Source: Rhodobacter xanthinilyticus (GTDB lineage: Bacteria; Pseudomonadota; Alphaproteobacteria; Rhodobacterales; Rhodobacteraceae). Taken from it: 64,000 bases of DNA. Shown here piece after piece: positions 1 to 64,000 of the stretch (position 1 is its first letter; every line of letters starts with the position of its first letter). A program made the translations under genes and the position numbers. The stretch lies in NCBI RefSeq assembly GCF_001856665.1, contig NZ_CP017781.1, positions 2,744,001 through 2,808,000 of the forward strand. Direction: 5' to 3'. The notes under the pieces are model-generated. The model saw only the letters and a program-made list of their open reading frames with translations, made no database searches and was not told the origin of the DNA.

Positions 1-93
1 GATCTGGTCGAGCGGCTGATGGGCAAGAAACCCGAGCTGCGCTTCCAATATATCCAGGAAAACGCGCAATTCGTGGAGGAGCTCGACGTATGA
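1..93 (+). CDS. Type IIA DNA topoisomerase subunit B, C-terminal end (partial)
   Basis: Only the last 30 codons are in the window. They are in frame from base 1 and stop at TGA 91-93. The tail (ELRFQYIQENAQFVEELDV) has the shape of the TOPRIM-subunit C-terminus of gyrase B or topoisomerase IV ParE, where an IQEN/IEEN motif precedes the last acidic residues. I favour ParE over GyrB but cannot separate them on 30 residues. The stop overlaps the next start by four bases (ATGA), so translation of the next gene is probably coupled. Confidence 0.6.
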   Translation, partial: DLVERLMGKKPELRFQYIQENAQFVEELDV

Positions 94-566
94 GCACGCA
101 AACGCCCGCAACCCGCGCGCTCGCCGCGGCCAAGGCGGCGTTTCGGGTGCTCGATTATGACTATGTCGCCGGGCAGGAGAAGATCGGGCTTCATGCCGCC
201 GCGGCGATCGGCCTGCCGCCCGAGCGGGTGCTGAAAACCCTGATGGTCGAGGTCGATGGCAAGCCCGCCTGCGCGGTGATCCCCTCGGATCGCTCGCTTT
301 CGATGAAACGGGTGGCGGCGGCCTTTGGCGGCAAACATGCCACGATGATGGACCCGGCCAAGGCCGAACGGCTGACCGGCTTTCACACCGGCGGCATCAG
401 CCCCTTCGGCCAGAAGCGCCAAAGCCCCTGCGCCTTTGAAGAGACCGCGCTCGGCGCCGAGGAGATCGTGCTGAACGGCGGCAAACGCGGGATGATGGTG
501 GCTCTCGCCCCCGCCGCGGCGCTCGCCGCCGCGCGCGCGCGCCCCGCGCCTCTGATCGCCGACTGA
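90..566 (+). CDS. ybaK: YbaK/EbsC-type aminoacyl-tRNA deacylase
   Basis: The protein has 158 residues, the usual length for the YbaK family. These free-standing editing domains hydrolyse Cys-tRNA(Pro), which prolyl-tRNA synthetase makes by mistake. Family features visible are the early LKTLMVEVDGKPACAVIP strand, the conserved lysine in SMKRVAAAFG and the GGISPFGQKR loop. The start overlaps the preceding topoisomerase stop as ATGA, which fixes the start and suggests co-transcription. No odd features. Confidence 0.9.
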   Translation: MSTQTPATRALAAAKAAFRVLDYDYVAGQEKIGLHAAAAIGLPPERVLKTLMVEVDGKPACAVIPSDRSLSMKRVAAAFGGKHATMMDPAKAERLTGFHTGGISPFGQKRQSPCAFEETALGAEEIVLNGGKRGMMVALAPAAALAAARARPAPLIAD

Positions 567-577
567 GCCCATCAACA

Positions 578-606
578 TTGGCATTTCCCGCGCGGCTGCG
601 CTAAGT
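578..606 (+). promoter_or_regulatory. Putative ilvD promoter
   Basis: TTGGCA (578-583) is followed after exactly 17 bases by CTAAGT (601-606). Transcription would start near 613, about 35 bases before the ilvD ATG. The -10 is far from consensus, so this is a tentative call. Confidence 0.35.
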
Positions 607-647
607 AAGCGCCAGCCGCCGCTGCGGCCCGCTTTCGGAGGAGCCAG

Positions 648-2483
648 ATGCCCTATTATCGTTCCCGCAAATCCACCCACGGCCGCAACATGGCCGGCGC
701 CCGCGGCCTGTGGCGCGCCACCGGCATGACGGACGGCGACTTCGGCAAGCCGATCATCGCGGTCGTGAACTCCTTCACGCAATTCGTCCCCGGCCACGTC
801 CACCTCAAGGACCTCGGCCAGATGGTCGCGCGCGAGATCGAGAAAGCGGGCGGCGTCGCCAAGGAATTCAACACGATCGCCATCGATGACGGCATCGCGA
901 TGGGCCATGACGGCATGCTCTATTCGCTGCCCTCGCGCGAGGTGATCGCCGACAGCGTCGAATATATGGTCAACGGCCATTGCGCCGATGCGATGGTCTG
1001 CATCTCGAACTGCGACAAGATCACCCCCGGCATGATGATGGCCGCGATGCGCCTCAACATCCCGGTGATCTTCGTCTCCGGCGGCCCGATGGAGGCCGGC
1101 AAGGAAGGCGCCGCGATCGTCGGCCATGACCTCGACCTCGTCGATGCGATGGTCGCCGCGGCCGATGACCAATATACCGACGAGGAAGTCCTCGCGATCG
1201 AGAAATCCGCCTGCCCGACCTGCGGGTCGTGCTCGGGGATGTTCACCGCCAATTCGATGAACTGCCTCGCCGAGGCGCTCGGCCTCGCGCTGCCGGGCAA
1301 CGGCTCGATGCTGGCCACCCACGCCGACCGCAAGGAGCTCTTCCTCGAGGCCGGCCGCAAGATCGTCGAGATCACCAAGCGCCATTACGAGGGCGAGGAG
1401 CCCGGCCTCCTGCCGCGCGATATCGCCACCTTCGAGGCCTTCGAGAATGCGATGAGCCTCGATATCGCGATGGGCGGCTCGACCAATACCGTGCTGCACC
1501 TCCTTGCCATCGCCTATGAGGGCAAGGTCGATTTCACCATGGCCGACATGGACCGGCTCTCGCGCAAGGTGCCCTGCCTGTGCAAGGTCGCGCCCGCCAA
1601 ACAGGACGTGCACATGGAAGACGTGCACCGCGCCGGCGGCATCATGGGGATCCTGGGCGAGATGCACCGCGCGGGCCTGCTGCACGGCGATGTCCGCACC
1701 GTCCACAGCGACACGCTCGCCGAGGCGATCGCGAAATGGGATGTGATGACCGCCAATGACCCCGCGGTCGAGGAATTCTACCGCGCAGCGCCGGGCGGCG
1801 TGCGCACGACCCAGGCCTTCTCGACCCAGAACCGCTATCAGGAGCTCGACCGCGACCGCGTGGGCGGCGTGATCCGCTCGGCCGAACACGCCTTCTCGAA
1901 AGACGGCGGCCTCGCGGTCCTCTCGGGCAATATCGCGCTCGATGGTTGCATCGTGAAAACCGCGGGCGTGGACGAATCGATCCTGAAATTCTCCGGCCCG
2001 GCCAAGGTCTTCGAGAGCCAGGACGACGCGGTCTCCGGCATCCTGACCGGCAAGGTCGTGGCCGGCGAGGTCGTGGTGATCCGCTATGAAGGCCCGCGCG
2101 GCGGCCCCGGCATGCAGGAAATGCTCTACCCGACCTCCTATCTGAAGTCGAAAGGCCTCGGCAAGTCCTGCGCGCTCCTGACCGATGGCCGCTTCTCGGG
2201 CGGCACCTCGGGCCTCTCGATCGGCCACGTCTCGCCCGAGGCCGAAGAGGGCGGGCTGATCGGCCTCGTCGAAACCGGCGACCTGATCGAGATCGACATC
2301 CCGAACCGCACGATCCACCTCGCGGTGGATGAGGCGACCCTCGCCGCACGCCGCGCGGCCAAGGGCCCGCTGCCCTGGAAACCGGCCGCCCCCCGCCCCC
2401 GCGCCGTCTCGACCGCGCTCAAGGCCTATGCGCTGCTCGCCTCCTCGGCCGCCAAGGGCGGCGTGCGGATCCTGCCCGAATAA
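648..2483 (+). CDS. ilvD: Dihydroxy-acid dehydratase
   Basis: The protein has 611 residues, full length. IlvD is an iron-sulfur dehydratase that converts 2,3-dihydroxy acids to 2-keto acids in isoleucine, valine and pantothenate synthesis. Cluster-binding cysteines are visible at about residue 122 ([12 protein letters not shown]) and 192/195 ([12 protein letters not shown]). The C-terminal [19 protein letters not shown] motif is intact. The start follows a GGAGGAG ribosome site. The gene stands alone: it has its own candidate promoter and a strong terminator right after the stop. Confidence 0.98.
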
Positions 2484-2486
2484 CGC

Positions 2487-2512
2487 AAAGGCCCCCGCAA
2501 GGGGGCCTTTTT
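2487..2512 (+). terminator. Intrinsic terminator of ilvD
   Basis: A perfect 10-bp stem (2487-2496 with 2501-2510) closes a GCAA tetraloop and ends in a run of five T. It begins three bases after the ilvD stop. Confidence 0.93.
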
Positions 2513-2545
2513 CCTGGCGCCCATGCGCCCGCGGGCTCCGCTCCG

Positions 2546-2607
2546 CTTCAAGGATGCCCAAATATCCCGGGGGGCCGATGCACCGCATCGGCGGGGGCGG
2601 CGCCCCC
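2546..2607. repeat. Half copy of palindromic repeat family B plus GC hairpins
   Basis: The arm at 2546-2574 (TTCAAGGATGCCCAAATATC core) matches one arm of the repeats at 24231-24312 and 32221-32304, and the half copy at 57133. It is followed by a 7-bp hairpin (2575-2591) and a GGGGGC/GCCCCC hairpin (2593-2607). It sits between convergent genes. Confidence 0.7.
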
Positions 2608-2621
2608 TCCCCGGCCGGCCC

Positions 2622-3017
2622 TCACAAATACCGCCCGCCGCGCTCCAGCACCTCGATCTGATAGCCATCGGGGTCGGCGATGAAGAAAAACCGCGCGATC
2701 ACCGTGCCTGCGGGCGCAAAATCGATGATCTTGCGCGGCGCGAGCCCCGCCGCCTCCATCCGCGCATGCTCCGCCGCCAGATCCGCCACCGACACCGCCA
2801 GATGCCCATAACCATTGCCCGGCGCATAGGGCTCGGCGCGCCCCTTGTTCACCGTCAGCTCGAGCTCGAACTCGCTCTCGGCATTGGCGAGATAGATCAG
2901 CGTGAATTCGGGAAAATCGAGCCGCTCCACGGGCTTGAGCCCGAACGCCGCCTCATAGAAAGCCAAAGACCGCGCCTCGTCGAGCACGCGGATCATCGAA
3001 TGGATCATCTTGGCCAT
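2622..3017 (-). CDS. gloA: Glyoxalase I-like VOC-family protein
   Basis: The protein has 131 residues from ATG 3017, which follows an AGGAGGG ribosome site. A longer frame runs upstream but only by reading through the tRNA-His gene, so it was rejected. The fold is a vicinal-oxygen-chelate pair: an N-terminal MIHSMIRVLDEARSLAFY half and a C-terminal YGHLAVSV plus DPDGYQIEVLE half. Candidate metal ligands are the His and Glu residues in these strands. The length and motifs fit lactoylglutathione lyase, which detoxifies methylglyoxal, but another VOC activity is possible. Confidence 0.85.
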   Translation of the reverse strand: MAKMIHSMIRVLDEARSLAFYEAAFGLKPVERLDFPEFTLIYLANAESEFELELTVNKGRAEPYAPGNGYGHLAVSVADLAAEHARMEAAGLAPRKIIDFAPAGTVIARFFFIADPDGYQIEVLERGGRYL

Positions 3018-3087
3018 GAAACCCTCCTGCCTTTGCGCGACCCTAAAGCGGCCCCGGGCGCGCTGCAAGTCTGGAAAACGGGGGGAG

Positions 3088-3164
3088 TGGTACCGCCTCC
3101 CCGGCTCGAACGGGGGACCCCCAGATCCACAATCTGGTGCTCTAACCAACTGAGCTAAGGCGGC
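3088..3164 (-). tRNA. tRNA-His (GTG)
   Basis: A full 77-nt cloverleaf on the minus strand with anticodon GTG in loop ATTGTGG and an encoded CCA. The acceptor stem pairs G1-U72 and then six Watson-Crick pairs. The discriminator is A73 (base 3091), and the base before G1 is T (base 3165), so the usual bacterial G-1/C73 identity pair is absent. This matches the divergent tRNA-His described in many alphaproteobacteria. Confidence 0.97.
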
Positions 3165-3310
3165 ACTGAGGGGCGATTTACCGACCATGGCGGGGGAATG
3201 CAAGGCCCTCGACGGGGCCGAACGCATTTTTCGCGCGGGATTTTCTTGCGCGGCGCGGGCTCTGGCGCTACCGAGACAGGCCAGAGACCACAGAGCCGAG
3301 GGAGCCCCCG

Positions 3311-3562
3311 ATGAGCATCAACAGCGAAAGCGATACCGCCGCGAATCTGCAGATCGGCCCGACCTCGCTCGGCATGGTGCGGATCTACCTCGAGGGCGAA
3401 GGCATCGACCTGCCGCTCGATTTCGAGCCCGAAGAGGCCGAGGAAATCGCCGAGGAACTGCTCGCCGCCGCCGAAGCCGCGCGCGAGATCGCCTCGGGCG
3501 GCGCGGCTGGCGGCAAATCGGGCGGCAAATCGGGCGGCAAGGGCCCGAAGAAGCACCGCTGA
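3311..3562 (+). CDS. Small acidic protein, DUF6324-like
   Basis: The protein has 83 residues with a start behind a GGGAG site. The N-terminal 60 residues (NLQIGPTSLGMVRIYLEGEGIDLPLDFEPEEAEEIAEEL) look like a compact domain found in Rhodobacterales and, as I recall, catalogued as DUF6324. Its function is unknown. The C-terminus is a basic tail made of a repeated GGKS unit ending in KGPKKHR. Acidic body and basic tail together are notable. No operon partner. Confidence 0.7.
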   Translation: MSINSESDTAANLQIGPTSLGMVRIYLEGEGIDLPLDFEPEEAEEIAEELLAAAEAAREIASGGAAGGKSGGKSGGKGPKKHR

Positions 3563-4021
3563 TCACAAAAGCCCTGCGCGCGGCGCCCCCGGGTCGAGCC
3601 GCGCCTGCAGCCGCTGCGCCGCCGCGCGGGCGAAATCGAGCGTGACCACCTTGCGCCGCGCCGGCGCGAGCCGCGCCTCGGGGCCCTGCCGCAAGATCTC
3701 GCCGCCATAGCCATCGGCGAGAATCACCCCGGTCGCCTCGGGCAGCAGATCCCGCGGGAAGGCCGCATCCACCGCCCAGAAATAGCGGTCGCACCAGTCA
3801 AGATAGCCCTGCCATTTGTGATCGGCCCGAAAATCCGCCCGGCAGGATTTGCACTCGACGATCCAGAGCTCGCCCTTGGGGCCGAGCGCCATCAGATCCG
3901 CCCGCAGCCGCGCCCGCAGCGGCATCTCCGCCACCACCGCAAAGCCGAGATCCACGAGCGCCCGCGCCGCACCGCGGGCGAGGAGCTGACCGGGCTGAGG
4001 CGGGGAAAGATCGTCGCGCAT
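3563..4021 (-). CDS. mmcB: MmcB-family DNA repair protein
   Basis: The protein has 152 residues from ATG 4021. A start 14 codons upstream exists but would put the LexA box inside the gene and overlap dgkA, so 4021 is preferred. MmcB is a small PD-(D/E)XK-fold protein needed for mitomycin C resistance in Caulobacter, where it belongs to the SOS regulon. The fold signature is visible: an acidic pair in RADLMALGPKGELWIVECKSC gives D, E and K of the nuclease motif. A consensus alphaproteobacterial LexA box lies 12-26 bases upstream. The gene follows dgkA on the same strand after about 30 bases. Confidence 0.87.
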   Translation of the reverse strand: MRDDLSPPQPGQLLARGAARALVDLGFAVVAEMPLRARLRADLMALGPKGELWIVECKSCRADFRADHKWQGYLDWCDRYFWAVDAAFPRDLLPEATGVILADGYGGEILRQGPEARLAPARRKVVTLDFARAAAQRLQARLDPGAPRAGLL

Positions 4022-4032
4022 GGCGAAAACAT

Positions 4033-4047
4033 GAACGAAAAGCGAAC
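4033..4047 (-). promoter_or_regulatory. LexA (SOS) box upstream of mmcB
   Basis: On the minus strand the site reads GTTCGCTTTTCGTTC, an exact match to the alphaproteobacterial SOS consensus GTTC-N7-GTTC. It lies just upstream of the mmcB start, between the dgkA stop and mmcB, where LexA would repress an mmcB-specific promoter. Confidence 0.8.
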
Positions 4048-4052
4048 GAAGT

Positions 4053-4451
4053 TCAACCCGCAACCGCGCCCCAGATCACCCAGACCGCCAGCCCGCCCTG
4101 CGCCACCAGCACCGCCATCACCGCGAGCGAGCCCAGATCCTTGGCGTTGCGCGCCATCTCCGAGACCTCGGGCGAGAGCCGGTCGACGATCTCCTCGATC
4201 GCGGTATTGAGCGCCTCGACCGCGACGAGCAGGCACAAAAGCCCCACAAAGAGCCCGATCTCCACCGCCCCCGCGCCCAGCCACAGATAGGCCGGCCCCG
4301 CCACCAAGGCCGCGCCAAGCTCATGGCGGAACGCCGTCTCGCGCCACAGCCGCCGCAACCCCGCCAGCGAATAGCGCGTCGCGGCCAGAAGATGCGCGGG
4401 GCCCGTCACCCGGGGCGGACGGGGTGGCGGGGCGGCGGGGTCGTCACGCAT
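4053..4451 (-). CDS. dgkA: Diacylglycerol kinase, prokaryotic DagK type
   Basis: The protein has 132 residues, a small integral-membrane kinase that phosphorylates diacylglycerol to phosphatidate and recycles lipid released by membrane-derived glycan synthesis. The diagnostic EALNTAIEEIVDRLS and ARNAKDLGSLAV motifs carry the catalytic glutamate and the nucleotide site. Three membrane segments follow a proline-rich start. It precedes mmcB on the same strand, but the LexA box between them implies separate control of mmcB. Confidence 0.95.
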   Translation of the reverse strand: MRDDPAAPPPRPPRVTGPAHLLAATRYSLAGLRRLWRETAFRHELGAALVAGPAYLWLGAGAVEIGLFVGLLCLLVAVEALNTAIEEIVDRLSPEVSEMARNAKDLGSLAVMAVLVAQGGLAVWVIWGAVAG

Positions 4452-4522
4452 CGGGGCACCTCAGGCGATGGCTCGGGCGCAGCCTGCCCCGGATCGGCGC
4501 GCCTGTCACCCCCGAACGCCCC

Positions 4523-4551
4523 TTGCCGAAGCCCGCCCGGCGCCCTATCTC
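4523..4551 (+). promoter_or_regulatory. Putative promoter of the 6S RNA candidate
   Basis: TTGCCG (4523-4528), a 17-base spacer and TATCTC (4546-4551) sit just before the structured RNA region. The predicted start is near 4558, where the outermost GGCGG/CCGCC pairing begins. Confidence 0.45.
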
Positions 4552-4557
4552 TGGGCT

Positions 4558-4725
4558 CGGCGGTTACTGCTCCTCGCGTGCAAGGCCCTTTTCCAGTGGC
4601 CGATAAGCATTTCCGAGGGGGCTGGCTCTGCCGGGATCCTGGTCTCGGTAACTGGCTCCCACCTGATTTAGTCAGGCTCTCGGGAAATTCACGCCTTCAC
4701 GGTCGCTGCGGTTTCCGCCACCCCT
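4558..4725 (+). ncRNA. ssrS: Candidate 6S RNA
   Basis: About 168 bases fold as one interrupted hairpin. Closing pairs are GGCGG 4559-4563 with CCGCC 4715-4719 and GCGTG 4576-4580 with CACGC 4690-4694. Next comes a 9-bp stem 4609-4617 with 4679-4688 (one bulge). An apical arm has CCGGGA 4631-4636 paired to TCTCGG 4643-4648. A small hairpin (4662-4676) sits on the 3' side of the central bulge, as in E. coli 6S. The segment GCAAGGCCCTTTTCCAGTGG followed by CCGATA resembles the 5' side of E. coli 6S. The ends are approximate, and both flanking genes are on the other strand. Confidence 0.6.
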
Positions 4726-4745
4726 CCACCCCTCCCCCAGAGACG

Positions 4746-4771
4746 AAAAAGCCCCCCGAAACCGGAGGGCT
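4746..4771 (-). terminator. Intrinsic terminator of the 4792-5133 gene
   Basis: On the minus strand a 9-bp stem (4763-4771 with 4750-4758) with loop GTTT is followed by a T run (4746-4750). It lies about 20 bases after the stop of the upstream membrane-protein gene. Confidence 0.85.
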
Positions 4772-4791
4772 CGCGCGCCATCAGGGGCCGT

Positions 4792-5133
4792 TCAGCGCAG
4801 CTTGCGCCGCTGTGCGGGCTTTTCGACCGGCACCGGCACCGCCACCATCTGCGCGGTCTTCTCGAGCCCCGCGGGGATCGCATCGCGCTTGCCGCCGCCG
4901 GGGGGCGTTTCATCCTCGGCCATCCGCATGATCGTGATCGCGAAATTCACGCCCGAGAACACCACCGTGTTGAACACGAGCAGCAGCGCCAGCGCGATAT
5001 AGCCGATGTCGGAGGTCGAGATCAGGTGCCACAGATTCGCGACGTTGAACCACAGCAGCAGCCCGACAAAGGCCACCGAGAGGCCAAAGCCGTAAAACAC
5101 GTTGCGGATGTAGAGACGAATGAGCTCAGGCAT
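4792..5133 (-). CDS. Conserved small membrane protein of unknown function
   Basis: The protein has 113 residues with two clear membrane segments: about residues 12-30 (YGFGLSVAFVGLLLWFNV) and 43-66 (IGYIALALLLVFNTVVFSGV). A hydrophilic tail rich in proline and lysine follows and ends QRRKLR. I do not recognise a named family. It has its own terminator and an AGGGGGTG site before the start. It lies upstream of the 6S candidate on the opposite strand and shares no clear operon. Confidence 0.7.
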   Translation of the reverse strand: MPELIRLYIRNVFYGFGLSVAFVGLLLWFNVANLWHLISTSDIGYIALALLLVFNTVVFSGVNFAITIMRMAEDETPPGGGKRDAIPAGLEKTAQMVAVPVPVEKPAQRRKLR

Positions 5134-5210
5134 GACGCACCCCCTTTTGCCAATAATGTAACGCGGAAATTACAAAAGCAAACAGCCAATCGCGGGTTTG
5201 TCAAAGGTAG

Positions 5211-5226
5211 ATGCGAAATGTCGCAT
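5211..5226. repeat. Perfect inverted repeat downstream of nusB
   Basis: ATGCGA and TCGCAT form a 6-bp perfect dyad around AATG, 16 bases past the nusB stop. It has no long T run, so it could be a weak transcript end or an operator for the 4792-5133 gene. Confidence 0.35.
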
Positions 5227-5242
5227 ATATCTTTGGCGGCCC

Positions 5243-5743
5243 TCAGAACGCCTCGGGGCGGAACTCGCGCGCCATGTGGTCGAGCACCGCGTTGACGAAT
5301 TTCGGCTCGCGGCCCTCGGGGAAGAAGGCGCGCGCCACATCGACGAATTCGGTGATCACGACCTTGGGCGGCGTCGCGGGGTTGGCAAGCTCGGCGCCCG
5401 CCGCGCGGAAGAGCGCGCGCAACACCGGGTCGATCCGGTCGATCGGCCATTTCGCGACAAGCGCGCGGTCGGTCGCCTGGTCGATCTTCGCCTGCCAGAC
5501 GACCGCATCCTCTACGAGCCGCTCGAAAAGGCCGATATCGCCCTCGACAAGCTCCTCGCCGCCATCCTCGAGCGCCGCGCCGAAGCGATAGGTCTCGAAT
5601 TCGCGCATCACCCGGTCAACGCCCTGCCCCGCGGCCTCCATCTGGAAGAGCGCCTGCACGGCATAGAGCCGCGACGCAGATTTCATCTGGCGCTTCTCGT
5701 CGGGCGTGCGTTTCTTCGGGGTCTCGGGGGCGGTGTCGGTCAT
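5243..5743 (-). CDS. nusB: Transcription antitermination factor NusB
   Basis: The protein has 166 residues. NusB pairs with NusE (ribosomal protein S10) to bind boxA RNA and supports antitermination of rRNA operons. The all-helical family signature is visible in SRLYAVQALFQMEA and in the C-terminal AGAELANPATPPKVVITEFVDVA stretch. The start overlaps the ribH stop by ATGA, so it is translationally coupled and is the last gene of the riboflavin operon, a common arrangement in alphaproteobacteria. Confidence 0.95.
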   Translation of the reverse strand: MTDTAPETPKKRTPDEKRQMKSASRLYAVQALFQMEAAGQGVDRVMREFETYRFGAALEDGGEELVEGDIGLFERLVEDAVVWQAKIDQATDRALVAKWPIDRIDPVLRALFRAAGAELANPATPPKVVITEFVDVARAFFPEGREPKFVNAVLDHMAREFRPEAF

Positions 5744-6291
5744 GCGTGGCTCGGTCCTTCGGTCTCGCCGGCGATCCGGAGCGACTCACCTTGCGGGCGG
5801 AAGCCGATCCCTTTCGTCTGGCCCGCCCATTTGCGCGACAACGCGACAAGATGCAAGGCCGCAGCCGCAGCCCCGCCGCCCTTGTTCTGGCCCGCCGGGT
5901 CGGCGCGGACCTCGGCCTGCGGGCGATTCTCGACCGTCAGGATGCCGTTGCCGATGCACAGCCCTTGCAGCCCGAGCAGCGTCAGCCCCCGCGAGCTGTC
6001 GTTGCACACCGTGTCATAATGCGTCGTCTCGCCCCGGATCACGCAGCCGAGCGCGACATAGGCGTCGTAATCGGCCATCCGCGAGGCCATGCCGATCGCG
6101 GTGGGCAGCTCGAGCGCGCCCGGCACCTCGACGACATCGGCCACCGCGCCACAGGCCGCGGCCACGCCGCGCGCGCCCGCGACCAGATTGTCGGCGATAT
6201 CCTTGTAATAGGGCGCCACCACGATCAGCATCCGCACCGGTTTGTCGAACCGCGGCAGATCGAGGGTATAATGCGCTTCGTTCGCAGCCAT
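5740..6291 (-). CDS. ribH: 6,7-dimethyl-8-ribityllumazine synthase
   Basis: The protein has 183 residues from ATG 6291, which follows a GGAGG site. A TTG codon 15 bases earlier is in frame but falls on that site and was rejected. RibH condenses 5-amino-6-ribitylaminouracil with 3,4-dihydroxy-2-butanone 4-phosphate, the penultimate riboflavin step. The conserved YVALGCVIRGETTHYDTVCN loop with the catalytic histidine is intact. It lies 11 bases after ribBX and overlaps nusB. Confidence 0.96.
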   Translation of the reverse strand: MAANEAHYTLDLPRFDKPVRMLIVVAPYYKDIADNLVAGARGVAAACGAVADVVEVPGALELPTAIGMASRMADYDAYVALGCVIRGETTHYDTVCNDSSRGLTLLGLQGLCIGNGILTVENRPQAEVRADPAGQNKGGGAAAAALHLVALSRKWAGQTKGIGFRPQGESLRIAGETEGPSHA

Positions 6292-6302
6292 CTCGGGCCT
6301 CC

Positions 6303-7436
6303 TCAATAGGTCCGGGTGCCGGCGATCTCGAGGCCATAGCCCTCGATCCCGACGAGCTTCGGGAGCCCCGAATTGGTCATCAGCGTGATCTTCGTCAGGT
6401 TCAGCGCCGACAGGATCTGCGCGCCGAGCCCATATTGACGCAGCGTCTGCGGGCTCGCCTCGCCCGGGCGCACCATCTTCGCCGAGGTCTCGCGCAAGAG
6501 CACCACAACCCCGCGCCCCTCGGCCGCGATCGCCTCCATCGCGCGCCCCATCTCGCCCGCCTTGGCGGCGTTCAGCCCGAGCACATCGGCCATCGGGTCA
6601 AGCGCATGCATCCGCACGAGCACCGGCTCCGGCCCGGAAATATCGCCTTTCGTCAGGACGATATGCTCCGCGCCCTCGGTCTCGTCGGCAAACAGCCGCA
6701 TCGACCAATCGCCGCCATGGATCGAATGAACCGGCGCCTGCGCGGCCTCGCGCACGAGGTTGTCGTGGCGGCGGCGATAGGCGATCAGATCCGAGATCGT
6801 GCCGATCTTGAGCCCGTGCTTTTGCGCAAACGCCACCAGATCGGGCAGCCGCGCCATCGTGCCATCCTCGTTCATGATCTCGCAGATCACGCCCGAGGGG
6901 TTCAGCCCCGCGAGCCGCGCGACATCGACCGCGGCCTCGGTATGGCCCGCGCGGACGAGCACCCCGCCCTCGCGCGCGCGCAGCGGGAACACATGCCCCG
7001 GCGTCGCGATATCGGCCGCGCCCTTGAGCGGGTCGATCGCGACAGCAATCGTGCGCGCCCGGTCATGGGCCGAGATCCCGGTCGTCACCCCCTCGCGCGC
7101 CTCGATCGAGATCGTGAAGGCGGTCTCGTGGCGCGAGGAATTCTGCGCGCTCATCAGGCTCAGCCCGAGCGCATCGATCCGCGCCCCCGGCATCGCGAGG
7201 CAAATCAGCCCGCGCCCATGCATCGCCATGAAGTTGATCGCATTCGGCGTCGCCATCTGCGCGGGGATCACCAGATCCCCCTCATTCTCGCGATCCTCGT
7301 GATCGACAAGGATGAACATCTTGCCGTTGCGCGCATCCTCGATGATCTCCTCGATCGAGGAAATCGTGTCGGAATAGCTCTTCTCGACCGGGCCGGGGGT
7401 ATCGTGGGTGCCGGATTTGTCGACCGGTTGTGTCAT
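6303..7436 (-). CDS. ribB: RibB fused to a degenerate RibA-like domain (RibBX type)
   Basis: The protein has 377 residues. The start at 7436 overlaps the ribE stop as ATGA. The N-terminal 210 residues are an intact 3,4-dihydroxy-2-butanone 4-phosphate synthase, with VDHEDRENEGDLVIPA at 44-59 and EAREGVTTGISAHDRARTI at 112-130. The C-terminal 150 residues align with GTP cyclohydrolase II. However, the zinc ligands of the C-x10-C-x-C motif are missing: at 275-291 the sequence reads RMHALDPMADVLGLNAA, with no cysteine. This is the RibBX form described in proteobacteria, so a separate RibA is probably needed elsewhere. Confidence 0.92.
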   Translation of the reverse strand: MTQPVDKSGTHDTPGPVEKSYSDTISSIEEIIEDARNGKMFILVDHEDRENEGDLVIPAQMATPNAINFMAMHGRGLICLAMPGARIDALGLSLMSAQNSSRHETAFTISIEAREGVTTGISAHDRARTIAVAIDPLKGAADIATPGHVFPLRAREGGVLVRAGHTEAAVDVARLAGLNPSGVICEIMNEDGTMARLPDLVAFAQKHGLKIGTISDLIAYRRRHDNLVREAAQAPVHSIHGGDWSMRLFADETEGAEHIVLTKGDISGPEPVLVRMHALDPMADVLGLNAAKAGEMGRAMEAIAAEGRGVVVLLRETSAKMVRPGEASPQTLRQYGLGAQILSALNLTKITLMTNSGLPKLVGIEGYGLEIAGTRTY

Positions 7437-8023
7437 GCCTTCCACTCCTGCAGCCGCGCGACATAGCGCGCGAGCGTATCAATCTCGAGGTTCACCCGGT
7501 CGCCGAGCGCCGCCGTCCCCCAGGTCGTCACCGCCTTGGTATGCGGGATGATGTTCACACCGAAGTCACAGCCCGACACCTCGTTGACCGTCAGCGACGT
7601 GCCGTTGAGCGCAACCGAGCCCTTCGGCGCGATGTAACGCGCCAGCGCCTCGGGCGCGCGGAAGGTGAAACGCGTCGAGGCGCCCTCCTCGCGCAGCCCG
7701 ACAATCTCGGCCACGCCGTCGACATGGCCCGAAACGATATGCCCGCCGAGCTCGTCGCCCACCTTCAGCGCGCGTTCGAGGTTGAGCGCGCTGCCCACGG
7801 CCCAGCCGCCGATATTGGTCTTCGAGACGCTCTCGGCCGAGATCTGCACATCGAACCAGTCCGCGCCGGTCTCGATCACCGTCAGACAGACGCCGTTGCA
7901 CGCGATCGAGGCGCCCAGATCGACCCCCTCCATCGCATAATGACAGCCGATCCGCGCGCGCAGATCGCCCGCCTGCTCGAGCGCGCGCACCTCGCCCAAA
8001 TCGGTAATGATCCCGGTGAACAT
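7433..8023 (-). CDS. ribE: Riboflavin synthase alpha chain
   Basis: The protein has 196 residues and starts MFTGIITDLGEV, the standard N-terminus. It dismutates two lumazines to riboflavin. The two tandem lumazine-binding barrels are visible: the second begins after GGHIVSGHVDGVAEIV and ends with NIIPHTKAVTTW. It is the first gene of the ribE-ribBX-ribH-nusB run and overlaps ribBX by ATGA. Upstream lies the divergent kpsS. I see no FMN riboswitch in the 160-base gap. Confidence 0.96.
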   Translation of the reverse strand: MFTGIITDLGEVRALEQAGDLRARIGCHYAMEGVDLGASIACNGVCLTVIETGADWFDVQISAESVSKTNIGGWAVGSALNLERALKVGDELGGHIVSGHVDGVAEIVGLREEGASTRFTFRAPEALARYIAPKGSVALNGTSLTVNEVSGCDFGVNIIPHTKAVTTWGTAALGDRVNLEIDTLARYVARLQEWKA

Positions 8024-8183
8024 GGCCAATCCCCTTGCTTTGCCCCTGCCTAGCCCGCCCCGCCCCCCCACGCAAGGCCCGCGCCGCCCCTCCTTTGCGC
8101 CAATACGCACAGACCGCCCGCCGCGCCGCGCACAGGCCGCGATTTTGCCGTGACAGCGCCCCGGTTTCGGGCGAGAAAGCCCC

Positions 8184-9470
8184 ATGCACCGCTACGCCGA
8201 CCGCCATTTCCTGATGCTGCAAGGGCCCCACGGGCCCTTCTTCCGCCAGCTTGGCGCGATGCTGCGCGCGGCGGGCGCCCGCGTCACGCGCGTCAGCTTC
8301 AACGCCGGCGACGAGGCCTTCTGGCATGACCGCGCGAGCCTGATCCGCTTCACCGAGCCGCCCGAGGCCTGGGCCCCGCGGATCGCCGCGCTGCTGGCCG
8401 AGCACGCGGTCACCGATCTCGTCCTTTACGGCGATACCCGCCCGATCCATGCCGAAGCCGTCGCCGCCGCCCGCGCCGCGGGGCTCACCGTGCATGTCTT
8501 CGAGGAAGGCTATATCCGCCCCTATTGGGTCACCTATGAGCGCGGCGGCTCGAACGGCCATTCGCGGCTGATGGAGCTCACCGTGCCCGAGATGCGCGCC
8601 GCACTCGCGCAATCGGAGATCGATTTCCCCGACGCCCCGCCGCGCTGGGGCGACATGCGCCAGCATATCTTCTACGGCGCGCTCTATCATTTCCTGGTGA
8701 TGGCCGCGAACCGGCGCTACCGCGGCTTCCGCCCGCATCGCGGCGTGAGCGTGGTCGAGGAGTTTCGCCTCTACCTGCGCCGCCTCGTCGCGCTGCCGCT
8801 GCATATGGCCGAACGCTGGATCGCGACGGTGCGGGTGCGGCTCGGCGGCTGGCCGTTCCATCTCGTGCTGCTGCAGCTCGAACATGACGCGAGCTTCCGC
8901 ATGCATTCGAACTTCGCCTCGCAGACCGAATTCGTCGAAATGGTGATGGCGGGCTTTGCCGAAGGCGCGCCGCGCCACCATCACCTCGTCTTCAAGGCCC
9001 ACCCGCTCGAAGATGGCCGCGCCCCGATCACCCGCGCGATCGCCGCCGCCACCGAGAAATTCGGCCTGGAGGGCCGGGTGCATTTCGTCCGCGGCGGCAA
9101 ACTCGCGGGGCTTCTCGCCCAGGCGCGCTCCGCCGTCACCGTGAACTCGACCGCCGCCCAACAGGTGCTCTGGCGCGGCCTGCCGCTGAAATCCTTCGGC
9201 CGCGCGGTCTATGACAAACCCGAATTCGTCTCGCCGCAACCGCTCGCCGAGTTCTTCGCCGCCCCCGCCCGCCCCGACAGCCGCGCCTACCGCGATTACC
9301 GCCACTACCTGCTCGAAACCAGCCAGATCCCGGGCGGCTTCTACTCCTCGCGCGGGCGGCGCACGCTGCTGCGCGCGGTGGTCGACATGATGCTCGCCCC
9401 CGAAGACCCCTATGACGCGCTCACCCACGGCAAAGCGGCACCGAGGCAACAGTTGCGCGTCGTCAAATAA
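8184..9470 (+). CDS. kpsS: Capsule beta-Kdo transferase KpsS-like
   Basis: The protein has 428 residues. KpsS-type enzymes put the first beta-linked Kdo on lyso-phosphatidylglycerol, starting the poly-Kdo linker that anchors group 2 capsule. Family features are the N-terminal FLMLQGPHGPFFRQLGAML, the HVFEEGYIRPYWVTYERGG motif near residue 110, and the late VTVNSTAAQQVLWRGLPLKS nucleotide-sugar motif. It is followed after 77 bases by the export gene and then kpsC. The three sit inverted between ribE and ribD. Confidence 0.87.
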   Translation: MHRYADRHFLMLQGPHGPFFRQLGAMLRAAGARVTRVSFNAGDEAFWHDRASLIRFTEPPEAWAPRIAALLAEHAVTDLVLYGDTRPIHAEAVAAARAAGLTVHVFEEGYIRPYWVTYERGGSNGHSRLMELTVPEMRAALAQSEIDFPDAPPRWGDMRQHIFYGALYHFLVMAANRRYRGFRPHRGVSVVEEFRLYLRRLVALPLHMAERWIATVRVRLGGWPFHLVLLQLEHDASFRMHSNFASQTEFVEMVMAGFAEGAPRHHHLVFKAHPLEDGRAPITRAIAAATEKFGLEGRVHFVRGGKLAGLLAQARSAVTVNSTAAQQVLWRGLPLKSFGRAVYDKPEFVSPQPLAEFFAAPARPDSRAYRDYRHYLLETSQIPGGFYSSRGRRTLLRAVVDMMLAPEDPYDALTHGKAAPRQQLRVVK

Positions 9471-9547
9471 GTTATCTGGCTTTTTTGCCAATCTTTCTTT
9501 AGGTTTGACGCAAAATCATAAGCAGCATCCCGCAAGAGGAGCGAGCA

Positions 9548-10678
9548 GTGACCGCCAAACCTACCCGCAGGGCCCTTCTGGCCGGGCTTTCCGTTGCCGT
9601 TCTCGGCACCGCATCTTGTGCCCTCCCGCGCTCGGGCCCCAACAAGAAGGAAATCTTTGCCGGCTCCGTGCTGCGCAAGGGCGATGCCTTCGTCGTCGAG
9701 GTCAATGACCACGTCGCCCGCGCCACCGCCGTGCAACCCGCGCTCGGCTTCTCCTCGCGCTTCCAGGGCGCCGGCGTCGTCGGCTCCGATACGATCAACC
9801 CGGGCGATACGCTCGCGCTGACGATCTGGGAAAACGTCGAGGACGGGCTCCTGGCCCAACAGGGCACCAACGCCACCCAGCTCACCGAGATGCAGGTCGA
9901 CGGCTCGGGCTATATCTTCGTGCCCTACGCCGGGCGGATCAAGGCCGCGGGCAACTCGCCCGACGGGCTGCGCAAGATCATCACCGAGAAACTCGACGCC
10001 CAGACCCCCGACCCGCAGGTCACCGTGGTGCGCGTCGCGGGCGATGGCTCGACCGTCTCGATCATGGGCGCGATCGGCGCGCAGGGCGTCTATGCGATCG
10101 AACGCCCGACCCGCACCCTCTCGGCGATGATCGCCCGCGCCGGTGGCGTCTCGATCAAACCCGAGATCGCCAAGATCATCGTCAAACGCGGCGGCACCTC
10201 GGGCGAGATCTGGCTCAAGGATCTCTACGACAACCCGAAAATGGATATCGCGCTGCGCCCGGGCGATGTGATCCTCGTCGAGGAAGACACCCGCGCCTTC
10301 ACCTCGCTTGGCGCGACCGGCGCTCAGGCCCGCGTGCCCTTCGAGACCCAGACCCTCTCCGCGCTCGAAGCGATCGCCACCGTCGGCGGGCTGCAATCGA
10401 ACCTCGCCGACCCGACCGGCGTCTTCGTGTTCCGCAACGAACCCGCCGAGATCGCCTCGGTGGTGCTCGGCCGCAATGATCTCGTCGGCGATCAGCGCAT
10501 GGTCTATGTGCTCAACCTCACCGAGCCGAACGGCATGTTCCTCGCGCGCGATTTCATCATCCGCGACGGCGACACCGTCTATGTGACCGAAGCGCCCTAT
10601 GTGCAGTGGCAAAAATCGCTCTCCGCGATCACCGGCCCGGTCACCACCGCCAATTCGCTCAGCAACCTCGGGAACTGA
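9548..10678 (+). CDS. Polysaccharide export outer-membrane lipoprotein (Wza/KpsD-like)
   Basis: The protein has 376 residues from a GTG start that follows GAGGAG by six bases. A twin-arginine-bearing signal (TRRALLAGLSVAVLGTAS) leads to a cysteine at 24, so it is probably a lipoprotein. A Poly_export domain begins INPGDTLALTIWENVE. SLBB-type repeats follow (VSIMGAIGAQGVYAIERPTRTLSAMIARAGG and FETQTLSALEAIATVGG). It would form the outer-membrane or periplasmic channel for the capsule made with KpsS and KpsC. Its stop overlaps the kpsC start by one base. Confidence 0.87.
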   Translation: MTAKPTRRALLAGLSVAVLGTASCALPRSGPNKKEIFAGSVLRKGDAFVVEVNDHVARATAVQPALGFSSRFQGAGVVGSDTINPGDTLALTIWENVEDGLLAQQGTNATQLTEMQVDGSGYIFVPYAGRIKAAGNSPDGLRKIITEKLDAQTPDPQVTVVRVAGDGSTVSIMGAIGAQGVYAIERPTRTLSAMIARAGGVSIKPEIAKIIVKRGGTSGEIWLKDLYDNPKMDIALRPGDVILVEEDTRAFTSLGATGAQARVPFETQTLSALEAIATVGGLQSNLADPTGVFVFRNEPAEIASVVLGRNDLVGDQRMVYVLNLTEPNGMFLARDFIIRDGDTVYVTEAPYVQWQKSLSAITGPVTTANSLSNLGN

Positions 10679-12699
10679 TGCCCGCGGTGGCGCCGCGCTC
10701 CGATCAGGCCGCCGGGGTGCCCCGGCGGCTTTTCCATTACACGCTGGGCTTCTGGAAAGAGCCGCGCCTGCGCCAGATCCTCGCCGCGGCGGGGCATGAT
10801 CTGCGGCTCGGCCGGCCCGGGCCCGAGGATGGGGTGGTGGTCTGGGGCCGCTCGCCCTATGCCGCGCGCGGCGAGGCGGTGGCGGCGCGCACCGGCGCGC
10901 GGCTGATCCGGCTGGAAGACGCGTTCCTGCGCTCGGTCAAACCCGGGCGCGCGGGGGGGCGCGGGCCGCTCGGCCTGCTCATCGACCCCCATGGCGTCCA
11001 TTTCGACGCCGCGACGCCGTCGCTCCTCGAACGTATCCTCGCCCGCGACCCGCTCGACGATGCTTCCATTTTGCAACGCGCGCGCGAGGGAATGGCGCGG
11101 CTGCAGGCCTCAGACCTTTCAAAATACAACAATCATGATGAAACTCTGGAGCCCCCGCCGCCGGGCTACGTGCTCGTCATCGACCAGACCGCGGGCGATG
11201 CCTCCATCGCCCATGGCGCCGCCTCGGCGCGCAGCTTCCGCGAAATGCTCGCCGTCGCCCAGATCGAAAACCCCGGCGCGCGGATCCTGATCAAGACCCA
11301 TCCCGAGACGATCGCCGGCGCCCGCCCCGGCCATTACGGCCCCGGGAATTGCGACACCCGCACCGAGATTTGTGACGCCCCGATCTCGCCCTGGAAGCTC
11401 CTCGAAGGCGCGATCGCGGTCTATACCGTCTCCTCGCAACTCGGCCTCGAGGCGATCTTCGCCGGCCATCGGCCGCGGGTCTTCGGCCAGCCCTTCTACG
11501 CCGGCTGGGGGCTGACTCAGGACGAAAACCCGCCCCCCCGCCGCAGCCGCCGCCTGACCCGCGCCCAACTCTTCGCCGCAGCCTATCTGATCGCGCCGAC
11601 CTGGTTCGACCCCTGCCGCCAGCGGATCTGCAGCTTCGAGGAGGCCGTCGACCAGCTCGAGGCCGAGACCCGCGCCTGGCGCGAAGATCGCAGCGGCCAT
11701 GTCGCCGTCGGCATGCGCCTGTGGAAACGTCGCGCCTTGCAAGGCTTCTTCGGGCAGGATCGGCCGATGCGCTTTGCCAAGACCCTCGAGCAGGGCCAGC
11801 GGATCGCAGCGGAGACCGGTCGCTCCCTGCTGATCTGGGGGCAAAGCGACGCCCCCGCCCTCCATGTCGAGGACGGCTTCCTGCGCTCGCGCGGCCTCGG
11901 CGCCGAGCTGACCCCGCCGCTCTCGCTCGTCACCGATCGGCAAGGCCTCTATTACGACCCGACCCGCCCCTCCGATCTCGAGACCCTGATCGCCCGTGAG
12001 CCGCCCCCCGGCGGCCGGGCGCGCGCCGAGCGCCTGATCGGCGCGATCCGCGCGGCTTCCTTGTCAAAATACAACATCGGCGCCGCCCTGCCGCCGCTCC
12101 CCGATGGGCCCCGGATCCTCGTTCCCGCGCAGGTGGAAGATGATGCTTCCCTGCGGCTCGGCGCGGGCAAGATTTGCACAAATCAGACATTGCTCGCCGA
12201 AGTCAGCGCGCAAAACGCCGCAAAAACCATCATTTTCAAACCTCACCCGGATATCGAAGCCGGCCTGCGCCCCGGCGCCGTCCCGCCCGCGACCGCGCTG
12301 CGATACGCCGATCTGATCTTGCACAAATCGAACCCGATCGCGGCAATCGAGGCGGCGGAGGAAATTTGGACGATGACCTCCACCCTGGGCTTCGAGGCGC
12401 TTTTGCGGGGCAAGCGCGTCACTTGCCTCGGCGCGCCCTTCTACGCCGGCTGGGGGCTGACCCGCGATCTTGGGGCCGTTCCCGCCCGCCGCACCGCCCG
12501 CCCGGATCTCGCGCAACTCGCCCATGCCACGCTGATCGCTTACCCGCGCTATCACGACCCGATCTCGGGCCTGCCCTGCCCGCCCGAAGTCATCGTAGAA
12601 CGGCTGGCCGCGAACCGCCTGCCCGGGCCGCGCCTGGGGCTGCGGATTCTCGCAAAATTACAAGGGATTTTCGCCTCTTACGCCTGGCTCTGGCGTTAA
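10678..12699 (+). CDS. kpsC: Capsule Kdo transferase KpsC-like, two-module
   Basis: The protein has 673 residues from ATG 10678, overlapping the previous stop as TGATG. It is an internal duplication. The peptide FYAGWGLT occurs at residues 273 and 588, about 315 residues apart, and LSKYN occurs in both halves. This matches KpsC, whose N and C modules add alternating beta-2,4 and beta-2,7 Kdo to the capsule linker. Short AT-rich patches (near 11115-11145 and 12060-12080, TCAAAATACAAC) stand out from the GC-rich background. The last four bases overlap the convergent ribD end. Confidence 0.9.
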   Translation: MPAVAPRSDQAAGVPRRLFHYTLGFWKEPRLRQILAAAGHDLRLGRPGPEDGVVVWGRSPYAARGEAVAARTGARLIRLEDAFLRSVKPGRAGGRGPLGLLIDPHGVHFDAATPSLLERILARDPLDDASILQRAREGMARLQASDLSKYNNHDETLEPPPPGYVLVIDQTAGDASIAHGAASARSFREMLAVAQIENPGARILIKTHPETIAGARPGHYGPGNCDTRTEICDAPISPWKLLEGAIAVYTVSSQLGLEAIFAGHRPRVFGQPFYAGWGLTQDENPPPRRSRRLTRAQLFAAAYLIAPTWFDPCRQRICSFEEAVDQLEAETRAWREDRSGHVAVGMRLWKRRALQGFFGQDRPMRFAKTLEQGQRIAAETGRSLLIWGQSDAPALHVEDGFLRSRGLGAELTPPLSLVTDRQGLYYDPTRPSDLETLIAREPPPGGRARAERLIGAIRAASLSKYNIGAALPPLPDGPRILVPAQVEDDASLRLGAGKICTNQTLLAEVSAQNAAKTIIFKPHPDIEAGLRPGAVPPATALRYADLILHKSNPIAAIEAAEEIWTMTSTLGFEALLRGKRVTCLGAPFYAGWGLTRDLGAVPARRTARPDLAQLAHATLIAYPRYHDPISGLPCPPEVIVERLAANRLPGPRLGLRILAKLQGIFASYAWLWR

Positions 12700-13787
12700 T
12701 CGCGCCGCCAGCGGTGGAGCACATCCCCACCGATCACCTGCGTCTCGCTCAGCCGATAGCGCGGCGCTTGCGCCAACCGCTCGAGCCCGAGCGGCCCGAG
12801 CGCCGGCCGCCCATCCCCGCCGAGCGCAACCCCCGCGGTGAACCCGATGAATTCGTCGACGAGCCCCGCCCGCATCAGGCTCGCGGCGAATTGCCCACCG
12901 CCCTCGCAAAACACCCGCGTCAGCCCCTTCGCGGCCAGCCCCTCGACCAGGGCACGCGGCTGAAGCGCGCCCTTTTCCTCAGCCACTTCAATAAGTTCCG
13001 CGCCGATGTTCATCCAGAAATCACGCGCCTCCCGCGGCGCGTTCGGCCCGTGCACAAGCCAGAGCGGCGCCTGATCGAGCGAGCCCGCGAGCCGCCCGCG
13101 CGGCAGATCGAGCCGCGCGGAGGCCACCACCCGCACCGGCGCCCGGGCCGGCTGAAACCCGCGCACGGTGAGCAGCGGATCGTCCGCCCGCGCGGTGCCG
13201 CCCCCCACCAGAACCGCGTCAAACCGCGCGCGCAACGCATGCACCCGCGCCCGCGCCTCGGCCGAGGTGATCCACTGGCTCTCGCCATTACCGAGCGCGA
13301 TCCGCCCATCGAGACTGGTCGCGAGCTTGACCGCAATCCACGGCCGCCCGCGCTCGATCCGGCTCAAGAACCCGGCCTGCAGCGCGCGCGCCTCGGGCTC
13401 GAGAAGGCCCTCGTCGACCGTGATCCCCGCCGCACGCAGCATCGCATGCCCCCGCCCGGCGACCCGCGGATCCGGGTCGGTCATCGCGCTGACGACGCGC
13501 GCCACCTCCGCCCCGATCAACCCCTCAGCGCAGGGCGGCGTCTTGCCATGATGGGAACAGGGCTCGAGCGTGACATAGGCGGTCGCGCCACGCGCCTCCG
13601 CCCCCGCCTGATCGAGCGCGCGCCGCTCCGCATGCGGGCGCCCGCCCGGCTGGGTCCAGCCGCGCCCGACGATCCGCCCCTCGCGCACCAGCACGCAGCC
13701 GACGGCGGGGTTCGGCCAGACGTTGCCCAAACCCCGCGCAGCCAGCGCAAGCGCCAGCCGCATGAACCGCCGGTCCGCCTCGCTCAC
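12696..13787 (-). CDS. ribD: Riboflavin deaminase/reductase RibD
   Basis: The protein has 363 residues. The N-terminal zinc deaminase domain has [11 protein letters not shown] and the [14 protein letters not shown] zinc motif at about residues 50-85. The C-terminal reductase domain begins [19 protein letters not shown]. It catalyses the second and third steps from GTP to riboflavin. The start overlaps the nrdR stop as ATGA, so nrdR-ribD is a coupled pair. Three capsule genes separate it from ribE. Confidence 0.96.
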
Positions 13788-14251
13788 TCGGCCTCACCCG
13801 CCCCCGGACGCAGCTCCGAGACGAATTTGTCGAAATCGTCCGCGGCTTGGAAGTTCTTGTAAACGCTCGCAAAACGCACGTAGGCAACGGTGTCGATCCG
13901 CGCCAGCGTCTCCATCACGATCTCGCCGATCGCCTTCGAGGGGATATCGGTCTCGCCGAGGCTTTCGAGCCGCCGCACGATCCCCGAGATCATCTGATCG
14001 ATCCGCTCCGGCTCGATCGGACGTTTCTGCATCGAGATCCGGATCGACCGCTCGAGCTTGTCACGATCAAAATCCTCGCGTTTGCCGGAGGTTTTGATCA
14101 CCACGAGGTCGCGCAGCTGCACGCGCTCATAGGTGGTGAAGCGCCCGCCGCACGCGGGGCAAAACCGTCGACGCCGGATCGCAACATGATCCTCCGCCGG
14201 GCGGCTATCCTTCACCTGAGTATCAACATTACCGCAAAACGGGCAGCGCAT
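13784..14251 (-). CDS. nrdR: Transcriptional repressor NrdR
   Basis: The protein has 155 residues. A zinc ribbon at the start ([20 protein letters not shown], then [13 protein letters not shown]) precedes an ATP-cone domain. NrdR senses dATP/ATP and represses ribonucleotide reductase genes. It is coupled to ribD by ATGA, a typical bacterial pair. Upstream, at 14303-14311, lies a perfect DnaA box. Confidence 0.97.
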
Positions 14252-14302
14252 GGCTTCCCCCTTCTCTCTGTTCCCGCCTCATATTGGGGTCTGACGCCCC
14301 AG

Positions 14303-14311
14303 TTATCCACA
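14303..14311. promoter_or_regulatory. Consensus DnaA box upstream of nrdR
   Basis: TTATCCACA, the strict DnaA box, lies about 52 bases before the nrdR start. On the minus strand a TATAGT hexamer lies just before it, so DnaA bound here would cover the likely transcription start. It is a single box; no cluster that would mark an origin is visible. Confidence 0.6.
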
Positions 14312-14395
14312 GAACTATAGGGGGCAACCGAAGTTTTGGGTAGCGAAAATGTGAGCCCACCAGATCCAGTGGGGGGCAACTGTGGCGCGTTTGAC

Positions 14396-14806
14396 TCAGC
14401 GCAGCAGCGCCAGCACCTCGCGCCGGTGCGCCGCGCGCCGATGTTCGAAAAGGTAAATTCCCTGCCAGGTGCCGAGCCTGAGCCGCCCGGAAATGACAGG
14501 AATCTGCAAGCTCACCGGAAGAAGCGCCGCCTTGATATGGGCCGGCATATCGTCGGGGCCCTCGTAAGTATGGGTCAGATAGGCCATCTCCGGCCGGTCC
14601 GAGGGCGGCACGAGCCGCTCGAAGAAGGCGCCGAGATCGCTCTGCACCTCGGGGTCGGCGTTCTCCTGAATGAGGAGCGACGCGGAGGTGTGGCGGATGA
14701 ACAGCGTCAGCACCCCCTCCGCGCAGGGGCGCACGAACTCCGCCACCTCGCGGGTGAACTCGTAGAGCCCGGGCCCGCGGGTGGCGATCTCGAAGCTGCG
14801 GTGCAT
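14396..14806 (-). CDS. yjbQ: YjbQ/UPF0047 family protein
   Basis: The protein has 136 residues from ATG 14806, which overlaps the upstream stop as TGATG. YjbQ proteins have weak thiamine-phosphate synthase activity and an otherwise unclear role. Family hallmarks are visible: VLTLFIRHTSASLLIQENADP, then HIKAALLPVSLQIPVISGRLRLGTWQ (written here only as the start and end motifs), and the C-terminal IYLFEHR. It probably shares a transcript with the lipoprotein gene upstream. Confidence 0.9.
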   Translation of the reverse strand: MHRSFEIATRGPGLYEFTREVAEFVRPCAEGVLTLFIRHTSASLLIQENADPEVQSDLGAFFERLVPPSDRPEMAYLTHTYEGPDDMPAHIKAALLPVSLQIPVISGRLRLGTWQGIYLFEHRRAAHRREVLALLR

Positions 14807-15117
14807 CAGGAGGCGGGCGTCTCGGCGCGCGGTTTGGCGGAGATCGCGAGGCACTCGGGGTTGATGTCCATGATCGCGCGCTCCTTGGCGAAGGCCGCAT
14901 CGACCTCTTTCGCCGAGAGCCCGGTCTTTTGCACGCCGAGCGGGGTTTTCGAGCCGTCGCCGATGCCGGTGGTGAGGGTGAAGGTTCCGCCCTCCTCCGG
15001 GGTGACGAAGGCGAAACAGGTGCCCGCCTGATCCATGCGCGGGGCGCCGGTCTGGGTGGACATGCCCTCGACGCAGGCAGCGAGGAGAAGCGGGGCGGCG
15101 AGGAGAAGGCGGGTCAT
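14806..15117 (-). CDS. Small lipoprotein of unknown function
   Basis: The protein has 103 residues from ATG 15117 after a GGAG site. It begins MTRLLLAAPLLLAACVEG, a clean lipoprotein signal with Cys15. The mature part includes DQAGTCFAFVTPEEGGTF and a C-terminal half rich in Ala and Lys. I recognise no family. It is directly coupled to yjbQ by a one-base overlap. Confidence 0.72.
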   Translation of the reverse strand: MTRLLLAAPLLLAACVEGMSTQTGAPRMDQAGTCFAFVTPEEGGTFTLTTGIGDGSKTPLGVQKTGLSAKEVDAAFAKERAIMDINPECLAISAKPRAETPAS

Positions 15118-15181
15118 CAGGGGCTCCGTGGAGGTTTTGGCGAGCCTAGCAAGGGGCGGGCACGGGGGGAAGGGGGCGGCG

Positions 15182-15703
15182 TCAATCCGACGCGTCGTCG
15201 GGCGATGGCAGCAGATGCCAAGCCTCCCGATAGGGATCAAGCCAGCCCAGCGCATAGACCGGAGGATCGGGAGCATAGGCGGAGCTATAATCCGGCACCA
15301 ACCGGCGGAGCTTGCTGTTATTGCGGACCTGCCCGAGCCTCCCCGGGCGCGAGAGCCAAGCCTGATGCGTCTCGCGGATCACTTTTGCGACCGTCTCACT
15401 CGGCAAGATATAGCAAACGGGCACCGTCTCGCCGATATCGCCGAAATCCACAAAGCAATAAAAGAGGCTCGGGGCCGCGATCGTCTCGTGCTTTTCCCCC
15501 ATGTGCCAGCCGCCATCGCTCCCGCGGTTTTGGCGGCTCTTGACCTGCACACCGAACTGACGGCGCCCCTCGATATCACTCACCACGATATCGAGATTGG
15601 GCACGCCTTGCGGCGCGAGCGCCGCGATCAGCCCGCGCGTGAGCAACTGCGCCATGACATAATGCTCACCAGCGGCACCAAGCAGAGTGGTTTTGGATAT
15701 CAT
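15182..15703 (-). CDS. Hypothetical protein with a PD-(D/E)XK-like nuclease core
   Basis: The protein has 173 residues. The core (LGAAGEHYVMAQLLTRGL, then NLDIVVSDIEG and QFGVQVKSRQ) has the helix-D-strand-(Q/E)xK layout of restriction-like nuclease folds, similar to the intron-associated PDDEXK_5 family. The rest (SLFYCFVDFGDIGETVPVCY) adds strands. The ATG sits immediately after the U-tract of the rpoD terminator, and the ribosome site would lie inside the terminator stem. Function unknown; not part of a recognisable restriction or toxin system. Confidence 0.72.
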   Translation of the reverse strand: MISKTTLLGAAGEHYVMAQLLTRGLIAALAPQGVPNLDIVVSDIEGRRQFGVQVKSRQNRGSDGGWHMGEKHETIAAPSLFYCFVDFGDIGETVPVCYILPSETVAKVIRETHQAWLSRPGRLGQVRNNSKLRRLVPDYSSAYAPDPPVYALGWLDPYREAWHLLPSPDDASD

Positions 15704-15729
15704 AAACAAAACGCCCCCTTCCGGGGGCG
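15704..15729 (-). terminator. Intrinsic terminator of rpoD
   Basis: On the minus strand a 7-bp stem of CGCCCCC and GGGGGCG (15723-15729 with 15712-15718) with a four-base loop precedes TTTTGTTT. It begins seven bases after the rpoD stop and ends at the start codon of the next gene. Confidence 0.9.
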
Positions 15730-15735
15730 CCTCTC

Positions 15736-17724
<1,989 letters not shown>

Positions 17725-17869
17725 GGGGGCTCCTTGGTCGGGCTGCGGGTCGGGCGCGCGCGGCGGGCGGCGGCCCCGGCCCAGACAGGATCGAATCATA
17801 TCCTGCGGTTTTATCGAATCGCGGAACCGAATCACAGGGCCGAATCAACCCCTCCGGCCCCGCGCGGGC

Positions 17870-19852
17870 TCAGTTTTTGCGTTTGCGCCAGATTTCCCCG
17901 TCGATCATGGCCTTGAGCTGCGCGGAAAGCGCCGCGCGGTCCTCGCCCATGTCCGACGTATCGTCGAGCTTCGATTGCTTGGCCCGTTCCCGGGCGGTCG
18001 TGGCCTGCGCGAGGCGCCAGGTCAAACCCTCGTCGGCAAGCCCCTCCAGATCCTCCATTGCCTCTTCCACCTCGGCGCGGACCGCCCGCTCCGTCGCGAG
18101 CTTGGCCAGCTCCTCGGCGAGACAGAGCCGCGCGAGCGCCCCGTCCTCGCGTTTGAGAATCGGGGGCGCAGTGCGCAGATGGGGCAGACCGAGCAGGTTT
18201 TCAAGGTCTGCGCCCGCTTCCGCCGCCAGCCGCGCGGCGATTTCGGCCGGGGCGACATGCGCCGCGGCGAGCATCACCGCGCGCAGCCGCTCGCGGTCGG
18301 GGTGGGTCAGAACCACCCGCTCGAGCTGGCTCTCGAACTCCGCGATCAGCTCCGGGTGCACCGCCAGAATCCCGAGCACCATGCTCTCGCGCAGATGCTC
18401 CGCAACCCGTTCATCGCCCGCGACAAGCAGCGTCGAGCGCGTCGTCGGCAAGGGCTGCGCGGGCGGGCGTTCGCGCCCGAAGCCCTTGGAGAAGCCGCCC
18501 GTGAAGCCGCCCGCAAACCCGTCCCGCGGCGCAAATCCGCCCTCGCGCGCGCCCCGCCGGCTGCCGCGCGTGCCGAAGAGATCCTCGCGCAGCCGCTTGA
18601 TCTCCTCGCCGTAATGCGCCCGGATCGACGGGTCCGCGATCCGCCGGATCGCCGCGCGCAGGCTCTTGTCGAGCGCGGCCTTGCGCTCCGGGCTGTCGAA
18701 ATTCCGCCCCTCGGTCTCGCGCGTCCAGAGCAGATCGACCATCGGCCGCGCCCCTGCGAGCACCCGCTCCATCGCCTCCGCACCCTCGGCCTTGATCAGC
18801 TCATCAGGGTCCTGCCCGCCCGGCAGGATCGCAAACCTGAGCCCCTTGCCCGCCTCGAGAAGCGGCAGCGCGAGGTCGATCACCCGCAGCGCCGCGCGCA
18901 TCCCCGCCGCATCGCCATCGAGCGCGATCACCGGCTCGTCATGGATGCGCCACATCAGCCGCAGCTGATCCTCCGTCACCGCGGTGCCGAGCGGCGCCAC
19001 CGCGCCGCCGAACCCCGCCTGCGCCAGCGCGATCACATCCATGTAGCCCTCGGCCACGACAAGCCGCGCGCCCTTGCCACAGGCCTCGCGCGCCGGGCCG
19101 AGGTTGTAGAGGTTGCGCCCCTTGTCAAAGAGCGGCGTCTCCGGCCCGTTGAGATATTTGGCGCGCGCATTCGGGTCCATCGCCCGCCCGCCGAGCGAGA
19201 TCGCCCGCCCGCGCCCGTCGCGGATCGGGAAGATGATCCGCCCGCGGAACCGGTCATAGGGCGCGCCGCCGTCCTCCGGGCGCGCACAAAGCCCCGCCTC
19301 GACGATCAGATCGGGCGCGATCCCCTTGGCGGTGAGCGCCTGAAAGAGCCCCTGCCGCACATCGGGCGCAAAGCCGAGCTCAAAGCGCGCCTGCGTCTCG
19401 GGGGTGAGCCGGCGCCGCGCGATATAGTCGCGCGCGACCGCGCCCGCCTGCGTGGAAAGTTGCAGGCGGTAATATTTCACCGCCTCCTCCATCACCCCGA
19501 CGAGCTCGCTGCGCCGGTCGGCGCGCTGGCTGGCCACCGGGTCGCGCGCGGGCATCACCATCCCCGCCTCGCGCGCGAGGATCTCGATCGCCTCCATGAA
19601 GCTGACGTTCTCGGTCTCGCGCACGAAGCTCACCGCATCGCCCTTCGCATGGCAGCCGAAGCAGTAATAATAGCCCTTGCGGTCATCGACGTGGAAAGAC
19701 GCCGATTTTTCCTGATGGAACGGGCATGGCGCCCACCAGTCGCCCTTGCCCTGGTTCGATTTGCGCATGTCCCATGTGACCTTGCGCCCGACCACTTGCG
19801 CGATCGAGGTGCGGGTTCGCAATTCGTCGAGGAATCCGGGCGGCAGGCTCAT
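17870..19852 (-). CDS. dnaG: DNA primase
   Basis: The protein has 660 residues from ATG 19852. It has the N-terminal zinc finger (CPFHQEKSASFHV...YYYCFGC), the TOPRIM core (ARLVVAEGYMDVIALAQAG and IALDGDAAGMRAA) and a C-terminal helicase-interacting region. A low-complexity Gly/Phe/Arg linker (GFAGGFTGGFSKGFG) joins the core to the C-domain. It makes RNA primers at the replication fork. It precedes rpoD on the same strand, with a gap that lacks a clear terminator. Confidence 0.97.
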   Translation of the reverse strand: MSLPPGFLDELRTRTSIAQVVGRKVTWDMRKSNQGKGDWWAPCPFHQEKSASFHVDDRKGYYYCFGCHAKGDAVSFVRETENVSFMEAIEILAREAGMVMPARDPVASQRADRRSELVGVMEEAVKYYRLQLSTQAGAVARDYIARRRLTPETQARFELGFAPDVRQGLFQALTAKGIAPDLIVEAGLCARPEDGGAPYDRFRGRIIFPIRDGRGRAISLGGRAMDPNARAKYLNGPETPLFDKGRNLYNLGPAREACGKGARLVVAEGYMDVIALAQAGFGGAVAPLGTAVTEDQLRLMWRIHDEPVIALDGDAAGMRAALRVIDLALPLLEAGKGLRFAILPGGQDPDELIKAEGAEAMERVLAGARPMVDLLWTRETEGRNFDSPERKAALDKSLRAAIRRIADPSIRAHYGEEIKRLREDLFGTRGSRRGAREGGFAPRDGFAGGFTGGFSKGFGRERPPAQPLPTTRSTLLVAGDERVAEHLRESMVLGILAVHPELIAEFESQLERVVLTHPDRERLRAVMLAAAHVAPAEIAARLAAEAGADLENLLGLPHLRTAPPILKREDGALARLCLAEELAKLATERAVRAEVEEAMEDLEGLADEGLTWRLAQATTARERAKQSKLDDTSDMGEDRAALSAQLKAMIDGEIWRKRKN

Positions 19853-20159
19853 GGCCCCTATATTGTCGCGATGCGCCCCGGAGTCGAGAGACCTCGCGAC
19901 ACGCGGCCGGGGCGGACGAAACGGGGGGGGCGGCCCGAATCGGCGCCCCGCGGCCACATCGGCGCCACAGAGTTCCCCGAGAGCGCCGCAAAGTCTTGTC
20001 TACAATTGAAACAATCCCGCCGCTCAAACCGCTTGCAGAAAAAATGTGGCAACAAACTTAACGATTTAGGCAGAAATCGCCCCAGTTTCGCCACATCTCC
20101 AAACGAATATTAACTCTTACGAACAGAAGCGTCAGAACCGGCGCTCAGAGGACAGTGCG
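19853..20159. other. Divergent intergenic region between dnaG and tadG-like gene
   Basis: This 307-base gap carries the start regions of both genes. CAATAT at 19857-19862 (minus strand), 17 bases after CTCGAC, would give a nearly leaderless dnaG transcript. The half nearer the tadG-like gene (19990-20120) is AT-rich compared with its surroundings. I see no RNA gene or repeat here. Confidence 0.4.
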
Positions 20160-21908
20160 ATGACGGTTAACATGCGTAAACTCTCCGATTTGACCCGAAC
20201 GGCCCCCGCAGTGCGGCGCTTCCTGCGAGAGGAAGACGGCTCGCTGTTGATCCTGAGCTTGCAAATTTTCATCATCATGATGATCACACTCGGCATCGCG
20301 ATCGACTTCGTGCGCTTCGAGGAACGCCGCGCGCTGGTGCAAAGCACGCTCGACCGCGCGGCGCTCGCCGCCGCCTCGCTCAACCAGAAGGTCGATCCCG
20401 AGACCGTCGCCAAGGATTATATCGACAAGGCCGGGCTGAGCTATCTCAACGCGCAGCCGAAAGCCACCGGCGGGCTGAACGATGAATGGCGCCGCGTCGA
20501 GATCACCGTGCAAGATACGATGCCGACGATCTTCGGGCCGATCCTGAAGATCAATTCGCTCTCGAGCGAGGTCTCGAGCGCGGCCGAGGAAAGCGTCGGC
20601 ACGGTGGAGATCTCGCTGGTGCTCGACGTGTCGGGCTCGATGAACGAGTCGGTGAGCTACACCGACCCATCCACCGGCAAAGCCGTCACCTCGACCCGGA
20701 TCGCGGTCACGCAATCGGCGGCCAACAGCTTCATCGGCCAGATGTTCGACACGATCCAGACGCCCACCGCGCCCGCCGGGCGTCTCGCGATCTCGATCGT
20801 GCCCTACAACCAGAACGTCGTGCTCGGCTCGACGCTGACCAAGGGCTACACGCTGAGCACCGATGTCAGCAACGGCAGCTATGCGAAGACCTGCATCGAC
20901 CTGCATGAGGCAGATTTCGGCACGCTCGGCATCGACGCAAATGTCACCCAGCAACGCACGATGTATGGCGACAGCGTGTTTTCCTACGATTTCAACGTCT
21001 CGCCCTGGGCGACCTGGTCGATCGAGAACTGCGTCGAGAACAGCTCGCGCGCGATCCTCGCCTATGGCAACAACGAGACCGTTCTGAAGCAGAAGATCAC
21101 CGACCTCGTCGCCTCGGGCGACACCGCCATCGACTTCGGCGCGAAATGGGGGATGGCGCTGCTCGACCCGCTCGCGGCCCCCGCGATCACCAAGCTGATC
21201 GCCTCGAAGGACGTGAGCGGCGACCTCACCGGCCACCCCTTCGCCTATACCAATGTCTCGGGCAATTCCGCCAATACCGCGATGAAGGTTCTGGTGCTGA
21301 TGACCGACGGCGAGAACACCCGCTCCTATTCGACGCGGCCCGCCTATCGCACCGGCGCCTCCGGGCTCATGACCACGAGCTCGACCGGCAAGCTCACCCT
21401 GACCACCGATTACTACGGCAACATCACCGGCTATTCGACCACCGGCCTCTATTACTACGACCCCACGCGCAATCCGCCCTACTACAGCTACAAATCGGCC
21501 AGCTGGATGGGCACCCCCTCCTCAAAACTCTACAACATTACCTATGACACGCTGTGGAAAACCCAGAAGCTCTCGCTGCACTGGGTGGCCGACAAGGTTC
21601 TGTCGCGCCCCTATGGCACCTCGGCCGCGATCAAGAAGGCGACCTATGACAAGATGGCGCTGCGCTCGACCTTCTCCGACAAGGACGCCAACTTGCTGAA
21701 ACTGTGCAAGGCGGCCAAGGCCAAGGGCGTCAAGGTCTTCACCATCGCGATCGACGTCGAGGATACCAGCAACGGCGCGAAAGTGCTCAAGGCCTGCGCC
21801 GAAGAGGGCACCGGCTCGGGCAAATATTACAAGACCTCCTCGGGTCAGCTGAGCACGACCTTCGCCTCGATCGCCAAGAAGATCACCGCGCTGCGGCTGG
21901 TGGAGTAA
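20160..21908 (+). CDS. tadG: TadG-like pilus-assembly protein with von Willebrand A domain
   Basis: The protein has 582 residues. A hydrophobic Tad segment (LLILSLQIFIIMMITLGIAI) near residues 28-50 is followed by a TadG body. A vWA domain starts ISLVLDVSGSMNES, the MIDAS metal site, near residue 155. An insertion rich in Tyr, Ser and Thr (GLYYYDPTRNPPYYSY) lies before the C-terminal KVFTIAIDVEDTSNG strand. TadG is a minor component of tight-adherence Flp pili. It heads a run with two TadE-like genes. The tad secretion ATPase genes are not in this window. Confidence 0.88.
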   Translation: MTVNMRKLSDLTRTAPAVRRFLREEDGSLLILSLQIFIIMMITLGIAIDFVRFEERRALVQSTLDRAALAAASLNQKVDPETVAKDYIDKAGLSYLNAQPKATGGLNDEWRRVEITVQDTMPTIFGPILKINSLSSEVSSAAEESVGTVEISLVLDVSGSMNESVSYTDPSTGKAVTSTRIAVTQSAANSFIGQMFDTIQTPTAPAGRLAISIVPYNQNVVLGSTLTKGYTLSTDVSNGSYAKTCIDLHEADFGTLGIDANVTQQRTMYGDSVFSYDFNVSPWATWSIENCVENSSRAILAYGNNETVLKQKITDLVASGDTAIDFGAKWGMALLDPLAAPAITKLIASKDVSGDLTGHPFAYTNVSGNSANTAMKVLVLMTDGENTRSYSTRPAYRTGASGLMTTSSTGKLTLTTDYYGNITGYSTTGLYYYDPTRNPPYYSYKSASWMGTPSSKLYNITYDTLWKTQKLSLHWVADKVLSRPYGTSAAIKKATYDKMALRSTFSDKDANLLKLCKAAKAKGVKVFTIAIDVEDTSNGAKVLKACAEEGTGSGKYYKTSSGQLSTTFASIAKKITALRLVE

Positions 21909-21912
21909 ACCG

Positions 21913-22515
21913 ATGCCCGCCCGCCCGCAAACCCGCCCCGCCGCCCCGCGCGCACCGCTGCGCGCCCGGCTTGGCGCGTGGGCGCGCGCCTGGCTCGGCT
22001 GCGAAAGCGGCGCCGCCACCATCCCGGCGGTGATCTTCCTGCCGACCTTCATCATGTTCATGATCTCGGCGGTCGATCTGAGCCTGCTGATGCTGCGCCA
22101 GATCGTGCTCGACCGCGCCATCGATGTCGCCACCCGCGACATCCGCCTCGGCGCTGCCGATATCTCGAGCCATGCCGCGCTGAAAGCCTCGATCTGCGAC
22201 GGGCTGGGCCTGTTTGACGATTGCGCCAACAACGTCACCGTCGAGCTCTTCGAGATCGATGACGGCACCTGGACCTCCGACGCGGGGGCGGTGACCTGCA
22301 CCGACAAGGATCTGCCCGACCCGGAGGTCACCTTGCAGACCGGCGCGGTCAACCAGATGGTTCTGATGCGGGTGTGCATGAAGGTCTCGCCGATGGTCGC
22401 CGCCGATCCGCTCGCGCTCGCGCTGGTGACCTCGGCCGACGGCAAATATGCGCTGATCTCGAGCACCGTCTTCGTCAACGAACCGCAAGCCGCGCAAACC
22501 GGCGCGGGCAGCTGA
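21913..22515 (+). CDS. tadE: TadE-like minor pseudopilin
   Basis: The protein has 200 residues. A basic, Arg/Pro-rich leader (about 28 residues) precedes GCESGAATIPAVIFLPTFIM, the TadE signature of a short charged stretch followed by one membrane segment. The mature part has several cysteines (ICDGLGLFDDC, VTCTD, VCMKV). It starts four bases after the tadG stop, so it is in the same operon. Confidence 0.82.
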   Translation: MPARPQTRPAAPRAPLRARLGAWARAWLGCESGAATIPAVIFLPTFIMFMISAVDLSLLMLRQIVLDRAIDVATRDIRLGAADISSHAALKASICDGLGLFDDCANNVTVELFEIDDGTWTSDAGAVTCTDKDLPDPEVTLQTGAVNQMVLMRVCMKVSPMVAADPLALALVTSADGKYALISSTVFVNEPQAAQTGAGS

Positions 22516-22525
22516 GGAGGCCCCG

Positions 22526-23152
22526 ATGCGCATTTTCCGCACCCTGCACCGCTTTCTCGCCGCCGAACGGGGCTCGGTCCCGATCGAGGGGCTGATCGGC
22601 GCCGCGATCCTCGCGGGCTGGTACATGATGGCCTTCGAATTCTACGAAGCCTTCCGCATGAAAATGGTCAATCAGCGCGCCGCCTATACGCTCGCCGACC
22701 TGATGTCGCGCCGCGAGGCCTCGATCGGCCCGAGCTATATCGAGGGGACCAAGGAGGTGATCGGCTATGTCGCGGGCCAAGCGGCGCAGGACCAGTCCTG
22801 GGTGCGGATCTCGGTGATCCAGTGCTTCGCCAGCGAAGACCCGGACATGACCCCGGAAGAAAAGAACGCCCCCTGCGACGGGGTCGAGAAATCCGCGCAG
22901 CTGCTGGGCTCCTACGGCACCGACGGGCAAAAACCCCTGACCCAGGCGATGCTCGAGACCGTCGCCGACCGGATCCCGATCATGGCCGTCGCCGATACCG
23001 CGGTGATCACCGAAACCTCGACCTTCTACCTGCCGGTCTTCGCCAATGCCGGCACCTTCCTCGGCCCGCTGCTCGGCGGCAAGCTGCGGTTTTCGAATTT
23101 CGTCGTGACCCGCCCGCGCGGCGTCGACAACAGCTGGGACAGCGCCTCCTGA
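22526..23152 (+). CDS. TadE-like or related pilus protein
   Basis: The protein has 208 residues with a GAGGAG site before ATG. It starts like the preceding gene: FLAAERGSVPIEGLIGAAIL leads into a membrane segment, then a periplasmic domain (QRAAYTLADLMSRREASIGP). The N-terminal pattern marks it as a third Tad-type pseudopilin-like subunit, though the exact family is less certain. It lies 10 bases after the TadE gene and ends the operon. Confidence 0.7.
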   Translation: MRIFRTLHRFLAAERGSVPIEGLIGAAILAGWYMMAFEFYEAFRMKMVNQRAAYTLADLMSRREASIGPSYIEGTKEVIGYVAGQAAQDQSWVRISVIQCFASEDPDMTPEEKNAPCDGVEKSAQLLGSYGTDGQKPLTQAMLETVADRIPIMAVADTAVITETSTFYLPVFANAGTFLGPLLGGKLRFSNFVVTRPRGVDNSWDSAS

Positions 23153-23271
23153 GCCGCCCCCTGAGCCGCCTCTGTGCGCCCATGCTCAGCCCCCTGTGAG
23201 CCAAAAGCCCTAGGGCGCGCGCCCCGCCTCGCCTACCTTGGGGGCAACCGATCCCAGCCCCGAGGTGCCCC

Positions 23272-24183
23272 ATGTCGATCCGCCCCGTTCTCGAAACCCG
23301 CCGCGCCCGCCCGACGATGGAGGGCGCCGGCGTGCGCCTGCACCGCGCCTTCGGCTTCACCGACCCGAGCGAATGTGACCCGTTCCTGATGTTCGATGAT
23401 TTCCGCGGCGAGCGCCCCGCCGATTATCAGGCGGGCTTCCCCTGGCACCCCCACCGCGGCATCGAAACCATCACCTATGTCCTCGCGGGCTCGGTCGAAC
23501 ATGGCGACAGCCTCGGCAACGCCGGAACCCTCGGCGCGGGCGATATCCAGTGGATGACCGCCGGCTCAGGCATCTTGCACCAGGAAATGCCCTCGGGCGA
23601 TGCGCAGGGACGGATGCACGGCTTCCAGCTCTGGGCGAACCTGCCGCGCGATCTGAAGATGACCGCGCCGCGCTACCAGGACATCAAGGGCGCCGATATC
23701 CCCGAGGTGATCGACGATGACGGCACCCGCGTGAAGGTCATCACCGGCACCTTCTGGGGCGCGCGCGGCCCCGTCGACGGCATCGCCGCCGACCCGCAAT
23801 ATCTCGACATCTTCGTCCCAGCCGGCGTGAAAAAGCGTTTCAAGATCGATACCTACCGCCGCGCCTTCGCCTATGTCTTCGACGGCGACGGCTTCTTCAC
23901 CGATGCCTCCGCGCCCCAGGGCGTGCTGCTCGAGAAAGAGGTGATGGGCCAGGAGGTCAATATCCGCGACCTCTCGGGCAACCGCACGCTGGTGCGCTTC
24001 GGCTCGGGCGATGAGGTCACCGTGCAGGCCGGCGAGCGCGGCCTGCGCTTCCTGCTGATCTCCGGCGCACCGATCGAGGAACCCGTCGCCTGGCACGGCC
24101 CGATCGTGATGAACACCGAGGCCGAACTCCACCAGGCCTTCCGCGACCTGCGCAACGGCACCTTCATCAAGCCACAACACTGA
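23272..24183 (+). CDS. Pirin family protein
   Basis: The protein has 303 residues, two cupin domains. Metal-binding histidines are visible in GFPWHPHRGIETITYVLAG and HQEMPSGDAQGRMHGFQLW, the standard pirin iron site. Some bacterial pirins are quercetin dioxygenases; others act as redox sensors. No operon partner. A family B palindromic repeat follows the stop. Confidence 0.95.
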   Translation: MSIRPVLETRRARPTMEGAGVRLHRAFGFTDPSECDPFLMFDDFRGERPADYQAGFPWHPHRGIETITYVLAGSVEHGDSLGNAGTLGAGDIQWMTAGSGILHQEMPSGDAQGRMHGFQLWANLPRDLKMTAPRYQDIKGADIPEVIDDDGTRVKVITGTFWGARGPVDGIAADPQYLDIFVPAGVKKRFKIDTYRRAFAYVFDGDGFFTDASAPQGVLLEKEVMGQEVNIRDLSGNRTLVRFGSGDEVTVQAGERGLRFLLISGAPIEEPVAWHGPIVMNTEAELHQAFRDLRNGTFIKPQH

Positions 24184-24197
24184 TCCCGACGGGCGCA

Positions 24198-24347
24198 GGG
24201 GGGCCGTCTGCCCCCCTCTGCCTGCGGCATTCACCCCCCGAGGATATTTTCCCATCGTTGAAAAGCAGCCTCCCCCCCTCCTTCAATGATGCGAAAATAT
24301 CCCGGGGGTGAGGCCCGAAGGGCCGAGGGGGCAGCGCCCCCTGCCCC
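24198..24347. repeat. Family B palindromic repeat, full copy with GC-hairpin flanks
   Basis: Core 24231-24312: the left arm (GGATATTTTCCCATCGTTGA, 24242-24261) and right arm (TTCAATGATGCGAAAATATC, 24282-24301) face each other around a C-rich spacer. Beyond the core, CCCCCC/GGGGG tracts and a GGGGGC/GCCCCC hairpin extend the symmetry. A second full copy lies at 32188-32308. It lies in the gap before ileS. Confidence 0.8.
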
Positions 24348-24379
24348 CGCCGCTCCGCAAATCCCGCCCGATTGCGCGC

Positions 24380-24408
24380 TTGCCGCGCGCCCGCGCGCCG
24401 CCTATAAG
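24380..24408 (+). promoter_or_regulatory. Predicted ileS promoter
   Basis: TTGCCG (24380-24385), a 17-base spacer and TATAAG (24403-24408) form a good sigma-70 promoter. Initiation is predicted at 24414-24416, on the start codon of a 15-codon leader ORF, making that ORF leaderless. Confidence 0.55.
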
Positions 24409-24414
24409 GCCGCC

Positions 24415-24462
24415 ATGACGCGGCTCTTGCATATCCATCGAATTAGCGGCCCGGCGCTCTGA
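24415..24462 (+). CDS. Putative leader peptide upstream of ileS
   Basis: A 15-codon ORF encodes MTRLLHIHRISGPAL with TGA at 24460. It starts where the predicted transcript starts and carries two isoleucine codons (ATC, ATT) in the second third. Its last codons lie inside the first of two competing hairpins, the layout of a ribosome-controlled attenuator. The peptide is too short to test by homology, so this is an inference. Confidence 0.4.
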   Translation: MTRLLHIHRISGPAL

Positions 24463-24520
24463 CGCGTCAGGGTAGCCGGGACATGTGCAAAGCCTCGGGC
24501 GCGGGCCGCGCGCCCTTCCT
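24446..24520 (+). promoter_or_regulatory. Putative attenuator in the ileS leader
   Basis: Three pairings compete. Hairpin 1 pairs CCCGGC (24450-24455) with GCCGGG (24475-24480) around the palindrome CTGACGCGTCAG. Hairpin 2 pairs GGGCGCG (24497-24503) with CGCGCCC (24509-24515) and is followed by TTCCTT. Alternatively GCGGCCCG (24446-24453) pairs perfectly with CGGGCCGC (24502-24509), which excludes both. High GC makes chance pairing easy, so this is a hypothesis. Confidence 0.4.
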
Positions 24521-24540
24521 TCGATCAAGGATCTCCCCAG

Positions 24541-27447
24541 ATGTGCGCCGATACGCCCGAAACTTCTGTCGATTACCGCGACACCGTCTTCCTGCCTGAA
24601 ACCGATTTCCCGATGCGCGCGGGCCTGCCCCTGCGCGAGCCCGACTGGCTCGCCCGCTGGGAGCGCCTCGGCGTCTACGACCGGCTGCGCGAGAAGGGCC
24701 GCGCCGAGGCCCGCCCGCCCTTCGTCCTCCACGACGGCCCCCCCTATGCCAACGGCCATCTCCACATCGGCCACGCGCTGAACAAGACCATCAAGGACAT
24801 CATCGTGCGCAGCCATCAGATGATGGGCCATGACGCGCGCTACGTCCCCGGCTGGGATTGCCACGGCCTGCCGATCGAATGGAAGATCGAGGAGCAATAC
24901 CGCGCCAAGGGGCTGAACAAGGACGATGTCGACATCGTTTCCTTCCGCCAGGAATGCCGCAAATTCGCGGAAAACTGGGTCACCGTGCAGCGCGAGGAAT
25001 TCAAGCGTCTCGGCATCACCGGCAACTGGGCCGACCCTTACCTCACGATGAATTTCCACGCCGAGGCGGTGATCGCCGAGGAATTCATGAAATTCGTGAT
25101 GAACGGCGCGCTCTATCAGGGCTCGAAGCCGGTCATGTGGTCGCCGGTCGAGAAAACCGCACTCGCCGAGGCCGAGGTCGAATATCACGACCATACCAGC
25201 CACACGATCTGGGTGCGTTTCAAGCCGGTCGCGGCGCTCGAGGGCGCCTCGGTGGTGATCTGGACGACGACGCCCTGGACGATCCCGCAAAACCGCGCGG
25301 TGGCCTATAACCCGGCCATCGCCTATGGCGCCTACCGGGTCGATGCGGTGGCCGAGGGCGCGACCGCGGTGGCGGGCGAGGTGCTGATCCTCGCCGATGC
25401 GCTGGCCGAGAGCGTGCGTGGCGCCGCCAAGATCGAGGCCTTCACGCGCCTGCGCGACGTGCCGGCAGCCGAGTTCGAGGGCGTGATCCTGCGCCACCCC
25501 TACGCCGGCGTCGAGGGCGGCGCGGGCGAGTGGGATTTCGACGTGCCGCTCCTGCCGGGCGATCACGTCACCGACGACGCGGGCACGGGCTTTGTCCATA
25601 CCGCGCCCTCGCATGGCGATGACGACTATCAGCTCGGCCTGAAATTCGGCCTGAAGATGACCTACAACGTCGAGCCCGATGGCAGCTATCGCAAGGATCT
25701 GCCGCTCTTCGGCGGGCAGGCGATCATCGACGAAAACGGCAAGGACGGCCCGGCAAACGTCAGCAATATCAAACAGCTGGCCTATTGCGGCGCGCTGTTG
25801 GCCAAGGGCAAGGTGAAACATTCCTACCCGCATTCGTGGCGCTCGAAAGCGCCGCTGATCTATCGCAACACGCCGCAATGGTTCGCCGCGATCGACGTCA
25901 AACTCGCCGATGACATGGCCACCTATGGCGAGACGATCCGCGCCCGCGCGCTGAAATCGATCGAGGAGCTGGTGAAATTCACCCCGGCCACCGGCCGCAA
26001 CCGCCTCCATTCGATGATCGAGAACCGACCCGATTGGGTGCTCTCGCGCCAACGCGCCTGGGGCGTGCCGCTGACCTGCTTCGTCAAGCGCGGCGCCAAA
26101 CCGACCGACGCGGATTACCTGCTGCGCTCGGCCGAGGTGAATGCGCGCATCGTCGCCGCCTTTGAACAGGCCGGCGCCGATGTCTGGTATGAAACCGGCT
26201 TCAAGGCGCGCGTGCTCGAGGGCATCGCCGACCCGGAGGCCTATGAGCAGGTCTTCGACGTGCTCGACGTGTGGTTCGATAGCGGCTCGACCCATGCCTT
26301 CGTGCTGCGCGACCGCGCCGATGGCACCAAGGACGGCATCGCCGATGTCTATCTCGAAGGCACCGACCAACACCGCGGCTGGTTCCATTCCTCGCTCTTG
26401 CAAGCCTCGGCCACGATCGGCCGCGCACCTTATCGCAACGTCGTGACGCATGGCTTCACGCTCGACGAGAAGGGCATGAAAATGTCCAAATCGCTCGGGA
26501 ATACCGTGGCCCCGCAAGAGGTTATCGACGAATACGGCGCCGATATCCTGCGCCTTTGGGTCGCGCAATGCGACTATACCGCCGATCAGCGCATCGGCCC
26601 GAAGATCCTCAAAGGCACCGCCGACAGCTACCGCCGCCTGCGCAACACGCTGCGCTTCATGCTTGGCGCGCTGGCGGGCTTTGACGAGGCCGAACGCGTC
26701 GATCTGGCCCAGATGCCCGAGCTCGAGGCCTGGGTGCTCCACCGCCTGGCCGAGCTCGACACGGCCGTGCGCGAGGGCTACCGCAGCTTCGACTTCCAGT
26801 CGGTGTTCCAGACGCTCTTCACCTTCTCGACCGTCGATCTCTCGGCCTTCTACTTCGATATCCGCAAGGACGCGCTCTATTGCGACGCGCCCGGCTCGCT
26901 CACCCGCCGCGCCTGCCGCACGGTGATGGATATCCTGTTCCACCGCCTGACGACCTGGCTCGCGCCGATCCTGCCCTTCACCATGGAGGATGTCTGGCTC
27001 TCGCGCTTCCCGGGCGAGACGAGCTCGGTCCACCTGCAGGATTTCGCCCCGGTGCCGGCCGATTGGGCGAACCCGGCGCTTGCCGCGAAATGGGAGGGCA
27101 TCCGCCGGGCCCGCCGCGCGGTGACCGCCGCGCTCGAGGTCGAACGCACCGCCAAGGTGATCGGCGCCTCGCTCGAGGCCGCGCCGGTGGTCCATGTCGA
27201 GGATGAAACCCTCGCGAGCGCGCTGAAATCGGTGGATTTCGCCGAGCTCTGCATCACCTCGGGCCTCGCGCTCACCACCGACCCGGCCCCGGGCGAGGCC
27301 TTCCGCCTGCCCGAAATCGCCGGCGTCTCGGTGGTCTTCGAACGCGCCGAGGGCGAGAAATGCCAGCGCTGCTGGAAGATCCTGCCCGATGTCGGCGCCC
27401 ATGCGCATCCCCATACCTGCGCGCGCTGCAACGCCGCGCTGAGCTGA
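24541..27447 (+). CDS. ileS: Isoleucyl-tRNA synthetase
   Basis: The protein has 968 residues. The class I signatures are HDGPPYANGHLHIGHALNK near residue 65 (HIGH motif) and GMKMSKSLGNTVAP (KMSKS motif) near 645. The editing domain is present, and the C-terminus has a zinc ribbon (CQRCWKILPDVGAHAHPHTCARC). It charges tRNA-Ile. It is a single gene behind a possible attenuator and is followed by repeat A1. Confidence 0.98.
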   Translation: MCADTPETSVDYRDTVFLPETDFPMRAGLPLREPDWLARWERLGVYDRLREKGRAEARPPFVLHDGPPYANGHLHIGHALNKTIKDIIVRSHQMMGHDARYVPGWDCHGLPIEWKIEEQYRAKGLNKDDVDIVSFRQECRKFAENWVTVQREEFKRLGITGNWADPYLTMNFHAEAVIAEEFMKFVMNGALYQGSKPVMWSPVEKTALAEAEVEYHDHTSHTIWVRFKPVAALEGASVVIWTTTPWTIPQNRAVAYNPAIAYGAYRVDAVAEGATAVAGEVLILADALAESVRGAAKIEAFTRLRDVPAAEFEGVILRHPYAGVEGGAGEWDFDVPLLPGDHVTDDAGTGFVHTAPSHGDDDYQLGLKFGLKMTYNVEPDGSYRKDLPLFGGQAIIDENGKDGPANVSNIKQLAYCGALLAKGKVKHSYPHSWRSKAPLIYRNTPQWFAAIDVKLADDMATYGETIRARALKSIEELVKFTPATGRNRLHSMIENRPDWVLSRQRAWGVPLTCFVKRGAKPTDADYLLRSAEVNARIVAAFEQAGADVWYETGFKARVLEGIADPEAYEQVFDVLDVWFDSGSTHAFVLRDRADGTKDGIADVYLEGTDQHRGWFHSSLLQASATIGRAPYRNVVTHGFTLDEKGMKMSKSLGNTVAPQEVIDEYGADILRLWVAQCDYTADQRIGPKILKGTADSYRRLRNTLRFMLGALAGFDEAERVDLAQMPELEAWVLHRLAELDTAVREGYRSFDFQSVFQTLFTFSTVDLSAFYFDIRKDALYCDAPGSLTRRACRTVMDILFHRLTTWLAPILPFTMEDVWLSRFPGETSSVHLQDFAPVPADWANPALAAKWEGIRRARRAVTAALEVERTAKVIGASLEAAPVVHVEDETLASALKSVDFAELCITSGLALTTDPAPGEAFRLPEIAGVSVVFERAEGEKCQRCWKILPDVGAHAHPHTCARCNAALS

Positions 27448-27489
27448 GCCGAACCAAGACAAGGGCGCCCCGGGCGCCCCGACTTCAAG

Positions 27490-27577
27490 CCTCCGGCGGG
27501 CGTATTTGCGCCAAGAAGAAACCCCCTCTTCTTCTTGGTAAAAATACGCCGGGGGTCCAAGGGGGCAGCGCCCCCTT
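27490..27577. repeat. Palindromic repeat family A, copy 1
   Basis: The left arm contains CGTATTTGCGCCAAGAAGAA (27501-27520). The right arm contains TTCTTCTTGGTAAAAATACG (27529-27548). Outer CCGGCGG/CCGGGGG tracts extend it. A GGGGGC-agc-GCCCCC hairpin (27559-27577) follows. Other copies are at 36555, 46175, 52833 and (half) 55041. Confidence 0.8.
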
Positions 27578-27628
27578 GCCCGGCCCGACAGGCTCGGCTA
27601 GGCCTGTGCCATTGAGCCCGAGGTGCCG

Positions 27629-28465
27629 ATGAGCCTGCCGATCCTGCTGTCCGTCCTCGCCGCGGCTTTCCTCCATGCGCTGTGGAACGCGCTGATCCGG
27701 CTTGGCGGCTCGAAGATCCGCGCGATGGTCATGCTCTCGCTGATGGAGGCCCTGGTCGGCGCCGCCATCGCCGCGGCCCGCCCGATGCCGATCCCCGCCG
27801 CCTGGCCCTGGATCGCGGGCGCGGGCTTCGTCCATTTCGCCTATAAATTCTTCCTCGCGCAGGCCTATGAACAGGGCGATCTGAGCCGCGTCTACCCGAT
27901 CGCGCGCGGCGCCGCGCCGATGCTCGTCGCGATCGTCTCGGCGGCCTTCGCGCTCGATCACATCGCGCCGATGGGCTACGCCGGGATCGCGGTTCTCGGC
28001 CTCGGGATCTTGCTGATGGCACGCGGGGTCTTCACCGATGGCGAGAGCCGGCGGCTCTTGCCCTTCGCGCTCGGCTCGGCGCTCGCCACCGCGACCTATA
28101 CGCTCGTCGACGGCATGGGCGCGCGCGTCGCGGGCGATGCGGTGGGCTATGTCGGCTGGCTGATGATCGGCGGGGGCCTCGGCTTTGCGGCGCTGATGCT
28201 TGGGCTGCGCGGGCCCGCGATGCTGCGCGCCCGGCCCGGTGAATGGGCAGTGGCGGGCGCGGGCGCGGCGGCCTCCTACGGCGCCTATGCGATCTCGATC
28301 TGGGCGATGACGATCGCGCCGATTGCCCTCGTCGCGGTGCTGCGCGAGACCTCGATCCTCTTTGCGGTGGTGATCGGCTGGCTGGTCTTTGGCGAGAAGA
28401 TGACCCGCGCCAAGGCGCTTGCGGCGGTTCTGATCGTTGCCGGCGTGATGCTGACCCGGCTTTAG
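27629..28465 (+). CDS. EamA-type drug/metabolite transporter
   Basis: The protein has 278 residues from ATG 27629 after GAGG. An in-frame GTG two codons earlier is less likely. It has about ten membrane helices in two EamA repeats (first half near ILLSVLAAAFLHALWNALIR, second near AVAGAGAAASYGAYAISIWA). The substrate is unknown. It overlaps the end of the convergent pcs gene by four bases. Confidence 0.88.
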   Translation: MSLPILLSVLAAAFLHALWNALIRLGGSKIRAMVMLSLMEALVGAAIAAARPMPIPAAWPWIAGAGFVHFAYKFFLAQAYEQGDLSRVYPIARGAAPMLVAIVSAAFALDHIAPMGYAGIAVLGLGILLMARGVFTDGESRRLLPFALGSALATATYTLVDGMGARVAGDAVGYVGWLMIGGGLGFAALMLGLRGPAMLRARPGEWAVAGAGAAASYGAYAISIWAMTIAPIALVAVLRETSILFAVVIGWLVFGEKMTRAKALAAVLIVAGVMLTRL

Positions 28466-29157
28466 CCCCGCCGCGCGGGCACGATCTGCTGCAAGATGCC
28501 CACGCCCATCAGATAGACCGAGCTCACCACGAGCCCCCAATGCGCCCAGCTTTGCGGGTGGAAATCGACAAAGGCCGCCCAGGCCGCGAACACCGTCCAG
28601 CCCAGCGCCATCGGCAGCGACAGCGCCCGCCAGCGCCGCGTCCGGGTCGGGTGGATGAACTTGAGCGGGAAGAACATCGCCACCGCCAGCACCAGAACCA
28701 CCGCGAGCGTCACCCAGTAACCGGGCTTCAGCGCGAACAGCACCAGCACCACCATATTCCAGCACGCCGGGAAGCCGGAGAAGGAATTATCCTTCGTTTT
28801 CATGCGGGTATCGGCGAAATAGATGACGCTCGCATAGGTGATCGCGATGATCGCGAGCCAGCCCGTCCAACCCGGCAGCAGCCCGGATTTGAAGAGCGCA
28901 TAGGCCGGAATGAAGACATAGGTCAGGTAATCGACGATCAGGTCCATCAGAACCCCGTCATAGATCGGCCAGTTCGTCTTGACCTGATAGCGGCGCGCCA
29001 AGGGGCCGTCGATGCCGTCGACGAAAAGCGCGACGACGAGCCACAGGAACATCAGGCTCCACTTTTCCTCGACCGCGGCGAGCATCGCCAGCATCGAGAG
29101 CACCGCGCCCGTGGCGGTCAGGAGGTGGACGGAGAGGGCTTTGAAACGAAGATCCAT
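28462..29157 (-). CDS. pcs: Phosphatidylcholine synthase
   Basis: The protein has 231 residues, a polytopic CDP-alcohol phosphotransferase. The active-site motif is visible as DGIDGPLARR followed by DGVLMDLIVDYLTY, with the conserved aspartates. Bacterial Pcs makes phosphatidylcholine from CDP-diacylglycerol and choline and is typical of alphaproteobacteria. The start at 29157 follows AAGAGGAGG closely. A longer in-frame start at 29196 was rejected. Confidence 0.93.
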   Translation of the reverse strand: MDLRFKALSVHLLTATGAVLSMLAMLAAVEEKWSLMFLWLVVALFVDGIDGPLARRYQVKTNWPIYDGVLMDLIVDYLTYVFIPAYALFKSGLLPGWTGWLAIIAITYASVIYFADTRMKTKDNSFSGFPACWNMVVLVLFALKPGYWVTLAVVLVLAVAMFFPLKFIHPTRTRRWRALSLPMALGWTVFAAWAAFVDFHPQSWAHWGLVVSSVYLMGVGILQQIVPARRG

Positions 29158-29240
29158 GCCTCCTCTTGCCGCAAAGCGGGCAAGATCACAAGCCACACGC
29201 GCGCGCCGGCCAAAGCTTGCGCGCGCGCGGGCTCTTCAGC

Positions 29241-29585
29241 TCAGATCTCGGAGAGAAGAGACAGGAACTGATCGGTCTTCATGCGGTCGACGCTGACCGT
29301 TGTGGCCTCGCTCTCCTCGCTGTCCTCCGAGGTCAGCGCCTCGAAGAGCGATTGATAAAGCGTCTCGGTCTCGTCCTCGGTGGACGCGGCCTCAGAGCCA
29401 CCGGGCGCACCGCCGGGCGGCGGGCCTCCCGGAGGCGGACCACCGGGGGGCGGGCCACCGGGCGGCGGGCCGGAGCCCTTGGTCTCCTCGGTCTCGCTCG
29501 ACTGGGTCGTCTGGCTCGTCTGAGCCGCATTCGTGGACTGAAGCGCCGTGAGGCTCGACAGGCCGGAGATGGACGTCACGTTCAT
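29241..29585 (-). CDS. Small protein with a Gly-Pro-rich tandem repeat
   Basis: The protein has 114 residues from ATG 29585, eight bases after AAGGA. The Ser/Thr-rich N-terminus (SISGLSSLTALQSTNAAQ) is followed by about 27 residues of the five-residue unit GGPPP repeated four times (DNA near 29400-29475). An acidic stretch (EDETETLYQSLFEALTSEDSEE) and the tail VDRMKTDQFLSLLSEI follow. No signal peptide or known domain is visible. I do not recognise a family. Confidence 0.6.
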   Translation of the reverse strand: MNVTSISGLSSLTALQSTNAAQTSQTTQSSETEETKGSGPPPGGPPPGGPPPGGPPPGGAPGGSEAASTEDETETLYQSLFEALTSEDSEESEATTVSVDRMKTDQFLSLLSEI

Positions 29586-29714
29586 CGCAACCATCCTTTC
29601 TGCTACCTCGCGCCCCGGAGCCTGCGCCCGAATTGCTAAGAAAGGCTTACGATTGCTGCGCCGCCGCAGGGGGTTTACCCCCGATTTGTCTCACATCCGC
29701 TTGATCGCCGCCCC

Positions 29715-30638
29715 TTACGCCCGCGGATGCGCCGCGCGATAGACATCGATCAGCCGCGCCGCATCGACGGCGGTATAGACCTGGGTCGTGGCCAGGCTCG
29801 CATGGCCCAAAAGCTCCTGAATCGCCCGCAGATCGCCCCCCGCGGCCAGAAGATGCGTCGCGAACGAATGGCGCATCGCATGCGGCGTCGCCGTCGCGGG
29901 CAGGCCAAGCCCCATCCGCGCGCGCTCCATCGCCCGCGCGATCTGGCGCGGGTTCAAGGCCCCCCCGCGCGCGCCACGAAAGAGCGCCTCGCCCGGGGCG
30001 AGATCATAGGGGCAAAGGCCCACATACTCGGCCACCGCCGCCCGCGCCGCCGGCAAGACCGGCACCAGCCGCTCCTTGCCGCCCTTGCCGCGAATGCGCA
30101 GCACCTCGGGCAAGGGATGCGCCCCGCCCTCAAGGCCCAGCGCCTCGGAAATCCGCAGCCCGCAGCCGTAAAGCAACGTCACCACCGCCGCATCGCGCGC
30201 CGCGATCCAGGGCTCGGCGGCCTGAGTATCGACCGCCTCGATCACCGCCCGCGCGGCCTCCTCGCTCAGCGGCCGGGGCAGTTTTCGGGTGAATTTCGGC
30301 GCCCGCGCGGCCAGAACATGGGTCGGGTCGAACCCCTCCCGCGCCGAGAGCCAGCGGTAGAAACTCTTCACCGACGAGAGCGCCCGCGCGAGCGAGCGCG
30401 CCCCGAGCCCGCGCCCGCGCGCCTCCGCCATCCAGGCGCGCATCTCGCGCGGCCCCACCTCGGCCAGCCGCGCCAGCCCGAGGCTCTCGCCCTCATGCTG
30501 GTGCAAAAACCCCAAGAACCCCGCGACATCGGCGCGATAGGCGGTCACCGTGGCCTCCGACGCGCCCTCGAGCGCGCGCAGATGATCGAGCCAACGCGCC
30601 AAGGCCTCGCCCGCCGCCGGGCTGAAGCCAAGCTCCAT
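29715..30638 (-). CDS. xerC: Site-specific tyrosine recombinase XerC
   Basis: The protein has 307 residues: an N-terminal SAM-like DNA-binding half and a C-terminal catalytic half. The catalytic set is complete: Arg in LLYGCGLRISEAL, Lys in RGKGGKERLVPV, His-x-x-Arg in TPHAMRHSFATHLL, and the final His and Tyr in LLGHASLATTQVYTAVD. It resolves chromosome dimers at dif with XerD and FtsK. It overlaps the DUF484 stop by one base, so the two are translationally coupled. Confidence 0.96.
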   Translation of the reverse strand: MELGFSPAAGEALARWLDHLRALEGASEATVTAYRADVAGFLGFLHQHEGESLGLARLAEVGPREMRAWMAEARGRGLGARSLARALSSVKSFYRWLSAREGFDPTHVLAARAPKFTRKLPRPLSEEAARAVIEAVDTQAAEPWIAARDAAVVTLLYGCGLRISEALGLEGGAHPLPEVLRIRGKGGKERLVPVLPAARAAVAEYVGLCPYDLAPGEALFRGARGGALNPRQIARAMERARMGLGLPATATPHAMRHSFATHLLAAGGDLRAIQELLGHASLATTQVYTAVDAARLIDVYRAAHPRA

Positions 30639-31339
30639 CAGCCGAGCCAGCGGCGCATCGCGCGCTCGAAGATCCCGGCGAAGAAGCCAAGCAGATCAAC
30701 CCCTTGCGAGGGCTTGAACTGATGCGGATCCTCGGCGCCCATGACCAGCAGCCCGGGCAGACGGCCGGGCCCGAAATCGAGCCGCATCAGTGCCTCGGAG
30801 CGGATCCAATCCGCCGCATCGCCATAGATCGCGCGCGAGAGCCCCTGCGTCTGGCGCAGCACCACGCCCCGCGCCGGGCCGCGCCCGCTGCCCATGTATT
30901 CCTGAATGAACCCCGGCTCCGCCACACAGAGCACATCGCCGAGCCGCTTGAGCGCCGGGTCGGCCTCGCTGTGCAGGCTCTCGAGCACGAGCCGCACCGC
31001 ATCGACGCGCAGCACCTCGGCCACCTCGCCCTGCAACACCGCCAGAAACTCCTCGAAGCTCGAAGGCTCCAAAAGCCGCAGCACCGCGCGATGGATCTGA
31101 TTGGTGCCCGAGAGGTTCTCGTAAGCCGCCGCGATCACCGAGCGATGGGTGTCCTCGAGCCGGTCGAGCCGCGCCTCGAGCCGCTGCATCGCGATGCCGC
31201 GCAGATCGACGATATTGGCGCCCATCGCGCGCTCATTCGCCGCCGTCAGCGCCCGCATCAGATCCCGGTCCTCCAGCACAACCTCAGGATCCGAAATGAT
31301 TTTTTCCCGCAGCTCAGCCGCCAGGGCGTTCTCGCTCAT
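30638..31339 (-). CDS. DUF484 family protein
   Basis: The protein has 233 residues from ATG 31339 after GAGGCAGG. It begins with a coiled helix (AAELREKIISDPEVVLEDRD, then LTAANERAMGANIVDLRGIA) and continues into a GAF-like fold (EVLRVDAVRLVLESLHSEAD). DUF484 genes are commonly next to xerC; their role is unknown. The overlap with xerC supports a shared transcript. Confidence 0.9.
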   Translation of the reverse strand: MSENALAAELREKIISDPEVVLEDRDLMRALTAANERAMGANIVDLRGIAMQRLEARLDRLEDTHRSVIAAAYENLSGTNQIHRAVLRLLEPSSFEEFLAVLQGEVAEVLRVDAVRLVLESLHSEADPALKRLGDVLCVAEPGFIQEYMGSGRGPARGVVLRQTQGLSRAIYGDAADWIRSEALMRLDFGPGRLPGLLVMGAEDPHQFKPSQGVDLLGFFAGIFERAMRRWLG

Positions 31340-31392
31340 GCCTGCCTCGTTCAAGTCTTTGCTCGTTTTTTGCCACTCTACACGAGTTCATG

Positions 31393-31420
31393 AAAAAAGG
31401 GGGCGAAAAATCGCCCCCTT
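31393..31420 (-). terminator. Intrinsic terminator of the aldolase gene
   Basis: On the minus strand a perfect 10-bp stem (31411-31420 with 31397-31406) with loop TTTT leads into a T run at 31393-31398. It lies about 20 bases past the aldolase stop and upstream of the DUF484 gene. Confidence 0.94.
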
Positions 31421-31442
31421 GCCCCGCGGCCTGGCGGCGCGC

Positions 31443-32096
31443 TCAGAGAATGTTCTGGCCGGTCTTGGCCCAGTCGGCGAGGAACTGCTCGAGCCCCTTG
31501 TCGGTCAGCACATGGTTCGCCATCGCCTTGATCACGGCGGGCGGCGCGGTGATCACATCGGCGCCGATGCGGGCGACCTCGGTGATGTGGTTGACGTTGC
31601 GGATCGAGGCGGCAAGGATCTCGGTGTCGAAATCGTAATTGTCGTAGATCGTGCGGATGTCCTCGATCAGCTGGATCCCGTCGAGGTTGATGTCGTCAAG
31701 CCGGCCGATGAAGGGCGAGATGAACTTCGCGCCGGCCTTGGCGGCGAGGATCGCCTGCGCGGCCGAGAAGCACAAAGTGACGTTGACCATATGGCCCTCG
31801 GATGCGAAAGCCTTGCAGGCGGTCAGCCCGGCCCAGGTCAGCGGCACCTTGATCGCGATGTTGGAGGCGATCTTGGCGAGCTTGAGCCCCTCGGCGATCA
31901 TGTCCTTGGCCTCGGTGGCCACGACCTCGGCCGAGACCGGGCCTTCGACCATGTCGCAGATCTCGCGGGTCACTTCGAGAATGTCGCGCCCCGATTTCAG
32001 GATCAGCGAGGGGTTGGTGGTCACGCCATCGACCATCCCGAGATCATTGAGCTCCTTGATCGCGGCGACGTCGGCGGTATCGACGAAGAATTTCAT
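31443..32096 (-). CDS. fsa: Fructose-6-phosphate aldolase / small transaldolase
   Basis: The protein has 217 residues, the length of the short TalC/FSA subfamily. The Schiff-base lysine is in [14 protein letters not shown], and [16 protein letters not shown] and GVTTNPSLI are family starts. It may transfer dihydroxyacetone in the pentose phosphate pathway (transaldolase) or cleave fructose 6-phosphate; sequence alone does not separate them. The start follows GGAGA. It is divergent from priA with a repeat between. Confidence 0.9.
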
Positions 32097-32187
32097 GGCA
32101 GGTCTCCTGAGCAGCAGTTGCGCGCCTGATAGCGCAAACCGGCCCGCCGGGCCAGAGGGGAATCGCCGCGCCCGCCCCGCCGCGCGC

Positions 32188-32308
32188 AAAGGGGGCGCTG
32201 CCCCCCTCGGCCCTGCGGGCCTCACCCCCCGGGATATTTCCGCATCATTGAAGGGGAGCCCGCGCCCTGCCCTTCAACGATGCGATAAATATCCCCGCCG
32301 GAGGCAAG
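32188..32308. repeat. Family B palindromic repeat, second full copy
   Basis: The left arm GGATATTTCCGCATCATTGA (32232-32251) faces the right arm CTTCAACGATGCGATAAATA (32272-32291). The GC hairpin GGGGGCGCTGCCCCCC lies to its left near 32190-32206. Here the element is in a divergent gap, so it cannot be a terminator for both neighbours, and its right end supplies the priA ribosome site. Confidence 0.8.
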
Positions 32309-32312
32309 ACCC

Positions 32313-34517
32313 TTGAGCGCGCGGGGCACGAGCATGCCGAGCTGGTTCGAGGCGGGCGGGCGGGTCTCGGTGCTGACCACCGAACCCGTGGGGCGCCCGC
32401 TCGATTATCTCGCGCCGGAGGGCGGCTGTTTTCTCGGGGCTTTTGTCGAGGTGCCGCTCGGGCCGCGGCGGGTGATCGGCGTGGTCTGGGGCCCGGGCGA
32501 CGGGCGGTTCGAGGCGGCCAGGCTGCGCCCCGTCACCCGGGTGCTCGAGGTGGCGCCGATGCGCGATGAGCTGCGCGAGTTCCTGATCCGCATGGCGCGC
32601 TATGTGATGGCCTCGCAGATGGCGGTTCTGCGGCTCGCCACCCGCACGCCGGGGCTTTTCGAGCCGCCCGGCGCGCGCAAGGTCTATCGGCTCGGCCGCG
32701 GCGCCCCCGCCCGCGAGACCGAGGCGCGCGCCAAGGTTCTCGCCGTGCTCGAGGAGCAGCAGGACGCGGCCTTCTACCTCAGCGAGCTCGCCCAGCTCGC
32801 CGGCGTCACGCCGCAGGTGGTCAAGGGCCTCGTCAAGCTCGGCGCCGTCGAGGAGGTCGAGCAGCCGCGCGATCTGCCCTATCCGCGCCTCGACCCGGCC
32901 GCGCCCGGCAAGGCGCTCTCACCCGATCAGGCCGCCGCGGCCGAGGCCCTGCGCGCGGGCGGTGGCGAATTCGGGGTCACCCTGCTCAAGGGCGTCACCG
33001 GCTCGGGCAAGACCGAGGTCTATCTCGAAGCGGTCGCCGATTGCCTCGCCCGCGGCCGCCAAGCCCTTGTTCTGCTTCCTGAAATCGCGCTCTCGGCGGA
33101 GTTCCTCGCCCGCGTCGAGGCGCGGTTTGGCGCGCGCCCGGGCGAGTGGCATTCGGGCGTCACGCAATCCGAGCGGCGCCGGCTGTGGCGGATGGTCTCC
33201 TCGGGCGGGGCGCAGCTCGTCGTGGGCGCGCGCTCGTCGCTCTTCCTGCCGTTCCGCGACCTCGGGCTGATCGTCGTCGATGAGGAACACGACAGCTCCT
33301 ACAAGCAGGAGGAGGGCGTCCTCTACAACGCCCGCGACATGGCGGTCCTGCGCGCCTCGCTCGCCTCGGCGCAGGTGGTGCTCGCCTCGGCCACGCCCTC
33401 GCTCGAAAGCTGGGCCAATGCCGAGGCCGGCAAATACGCCCGGATCGATCTGAAAAGCCGCTTCGGCGCCTCCGAACTGCCCGAGATGCGCGCCATCGAC
33501 ATGCGCGAGGAGCGCATCGAATCGGTCCACTGGATCTCGCCCAGCCTCGTCGGCGCGGTGCTCGAGCGGATCTCGCGCGGCGAACAGGCGATGCTCTTCC
33601 TCAACCGCCGCGGCTATGCGCCGGTCACCATCTGCCGCGCCTGCGGCCATCAGATCGCCTGCGATCATTGCGATGCGCGGATGGTCGAGCACCGGTTCCT
33701 CAACCGGCTCGTCTGCCACCAATGCGGCGAGCAAAAGCCGATCCCCGCCGCCTGCCCGAGCTGCGGCGTCGAGGGCCGCCTCGCCCCCGTCGGGCCGGGC
33801 GTCGAGCGCCTCGCCGAGGAGGTTGCCGAGCGCTTCCCGACGGCGCGCGTGGCGGTGCTCTCCTCCGATCTCTTCGGCTCGGCGCGCGCGCTCAAAGACA
33901 CGATCGCCGAGATCGCCGCGGGTGGCGCCGATATCATCATCGGCACCCAGATCGTCGCCAAGGGCCACAACTTCCCGCTCCTGACCCTCGTCGGCGTGGT
34001 CGATGCCGATCTCGGGCTGCAGGGCTCGGATCTGCGCGCCGCCGAGCGCACCTTCCAGCTCATGCGCCAGGTCGCCGGCCGCGCCGGCCGCGCCGAGCGC
34101 CCGGGGCTGGCGCTCTTGCAAAGCTACCAGCCCGAGCATCCGGTGATCCGCGCGATCCTCTCGGGCGAGGAGGAGGCCTTCTGGCGCGCCGAGGCCGAGG
34201 GCCGCCGCGCAGCCGGCGTGCCGCCCTTTGGCCGCATGGCCGGGATCATCCTCTCCGGCCCCGAACTCGCGCCGCTCTTCGAGATCGGCCAGGCGCTCGC
34301 CCGCGCGCCCGCGCCGCTCGCCCGCATCGGCGCCGAGCTCTTCGGCCCGGCGCCCGCGCCCATCGCTCGGGTGCGCGGGCGCCACCGGGTGCGGATGCTG
34401 ATCAAGGCCCCGAAGAGCGCCGCCTTGCAAGACGCGATCCGCGCCTGGCTGCGGGCGGTGAAAATCCCCCCCGCGATCCGCCTCGCCATCGACATCGACC
34501 CGCAGAGCTTCCTCTAA
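32313..34517 (+). CDS. priA: Primosomal protein N' (replication restart helicase)
   Basis: The protein has 734 residues from TTG 32313, eight bases after GGAGG (32300-32304). ATG 32334, seven codons in, has no clear ribosome site. An N-terminal PriA DNA-binding fold (RPLDYLAPEGGCFLGAFVEV) precedes a superfamily 2 helicase with Walker A GVTGSGKTEVY and the DEEH box. Eight cysteines form the zinc module (CRACGHQIACDHC and CHQCG to CPSCG). It restarts stalled replication forks. Confidence 0.96.
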   Translation: MSARGTSMPSWFEAGGRVSVLTTEPVGRPLDYLAPEGGCFLGAFVEVPLGPRRVIGVVWGPGDGRFEAARLRPVTRVLEVAPMRDELREFLIRMARYVMASQMAVLRLATRTPGLFEPPGARKVYRLGRGAPARETEARAKVLAVLEEQQDAAFYLSELAQLAGVTPQVVKGLVKLGAVEEVEQPRDLPYPRLDPAAPGKALSPDQAAAAEALRAGGGEFGVTLLKGVTGSGKTEVYLEAVADCLARGRQALVLLPEIALSAEFLARVEARFGARPGEWHSGVTQSERRRLWRMVSSGGAQLVVGARSSLFLPFRDLGLIVVDEEHDSSYKQEEGVLYNARDMAVLRASLASAQVVLASATPSLESWANAEAGKYARIDLKSRFGASELPEMRAIDMREERIESVHWISPSLVGAVLERISRGEQAMLFLNRRGYAPVTICRACGHQIACDHCDARMVEHRFLNRLVCHQCGEQKPIPAACPSCGVEGRLAPVGPGVERLAEEVAERFPTARVAVLSSDLFGSARALKDTIAEIAAGGADIIIGTQIVAKGHNFPLLTLVGVVDADLGLQGSDLRAAERTFQLMRQVAGRAGRAERPGLALLQSYQPEHPVIRAILSGEEEAFWRAEAEGRRAAGVPPFGRMAGIILSGPELAPLFEIGQALARAPAPLARIGAELFGPAPAPIARVRGRHRVRMLIKAPKSAALQDAIRAWLRAVKIPPAIRLAIDIDPQSFL

Positions 34518-34609
34518 CGCTTTTTCTGAGCACTTGCGCGCAGCCGGGCCCGCGCCTGCGCGCTTATCGCCCCGCTTGCGCGCCTGCGCGCGCGGGCGTA
34601 TCGCGAGCC

Positions 34610-35836
34610 ATGACCAAGCTCTTCGCCGAACTCCCGCTCTCCGAGGCCCAGACCCTGCCGCGCTGGCGCCGGCCGGATGCGCTCCTTTACCTGATGGCCG
34701 CCGCGATGCCGATCGCCTTCGCCACCTGGTCGGCGCTTTTGAACAATTTCGTCATCGAGGTCGCCTCCTTCACCGGCCGCGAGATCGGCTGGCTGCAATC
34801 GGTGCGCGAGATCCCGGGGTTTCTGGCGATCGGGGTGATCGTGCTGCTGTGGGTGCTGCGCGAACAGGTGCTCGCGCTCCTCGCGCTTGGCCTCCTTGGC
34901 GCGGCCACGGCGGTGACCGCGATGTTCCCGCAGGTCGGCGGGATGATGCTCGTGACCTTCCTCAGCTCGGTCGGCTTTCACTATTTCGAGACGGTGAACC
35001 AATCGCTCCAGCTCCAGTGGATCGACCGCGCCCGCGCGCCGCAGACGCTGGGCCGGATCGTCGCGGTGGGCTCGGGCGCCTCGCTCGCGGCCTATGCGGT
35101 GCTGGTGCTGACCTGGAAGACCTTCAACCTCAGCTATGGCCTCGTCTATGGCGTCGCGGGCGGCACCACGCTCCTCCTCGCCATCGCCGCCGCGCTCCTC
35201 TACCCGCAGTTTCAATCCCCCCACCCGCAGCTCAAGACCTTCGTGCTGCGCCGCCGCTACTGGCTCTATTACGCGCTGCAATTCATGGCCGGCGCCCGAC
35301 GCCAGATCTTCGTGGTCTTCGCCGCCTTCATGATGGTCGAACGCTTCGGCTTCCGGGTCGATGAGATCTCGGCGCTGTTTCTGATCAACTTCGCCGCCAA
35401 TATGATCGCCGCCCCCGCGATGGGCCGCGCGGTCGGCCGCTGGGGCGAGCGGCGCGCGCTCAGCGTCGAATATATCGGGCTGATCTTCGTCTTCCTCGCC
35501 TACGGCGGGCTCTACTGGTTCAACTGGAGCGTCTGGGTCGCCGCCGCGCTCTATGTGCTCGATCACCTGTTCTTCGCCCTCGCCTTCGCGCAAAAGACCT
35601 ACTTTCAGAAGATCGCCGACCCCGCCGATATCGCGCCGACCGCGGCCGTGGCCTTCACCATCAACCATATCGCGGCGGTGTTCCTGCCCGCGGCGCTGGG
35701 CTATCTGTGGCTCGCCTCGCCGGCGGCGGTCTTCGCGCTCGCGGCGGGCATGGCGGCGGTCTCGCTCGGCCTGTCGCTCCTGATCCCGCGCCACCCGGAA
35801 AAGGGCTACGAGACGATCTTCGCGCGCCGCCGCTGA
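34610..35836 (+). CDS. MFS-type membrane transporter
   Basis: The protein has 408 residues with about twelve membrane helices. After a short cytosolic start come segments such as FLAIGVIVLLWVLREQ and a cytosolic central loop. Helix 7 follows RRRYWLYYALQFMAGARRQ. No substrate motif is diagnostic. It starts about 90 bases after priA on the same strand. Confidence 0.87.
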   Translation: MTKLFAELPLSEAQTLPRWRRPDALLYLMAAAMPIAFATWSALLNNFVIEVASFTGREIGWLQSVREIPGFLAIGVIVLLWVLREQVLALLALGLLGAATAVTAMFPQVGGMMLVTFLSSVGFHYFETVNQSLQLQWIDRARAPQTLGRIVAVGSGASLAAYAVLVLTWKTFNLSYGLVYGVAGGTTLLLAIAAALLYPQFQSPHPQLKTFVLRRRYWLYYALQFMAGARRQIFVVFAAFMMVERFGFRVDEISALFLINFAANMIAAPAMGRAVGRWGERRALSVEYIGLIFVFLAYGGLYWFNWSVWVAAALYVLDHLFFALAFAQKTYFQKIADPADIAPTAAVAFTINHIAAVFLPAALGYLWLASPAAVFALAAGMAAVSLGLSLLIPRHPEKGYETIFARRR

Positions 35837-35892
35837 CTGGACCGGCGCCGCCCCGCCCCTATATTACCGGCACCCCCTGAAGGAGCCCGAAG

Positions 35893-36528
<636 letters not shown>

Positions 36529-36554
36529 CCCACGCCGCGCCTGCGCCCGGCCGG

Positions 36555-36636
36555 GGAATGCGTATTTTAGCCAAGAAGAAACGACAGGGCTCTCGGAAAC
36601 GTTCCCGTTTCTTCTTGGTCCAAATACGCAAATTCC
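36555..36636. repeat. Palindromic repeat family A, copy 2
   Basis: The left arm contains GTATTTTAGCCAAGAAGAAA (36562-36581). The right arm contains TTTCTTCTTGGTCCAAATAC (36608-36627). GGAAT and ATTCC close the ends. About 26 unrelated bases lie between the arms. It sits between msrA and prmA. Confidence 0.85.
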
Positions 36637-36668
36637 ACCGAAGCCACGCGCCACGCCGCCCGGCAGGC

Positions 36669-36697
36669 TTGACCCGCCCGCCCCCCTGCGCCAAAGC
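36669..36697 (+). promoter_or_regulatory. Putative prmA promoter
   Basis: TTGACC (36669-36674) with a 17-base spacer and CAAAGC (36692-36697). The same layout, TTGACC then CAAGTG at 17 bases, precedes copA at 43063. The -10 is weak, as in many Rhodobacter promoters. Confidence 0.4.
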
Positions 36698-36722
36698 AGG
36701 GAGAAGCCCAAGGGGAGCCGCC

Positions 36723-37595
36723 ATGACCACCTATACCGCCTTCACCACGCTGGCCGACCGCGACGCGGCCGAAGCCCTCTCCGAGCTCGTCGAAGAGCTC
36801 GACCCCGCGCCCTATGGCGTCGGCGTCTTCGAGATCGAGGACGGGTCCGAGCGCTGGGAGGTCGGCGCCTATTTCCTCGAAGCCCCCGATGAGGTCGCGC
36901 TCCTGCTCCTCGCCGCGGCCCATGGCGCGCAGCCCTTCGTGGTCTCCGAGCTCCCCGAGATCGACTGGGTCGCCCATGTCCGGCGCGAACTCGCCCCGGT
37001 CGTCGCCGGCCGCTTCTTCGTTTATGGCAGCCACGACGCCGACAAGGTTCCCGCCGAGGCGATCCCGCTGCGCATCGACGCCGCGATGGCCTTCGGCACC
37101 GGCCATCATGGCACCACGCTCGGCTGCCTGACCGCCCTCGACCGGCTCGAACGCGCGGGCCTGCGTGCCCATAACGTCGTCGATATCGGCTGCGGCACCG
37201 CCGTGCTCGCCATGGCGGCGGCGAAACTCTGGCCCGAGCGAATGCTCGCCTCCGACATCGACCCGGTCGCCGTCGAGACCGCCGCGGCCAATTGCGCCGG
37301 CAATGGGCTCGGCGATCGGGTGATCTGCCTCGAGGCCGCGGGCTTCGAGCACCCCGAAATCAAATCCGCCGCGCCCTTCGACCTTATTTTCGCCAATATC
37401 CTGAAGGCGCCGCTGATCGGGCTCGCCCCCGATATGGGCCGCTATTGTGCCGAATCAGGTCATGTCATCCTCTCTGGCATCCTCCACGAGCAGGCCGATG
37501 AGGTGATCGCCGCCTATCAGGCGCAGGGCTTTACCCTCGTTTCCCGCGACGAATTCGGCGATTGGACGACACTGGTCCTGCAACGGAAACAGTAA
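36723..37595 (+). CDS. prmA: Ribosomal protein L11 methyltransferase
   Basis: The protein has 290 residues from ATG 36723 after GGGGAG. A longer frame has no support. The N-terminal half is the L11-binding region; the C-terminal half carries SAM motif I ([19 protein letters not shown]), the [12 protein letters not shown] loop and the catalytic [15 protein letters not shown] motif. It trimethylates L11. Confidence 0.95.
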
Positions 37596-37678
37596 GCCGA
37601 TCTTGGTTATCGTTAGGTTAAGCATTTCGGCGCATACTGGGGCCGTGCTGAGGGAGCACGGCAGTCCGGGTGTTCGCC

Positions 37679-38029
37679 ATGACCAACGAAACCAGACCGA
37701 CCTTCCAGGACCGGCTCGACCGGATCGAGAAAATCAACGCCAGCGGCGGCGCCTTCGAGGCGACCGGCGCGCTTGGGCGCAGTTATTTCGACGCGATGCG
37801 CCCGCCCGCGCGGCGCAGCCTGCCGTGGAAAGGCATGACCTTCTTCTTCGCCGGCGCACTGCTCTTCAAGGGCACCGTCTATGCCTGGCTCGGCGCGGCC
37901 TATGATACCCGCGTGGCCGAGCTCGCCGCTGGCAACCCGCTCGAGCGCTTCGGCGCCTGGCTGATGAAGGCCGAGCCCGCGACCCATGTCGTCGCCGCCG
38001 CGCTGCGGCCGTTCCTGCATCTGGGATGA
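37679..38029 (+). CDS. Small membrane-anchored protein of unknown function
   Basis: The protein has 116 residues from ATG 37679. A GTG three codons upstream is also possible. The hydrophilic N-terminus (TFQDRLDRIEKINASGGAFE) is followed by one membrane segment (GMTFFFAGALLFKGTVYAWLG) and a C-terminal amphipathic part. I do not recognise a family. It is followed by a strong terminator. Confidence 0.68.
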   Translation: MTNETRPTFQDRLDRIEKINASGGAFEATGALGRSYFDAMRPPARRSLPWKGMTFFFAGALLFKGTVYAWLGAAYDTRVAELAAGNPLERFGAWLMKAEPATHVVAAALRPFLHLG

Positions 38030-38046
38030 GCCCGTCCGGGCAAGCA

Positions 38047-38084
38047 AAAGGGCCGCGCTCCTACCGGAGCGCGGCCCTTTCTTC
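38047..38084 (+). terminator. Strong, near-symmetric intrinsic terminator
   Basis: A perfect 15-bp stem (38047-38061 with 38066-38080) with a TACC loop ends in TTTCTT on the plus strand and AAA-derived T residues on the minus strand. It lies between the convergent 37679-38029 and DUF1127 genes and may stop both. Confidence 0.93.
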
Positions 38085-38095
38085 ATCGCCCGCCA

Positions 38096-38284
38096 TCAGC
38101 GCGCGACGCGGTCGATATCGTAGCGGGTCAGCCCGATATCATTGAGTTCGCGATCGCTCAGACGCGACAGCGCCGAACGCGTGATCCGCGCTTCATTCCA
38201 CGCCAGCACGGCGTCGATCATCTTGCCAAACAGACCATTCCGCGACGCGCGGAAAGACATGCGATTGGTATCCACAGCCGACAT
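38096..38284 (-). CDS. DUF1127 small protein
   Basis: The protein has 62 residues from ATG 38284, behind GGAGA at eight bases. The C-terminal 40 residues (RSALSRLSDRELNDIGLTRY, then DIDRVAR) are the arginine-rich DUF1127 motif. Such proteins are abundant in alphaproteobacteria and can bind RNA; the Rhodobacter CcaF1 protein affects small-RNA maturation. The gene is monocistronic. I did not see the CcsR-type repeats beside it. Confidence 0.9.
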   Translation of the reverse strand: MSAVDTNRMSFRASRNGLFGKMIDAVLAWNEARITRSALSRLSDRELNDIGLTRYDIDRVAR

Positions 38285-38565
38285 CGGACCGTCTCCGTTC
38301 ATAAACTGCTTAAGTTTCAGGCTCGTTCTTCGAGGTGCCGCATCTATATTTGGCCCTATGCGAAAACAACCCCCGCGAGAGCAGCCCTGCCATGCACGCC
38401 GCGAATGGCTGCGCCGGTGCCGGGCCACCCCCGCGCAAGCCCCTCGATAGGGCTGATATGTAACGGTTTTTTGCGCCCATCCGTCGCAGCCAAACGAAAT
38501 TCGCAAGCCGATAGCCGAAATCCGGCCGCGGGAAACTGCGAACAAGTTTAACGAAAGGAGGAAAG

Positions 38566-38642
38566 TGGTGGCGAGGGGGGGACTCGAACCCCCGACCCTG
38601 CGATTATGAGTCGCATGCTCTAACCAACTGAGCTACCTAGCC
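38566..38642 (-). tRNA. tRNA with CAT anticodon (elongator Met type)
   Basis: A 77-nt cloverleaf with encoded CCA and anticodon CAT in loop CTCATAA. The D-arm is AGCTCAGTTGGTTAGAGC. The acceptor stem has G1-C72, G2-C71, C3-G70, then U4 opposite C69 (bases 38639 and 38573), which do not pair, then three good pairs. Met is my best reading. Ile2 (lysidine-modified) cannot be excluded, because the anticodon stem resembles both. Confidence 0.88.
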
Positions 38643-38735
38643 ACTGGCGCGCTGACTAAGCGAAGCCGCGCGGGCCGTCAAGAGCCGAAACCGAGAAAGT
38701 TTTGCGGCACTTGCATCCGCCGGGCACTTTGCCCG

Positions 38736-38764
38736 TTGGCCTGCCGCGCCGGGCGCGGTAGCAC
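38736..38764 (+). promoter_or_regulatory. Putative promoter of the SelD fusion gene
   Basis: TTGGCC (38736-38741), a 17-base spacer and TAGCAC (38759-38764), about 22 bases before the ATG. The -10 is weak. Confidence 0.4.
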
Positions 38765-38786
38765 GGGCGCAACGAAGGAGTCGCCG

Positions 38787-40952
38787 ATGGAAACTTCCGC
38801 CCTGCCGCTCACCCGTGACATCGTCCTGATCGGCGGCGGCCACGCCCATGCGATCGCGCTCAGGATGTGGGGCATGGCGCCGCTTCCCGGCGTGCGGCTG
38901 ACCGTGATCAACCCGCGCGCCACCGCCGCCTATTCGGGCATGCTGCCGGGCCATATCGCCGGCCATTACCCCCGCGCCGCGCTGCAACTCGACCTCGTGC
39001 GCCTCGCCCGCCACGCCGGCGCCCGGCTGATCCTCGGCCACGCCACCGGCATCGACCGCGCCGCCCGCGAGATCACCGTGCCGGGCCGCGCCCCGATCCG
39101 CTACGACATCGCCTCGATCGATACCGGCATCACCGCCGAAATGCCTGATCTTCCGGGCTTTTCCGCCCATGTCATCCCCGCCAAACCGCTCAACGCCTTC
39201 GCCGACGCCTGGGAACATTTCGCCGCCACCGCCCCCGAAGGCCCCCGCATCGCGGTGATCGGCGGCGGCGTCGCGGGGGTCGAACTCGCGCTCGCCTTCG
39301 CGCACCGCCGCCCCGACGCCCGCGTCACCGTCTACGAGGCCGGCCCCGAGGCGCTCGCGCTGATCGGCCCGGGCGCGCGCGCGCGCCTGCGCGCCCATTG
39401 CGCCCGCCTCGGCGTCGAGATCGAGGAAAACGCCCGCGTCGCCGAGGCCCGCCCGGGCGCGCTCCTCCTCGCCGATGGCCGCACCGTCGCGGCCGATTTC
39501 ACGCTCGGCACCGGCGCGACCCGCCCCGCCGACTGGCTCGCCCAGACCGGCCTCGCGCTGCACGAGGGCTTCGTCACCGTCTCGCCCACCCTGCAAAGCT
39601 CCGACCCCGCGATCTTCGCCGCCGGCGACATCGCCCATCTCGCCTTCGCGCCCCGCCCGAAAGCCGGCGTCTACGCGGTGCGCGCGGCGCCTGTGCTCTT
39701 TGACAACCTGCGCGCCGCCGCAATGGGGCGCGCCTTGCGCCCCTACCGCCCGCAGCGCGATTACCTCAAGCTGATCTCGACGGGCGACCAACACGCGGTC
39801 GCCGACAAATGGGGCCTGCCGCTCGATGGCCGCTGGCTCTGGCGCTGGAAAAACCGCATCGACACGCGCTTCATGGCGATGGTCCACGACCTGCCCGCGA
39901 TGCCCGCGCCCCCCCTGCCGCGCGATCTGGCGCAGGGCGTCGCCGAGGCGCTCGGGCCAAAGCCCCTTTGCGGCGGCTGCGGCTCGAAACTGGGCCGCGC
40001 CGCGCTCGGCGGGGCGCTCGCGAGCCTGCCCGCCCCGGCCCGCGACGATGTCCTCACCGGCCCCGGCGATGACGCCGCGATCTTGCGCCTCGGGCTGCGC
40101 ACCCAGATCTTCACGACCGACCACATGCGCGCCTTCCTCGAGGATTACGGCCTCTTCGCCCGCATCGCCGCGACCCATGCGCTTGGCGATATCTGGGCGA
40201 TGGGCGGCGCGCCGCAGGCCGCGCTGGCGCAGGTCACCCTGCCTCGGATGAGCGAGGAGCTGGCCGAGCGCACCCTCGCCGAGATCCTCGCGGCGGCGGG
40301 CGAGGTGATGCGCGCGGCGGGCGCCGATCTCGTCGGCGGCCATACGAGCTTCGGCGCCGAACTCAGCCTCGGCTTCGCGCTCACCGGCCTGACCGACCGC
40401 GCGATCGAGACCCGCGGCGCGCGCCCGGGCGATGTGCTTCTCCTCACCAAGCCCTTGGGAACCGGCGTCATTTTCGCCGCCGAGATGCTCAAATCCGCGC
40501 CCGGCGAGGTGGTGGCGAGCGCGCTCGCCGCGATGTCGCGCCCGCTCGCGCGCGATGCCGCGATCCTCGCGCCGCGCGCCCATGCGATGACCGATGTGAC
40601 GGGCTTTGGCCTGCTCGGCCATCTGAGCGCGCTTTGTGAGGCCTCGAACACCGGCGCCGAGATCGCGCTTGCCGCCGTGCCGCTCCTGCCCGGGGCCGAG
40701 GCGCTGGCCGCGGCGGGCCATGGCTCGAGCCTCCTGCCCGCCAATATCGCCGCCACCGCGGGCCGCGTTCTCGCCCCGCCCGGGCCGCGCACCGATCTGC
40801 TCCATGATCCGCAAACCGCGGGCGGGCTCCTCGCCGCGGTGCCCGCCCGCGAGGCCGCGGCCCTTCTCGCCGCGCTGGCCGAGGCCGGCATCGCCGCCGC
40901 GCGGATCGGCCAGATGACCGAGCCCGGCGAGATCCTGATCCGGGTCAGCTGA
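38787..40952 (+). CDS. selD: Flavoprotein-selenophosphate synthetase fusion
   Basis: The protein has 721 residues from ATG 38787 after AAGGAG. The first 380 residues are a pyridine-nucleotide-disulfide-type oxidoreductase with GGGHAH at 16-21 and a second nucleotide site IAVIGGGVAGVELAL. The rest is SelD: the Cys/Lys motif LCGGCGSKLG at 394-403, GPGDDAAIL, and LVGGHTSFGAELS. The SelD half makes selenophosphate from selenide and ATP. This fused form is common in bacteria. The flavoprotein half may help supply reduced selenium, which is an inference. It is convergent with mnmH. Confidence 0.95.
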   Translation: METSALPLTRDIVLIGGGHAHAIALRMWGMAPLPGVRLTVINPRATAAYSGMLPGHIAGHYPRAALQLDLVRLARHAGARLILGHATGIDRAAREITVPGRAPIRYDIASIDTGITAEMPDLPGFSAHVIPAKPLNAFADAWEHFAATAPEGPRIAVIGGGVAGVELALAFAHRRPDARVTVYEAGPEALALIGPGARARLRAHCARLGVEIEENARVAEARPGALLLADGRTVAADFTLGTGATRPADWLAQTGLALHEGFVTVSPTLQSSDPAIFAAGDIAHLAFAPRPKAGVYAVRAAPVLFDNLRAAAMGRALRPYRPQRDYLKLISTGDQHAVADKWGLPLDGRWLWRWKNRIDTRFMAMVHDLPAMPAPPLPRDLAQGVAEALGPKPLCGGCGSKLGRAALGGALASLPAPARDDVLTGPGDDAAILRLGLRTQIFTTDHMRAFLEDYGLFARIAATHALGDIWAMGGAPQAALAQVTLPRMSEELAERTLAEILAAAGEVMRAAGADLVGGHTSFGAELSLGFALTGLTDRAIETRGARPGDVLLLTKPLGTGVIFAAEMLKSAPGEVVASALAAMSRPLARDAAILAPRAHAMTDVTGFGLLGHLSALCEASNTGAEIALAAVPLLPGAEALAAAGHGSSLLPANIAATAGRVLAPPGPRTDLLHDPQTAGGLLAAVPAREAAALLAALAEAGIAAARIGQMTEPGEILIRVS

Positions 40953-41991
40953 CGAGCCGCTCCGCCGCCGCGATCACCGCCCGCGCAAGCCCCGCAACCG
41001 CCTCGGGCGCAAGGCTCGGCGCCGCGATCTCGACCGCTGCGCCGCCATGGCGCGCGCGGTGCTTGGCGTAGCGCGGGTCATAATGGAGCGCCATCAGCTC
41101 GCCCGCGAGCGGGGTGAGGGCCCCCGCCGCGCCCCAGCCAAGCCAGCGCTCGACCGCCTCGGCCGGCTGAAACGGCCGCAGCTTGTCGATCAGCCGCGCA
41201 AGCTCCGCCCGGTCGCCCGCAACATCGCCATAGGCCCGCGCGAGATACTCCGCCCGCGCCGCGAGAGGCGCCGCGATCTGCACCCGGGGCGCGGCGCAGA
41301 TCGCCGCCCAGATCCCCTTCGGCAGGTTGATCGCACCGATCTTCGAGCTCTCCGCCTCGACCAGAACCGGCCGCCCCGGGTCGAAGCCGCCAAGCGCCAG
41401 CGCCAGCTCGCGCTCGAAGGCCTTTTGCGAGGGCTGCCCCCCCGGCCGCGCCCCGAAGATCGAGCCTCGATGGTTCGCCAGCCCCTCGAGATCGAGCACC
41501 TGCGCGCCAAGCCCTTGCGCGGCCAGCAAAATCTCGGTCTTGGCCGAGCCGGTATTGCCGTCAAGCACCACCACGCGCGGCACCACCGGCGCCGCCACCG
41601 CCGCAACGACCAAGCCCCGCCAGGCCTTGTAGCCGCCCTCGACCAGCTCCACCCGCCAGCCGATCTGGCGCAGAATCGTCGCGAAAGACCCCGATCTCTG
41701 CCCGCCCCGCCAGCAATAGACGAGCGGCCGCCAGCCCCCCGGCATCGCCGCCAAGGGCCCCTCGATATGGCGCGCGGCATTCTTCGCCACCAGCGCCGCG
41801 CCGATCTTGCGCGCGTCAAAGGGCGAGACCTGCTTGTAGATCGTGCCGACACGGGCGCGCTCGGCATCGTCGAGCACCGGCAGGTTGATCGCCCCGGGCA
41901 GGTGGTCCTCGGCGAATTCCGAGGGCGCGCGCACGTCGATGATCGTATCGAACCCCGCGCCGAGGGGCTCGTCCACCGTGCTCAGCCGCAT
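40945..41991 (-). CDS. mnmH: tRNA 2-selenouridine synthase
   Basis: The protein has 348 residues. An N-terminal rhodanese domain with catalytic Cys93 (VYCWRGGQRSGS) precedes a P-loop domain with GNTGSAKT at 145-152. It replaces sulfur with selenium at the wobble 2-thiouridine of tRNA, using selenophosphate from SelD. It is convergent with the selD gene and overlaps it by eight bases. It shares a one-base overlap with the next L,D-transpeptidase gene. Confidence 0.95.
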   Translation of the reverse strand: MRLSTVDEPLGAGFDTIIDVRAPSEFAEDHLPGAINLPVLDDAERARVGTIYKQVSPFDARKIGAALVAKNAARHIEGPLAAMPGGWRPLVYCWRGGQRSGSFATILRQIGWRVELVEGGYKAWRGLVVAAVAAPVVPRVVVLDGNTGSAKTEILLAAQGLGAQVLDLEGLANHRGSIFGARPGGQPSQKAFERELALALGGFDPGRPVLVEAESSKIGAINLPKGIWAAICAAPRVQIAAPLAARAEYLARAYGDVAGDRAELARLIDKLRPFQPAEAVERWLGWGAAGALTPLAGELMALHYDPRYAKHRARHGGAAVEIAAPSLAPEAVAGLARAVIAAAERLVS

Positions 41992-42593
41992 CAGTAAACC
42001 GTGACCGGCGTCCCGACAGGCACCTGATCGAAGAGCGCGATCACATGGTCGTTGACCATCCGCAAACAGCCGTTCGAGACCGCATGGCCGATCGAGCTCG
42101 GCTCGGTGGTGCCATGAATGCGGATCGCGGTGTCATGGCCGTTTTGATAGAGATACATCGCCCGCGCGCCGAGCGGGTTTTTCGGGCCGCCGGGCATGCC
42201 GGTCTCGGCGTAGCGGGCGTAATGCTCGGGGCTGCGCTGCACCATCTCGGGCGTGGGCTTCCAGCTCGGCCATTCGACCTTGCGCCCGACCACCGCCTGC
42301 CCGCGGAATTTCAGCTCGCCCCGGCCCACCGCCACGCCATAGCGCATCGCACGCCCCGGCGCGATGATGTGGTAAAGGAAGAACTTGTCCGAAACGATGA
42401 TGATCGAGCCCACCGGCAGTTCGGGGCGCACGCGCACCTCGGTCGGGTAATATTGCCGCGCGATCGGCCATTTCGGCGCTTCGGCGGGGGCGGAGGCGGT
42501 CTCGACCTCCGGCGCGGTGCTGGCAGCCTGAGCGCCCAGCGGCGCGGTCGCGCCGAGCGCGGCGAGCGTGGTCAGGAAATGGCGGCGGAACAT
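41991..42593 (-). CDS. L,D-transpeptidase (YkuD)
   Basis: The protein has 200 residues with a signal peptide at the start (RRHFLTTLAALGATAPLGAQA). The YkuD catalytic set is visible: IHGT with His160 and SNGCLRM with Cys176. It cross-links peptidoglycan 3-3 or attaches proteins to it, in the periplasm. It precedes mnmH on the same strand with a one-base TGATG overlap, so it is probably co-transcribed. Confidence 0.94.
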   Translation of the reverse strand: MFRRHFLTTLAALGATAPLGAQAASTAPEVETASAPAEAPKWPIARQYYPTEVRVRPELPVGSIIIVSDKFFLYHIIAPGRAMRYGVAVGRGELKFRGQAVVGRKVEWPSWKPTPEMVQRSPEHYARYAETGMPGGPKNPLGARAMYLYQNGHDTAIRIHGTTEPSSIGHAVSNGCLRMVNDHVIALFDQVPVGTPVTVY

Positions 42594-42666
42594 GGCTTTC
42601 TCCGATCTCTTTGGGGCAGGCTAACAGGCGCCTTTCTCCGGCTCAACTCCCAAGCAGGGCTCAGGG

Positions 42667-42723
42667 TTCACGAAAACGGGGGGGTTCACGAAAACGGGGG
42701 GGGATTCACGAAAACGGGCGGGG
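42667..42723. repeat. Three tandem copies of an 18-base unit
   Basis: TTCACGAAAACGGGGGGG starts at 42667, 42685 and 42705 (spacing 18 and 20). The unit boundaries are exact in the first 12 bases, then the G tract varies. It lies in the gap upstream of the L,D-transpeptidase and downstream of the DUF2892 gene. Confidence 0.9.
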
Positions 42724-42759
42724 AAGCCCCCGCCCGCGCCGTCCGCCGATGAGCGGAGA

Positions 42760-42969
42760 TTACTTCGCCTCGAAGGCGCAGCCGGTCTTGAAGCCGAGCT
42801 TGGCGAAGATCTTCGCCGCCGGGCAGAAGCCGGTGAAGGCCGATTGCAGCAGGTTCGCGCCGATGAACACGGTGAACCACATGAAATAGGGCGAGACGAG
42901 TTGGGTCAGGATCACGCTGATCAGGACCATGGCCCCGGCGAAAGCGAACATGATACGGTCGAGCGACAT
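42760..42969 (-). CDS. DUF2892 inner-membrane protein
   Basis: The protein has 69 residues from ATG 42969 after GGAGA. It has two hydrophobic segments (MFAFAGAMVLISVILTQLV and FTVFIGANLLQSAFTG) followed by CPAAKIFAKLGFKTGC, the DUF2892 C-terminal pattern found in YgaP-like rhodanese-associated membrane proteins. The longer frame upstream has no support. It is divergent from copA. Confidence 0.85.
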   Translation of the reverse strand: MSLDRIMFAFAGAMVLISVILTQLVSPYFMWFTVFIGANLLQSAFTGFCPAAKIFAKLGFKTGCAFEAK

Positions 42970-43062
42970 CGGGATCTCCGTCAGGGAAGGTTTCTGGGCT
43001 CTCAGGTAACATCCCCGGGGCATGTATTCAAGGTCTCGAATGTTTTGCGCCGCCCACCGACC

Positions 43063-43091
43063 TTGACCCCGCCCGCCCGGCGCGCCAAGTG
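43063..43091 (+). promoter_or_regulatory. Putative copA promoter
   Basis: TTGACC (43063-43068), a 17-base spacer and CAAGTG (43086-43091). The spacing is normal (17), not the stretched 19-20 bases of a CueR/MerR promoter, so metal control cannot be claimed from it. Confidence 0.35.
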
Positions 43092-43115
43092 GGAGAGGGA
43101 ACAAGGAGAGCCGCC

Positions 43116-45563
43116 ATGACCGAGCCGCTGTCGCACACCACCTTCATCATCGACGGCATGCATTGCGGCGCCTGCACCGGGCGGGTGGAGCGCGCGCTCG
43201 CCGCCGAGCCGGGGGTGGCCTCGGCCGCGGCGAACCTGATGGCGCGCTCGGCGCGGGTCGAATTTGCCGCGCCCGCCACCCCGGCGAGCCTCGCCGCCGC
43301 GCTGGCCAAGGCGGGCTACCCGGTCAACGAGGCGCAGGCGCGGCTCGATATCGAGGGGATGACCTGCGCGAGCTGCGCGGGCCGGGTCGAGCGCGCCCTC
43401 GCCGAGACCCCGGGCGTGATCTCCGCCGCCGTCAACCTCGCCACGCAAAGCGCCGCCGTCACCTATGCGCAAGGCGCCATCGCCCCCTCCGAGCTGGCCC
43501 GCACCGTCACCGACGCAGGCTACCCCGCCCGCGTGCAGACCGCCGACGCCCCCCCCGCCCCGGTCGCCGCCCGCCAGGCCGCCGAGGCGCGCGCGCTCAA
43601 ACGCGATGTGATCGTGGCGAGCCTGCTCACCGCGCCGGTGGTGTTCCTCGCCATGGTCAGCCACATGTATCACCCGCTCCACCACTGGCTCGCGCGGATG
43701 ATCGGCGAGGATGTGATGTGGTGGATCCAGTTCGTGCTGACCGCGCTCGTGCTCGCCTTCCCCGGGCGGCGCTTTCTGGCGCTCGGTATCCCCGCGCTCC
43801 TGCGCGGCGCGCCCGAGATGAACTCGCTCGTCGCGATGGGGGCGCTGGCGGCCTTTGGCTATTCGGCGGTGGTGATGCTCGCGCCGGGGCTCCTGCCGCC
43901 CAGCGCGCTCGAGATCTATTTCGAGGCCGCCGCCACCATCGTCACCCTGATCCTCGTCGGCCGCTGGCTCGAGGCGCGCGCCAAGGGCCGCGCCGGCGAG
44001 GCGATCTCGCGCCTCGTCGCGCTGCGCCCCGCCACCGCCCAGGTCCGCCGCCCCGCGGGGCTCGTCGAGCTGCCGGTCGAGGAACTCGCCCCCGGCGATA
44101 TCGTCGAAATCGCCCCCGGCGCGCGGATCGCGGTCGATGGCGAGCTGATCGAGGGCCATGGCTGGGTCGATGAAAGCATGCTCACCGGCGAGCCCGCCCC
44201 GGTCGAGAAAACCCCGGGCATGAAGGTCACCGGCGGCACCGTGAACGGCCCCGCCGCGCTCGCCTTCCGCGTCACCGCGACCGGCACCGATACCGTTCTG
44301 GCGCGGATCATCGCGCTCGTCGAAGAGGCGCAGGGCCAGAAACTCCCCGTTCAGGCGCTCGTCGACAAGGTCACCCGCATCTTCGTGCCCGCGGTGATGG
44401 GGCTCTCGGCGCTGACCTTCGTTCTGTGGCTGGCCGCGGGCCAGGGCCTCACCCACGCCCTCGTCGCCGCGATCTCGGTGATGATCATCGCCTGCCCCTG
44501 CGCGATGGGGCTCGCCACCCCCGTCTCGATCCTCGTCGGCACCGGCCGCGGCGCCGAACTCGGGCTCCTCTTCCGGCGCGGAGATGCGCTCCAACGCCTC
44601 GCCGAGGCCCGGATCGTCGCCTTCGACAAGACCGGCACCCTGACCGAGGGCCGCCCCGCGCTGACCGATCTCTTCCCCGCCGCACCCGATTTCACCCCCG
44701 AGCAGATCCTCGCCATCGCCGCGGGCGCCGAGGCGCGCTCCGAGCATCCCCTCGCCCATGCGGTGCTGGCCGAAGCCGCCGCCCGCGGCGTCGCCCCCGC
44801 ACGCGCCCGCGCGGTCAAGGCGCTGCCCGGGCGCGGGCTCAGCGCGCAGGTCGAGGGCCATGAGATCCTCCTCGGCAATGCCCGCGCGCTCGCCGAGGCC
44901 GGGGTGGATTGCACCTTCCTCGCGCCGGTGGCCGAGGCGCTTGCGCGCGAGGGCAAGACGCCGCTCTGGCTGGCGCAGGATGGCCGCCTCGCGGCGCTGA
45001 TGGCGGTCTCCGACCCGCTCAAGAAACACGCCCATGATGCCGTCGCCGCGCTGCAATATGACGGCGTCGAGGTCGCGCTGATCTCGGGCGACATGAAGGC
45101 CACCGCCGAAAGCGTCGGCCGCACGCTCGGCATCTTGCGCGTGGTGTCCGAGGTTTTGCCCGAGGGCAAGGTCGCCGCCGTCAAGGATCTGCGCGAACGC
45201 GCTGTCACCGCTTTCGTCGGCGATGGCATCAATGACGCCCCTGCCCTCGCCGCCGCCGATATCGGCATCGCGATCGGCACCGGCACCGATGTCGCCATCG
45301 AAGCGGCCGATGTCGTGCTGATGCAGGGCGACCCGCAGGGCGTCGCCCGCGCACTCGCCCTTTCCCGCGCAACCATGCGCAATATCAAGCAAAATCTCTT
45401 CTGGGCCTTCGCCTATAACACCGCCCTGATCCCGGTCGCGATGGGCGTTCTGCGCCCCTTCGGCGGGCCCGGCCTCTCGCCGATGCTGGCCGCGGGCGCG
45501 ATGGCCTTCTCCTCGGTTTTCGTGGTCACGAACGCGCTCCGGCTGCGCCGCGCGGGCCGCTAA
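43116..45563 (+). CDS. copA: Copper-exporting P1B-type ATPase
   Basis: The protein has 815 residues from ATG 43116 after AAGGAG. Two N-terminal metal-binding domains (GMHCGACTGR and GMTCASCAGR) precede eight membrane helices. The transmembrane copper site is IACPCAMGLATP. The phosphorylated aspartate is in DKTGTLTEGRP (residue 504), with SEHPLAH and GDGINDAPALAAADIG. It pumps Cu(I) out of the cytosol. The gene stands alone. Confidence 0.97.
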   Translation: MTEPLSHTTFIIDGMHCGACTGRVERALAAEPGVASAAANLMARSARVEFAAPATPASLAAALAKAGYPVNEAQARLDIEGMTCASCAGRVERALAETPGVISAAVNLATQSAAVTYAQGAIAPSELARTVTDAGYPARVQTADAPPAPVAARQAAEARALKRDVIVASLLTAPVVFLAMVSHMYHPLHHWLARMIGEDVMWWIQFVLTALVLAFPGRRFLALGIPALLRGAPEMNSLVAMGALAAFGYSAVVMLAPGLLPPSALEIYFEAAATIVTLILVGRWLEARAKGRAGEAISRLVALRPATAQVRRPAGLVELPVEELAPGDIVEIAPGARIAVDGELIEGHGWVDESMLTGEPAPVEKTPGMKVTGGTVNGPAALAFRVTATGTDTVLARIIALVEEAQGQKLPVQALVDKVTRIFVPAVMGLSALTFVLWLAAGQGLTHALVAAISVMIIACPCAMGLATPVSILVGTGRGAELGLLFRRGDALQRLAEARIVAFDKTGTLTEGRPALTDLFPAAPDFTPEQILAIAAGAEARSEHPLAHAVLAEAAARGVAPARARAVKALPGRGLSAQVEGHEILLGNARALAEAGVDCTFLAPVAEALAREGKTPLWLAQDGRLAALMAVSDPLKKHAHDAVAALQYDGVEVALISGDMKATAESVGRTLGILRVVSEVLPEGKVAAVKDLRERAVTAFVGDGINDAPALAAADIGIAIGTGTDVAIEAADVVLMQGDPQGVARALALSRATMRNIKQNLFWAFAYNTALIPVAMGVLRPFGGPGLSPMLAAGAMAFSSVFVVTNALRLRRAGR

Positions 45564-45677
45564 GGCGCCCGCCTGCGCCCGCCCCGTCGGCAAAGCTCCG
45601 CCGATCGTGGTAAAATTTCCTTCCCAGACAGGGGTTTTCGGCGCATTTCTCTTGAAGCAAAGAGATTTGAGGCCTTC

Positions 45678-46142
45678 ATGCAGCTCTCCCGCCGCGCCGT
45701 GATCCTGTCCGCGCTCGCCCTCTCCGCCTGTGGCGGCGGCCCGCGCGAATCCTCGAAGAACGTGCCCACCGAGATGCGCCCCGGCGAAACGCCCGAGATG
45801 CGCGCCCTGATCGACCGCTACGCCGATCACTACGAAGTGCCCCGCGCGCTCGTCCACCGCGTCGTGCGGCGCGAAAGCAGCTACAACCCCACCGCCCGCA
45901 ACGGCCAGTATTACGGCCTGATGCAGATCTCGCCGCAGACCGCCCGCGGCATGGGCTTCCGCGGCGAACCGGGGGAACTCCTGCGCGCCGAAACCAACCT
46001 CAAATATGCGGTCAAATACCTGCGCGGCGCCTGGCTGTGCGCCGATGGCTCGCATGACCGCGCGGTGATGTGGTATTCGAAGGGCTATTATTACGAAGCC
46101 AAACGCCGCGGCATCCTGCGCGAAACCGGCCTCAAAAGCTGA
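45678..46142 (+). CDS. Lytic transglycosylase lipoprotein
   Basis: The protein has 154 residues with a lipoprotein signal ending at Cys18 (LSALALSACGGG). The SLT domain follows: the catalytic glutamate is in VHRVVRRESSYNPTARNGQY, and YGLMQISPQTARGMGF is a family signature. It cleaves peptidoglycan glycan strands. Repeat A3 lies after the stop, before the convergent ybbP-like gene. Confidence 0.92.
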   Translation: MQLSRRAVILSALALSACGGGPRESSKNVPTEMRPGETPEMRALIDRYADHYEVPRALVHRVVRRESSYNPTARNGQYYGLMQISPQTARGMGFRGEPGELLRAETNLKYAVKYLRGAWLCADGSHDRAVMWYSKGYYYEAKRRGILRETGLKS

Positions 46143-46174
46143 TCCCGGCGCGGCGCCCAGGCCGTCTGTTGCTT

Positions 46175-46250
46175 GCGTATTTTTGCCAAGAAGAAACGGC
46201 AGGGGCTCGCAAACTCCCCCGTTTCTTCTTGGTCCAAATACGCAAATTCC
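46175..46250. repeat. Palindromic repeat family A, copy 3
   Basis: The left arm contains GCGTATTTTTGCCAAGAAGA (46175-46194) and the right arm TTTCTTCTTGGTCCAAATAC (46222-46241), with AAATTCC at the end as in copies 2 and 4. It lies between convergent genes and could end both transcripts. Confidence 0.87.
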
Positions 46251-46256
46251 GCTGCC

Positions 46257-48764
46257 TCACTCCGGCGCGCGCAAGACCTGTGCGGGGCGGGCACCAAGCG
46301 CGCCGCGCGCAAAGATCAGGTTCGCCGCCAGAACCGCGACGACGCCCCCCGCGACGATGGCGATCGCGCTGGCCGGCGCGAAGCGGAACTCCGCCCCCAT
46401 CACCAGATCGACCACCGCCCAGCCCGCGAGCCCGCCAAAGCCGATCGCGACGACGCCCGCCGCCGCCCCCATCAGCGCGGCCCGCAGCGCAAAGGCCCCG
46501 AGGATCATCCCCCGCGTCGCGCCGAGCGTCTTGAGCAGTGCAGCCTCGCGCGCCCGCGCCGCCTCGCCCGAGGCCGCCGCCCCGATCAGGACCACAAAGC
46601 CCGTCACCAGCGTCACCCCGGCCGCCATCAAGGTCGCCCGCGCAATCGCGCCGAGCGCCTCGCTGACCCGCCCGATCGTCTCGCGCACGCCGATCGCGGT
46701 CACGTTGGGGAACTCTTGCGCCAGCGCGCGCATGATCCCCGCCTCGGCCGCGGGCGGCGCATAGATCGTGGCGAGCGCCGAATGCGGCGCCGCCGAGAGC
46801 GCGGCGGGGTTGAAGGTCAGCACGAACCCGATCCCCATCGTCGCGAAATCCACCGCCCGGAACGAGGCGATCTCGGCCTCGATATCGCGCCCGAGGATAT
46901 TCACCGTCAGCCGGTCCCCGAGCTTCAGCCCGAGCTCGCCGGCCTCCTTCGCCGCCACCGAAACGAGCGGCGGGCCCGCATAATCGGGCGCCCACCATGC
47001 CCCCTCGGTCAGCGCCTCGCGCGGCGCCTCGGCATAGGTCACGCCCCGGTCGCCGCGCAGCACCCAATGATCCCCCGCCACCTCGCGCGCCGGGCGGCCG
47101 TTGATCTCGGTGATCACCCCGCGCAGCATCGGCGCGGTCTCGACCTTGGTCACATCGGGCATGCCGGTCAGCCGGTCGCGGAAGGCCGCGAGCTGATCGG
47201 GTTGGATATCGATGGCGAAAAACGCCGGCGCCGTCTTCGGCAGATCGCGCGCGATCGCCCCGCGCAGGCCCGCATCGACCTGCCCCACCGCCGCCAGAAC
47301 CGAGAGCCCGAGCCCGAGCGACACGATCACCGCCCCCGCCTCGGAGCGCGGCGCGCCCATCGCGGCAAGGGCGGTGCGCCAGATCGGGCGCCCGCGCGCC
47401 GCCGCCCCGGCCCGCCGCGCGAGCCACCGCACCCCGCGCGCGACGAGCGCGAGCACCAAAAGCGCCCCCGTCACCGCCGCAAAGGCCGCGAGCGTCAGCC
47501 CCTTCAGCCCCGAAAACATCACCGCGGCCGCCAGCAGAACCGCGCCCAGCGCCCCGATCACCACCAGCGCCCGCAGCGGCGGCACCCGCCGCGCCCGCCC
47601 GCTCGCCCGGTAGAGCAGCGCCGCGCGCATCTCGCTCATCCGCGCGAGCGGCCAGAGCGCGAAAATCGCCGCGATCAGCGCCCCGTAAAGCGCCGCCTCC
47701 GCCAAGGGCCGCGCGCTGAGCGCGATCTCGACCTTGAAGGGCAGCGCCGCCGCGATCGGCCCGGAGGCCGCCCAAACCGCCCCCGCGCCCAAGGTCACGC
47801 CGCCCGCGAGCCCCAGCGCGGTCAGCACCGCGAGCTGGATCAGGAAGGCGCCGCGGATCACCGCCCCGCTCGCGCCAAGCGCGCGCAGCGTCGCGACCGT
47901 CGCCGCCTTGCGCTCGAGCCAGCCCGCCACCGTCGCCGAGATCCCCACCCCGCCGACCGCGAGCCCCGCGAGCCCGACAAGCACGAGGAAACTGCCCAGC
48001 CGGTCGGTGAAGCGCTCGGCCGCCGGGCTCGCGCGGCGGCTATCCGCCCAGCGCATCCCCGCGCCCTCGAACCGCGCCACGGCGGCGGCTTTTTCTGCAG
48101 CAAGATCCGTGCCTTGCGGGAAGGCCACGCGATATTCCGTCTCATAAAGCGCGCCGGGCGCCAGAAGCGCCGTGCCGCGCAGCGCGTCGAGCGAGACGAT
48201 CGAGCGCGGCCCGAAGGCCATGCCGGTGCCCAGCGAATCGGGCTCGCGCAGGAGCCGCGCCATCAGCACGAAGTCGATCCCCCCGAGCGTGAACCGATCG
48301 CCCGGCGCAAGGCCCAGCCGATCGGCCAGAAGCGGGTCGAGAAACGCGCCCGGCAGCCCCCCCACCCCCGCCAGCGCGCCCGGCCCGACCGGCGGGTCAA
48401 GCTCGAGCGCCCCGATCAGCGGATAGGCATCATCGACCGCCTTGAGCTGGGTCAGCGCGCGATCGTCCCCCGACCCCGCCATCGAGCGCAGGCTCACCAC
48501 CTCGGAGACCGCGCCCGCCCGCCCCTCGATCCAGGCGCGCTCCTCAGCGCTCGCCGCGCGATAGGTGAACTCGAGCCGCGCATCGCCGCCCAGAAGCTCC
48601 GCCCCCTGATCGGCCAGCCCCGACCGGATCGCCTCGCGCACGAGCCCCACCGCCGCAATCGCCGCCACGCCGAGCACAAGGCACGCCAGAAACACCCGAA
48701 ACCCGCGCACCCCGCCGCGCAGCTCGCGCCGCGCGATGGTGGCCGCGACCGCAAGCCCGCTCAT
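46257..48764 (-). CDS. YbbP-like ABC transporter permease
   Basis: The protein has 835 residues. It has about ten membrane helices with two FtsX domains separated by large periplasmic parts (one contains RPAREVAGDHWVLRGDRGVT). This is the YbbP/LolCE-like permease class, here probably exporting a lipophilic or cell-wall substrate. It overlaps the ATPase gene as ATGA, so the two are a coupled ABC pair. The next gene upstream is a divergent arylesterase, an order also seen in E. coli. Confidence 0.92.
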   Translation of the reverse strand: MSGLAVAATIARRELRGGVRGFRVFLACLVLGVAAIAAVGLVREAIRSGLADQGAELLGGDARLEFTYRAASAEERAWIEGRAGAVSEVVSLRSMAGSGDDRALTQLKAVDDAYPLIGALELDPPVGPGALAGVGGLPGAFLDPLLADRLGLAPGDRFTLGGIDFVLMARLLREPDSLGTGMAFGPRSIVSLDALRGTALLAPGALYETEYRVAFPQGTDLAAEKAAAVARFEGAGMRWADSRRASPAAERFTDRLGSFLVLVGLAGLAVGGVGISATVAGWLERKAATVATLRALGASGAVIRGAFLIQLAVLTALGLAGGVTLGAGAVWAASGPIAAALPFKVEIALSARPLAEAALYGALIAAIFALWPLARMSEMRAALLYRASGRARRVPPLRALVVIGALGAVLLAAAVMFSGLKGLTLAAFAAVTGALLVLALVARGVRWLARRAGAAARGRPIWRTALAAMGAPRSEAGAVIVSLGLGLSVLAAVGQVDAGLRGAIARDLPKTAPAFFAIDIQPDQLAAFRDRLTGMPDVTKVETAPMLRGVITEINGRPAREVAGDHWVLRGDRGVTYAEAPREALTEGAWWAPDYAGPPLVSVAAKEAGELGLKLGDRLTVNILGRDIEAEIASFRAVDFATMGIGFVLTFNPAALSAAPHSALATIYAPPAAEAGIMRALAQEFPNVTAIGVRETIGRVSEALGAIARATLMAAGVTLVTGFVVLIGAAASGEAARAREAALLKTLGATRGMILGAFALRAALMGAAAGVVAIGFGGLAGWAVVDLVMGAEFRFAPASAIAIVAGGVVAVLAANLIFARGALGARPAQVLRAPE

Positions 48765-49444
48765 GCCACCGCCTCGCCCACGAGCTGCCCATCGGCGAGC
48801 CGCACCACCCGCCCACAGCGCGCCGCAAGCTCGGGCGCATGGGTGACCATGATCAAGGTCGCGCCATAAGCCTCCTGCAGCCCGAAGATCAGATCCATCA
48901 CCGCCGCGCCATTCGCGGCATCCAGATTGCCCGTCGGCTCATCGGCCAAGAGGATCGCCGGCCGCGGCGCGAGCGCGCGCGCCAGCGCCACGCGCTGCTG
49001 CTCGCCCCCCGACATTTCCGCCGGATAATGCCCCCGCCGATGCCCGAGCCCGACCGCCGCAAGCTCCGCCTCGGCGCGCGCAAAGGCATCCGCCGCCCCC
49101 GCGATCTCGAGCGGCAGCGCGACATTCTCGAGCGCGGTCATCGTCGGAATCAGGTGGAAAGACTGAAACACCACCCCCATATTAGCCCGGCGGAAGCGCG
49201 CCAGCTCATCCTCGCCCATCGCGGTCAGGTCATGGCCGAGCGCCGCGATCTGCCCGCCCGTGGCGCGCTCGAGCCCGCCCATCAGCATCAGGAGAGACGA
49301 TTTGCCCGACCCCGAAGGCCCCGTCAGCCCGAGACTTTCCCCCCGCGCGACCGACAGCGTGATGCCGCGCAGGATTTCCACGGGGCCGGCATTGCCATCG
49401 AGCGTGAGCCGCGCCGCGTTGAGGGTCATGATCGGGTCGGTCAT
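48761..49444 (-). CDS. YbbA-like ABC transporter ATPase
   Basis: The protein has 227 residues from ATG 49444; MTLN five codons later is an alternative. Walker A is [16 protein letters not shown], the signature is [16 protein letters not shown], and Walker B follows as [10 protein letters not shown]. It drives the partner permease by the ATGA overlap. Its start codon overlaps the start of the divergent arylesterase. Confidence 0.93.
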
Positions 49445-50141
49445 CAAGGGGCTCCTTCGTCTCGCTTCCCTCCGATATGGGGCGCGCGGGGCCGGGCTCA
49501 ACCGTCTGGCGGGGCTCTTTTTCGTGATATTTGCGGCCTTTGGCGCGCCGACGCTCGCCGCGCCGGTCACCGTGCTCGCGCTCGGCGACAGCCTGACCCA
49601 GGGCTATGGCCTGCCGCCCGAGGACGGGCTCGTGCCGCAGCTCGGGCGCTGGCTCGCCGCCCATGGCACCGAGGCCGAGCTGATCAACGCGGGCGTTTCG
49701 GGCGATACGACCGCGGGCGGGCGGGCGCGGGTCGAGTGGTCGCTCACCCCCGAGGTCGGCGCGGTGATCGTGGCGCTCGGCGGCAATGACCTGTTGCGCG
49801 GGCTCGCCCCCGAAGAGGCGCGCGCCAATCTCGATGCGATCCTGACCACGGTGGGCGCGCGCGGGCTGCCGGTTCTGCTTGTCGGGCTGAAGGCGCCGGG
49901 CAATTACGGCGCCGCGTATCAGGCCGATTTCGACGCGATCTGGCCTGATCTGGCGGCCAAACACGGCGCGCTCCTGCTGCCCGATCTGCTCGCGCCGATC
50001 GCCGCGCTGCCGCCCGAAACCCGCGCCGCCGAAGGGCTGATGCAGGGCGACAATATCCACCCCTCGGCGAAGGGCGTCGCGATGGTCGTCGAGGCGCTCG
50101 GGCCCAAAGTGCAGGAGCTCGTCGCGAAAGCCGCGCCCTAA
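49428..50141 (+). CDS. tesA: Arylesterase/lysophospholipase (GDSL family, TesA-like)
   Basis: The protein has 237 residues from the ATG at 49428, which overlaps the divergent ABC ATPase start by 17 bases. An alternative start is a GTG near 49527. A signal-like segment (GLNRLAGLFFVIFAAFGAPT) leads into the catalytic ALGDSLTQGYG serine block, the GGND block and the DNIHPSAKG block with Asp and His. It hydrolyses esters in the periplasm. It overlaps the end of the convergent MFS gene by four bases. Confidence 0.87.
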   Translation: MIGSVIKGLLRLASLRYGARGAGLNRLAGLFFVIFAAFGAPTLAAPVTVLALGDSLTQGYGLPPEDGLVPQLGRWLAAHGTEAELINAGVSGDTTAGGRARVEWSLTPEVGAVIVALGGNDLLRGLAPEEARANLDAILTTVGARGLPVLLVGLKAPGNYGAAYQADFDAIWPDLAAKHGALLLPDLLAPIAALPPETRAAEGLMQGDNIHPSAKGVAMVVEALGPKVQELVAKAAP

Positions 50142-51346
50142 CGCGCCCCCCGCCGGTCGAGCGCCCAGAGCGCCCCGGCGCCCACAAGCCCGAGCCCCGC
50201 GCCGAGCCCCGCCGCGAGCCCATAGCCGCCAAGCCCGGTGCCGACCGCGAAGACGGCGGCGCAAATCGCATCGCCCGCGAGCTTTTGCAGCGCCATCAGC
50301 GAGGCCCCCGCCCCGGGCCGCGCCGCTAGGAGCTCCTGCAGGTAAGCCATCGGCTGGGTCAGCACCACCGCGCCCCCCGCCGCCCCCGCCAGCGTCAGCC
50401 CCCAGACCCAGCGCGTCTCGGCCAGAAGCGGGATCCCGGCGAGATGCACCGCATAAAGCCCCATGCCGATCCAGATCAGCGCGGTCTGCGACACCCGCCC
50501 GAGCACCCGCGGCAGCGCCAGCATGAAGGGCACCTCGAGCCCCGCCACGATCCCCGCATAAAGCGCGGTATCGGCCGCCCCCCGCCCCGGGATCGCGGCA
50601 AAGACCAGCCCCACGACCACGAGATAGAGCGTCACCGCGCCATGCACCGTGCCCAGCGCCAAAACCCGCACGAGCACCCGCCCCTCGGCCATCTCCCGCA
50701 GGCTCTGCGCGAAGCTGAGCCCCGAGGGCGGGTCGGGCCAGCGCGTCGCGCCGTCCTTCGGCCAGAACCGCCACACGAGGCCCAACAGCACCCCGCCAAA
50801 GATCAGCGTCACCGGGTAAAGCACCAAAAGCGGCGCCCCCGCGTCGAATACCACCGCCCAGATCGGCAAGACCACCACCCAGGGCAGCGCGAACGCCGCC
50901 CGCAGCGTGGCGAGAATCGCCGGGCGCTCCGCCTCGGGGTGCAGGCTCGCCGCGAGCCGCGCCAGCGCGAAGAATTGCCCAAAGAGCGAGCCCGAAAGCG
51001 GCAAGATCAGCGCATGGGCCACGACAAAGACCAAAGGCCCCGGCGCCAGAACCATCAGCGCCGTGCCGGTGAGCAAGAAGCCCCCCGAAGCCAGCGCGAT
51101 CACCCGCCGGTTCGCGCGCTGATCGGCGAGGATGCCAAAGCCCACCGAGGCCGCCACCGAGACCCCGGAGGCCACAATCAGCAGCGCCGAATAGGCCCCG
51201 TCGCTGAGGTGAAAAAGCGTGACCGCCAGCGCCGAGACATAGGGCGCAATCGTCGCCGCATGGGCACCAAAGAGCACCAAAAGCGCCCCGGCAAGGAGCA
51301 ACACCGGGTCGCGGATGATCGGGCGCAGGGACGCGGGCAATGGCAT
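50138..51346 (-). CDS. MFS transporter
   Basis: The protein has 402 residues from ATG 51346, eight bases after GAGG; an in-frame GTG 12 bases earlier is less likely. It has about twelve membrane helices, with typical MFS motif A (GFGILADQRANRRVIALASG) after helix 2. The layout suggests a small-molecule or sugar exporter, but no substrate is certain. Confidence 0.86.
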   Translation of the reverse strand: MPLPASLRPIIRDPVLLLAGALLVLFGAHAATIAPYVSALAVTLFHLSDGAYSALLIVASGVSVAASVGFGILADQRANRRVIALASGGFLLTGTALMVLAPGPLVFVVAHALILPLSGSLFGQFFALARLAASLHPEAERPAILATLRAAFALPWVVVLPIWAVVFDAGAPLLVLYPVTLIFGGVLLGLVWRFWPKDGATRWPDPPSGLSFAQSLREMAEGRVLVRVLALGTVHGAVTLYLVVVGLVFAAIPGRGAADTALYAGIVAGLEVPFMLALPRVLGRVSQTALIWIGMGLYAVHLAGIPLLAETRWVWGLTLAGAAGGAVVLTQPMAYLQELLAARPGAGASLMALQKLAGDAICAAVFAVGTGLGGYGLAAGLGAGLGLVGAGALWALDRRGAR

Positions 51347-51415
51347 GGGAAACCTCACGCCCCCTGATGCGCCGCCCCGCGCGCCGATGCAAGCCCGCCC
51401 CGCGCGGGGCCCCGG

Positions 51416-52792
51416 TCACGGAAGCGTCTTGCCCGGGTTCAAGATCCCCCGCGGGTCGAGCGCGGCCTTGATCGCGCGCATCACCTCGAGCGCGACCGGG
51501 TTCTTGTGCGCCGCCATCGTCGGGCGCTTCGAGAGCCCGACCCCATGCTCGGCCGAGAAACTGCCCCCCAGCGCCACCGCCTCCTCGGCCACTGCCGCGC
51601 GGATTGTGTCGCGCAAACCGGCGTCGTCGCGCGTCGGATAGGCGGTATAATGGATATTGCCATCGCCCAGATGCGCAATCACCAACTCCTCCGCCCCCGG
51701 GTCGAGCACCGCAAGCCGCGCCGTCATCCGGTGCAGGAAGGTCTCCAGCCGGTCGAGCGGGAAAGCCACATCGGTATCGACGAGATTGGGCGTCGTGAAG
51801 GTGATCTCGGCCGCTGATTCGCGCATCAGCCAGAGCTTGCGCCGCTGCGCCTCGCTCCCCGCGATCACCGCATCGCCGATCAGCCCCGCCTCGAGCGCAC
51901 CGCCGAGGATCTCCTCGAGAAGCGCGCTCGGGCTCTCATCGGCCCGCGTCGAGGCGATCTCGATCAGGATATTGACCGGCTGCGGCGGGAACGGGCAGGC
52001 AAGCTCCGGCTTGAGCCGCGCGAGCCGGTCCATGTAGCGCGCGGGCATGAATTCAAACGCCTCGACCGCGCCGCCCGACCCCGCCTGCACCCGGTTGAGC
52101 AGATCGAGCGCAACCTCGAGGCTCTCGACCCCGATCAGCGCCGTGCCATAGCCCGCCGGCGCCGGCACGAGCTTGAGCACGGCGGCGGTGATCACACCGA
52201 GCGTCCCCTCCGCCCCGATCATCAGATCGCGCAGGTCATAGCCCGTGTTATCCTTGTGCAACTCGGTCATCAGATCCATCACCCGACCGTCGGCCAACAC
52301 CACCTCGAGCCCGAGACACAGCGCGCGCGCCGAGCCATGGCGCACCACATTCGAGCCCCCCGCATTGGTCGAGAGAAAGCCCCCGACCATCGCCGAGCCC
52401 TTCGCCCCGAAAGTCAGCGGGAAGACGAGCCCCGCCTCCGCCGCCACCTCATGCAGCCGCTCGAGCACCACGCCCGCCTCCGCCACCACCGTGCGCGTCG
52501 CCGCGTTCAGCCCCCGCACCCGATTGAGCCGCGCCAGCGAAAGCATCAGCGCCCCCTCGGCATGAGTGCCGCCATTGAGCCCGGTATTGCCGCCCACCGG
52601 CACCACCGCCACCCCCGCCGCCGAGGCCAGCCGCATCACCGCCGCCACCTCCGCCGTCGACCCCGGCCGCGCCACCGCCAGCGGCGTCCAATGATAATGC
52701 CCGGTCCATTCGCGCCCGAACCCGGCAGCCTCCGCCCCGGTCAGAACCTGCGCCGCACCGATTTCCGCCCGCAATGCCTCGAGAAACGCCAT
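51416..52792 (-). CDS. FAD-linked D-2-hydroxyacid dehydrogenase (GlcD/D2HGDH-like)
   Basis: The protein has 458 residues from ATG 52792 after GGGAGGGG. The PP-loop FAD domain is visible ([40 protein letters not shown]). The cap domain has the conserved [13 protein letters not shown], and the C-terminus reads [14 protein letters not shown]. These enzymes oxidise D-lactate, glycolate or D-2-hydroxyglutarate. A specific substrate cannot be set. It lies upstream of hemC, with repeat A4 between. Confidence 0.88.
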
Positions 52793-52832
52793 ATCCCCTC
52801 CCGGCCGCCCGCCCGCCCCCACCGTCGATTTT

Positions 52833-52897
52833 GCGTATTTTTGCCAAGAAGAAGAGGAGAGCCCTGCGCTTCTTCTTGGCCGAAATACGCAAATTCC
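52833..52897. repeat. Palindromic repeat family A, copy 4
   Basis: The left arm contains GCGTATTTTTGCCAAGAAGA (52833-52852). The right arm contains CTTCTTCTTGGCCGAAATAC (52869-52888) followed by GCAAATTCC. The spacer is short (about 13 bases). It lies between two same-strand genes. Confidence 0.85.
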
Positions 52898-52930
52898 GCC
52901 CTACTCAGCCGCGAACGGCCGAGCAAAGGC

Positions 52931-53887
52931 TCAGCCGCGCCAGTCGAAAAAGCCCTTCGGCGCGAGGCCGAGAAGCTCGCGCGCGAGATCCGCGCCGAGC
53001 TCGGCCGCGTCGGAGATCGCCCCGCGCCGCTCGCCCGCAATCGCCTCCGAGCCATCGGGGCGCAAGATCTCGCCGCGCAGCCAGATCGCGCCGCCTTCGA
53101 GGATCGCAAGCCCCGCGATCGGCGTCTCGCAGGAGCCGTCGAGGGTCGCGAGGAAGGCGCGCTCGGCCGCGAGCCGCTCGCCCGTCGGGCGGTCGTGGAT
53201 CGGCGCGAGCAGCGCGGCGGTCGCGCCATCGGCGCCGCGCCGCTCGATCCCGATCGCACCCTGCGCCACGGCGGGCAGCATCTCCTCGGGCGCGATCGCC
53301 GAGCGCGCGACCTCGGCCATACCGAGCCGGTTCAGCCCCGCCATCGCGAGGAAGGTCGCCTCGGCCACCCCCTCGGAGAGCTTCTTCATCCGGGTCTGCA
53401 CATTGCCGCGGAACTCGACCATTCTGAGATCGGGGCGGCGATTGGCGAGCTGCGCGCGCCGGCGCAGGCTCGAGGAGCCCACCACCGCGCCCTCGGGCAG
53501 ATCCATCAGCCGCGCGACCTTGGGCGAGACGAAGGCATCGCGCACATCCTCGCGCGGCAGGTAGCAATCGAGCACCAACCCCTCGGGCTGCGCGACCGGC
53601 ATATCCTTCATCGAATGGACCGCGATATCGATCCGCCCGGCGAGCATCGCCTCCTCGATCTCCTTGGTGAAGAGCCCCTTGCCGCCCAGTTCCTTGAGCG
53701 GCTTGTCCGCGGCGATCAGCGCGGCATTGTCGCCCGTGGTCTTGATCACCACGATCTCGAAGGCGCCCTCGGGCAGGCCATGCGCGGCCATCAGCCGGCG
53801 GCGGGTCTCATGGGCCTGCGCCAGCGCCAGAGGGCTGCCGCGCGTGCCGATCTTCAGCGGGTCCGTTTCGGAGGGCATCTTGGTCAT
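52931..53887 (-). CDS. hemC: Porphobilinogen deaminase (hydroxymethylbilane synthase)
   Basis: The protein has 318 residues from ATG 53887. It starts with [17 protein letters not shown]. The dipyrromethane cofactor cysteine is in [14 protein letters not shown]. Substrate loops ([11 protein letters not shown]) are intact. It polymerises four porphobilinogens to the linear tetrapyrrole. It is divergent from hemE with a 108-base gap. Confidence 0.97.
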
Positions 53888-53995
53888 GGCCAAGCGATAG
53901 CTGCGGCAAACGGCCCGCGCAAGCGGTGCGTGCGGCGCCCGCGCTTGACATCGCGCCGCAGGGCAGGCTTTTGGGGGGCAACCGAGGAGACCGAG
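53888..53995. promoter_or_regulatory. Divergent hemC/hemE control region
   Basis: A perfect -35 TTGACA lies at 53945-53950 for hemE, followed at 17 bases by a poor -10 (CTTTTG, 53968-53973). I see no FnrL (TTGAT-N4-ATCAA) site here, so oxygen control is not supported by the sequence. Confidence 0.4.
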
Positions 53996-55027
53996 ATGAC
54001 CGACAAGACGATCCTGCGCGCCCTGAAGGGCGAGGTTCTGCCCACGCCGCCGGTGTGGATGATGCGCCAGGCCGGCCGCTACCTGCCCGAATATCGCGCG
54101 ACGCGCGCCCAGGCCGGGGATTTCCTGTCGTTGTGCTACAATTCCGAGCTCGCCGCCGAGGTGACGCTGCAACCGATCCGCCGCTACGGGTTCGACGCGG
54201 CGATTCTCTTCGCCGATATCTTGCTCCTGCCGCAGGCGCTCGGCGTCGATCTGTGGTTCGAGACCGGCGAGGGCCCGCGGATGTCGACCACCACGACGGC
54301 GGCCGAGCTCGCCGCCCTGAAAGCGCCCGGCGATGTGCATGAGAAACTCGCGCCGATCTATGAAACCGTGAAGATCCTGCGCCGCGAGCTGCCGCGCGAG
54401 ACCACGCTGATCGGCTTTGCGGGCGCGCCCTGGACGGTCGCGACCTACATGATCGCCGGCCGCGGCACGCGCGATCAGGGCCCCGCCCATGCGCTCAAGG
54501 CCGCCGACCGCGCGACCTTCGCGGGGATCATCGACCTGCTCACCGAAGCCACGATCGAATATCTCAGCCAGCAGGTCGTCGCCGGCGCCGAGGTGATCAA
54601 GCTCTTCGACAGCTGGGCAGGCAGCCTCAAGGGCCAGGATTTCGAGGACTTCGCCGTGGCGCCCGCCGCGCGGATCATCGCCGCGCTGAAATCGCGCTTC
54701 CCCGGTCTGCCGATCATCGCCTTCCCGCGCGAGGCGGGCGAGGGTTATGTCGGGTTTGCGCAGAAAACCGGCGCCGATTGTGTCGCGATCGACAATTCGG
54801 TCTCGGCCGACTGGGCGGCGGCCAATGTGCAAAAGGACGGCTGCGTGCAGGGCAACCTCGACCCGCGCCATATGGTCACCGGCGGCGTGGCGCTCGTTGA
54901 GGCCACCCGCGAGGTGGTGCGCGCCTTCTCGAAGGGGCCGCATATCTTCAACCTCGGCCATGGCATCACCCCCGATGCCGACCCGGAGAATGTCGCGCTC
55001 ATGATCGAGACGATCCGCAAGGGCTAA
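53996..55027 (+). CDS. hemE: Uroporphyrinogen decarboxylase
   Basis: The protein has 343 residues from ATG 53996 after GAGGAG. The two family signatures are intact: [12 protein letters not shown] at the start and [16 protein letters not shown] in the middle. It decarboxylates uroporphyrinogen III to coproporphyrinogen III, two steps after HemC. Its transcript ends at a half-repeat terminator. hemF follows after the helicase. Confidence 0.97.
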
Positions 55028-55040
55028 GCCGCGGAAAAGA

Positions 55041-55083
55041 GCGTATTTTTGCCAAGAAGAAGGGGGCCGGAGCCCCCTTTTTC
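55041..55083 (+). terminator. Half copy of repeat family A with terminator hairpin
   Basis: The left half of the family A arm (GCGTATTTTTGCCAAGAAGA, 55041-55060) is followed by an 8-bp stem (55060-55067 with 55072-55079, loop CGGA) and five T. It sits between convergent hemE and helicase genes; on the minus strand the TTCTTCTT of the repeat arm serves as the T-rich tract. Confidence 0.85.
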
Positions 55084-57067
55084 ATGCGCCTTTGCGCGGG
55101 CCTTTCGGGGCGAATTTGCCGCCCTTCAGCGCGGGCTTGGCGCCAAATTTCGCGCCCGGTTTGGCGCCCGGTTTGGCGCCGGGCTTGGCGTCGAATTTCG
55201 CCTTGGGCTTGCCCTCGAACTTCGGCTTGGCCTCATAGCCGCCCTTGCCCTCGAACTTCGGTTTGCCCTCGTATTTGGGCTTGGCCGGGCGCCCCTCGGC
55301 GGCGGCGGCGCCATGGCCGCCCTCACGCGCCCAGGGCGCGGCCTTGCGGGCCTTGGGCGCATAGCCCTCGCCCTCTTCGCGCGGGCCGCCCTTGCGATGG
55401 GGCTTCTTCGGGCCACGGGCATCGCCGCCTTCGCGCCAGCGCGCAGGCTTCGGCGCGGGCCGGTCGAGCCCCTCGGGGGCGGCGGCCATCGGCTCGACGA
55501 AACATTTGTCCTCGAGCCGTTTGGAGGGCCCGAGCCCGGCCGCGAAGCGGCTCGCCGCCTCGGCATGGATCTGCACGAAAGTCTCGCTCTCCTGCACGCG
55601 GATCATCCCGATATCGCGCCGCGTCAGATCGCCAACCCGGCACAGCATCGGCAAAAGCCATTTCGGATCAACATATTGATCATGGCCCATCGCGAGCCGG
55701 AACCAGGCCGCATTCTCGAATTCATTGCGCGCGCGGGGCTTCGGCCCCTCGGCGGTGACCGGCACCAGATCCTCGGGCGCCGACCGCCCGGCGCGGAAAT
55801 TGCGCAGCACCGCCGCCGCGAGTTGACGCGGCTCGAAGGTCGCCAGGAGCCGCTCGATCCCGTCGAGCTCATCCGCCGTCGCCGGCTCAAGGATCACCGG
55901 CTCGCGCAACAGCCGCTCCCCATCGCGCGCGAGGATCTCATCGGGCCCCGGCGCCGCCTCCCAGGTCGCGTTGATCTGCGCCTCGCGCAACAGCCGCTCG
56001 GCCTTGGTGCGCACATTGAGCGGCACCACGAGCGCCGAGATCCCCTTCGAGCCCGCACGCCCCGTCCGCCCCGAGCGGTGCAGCATCGCCTCGCGGTTTT
56101 GCGGCAGATCGGCGTGGATCACGAGCTCGAGCCCCGGCAGGTCGATGCCGCGCGCGGCCACATCGGTCGCGATACAGACCCGCGCCCGCCCGTCGCGCAT
56201 CATCTGCAGCGCGCGCGAGCGCTCGTCCTGGGTCAGCTCCCCCGAGAGCGCCACCACCGAGAACCCGCGGTTCAGAAGCTTGCCGGTCAGATGCGTCACC
56301 GCCGCCCGCGTCGAGCAAAACACGATCGCCCGCTCCGCCTCATGGAACCGCAGCAGGTTCACGATCGCATTCTCGCGGTCGGATTTGTCGACCAGACAGG
56401 CGCGATAATCGATATCGGCGTGCTGGCTCTTCGCCGCGATCGTCGAGATCCGCTCGGCATCGCGCTGATACGTCGTGGCCAGCCGCGCGATCTCGGGCGA
56501 AACCGTCGCCGAGAACATCAGCGTGCGCCGCGCCTCGGGCGCCCCTTCGAGAATGAATTCAAGGTCTTCGCGGAAGCCGAGATCGAGCATCTCATCGGCC
56601 TCGTCGAGCACCACGACCGAGAGCGCCGAGAGATCGAGCGCCCCGCGCCGGATATGGTCGCAAATCCGCCCGGGCGTGCCCACCACGATATGCGCCCCCC
56701 GCTCGAGCGCGCGCCGCTCGGCCCGCGCGTCCATACCGCCCACCGCCCCGGTGATCACCGCACCCGCCTGCGCGAAAAGCCAGGAGAGCTCGCGGCTGAC
56801 CTGCTGCGCAAGCTCGCGCGTCGGCGCAATGATCAGCCCGCGCGGCAGATCGGCGTAAGGCGAGAGCCCGCCATCGGCCATCAGCTCCTGCGCCATCGCC
56901 AGACCGAAGGCCACCGTCTTGCCCGACCCGGTCTGCGCCGACACCAGAAGATCGCGCCCCGCCAGCTCCGGCTGCGACACCGCCTCCTGCACCGGCGTAA
57001 GCGCCGCATAGCCCTTCGCGGCCAGCGCCTCGTTGAGCGCCGCGGGGAGATGTTCGAACTGGGTCAT
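55082..57067 (-). CDS. DEAD-box RNA helicase with DbpA domain and basic repeat tail
   Basis: The protein has 661 residues. AQTGSGKT is at 44-51, then PTRELA, DEAD (155-158), SAT and HRSGRTGRAGSKG. A DbpA RNA-binding domain follows near residue 460-530 (IGMIRVQESETFVQIHAEAA). The last 130 residues are a low-complexity tail of repeated EGKPKFEGK and AKPGAKPG units, strongly basic. It probably acts on ribosome assembly or structured mRNA, as CsdA and DbpA do. Confidence 0.92.
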   Translation of the reverse strand: MTQFEHLPAALNEALAAKGYAALTPVQEAVSQPELAGRDLLVSAQTGSGKTVAFGLAMAQELMADGGLSPYADLPRGLIIAPTRELAQQVSRELSWLFAQAGAVITGAVGGMDARAERRALERGAHIVVGTPGRICDHIRRGALDLSALSVVVLDEADEMLDLGFREDLEFILEGAPEARRTLMFSATVSPEIARLATTYQRDAERISTIAAKSQHADIDYRACLVDKSDRENAIVNLLRFHEAERAIVFCSTRAAVTHLTGKLLNRGFSVVALSGELTQDERSRALQMMRDGRARVCIATDVAARGIDLPGLELVIHADLPQNREAMLHRSGRTGRAGSKGISALVVPLNVRTKAERLLREAQINATWEAAPGPDEILARDGERLLREPVILEPATADELDGIERLLATFEPRQLAAAVLRNFRAGRSAPEDLVPVTAEGPKPRARNEFENAAWFRLAMGHDQYVDPKWLLPMLCRVGDLTRRDIGMIRVQESETFVQIHAEAASRFAAGLGPSKRLEDKCFVEPMAAAPEGLDRPAPKPARWREGGDARGPKKPHRKGGPREEGEGYAPKARKAAPWAREGGHGAAAAEGRPAKPKYEGKPKFEGKGGYEAKPKFEGKPKAKFDAKPGAKPGAKPGAKFGAKPALKGGKFAPKGPRKGA

Positions 57068-57132
57068 GTCAGGAGCTTTCGGAGAGGCGGAAAGCGCGCG
57101 TTCTAGACCTTTTCCCCCCTAAAGGAAAGCCC

Positions 57133-57187
57133 CTTTCAACGATGCCCAAATATCCCGGGGGAGCGCAAGCGGGGGCAGAGCCCCCTC
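57133..57187. repeat. Half copy of palindromic repeat family B with GC hairpin
   Basis: The arm CTTTCAACGATGCCCAAATA (57133-57152) matches the half copy at 2546. GGGGGCAGAGCCCCC (57171-57185) follows as a hairpin. It lies after the hemF stop, between hemF and the helicase start (both on the minus strand). Confidence 0.7.
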
Positions 57188-57192
57188 CCCCC

Positions 57193-58074
57193 TCACGGCC
57201 AGCGCGCCAGCGGCGGCAGGCTCATCAGCACCGCATCGGCGTTATGCCCGGTCTCGAGCCCGAATTTCGTGCCCCGGTCATAGACGAGATTATACTCGGC
57301 ATAGAGCCCGCGATGAATGAGCTGCGCCTCGCGGTCGGCCTCGGAGGCCGGCGTGCCGAGCCGCCGCTCGGTCACCGGCACGAAAGCCGGCAAGAACGCC
57401 TCGCCCACCGCCCGGGTAAAGGCGAAATCCGCCTCCCAGTCGCCGGTGTTGAGATCATCATAGAAAATCCCGCCAACGCCCCGCGCCCGCCCGCGATGGG
57501 GCACGAAGAAATACTCATCCGCCCAGGCCTTGAAACGCGGGTAATAGCCCGCATCATGCGCCTCGCAGGCCGCGCGCAGCGTGTCATGGAAATGCGCGGT
57601 ATCCTCGGCATATTCGAGACAGGGGTTGAGATCGGCGCCGCCGCCGAACCACCACGCCCCCGGCGTCCAGAACATCCGCGTATTCATATGCACCGCCGGC
57701 GTATGCGGGTTTTGCATATGCGCCACGAGACTGATGCCGCTCGCCCAGAACCGCGGATCCTCCGCCATCCCCGGCACACCGCGCGCCGCCATCGCCGCCT
57801 GCGCCCGCGGCGCCAGCGTGCCCCAGACGGTCGAGATATTGACGCCGACCTTCTCGAACACCCGCCCGCCGCGCATCACCGACATCTTGCCGCCGCCATG
57901 ATCCTCGCCCTCGGGGCCCTTGCGGGTGGTCGGCGTGACCTCGAACCGCCCCGGCGCGCCGGCCCCGGGCCCGGCGTCCTCGAGCGCCTCGAACCGCGCC
58001 ACGATCCGGTCGCGCAGCTCGGAGAACCACGCGCTCGCCCGCGCCTTGCGCTCGGTGAAATCAATATCGGTCAT
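57193..58074 (-). CDS. hemF: Oxygen-dependent coproporphyrinogen III oxidase
   Basis: The protein has 293 residues from ATG 58074 after GGGAG. The diagnostic FTPGAWWFGGGADLNPCLEY block is intact (written without its C-terminal half), and HRGRARGVGGIFYDDLNTGD follows. It oxidises coproporphyrinogen III to protoporphyrinogen IX using O2. It lies near hemC and hemE, so much of late haem synthesis is local. Confidence 0.97.
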   Translation of the reverse strand: MTDIDFTERKARASAWFSELRDRIVARFEALEDAGPGAGAPGRFEVTPTTRKGPEGEDHGGGKMSVMRGGRVFEKVGVNISTVWGTLAPRAQAAMAARGVPGMAEDPRFWASGISLVAHMQNPHTPAVHMNTRMFWTPGAWWFGGGADLNPCLEYAEDTAHFHDTLRAACEAHDAGYYPRFKAWADEYFFVPHRGRARGVGGIFYDDLNTGDWEADFAFTRAVGEAFLPAFVPVTERRLGTPASEADREAQLIHRGLYAEYNLVYDRGTKFGLETGHNADAVLMSLPPLARWP

Positions 58075-58174
58075 GTCGCGCTCCCTTTTGGCCCTCCTTA
58101 GCAGGCCACCGCGCGGGCGGGAATTGCGTTTTCGTCGCGCCCGCGTCAGGATGGGCGCAATTTCGGAGACCCAC

Positions 58175-58579
58175 ATGCGCCTCGCTCTCGCCTCGCTCGC
58201 CGCCCTCGCCCTTCTCGCCGCCTGCGGCACGCCGCAAGAACAATGCATCTACCGCGCCACCCGCGAGACGCAAAACCTCGAGCGGCTGCTGGCCGAGGTC
58301 GAGGGCAATCTCGCGCGCGGCTACGCCTGGGAGAGCTATGAGGTGCCGGTCACCCGCTGGGAGGTCTGCGGCACCCGCACCATCACCCGCCCGAACGGCA
58401 CCGTGATCGAAAAGCCCGAGCGCTGCCTCGTCGAGGATACCATCACCCGCCAGCGCCAGATCGCCATCGACCCCGGCGCCGAGGAGCGCAAGGCCGCCGG
58501 GCTGCGCGCCAAGATCCGCGCGATTGGCCCTCAGATGCGCGCCAATATCGCGGCCTGCAAGGCGACCTACCCGGAATAA
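58175..58579 (+). CDS. Lipoprotein of unknown function
   Basis: The protein has 134 residues from ATG 58175 after CGGAGA. A lipoprotein signal ends at Cys17 (LASLAALALLAACGTP). The mature part has CIYRATRETQNLERLLAEVE and VCGTRTITRPNGTVIEKPERC, cysteine-containing and probably periplasmic. I recognise no family. An ATG 24 bases upstream is less likely. Confidence 0.75.
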   Translation: MRLALASLAALALLAACGTPQEQCIYRATRETQNLERLLAEVEGNLARGYAWESYEVPVTRWEVCGTRTITRPNGTVIEKPERCLVEDTITRQRQIAIDPGAEERKAAGLRAKIRAIGPQMRANIAACKATYPE

Positions 58580-58623
58580 GCCGCGCTTATTCCGGGGCGG
58601 GCGCGTTAAATTTACTTAATGGC

Positions 58624-59433
58624 TCAGTAGACCGGCACCGCGATCGGGTCGATCACCGAACGCCCGCCGTCGACCTGGATCACCTGGCCGGTGACGAAGC
58701 CCGCGCCCGAGGAGGCGAGATATTGCACCGTCTCGGCAAGCTCCGAAGGCGGCGCGATGCGGCCCATCGGCGTGCCCGCGACAATCGCCTCGCGCCAATC
58801 GCCGTTTTCCTTCAGCGCGGCCTGCAAGGACGCACTCATAACCGAGGCGAAGGAGACGCCATTGACCCGGATCCGATACGGCGCGAGCGCGACCGCGAGG
58901 CTGCGCGTCGCCTGATCCTGCGCCGCGCAAGCGATCGAATAGGCCAGCAGCTCAGGCTGGGCGCGCTGCGCCGCCAGCGTCGAGACATTGATGATCGTGC
59001 CCACCTCGCCGGTCGTGCGATTTTCCTTTTCCGCGAGCGAAATCATCCGCTTGGCGGTCATCTGCGAGAGCCGCAGCGCGCCCATCATGTTCTGGCGCAA
59101 CATATCCTCGAGCACATCCTGGATCGGCTCGAGCGGGTCGCAGGGCGCGAAAGCGCGCGCCGAGTTGATCAGGATATCGATCCGGTCATAGGCATCGACG
59201 GTCGCCGAGAGCAGGTTGTTCACCGTCAGCTTCTGGCACAGATCGCCCGCGAAAATCCGCACCGGGCCATCATTGCGCGCCTCGTCGCCGAATTCGGCGT
59301 TGAGCTTGGCCTCGTCGATATCGGCACACATCACATGCGCGCCGCGGTCGATGAAATGGCGCGCGATCGCGAGGCCGATGCCATGCGCCGCGCCGGTGAT
59401 GATCGCGGTCTTGCCGGTGATTGCGAGCGACAT
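58624..59433 (-). CDS. SDR-family protein with altered active site
   Basis: The protein has 269 residues with a Rossmann motif (GAAHGIG at 14-20) and a typical C-terminus (FVTGQVIQVDGGRSV). Ser151 and Tyr165 of the catalytic triad are present, but the YxxxK lysine is Cys169 (YSIAC). The NNAG motif is replaced by NSARA near 90. It is therefore probably a divergent or non-catalytic SDR. The substrate is unknown. It is convergent with the lipoprotein gene at 58175-58579. Confidence 0.86.
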   Translation of the reverse strand: MSLAITGKTAIITGAAHGIGLAIARHFIDRGAHVMCADIDEAKLNAEFGDEARNDGPVRIFAGDLCQKLTVNNLLSATVDAYDRIDILINSARAFAPCDPLEPIQDVLEDMLRQNMMGALRLSQMTAKRMISLAEKENRTTGEVGTIINVSTLAAQRAQPELLAYSIACAAQDQATRSLAVALAPYRIRVNGVSFASVMSASLQAALKENGDWREAIVAGTPMGRIAPPSELAETVQYLASSGAGFVTGQVIQVDGGRSVIDPIAVPVY

Positions 59434-59472
59434 GCGGGTCTCCTGATCAGGTGACGGGCGTTTTAACCGAAA

Positions 59473-60540
59473 TTAACGCCGCGGGCGAGGGGCGCGACGG
59501 CGTGACGCGACGGCGCGCGGCGCCTCGGGGGCCGCGCGCAGCGGGGCCTTGGTGGCGCCGGCGATCGGCTTCGCGGCGCGGATCAGCTTGAAGCCGCCAT
59601 CGCCGCCGATCTCCTCGACCTCATGGAACAGCCCGCGCAGCGCCTCTTCATAGGGCAGGTGGCGGTTCGCGACCATCCAGAGCGTGCCCGACAGCGACAA
59701 AAGCCCCGCCGCGGCGCGGATGAACGCCAGCCCGAGCCCCGGATCGGCCGCCCGCGCGGCATGGAACGGCGGGTTCATCACGATCCCGGAATAGCGATTT
59801 TCCGATGTATACCGCGTCGCATCGGCCCAGATGAACCGCGCGCGGGGGTCAGAAATGTTCTTTTTCGAACAATCGAGCGCGGCATGCTCCGCCTCGATCA
59901 GATCGAGGCTCTCGACCCCTTCGCGCGCCAGAACCTGCGCCGAGAGCCAGCCCCAGCCGGCGCCGAGATCGGCCATCCGGCCGGGCAGTTTCGCCGGAAG
60001 CGCCGCCGCGAGCAGCGCCGAGCCGCGATCCACGCCATCGGCCGAGAACACCCCCGGCAGGGTCACAAACCCGGGCGCCGGGTGGCCCTCGACCGCGCGC
60101 CAGGCCTCCGGCGCGGGGGCGCCGGCGCGGAAGGCGAAGATCTTGCCATGGGCCTTGGCGATCGGGTCGGAGACCTCGGTCCAGCTGCGCAGATCGCGCA
60201 GGACCGAATCGACGCCATCATGTTTCACGCCATCGACCCAGATCGGCCCGCCCGGCACCACCCGCGCCGCCGCCTCGAACAGGATCGCGCGCGCCTCGGC
60301 CTTGGCGCGGGGCAGGAAGACCACCGCCGCCGCATAGCCCTCACCCGGCGTCGGGCGGGTCTTGATGCCCTTGGCCTCGAGCGCCGCGGCATCGGGGGCA
60401 AAACCCTGCACCGCCTCGAGCCGGGCTTTGGGCAGATCGGACAGATCGGTCTCGGCGGTCGGGCGAAACAGCGCGATCACCCCCTCGGACGGGAGGGCCT
60501 CAGGCGCAGCAAGCGCCAGCGACAGACGGGGATGCGACAT
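59473..60540 (-). CDS. rsmC: RsmC-like rRNA methyltransferase
   Basis: The protein has 355 residues. The N-terminal pseudo-methyltransferase half lacks motifs; the C-terminal half has motif I (MADLGAGWGWLSAQVLAREG) and the catalytic IVMNPPFHAARA motif of N2-guanine methyltransferases. RsmC methylates 16S rRNA G1207; RlmG has the same layout, so the target is inferred. A basic, proline-rich tail follows. Confidence 0.82.
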   Translation of the reverse strand: MSHPRLSLALAAPEALPSEGVIALFRPTAETDLSDLPKARLEAVQGFAPDAAALEAKGIKTRPTPGEGYAAAVVFLPRAKAEARAILFEAAARVVPGGPIWVDGVKHDGVDSVLRDLRSWTEVSDPIAKAHGKIFAFRAGAPAPEAWRAVEGHPAPGFVTLPGVFSADGVDRGSALLAAALPAKLPGRMADLGAGWGWLSAQVLAREGVESLDLIEAEHAALDCSKKNISDPRARFIWADATRYTSENRYSGIVMNPPFHAARAADPGLGLAFIRAAAGLLSLSGTLWMVANRHLPYEEALRGLFHEVEEIGGDGGFKLIRAAKPIAGATKAPLRAAPEAPRAVASRRRAPRPRR

Positions 60541-60569
60541 CGGACCTCACAAGACCGGATGCGGCCCGG

Positions 60570-60911
60570 TCATTCCTTTTCCATGGTGCATTGCAGCGGG
60601 TGCTGGTGGCGGCGCGAGAACTCCATCACCTGCGTGACCTTGGTCTCGGCGACCTCATAGGAGAACACGCCCACCACCGCGAGGCCCTTTTTATGGACCA
60701 TCAGCATGATCTCGAAGGCCTGCGCATGATCGAGGTGGAAGAACCGCTCGAGGATATGCACGACGAATTCCATCGGGGTGAAATCGTCGTTGAGCAGCAA
60801 GACCTTGTACATCGGCGGGCGCTGCGTCTTCGGGCGCGTCTTCAGAGCGAGGCCGAGATCGTTCTCGGCATCGTTCTCTTGATCGGCCATCATATGGACG
60901 GGCTCGCGCAT
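60570..60911 (-). CDS. clpS: ClpS adaptor protein
   Basis: The protein has 113 residues from ATG 60911; ATG 60893 or 60890 are alternatives. The conserved block ([20 protein letters not shown], then [20 protein letters not shown]) binds N-degron residues, and it delivers proteins to ClpAP. clpA is not in the window. A TATATT hexamer at 60945-60950 on the minus strand fits its -10. Confidence 0.93.
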
Positions 60912-61048
60912 CACTCTCGCAGGAATCGGGTGGGTCTCAGAGCGAATATAGGGAGATCGTCACGGTTGAAAACCCTTTGAGCGAAAGGAATTGCGTTTTC
61001 CGCCGCGTTCGGGCCCGATAGCGCCGCGCAAGGCCGGGAGTTGACGGA

Positions 61049-61750
61049 ATGCTCACCACGATCGGGTTCGATGCCGATGACACGCTGTGGCACAACGAGC
61101 GGTTCTTCCGCCTGACGCAGGCGCATTTTCATGCGCTGATGGCCGATCACGCCCCGCCCGAGCGGCTGGCCGAGCGGCTTCTGGCGGCCGAGCGGCGCAA
61201 TATCGGCGCCTATGGGTTCGGGGTGAAGGGGTTCACGCTCTCGATGATCGAGACCGCGGTCGAGGTGAGCGGCGGCCGTGTGCCGGGCGCGGTGATCGGC
61301 GAGATTCTGGCCGCGGGGCGCGAGATGCTGGCCCATCCGATCGAGCTTTTGCCGCAGGCGCGCGCGGCGATCGAGGCGCTGGCGGGGCGCTACCGGATCG
61401 TGCTGGTGACCAAGGGCGACCTGATCGACCAGGAGCGCAAGCTCGCGCAATCGGGGCTGGGCGAGCTCTTCGACGCGGTGGAGATCGTCTCGGACAAGCG
61501 CGCGGGCGTCTATCGCACCGTGTTCGCCCGCCACGGCAGCGGCGCGGAGCAGGCGATAATGGTCGGCAACTCGTTGAAATCGGATGTGATTCCGATGATC
61601 GAGGCGGGCGGCTGGGGGGTCCATGTGCCGCATGGCCTGACCTGGGAGCTCGAGGCGGCCGAGCCGCCGCGCGAGGAGCCGCGCTTTGCCGAGATCGCCG
61701 ATCTCGGCGCGCTGCCGGGCCTCGTCGCGCGGATCGCTCAGACGTGCTGA
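61049..61750 (+). CDS. HAD-superfamily hydrolase
   Basis: The protein has 233 residues. Motif I is FDADDTLW, motif II is LVTKG and motif IV is GNSLKSDVIPMIEAGGW. The cap is a helical C1 type. The aspartates and lysine needed for phosphate transfer are present. Its substrate is unknown. It overlaps the convergent SDR gene by 13 bases. Confidence 0.9.
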   Translation: MLTTIGFDADDTLWHNERFFRLTQAHFHALMADHAPPERLAERLLAAERRNIGAYGFGVKGFTLSMIETAVEVSGGRVPGAVIGEILAAGREMLAHPIELLPQARAAIEALAGRYRIVLVTKGDLIDQERKLAQSGLGELFDAVEIVSDKRAGVYRTVFARHGSGAEQAIMVGNSLKSDVIPMIEAGGWGVHVPHGLTWELEAAEPPREEPRFAEIADLGALPGLVARIAQTC

Positions 61751-62469
61751 CCGCCGTTCACCTCGATCTCGGTGCCGGTGACATAGCTCGAGGCATCGGT
61801 GCACAGGAACCAGATCACATCGGCGACCTCGGAGGGCTGGCCGAGCCGGCGCATCGGCAGGCCCTCGACGATCTTCTCGGTGCCGGGCGAGAGGATCGAG
61901 GTCTCGATCTCGCCGGGCGCGATCGCATTCACGCGCACGCCCAAGGGCCCGAAATCATGGGCCATTTCGCGGGTGAGCGCCTTCAGCGCGGCCTTTGAGG
62001 TGGCATAGGCCGCGCCCGCGAACGGGTGCACGCGGCTGCCCGCGATCGAGGTGACATTGACCACCGCGCCGCGCGCCGCCGAGAGCTCGTCCTTCAGGCC
62101 GCGCGCCAGCACGATCGAGGCGAAGAAATTGACGTGGAACACCTGCCCCCAGGTCCGCAGATCGGTGTCGAGCGTATTGAGCCGCGCCCCGCCCGGGCCC
62201 TTCGGCGAGATCCCGGCATTGTTGACCAGCGCATGAAGCTTGCCGCCGAGCCGCGCCCGGATCTCCTCGATCGCGGCGATCGTCGCGTTCGGGTCGGCGA
62301 GGTCGATCTCGATATGGTCCTCGCGCCCGCCGCCCCAGGGGCATTTCTCCGGGAAGGGCTGGCGCGAGCAGGTGATGATCCGCCAGCCCTCCCGCGCGAA
62401 TCGCTTCACCGTGGCATGGCCGATCCCGCGGCTCGCCCCCGTCAACAGCATCACCTTGCGCTCGTCCAT
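61738..62469 (-). CDS. SDR-family oxidoreductase
   Basis: The protein has 243 residues from ATG 62469. It is a canonical [15 protein letters not shown], catalytic Ser in [18 protein letters not shown] and the C-terminal [11 protein letters not shown]. The cofactor is probably NAD(P)H. The substrate is unknown. It is divergent from argB. Confidence 0.9.
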
Positions 62470-62584
62470 GGCATCCTCTCTGCACTTTGCCCCGAACCTA
62501 ATCCCCCGCGCGGCAATGGCAATGCCCTTGGCAGCCCCCCCGAATGGCCGTAACAAGGGGGCGCGTTTTCCCCGGGGGCAAATG

Positions 62585-63478
62585 ATGAGAAAACAGACCA
62601 TGGATCGTGACTGGATCGCCACCGCCCGGACCCTCTCCGAGGCCCTTCCCTACCTGCAGCGCTACACCGGCGCGGTCGTCGTCGTGAAATTCGGCGGCAA
62701 TGCGATGGGCGACGATGAGGCGATGGCCGATTTCGCGCGCGATATCGTGCTGATGAAACAGGTCGGCATGAACCCGGTCGTGGTGCATGGCGGCGGCCCG
62801 ATGATCAACGAGATGCTGGCCAAGCTCGGCATCAAATCGGATTGGGTGCGCGGCAAGCGGGTGACCGACAAGGCCACCGTCGAGGTCGTCGAGATGATCC
62901 TCTCGGGGCTTGTGAACAAGCGCATCGTGCAGGCGATCAACGATCAGGGCGGGCGCGCGGTCGGCATCTCGGGCAAGGACGACGACCTGATGGTCTGCGA
63001 GGCCGATGACCCGGAGCTGGGCTTCGTCGGGCGCCCGGTCGAGATGAACGTGCAGGTGATCCGCGATCTCTATGGCGCCGGGATGATCCCGGTGATCGCG
63101 CCGGTGGCGACGGGCGTGAACGACAACGAGACCTTCAACGTCAACGGCGACACCGCCGCGGGCGCGATCGCGGGCGCGTTGCAGGCCGACCGGCTGCTGC
63201 TGCTGACCGATGTCGCGGGGGTGAAGAACAAGGCCGGCGAGGTCATCACCCAGATGACGCCCGATGAGGTCACCGCGCTGATCGCCGATGAGACGATCTC
63301 GGGCGGGATGATTCCGAAGGTCGAAACCGCGCTCAAGGCGGTGAAGGAGGGGGTGCGCGCGGTCGTCATCCTCGACGGCCGGGTCTCGAATGCGGTGCTC
63401 CTGGAGCTCTTCACCGAACATGGCGCGGGCTCGATGATCCGCTCGACGATCCCGCGGGTGAAGCCGCGCCGCGGATGA
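62585..63478 (+). CDS. argB: Acetylglutamate kinase
   Basis: The protein has 297 residues. ATG 62585 is six bases after a GGGGGC site; 62582 and 62600 are possible alternatives. The kinase motifs are [23 protein letters not shown], and [14 protein letters not shown]. It phosphorylates N-acetylglutamate, the second arginine step. The start of the next gene overlaps its stop as ATGA. Confidence 0.96.
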
Positions 63479-64000
63479 CCGGCCTGCCGCCGGGCCTTGC
63501 CGAGGCCCTCGCCGCCGAGCGGCTTTTCGTCGCAGGGTCAATGGCTTGCGAGACGGGGCAACGGCTCCTTCTCGCCCCCGACGAGCCCGGATTCTGGGCG
63601 CATCTGAGCGCCGCGCCCGAATGGGCCGACGGCGCGCCCGACCCGCTCGACCGCTGGTCGAAACGGGTGATCGAGGGGCTCGCCGCGCGCTTCGAGGGCG
63701 TCGCGCGCTTCCCCTTCGAGGGCCCGCCCTGGCCGCCCTTCTATCAATGGGCGCTGGCGTCCGGGGCGTTTTTCGCAAGCCCCGTCGCGCTTCTCGTCCA
63801 TCCGCGAATGGGCCTCTGGGCCAGCCTGCGCGGCGCGCTCGAGATCGGCGGCGCACCGCCCGAGGCCGCCCCGCCGCCCACGCCTTGCGCCGCCTGCGCG
63901 CGCCCCTGCACCACCACCTGCCCCGTCGGCGCGATGTCCGAGACGGGCTATGACGTGCCCCGCTGCCACGAATTTCTTAACACCCCGGAAGGCGAAACCT
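63475..64000 (+). CDS. Ferredoxin-like protein (truncated by the window)
   Basis: The open frame from ATG 63475 runs to the window edge (175 complete codons, no stop). A mostly alpha/beta body ([20 protein letters not shown]) precedes cysteines at 138, 141, 145 and 149 in [18 protein letters not shown], a 4Fe-4S-type site. The full length is unknown. It overlaps the argB stop as ATGA, so it may be co-transcribed. Confidence 0.8.

Follow-up and report, generated by a model that had tools for sequence, protein, structure and literature searches.

A leader reading frame and hairpin conserved upstream of alphaproteobacterial ileS genes probably form an isoleucine-responsive regulatory leader

The window, a 64,000-nt stretch of the Rhodobacter xanthinilyticus genome (contig NZ_CP017781.1), carries ileS behind a short leader ORF and two potential hairpins. 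The product was assigned by NCBIfam TIGR00392 (778 bits against a cut-off of 621) and by Pfam. The features of the locus are as follows.

24380..24408, + strand: promoter, with -35 TTGCCG at 24380-24385, 17 nt, and -10 TATAAG at 24403-24408 (letters seen directly)
24415..24462, + strand: leader ORF encoding MTRLLHIHRISGPAL and then a stop, predicted to be leaderless, with its ATG at 24415
24439..24445, + strand: heptamer CGAATTA, read as CGA (Arg), ATT (Ile) and A; AUU at 24442-24444 is the proposed control codon
24450..24480, + strand: hairpin P1 (hairpin 1 of the original prediction), with covariation in relatives
24460-24462, + strand: stop codon TGA of the leader ORF, inside P1
24497..24521, + strand: second hairpin, GGGCGCG/CGCGCCC (arms 24497-24503 and 24509-24515) plus TTCCTT, lineage-specific
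24446..24509, + strand: alternative 8-bp pairing of 24446-24453 with 24502-24509, judged not conserved
24527..24531, + strand: AAGGA, Shine-Dalgarno-like sequence of ileS (letters seen directly)
24541..27447, + strand: ileS, isoleucine--tRNA ligase, 968 aa

P1 starts 4 nt past the end of the heptamer, which places the AUU 8 nt before the hairpin. The segment GCGGCCCG (24446-24453) is an exact complement of 24502-24509 and overlaps both hairpins. The original prediction, made from this sequence, described it correctly letter for letter.

The 15-codon leader ORF proposed there is real and conserved. Among Rhodobacteraceae ileS loci, fetched by protein, a homologous leader ORF with in-frame CGAATTA (Arg-Ile) was found at 98 of 98, and its stop codon fell inside P1 at 96. 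TATA lies upstream of the core at 97 of the 98 loci, and in 96 of those 97 the first ATG or GTG past it is in frame with the core; this start codon sits 9 to 16 nt from the start of TATA. ATGs no more than 75 nt upstream of the core favor the leader frame both in Rhodobacteraceae (134 in frame versus 10 and 22 in the other frames) and in other families (122 versus 19 and 8). Transcription had been predicted to start on the ATG, and a start on or near this codon is consistent with the -10 spacing, which suits a leaderless start in 64 of 93 Rhodobacteraceae leaders (15% in the control; identical upstream stretches removed) and in 54 of 89 leaders from across the class (14% in the control). None of five Rhodobacterales kinase leaders showed this placement. 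For Methylorubrum, an ileS transcript start is given at 150 nt upstream of the gene (PMC9320726). The Methylorubrum ileS promoter letters were found in 0/18 and 0/82 cases in the two families searched, and the mapped start is not tied to the motif.

The isoleucine codons were also borne out. The window leader contains ATC and ATT, the latter being the ATT that is invariant at 98/98 loci, and isoleucine is enriched before CGA: the seven codons preceding it in the 98 leaders encode Ile 197 times in 686, versus 36.8 expected from base composition; read in either of the alternative frames, the same stretch gives 15 and 24. At the Ile positions upstream of CGA in Rhodobacteraceae, ATC, ATT and ATA vary synonymously. 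Since the AUU of CGA-AUU is the sole Ile codon in nine of 98 leaders, and since the genus of the window is Ile-poor (mean of 1.94 Ile per leader versus 3.64 in the other 80 loci), this invariant AUU is probably the control codon.

The heptamer extends beyond the family. Of 30 ileS loci drawn from 30 other families, 13 carried exact CGAATTA and 17 did not. Upstream of these 30 genes there were 40 R-(I/L/V/M)-x-x-P peptides; all 13 that had an in-frame start and at least five ungapped pairs at the P1 position used CGA-ATT, and four with other codons had at least five pairs at that position and no in-frame start. At the nucleotide level, CGA and the A that follows ATT never vary, although the residue next to Ile does (T/S/I/M). 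Sensing of tRNA alone does not explain this invariance; a role of CGA-AUU in frameshifting or peptidyl-tRNA drop-off was considered.

P1 covaries strongly across the class. In 89 class-level hairpins, covariation at each of pairs 7 to 10, which lay outside the constraints of the search pattern, was matched by 0 of 2,000 shuffles, and that at pair 6 by 102 of 2,000. A set of 30 sequences of exactly 34 nt, selected for compactness, was 94.0% paired (82.7% when shuffled), with covariation of 0.389 versus 0.164 (0/500 shuffles for both measures). Within Rhodobacteraceae alone, where 88 of 95 distinct leaders were aligned and near-duplicates excluded, the ungapped P1 pairs 7 to 9 did not covary significantly (151, 360 and 358 of 2,000 shuffles), pair 10 did (0/2,000), and two of five measures were matched by shuffles, one in 52 and the other in 34 of 500 cases.

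The region downstream of P1 gave a different picture. The original prediction had the second hairpin and TTCCTT act as a terminator, with the 8-bp pairing forming only in place of both hairpins. In the window itself, complementarity for the alternative pairing stood out from 60 shuffles of the downstream stretch (z = -2.92); across 95 distinct leaders including the window, it did not exceed shuffles (mean z of -0.20 for the P1 5′ arm and +0.47 for the 3′ arm). Stability after P1 was likewise close to that of shuffles (mean z of +0.09 in the 95 leaders; -0.57 in the window), and the fraction of T in the 8 nt past P1 was 0.18, versus 0.16 further on (94 leaders), giving no consistent U-tract. 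Outside the window, only a handful of sister sequences show a strong terminator-like hairpin and alternative pairing. When Rhodobacteraceae were aligned as the original prediction had suggested, the peptide, the Ile codon and P1 proved conserved, while the terminator and the alternative pairing were rejected as general features on the 95 leaders, and the proposed two-way terminator switch is not conserved. Another second hairpin, P2 (GGYGU/GCRCC), built unlike that of the window, covaries in 49 of 98 Rhodobacteraceae (covarying pair C-G in 31, U-A in 14, U-G in 2 and unpaired in 2) and is absent, by eye, from the aligned Paracoccus rows. Pairing of the P2 5′ arm with ACGCC beside the ileS Shine-Dalgarno sequence was rejected, as U-A versions of P2 retain ACGCC with no compensation (by eye, uncounted).

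The ORF and hairpin recur together well outside Rhodobacteraceae and in front of several genes. The motif was found in at least 218 of 244 Rhodobacterales genomes (3/244 for a reversed-pattern control), in 91 of 385 alphaproteobacterial genomes (control, 2/385) and in 2 of 213 genomes from other classes. Outside Rhodobacteraceae there were about 104 distinct places by hand count; downstream genes were collected for 90 of them, excluding places that seemingly coincided with ileS, and the entries L011 and L027 are one contig. These genes comprised 35 ACT-like, 33 ileS, 5 P-loop kinase, 4 from one family without assignment, 1 PALP (threonine ammonia-lyase-like) enzyme and 12 unassigned, shares that are approximate because three tandem pairs are double-counted among the ACT-like genes. 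The kinase and the unassigned family have no known tie to isoleucine.

The ACT-like identity of the small protein is tentative, as judged from profile searches. NCBIfam matched 0 families (2 members), and Pfam matched 0 families (3 members) at E ≤ 0.01; at E ≤ 0.1, ACT_5 was matched in 5 of 30 members and ACT_AHAS_ss in 4 of 30. A profile of the protein gave five matches in the PDB, of which the best (E of 0.02) was a leucine-rich repeat protein with no relation to it; the remaining four were acetolactate synthase small subunits (E of 0.045 to 1.3). Among 32 ACT-type loci, 18 have an ORF that continues past P1 until it overlaps the following start codon; a single mechanism may therefore not hold for every target. 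Many ACT-type loci also carry (A/G)TT(C/T)G roughly 8 nt past P1, an element that could pair with CGAAU; the match could alternatively reflect a codon constraint.

Since the same arrangement recurs before isoleucine-related genes across Alphaproteobacteria, the ileS leader is probably a built-in isoleucine sensor, with isoleucyl-tRNA as the likely signal that had been proposed. We consider it probable that this stretch regulates ileS in cis, as a leader that responds to isoleucine under the control of the ribosome and in which the state of P1 sets expression. At low levels of charged tRNA-Ile, the ribosome would wait with AUU in its A site, and its leading edge, given the usual ribosome footprint, would cover the first nucleotides of the P1 5′ arm and keep P1 from closing. 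With tRNA-Ile charged, the ribosome would reach the stop codon inside P1 and leave, allowing P1 to fold. The state of P1 would then set ileS expression, raising it upon starvation. Candidate outputs are transcription termination (possibly by Rho), ileS translation or mRNA decay; neither a terminator nor an alternative pairing is conserved alongside P1. In front of ileS, ACT-like and threonine ammonia-lyase-like genes, the unit marks an apparent isoleucine regulon, and it appears to control ileS, the ACT-like protein and, in places, threonine ammonia-lyase as a small regulon in Alphaproteobacteria. A bolder reading, which we offer tentatively and rate as somewhat doubtful, is that a leaderless ORF, the AUU in CGA-AUU-A and a hairpin 8 nt downstream constitute a minimal, class-wide isoleucyl-tRNA sensor, unnamed so far, that needs no terminator or antiterminator and serves different outputs at different genes: before ileS the ORF ends inside the hairpin, and before the ACT-like gene it often runs through into the start of that gene.

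A classical transcription attenuator, comprising P1, a downstream terminator hairpin and a mutually exclusive antiterminator, would share its sensor with this probable isoleucine-responsive leader and fix the output, so that the probabilities of the two overlap. Ile codons in the leader peptide, a stop codon between the P1 arms, the GGGCGCG/CGCGCCC hairpin with TTCCTT in the window and the covariation of P2 would all suit it. We nevertheless regard an attenuator as unlikely, given that across the leaders neither the alternative pairing nor downstream stability rises above shuffles and no consistent U-tract follows P1; P2 was examined in Rhodobacteraceae, where the aligned Paracoccus rows lack it by eye. 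Lower still is our estimate for a processing site, at which an RNase E-like enzyme would cut GAAUU beside P1 unless a ribosome on the Ile codons protected it, letting isoleucine set mRNA stability; this estimate, too, overlaps with that for the preferred reading. CGAATTA is invariant beyond codon needs, and an A/U-rich single strand adjoins a GC-rich hairpin. RNase E prefers RN↓WUU, but its sites are rarely so strictly conserved, and such a putative site leaves the invariant C and final A unexplained.

The heptamer could also be the target of a trans-acting factor that binds CGAAUUA and P1, either a small RNA or a protein such as IleRS, with the ORF incidental. A short invariant single-stranded motif at a fixed distance from a hairpin, before several genes, fits such binding, but the in-frame excess of upstream ATGs in other families, the confinement of the Ile run to the leader frame and a promoter placed for a leaderless start make it very unlikely. 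Least probable of all is nascent-peptide arrest, in which the peptide end R-I-x-x-P-(A/V) would stall the ribosome and isoleucine or some other signal would tune the stall. R-I-x-x-P is conserved in peptides that vary elsewhere; however, no synonymous Arg or Ile codon occurs in the 13 other-family candidates that have both a start and a hairpin, and the P1 5′ arm dictates P-A-L, indicating that the constraint is on nucleotides.

If the preferred reading, an isoleucine-responsive leader, is true, Alphaproteobacteria share a leader through which tRNA charging (ileS) is tied to an ACT-like protein that is otherwise an orphan and, at some loci, to threonine ammonia-lyase. Orphan genes (the ACT-like gene, the DUF4743 neighbor and the AAA_33 kinase) would gain a testable place in isoleucine physiology, and the ileS leader unit would be a family new to Rfam 15. 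The invariant CGA-AUU-A context raises the question of what a ribosome does when it meets an unfilled codon beside a hairpin.

Ribosome-mediated attenuators control amino acid operons such as trp and ilv, and also pheST. Like the trp and ilv attenuators, the ileS leader has an ORF (here predicted) that contains codons for the cognate amino acid and precedes the gene under control; it differs in having one hairpin, an invariant heptamer and a dispensable codon run, with no conserved alternative pairing, terminator/antiterminator pair or U-tract after P1 found. In Actinobacteria, T-box leaders of ileS sense tRNA-Ile. Both leaders lie upstream of ileS, but that of the window is a translated-type ORF with one hairpin. 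Rfam returned no T-box match, the only gathering-score matches in the window being two tRNAs; a permissive scan of 24370-24560 gave one miRNA match (E of 4.3), and no Rfam 15 family reached its gathering score in the ileS leader stretch or at 20 class-level loci.

Three further leaders have been published. The trpL (rnTrpL) of Sinorhizobium meliloti, also an alphaproteobacterium, is a leaderless leader ORF of 14 codons; it serves a tryptophan attenuator, and the passages describing it mention no CGAAUUA core (PMC10117765). In Caulobacter crescentus, CCNA_03934 is named in passing as an "ileS leader CDS," a likeness by name; where it appears, it is the negative control of an overexpression experiment and is not discussed as a regulator (PMC4117421). 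The uORFC-8-2 motif lies upstream of cysS in Rhodobacterales, and ribosome-mediated control has been proposed for it (PMC8632094). It resembles the ileS leader in its order, in preceding an aminoacyl-tRNA synthetase gene and in having a uORF with cognate codons. As described, the first stem contains its tandem Cys codons and a U run suggests a terminator, whereas the ileS leader has its Ile codon before the hairpin, no consistent U run, a class-wide distribution and several target genes; the window leader has no Cys codons and precedes ileS, not cysS. A sister motif to the cysS leader motif, uORFC-8-1, may overlap with the ileS unit.

The stretch before ileS in the window is a real, conserved isoleucine leader. 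The sequence details of the original prediction, which had placed a leader peptide with mutually exclusive hairpins here, were confirmed to the letter by direct reading of the window.

24415-24462, forward strand: leader ORF, translation MTRLLHIHRISGPAL

The gene 3′ of the leader is ileS (NCBIfam TIGR00392, 778 bits against a cut-off of 621), the gene 5′ of it belongs to the pirin family, and the leader ATG lies 6 nt 3′ of TATAAG, the expected place of a transcription start. The intergenic space separating the leader from the pirin gene holds a ~150-bp repeat (24200-24350) that looks by appearance like a REP-type palindromic element; the stretch carrying it has 70 matches in the own genome including itself, mostly to the repeat (68-93% identity, both strands).

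Conservation was examined at 98 Rhodobacteraceae ileS loci chosen by their protein, without regard to the leader: 18 from genomes of the window's genus, its own included, and the best 80 of 592 stretches from a scan of named genomes. A leader ORF was present before ileS at all 98, each reading R-I-x-x-P-(A/V). CGA-ATT with the following A (the heptamer CGAATTA, window 24439-24445) was invariant (98/98), as was CCG at codon +4 (98/98). TATA stood 5′ of this core in 97 of the 98 loci, and the first ATG or GTG after it was in the core's frame in 96 of those 97. Isoleucine codons were strongly enriched: the seven codons before CGA held 197 isoleucine codons among 686, against 36.8 expected from base composition, while the other two frames of the same stretch held 15 and 24. 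These codons vary synonymously (codon -2: ATC 33, ATT 29, ATA 12). Three or four consecutive isoleucines directly precede R-I in 38/98 leaders and none does in 42/98; the mean per leader is 1.94 in the window's genus (18 loci) versus 3.64 in the other 80 loci. Since 9 of the 98 leaders keep no isoleucine other than that of R-I, the latter points to being the essential codon.

The leader extends beyond the family. Among 30 ileS loci from 30 alphaproteobacterial families (the best 30 of 46 matches in 48 genomes; ~400 nt examined), the exact heptamer occurred in 13, each reading R-I-x-x-P, and near forms in 3; 14 had no heptamer in that span. Three-frame translation of these loci gave 40 R-(I/L/V/M)-x-x-P peptides. 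CGA-ATT was used in all 13 that had an in-frame start and at least five ungapped pairs at the place of P1 (the predicted hairpin 1, window 24450-24480), and other codons in the 4 with such pairs but without a start; one near form was CGA-ATC with 4 pairs. A DNA pattern of heptamer plus P1 hit 218 of the 244 Rhodobacterales genomes searched, against 3 for the reversed pattern; across the class it hit 91 of 385 genomes, against 2 for the control. In a phylum sample it matched 12/15 genomes of the family, 31/71 from elsewhere in the class, and 2/213 of other classes. A miss does not equal absence, because some leaders with TCGGG in P1 escape the pattern. No Rfam 15 family matches the unit (leader ORF with heptamer, plus P1), and a covariance model found one convincing copy in the own genome, the ileS leader (E 0.004, genome-wide; next, 0.9). 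In class leaders, ATGs up to 75 nt 5′ of the core numbered 122 in its frame versus 19 and 8 in the others. A -10 element stood at the leaderless-start position in 54 of 89 class leaders (control, 14%) and in 0 of 5 Rhodobacterales leaders before kinase genes.

Of the RNA features seen across the class, P1, which begins 4 nt 3′ of the heptamer, has the strongest support. Its outer five pairs were set by the search pattern; across 89 distinct class-level hairpins, pairs 7 to 10 covaried (0/2000 shuffles each) and pair 6 did not clearly do so (102/2000). Thirty compact P1 hairpins scored 0.389 for covariation versus 0.164 shuffled (0/500), with an ordinary number of double-change pairs (193/500). 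Within Rhodobacteraceae, P1 is bulged and its ungapped covariation weak. There, P1 was aligned over 88 leaders together with P2, a second hairpin (GGYGU/GCRCC) of some relatives. Paired cells (89.8% versus 86.4% shuffled) and covariation score (0.132 versus 0.089) were reached by 0/500 shuffles, double-change pairs by 52/500 and pair types by 34/500. Direct search found P2 in 49/98 leaders, its variable pair being C-G in 31 leaders, U-A in 14 and U-G in 2, with 2 more left unpaired, counts that ignore kinship; the window carries a different second hairpin at that place.

The rest of the predicted switch, a terminator hairpin (24497-24521) and an 8-bp alternative pairing (24446-24453 with 24502-24509), fared differently from P1. 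Over 95 leaders, the stretch 3′ of P1 had no extra stability over shuffles (mean z, +0.09) and no excess complementarity to the 5′ arm (-0.20) or 3′ arm (+0.47) of P1. For the 5′ arm, z was -2.92 in the window and low in sister loci L013 (-2.73), L024 (-2.19) and L011 (-1.98). No consistent U-tract followed P1 in the family (T made up a fraction of 0.18 of the 8 nt behind P1 versus 0.16 beyond) or in other families (0.25 versus 0.26 in 23 ileS leaders; 0.28 versus 0.31 in 33 ACT-type leaders), and some individual leaders had 5 or 6 T per 8 nt. With stability, complementarity and U-tract all at background, the predicted switch therefore does not amount to a conserved device, and of its hairpin logic P1 stands. 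Directly 3′ of the second hairpin in the window, TCCTT-CGATC-AAGGA (24517-24531) is a candidate 5-bp hairpin that, judged from sequence, could mask the ileS Shine-Dalgarno.

The invariant AUU lies 8 nt 5′ of P1, and in ileS leaders the ORF stops inside P1 in 96/98 (family) and 28/31 (other families). A ribosome paused at AUU should contact the first nucleotides of P1, and one completing the ORF should leave P1 free after release; the output of this proposed sensor could be termination, translation or decay. At ACT-type loci the ORF runs past P1 to overlap the following start codon in 18/32 and stops in P1 in 10/32, and therefore the effect of pausing at AUU may be opposite there. Many ACT-type leaders (among L174-L260) have an (A/G)TT(C/T)G element ~8 nt 3′ of P1, which might base-pair with CGAAU or, in a read-through leader, specify a V/I-R motif (e.g., V-V-V-I-R).

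Predicted proteins downstream of 90 instances of the unit outside Rhodobacteraceae were clustered, and the target gene set points to isoleucine. ileS lay directly behind 33/90 instances and a ~100-aa, tentatively ACT-like protein behind 35/90; ileS came after the ACT-like gene at L181 and L212. The ACT-like profile weakly matched acetolactate synthase small subunits, below one unrelated better match (PDB), and at a Pfam E of ≤0.1 ACT_5 was found in 5/30 members and ACT_AHAS_ss in 4/30. The gene behind the ACT-like gene of L228 passed the cut-off for biosynthetic threonine ammonia-lyase (TIGR01124, 477 bits versus 411), and a PALP enzyme behind one instance (L204) was nearest to threonine ammonia-lyase models, below their cut-offs. 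A P-loop kinase followed 5/90 instances (one member scanned: AAA_33), and in no fewer than five Rhodobacterales genomes a kinase-like gene follows a second copy of the unit. A ~175-aa protein without known family followed 4/90 (L190-L193, four genomes of one family), and the two members scanned matched no Pfam family at E ≤ 0.001. Twelve instances were left unassigned; several of them look ACT-like by eye, and L179, at least, looks like a chance match. One further cluster occurred in 12 loci, as the second predicted gene in 8, and both scanned members matched DUF4743.

The DUF4743 protein is often encoded 3′ of the ACT-like gene (L180, L215 and similar loci), which suggests a conserved operon; one of the two members had a borderline NUDIX match. 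The unit precedes P-loop kinase genes in Rhodobacterales and other families (L114, L170-L173, L206, L230, L245, L247 and L258). Tandem units ~180-200 nt apart precede the ACT-like gene at L244, L246 and L248 (three genomes, one family). By eye, the protein behind the unit at L236 resembles the riboflavin kinase/FAD synthetase RibF, and several ileS genes without an adjacent leader seem placed after a ribF-like gene.

No description of the element was found among the open-access matches listed for ileS leaders, attenuation and uORFs, a set with the subscription literature largely outside it. The term "ileS" is absent from the main text of PMC8632094, PMC11109978, PMC6429828, PMC10117765, PMC4833913 and PMC1273637; a 2004 comparative survey of proteobacterial attenuation is cited in PMC10117765. 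A Methylorubrum dRNA-seq study places an ileS transcription start 150 nt 5′ of the gene (PMC9320726). PMC8632094 describes a cysS leader motif in Rhodobacterales, uORFC-8-2, whose numbering implies a uORFC-8-1 that could be the present element.
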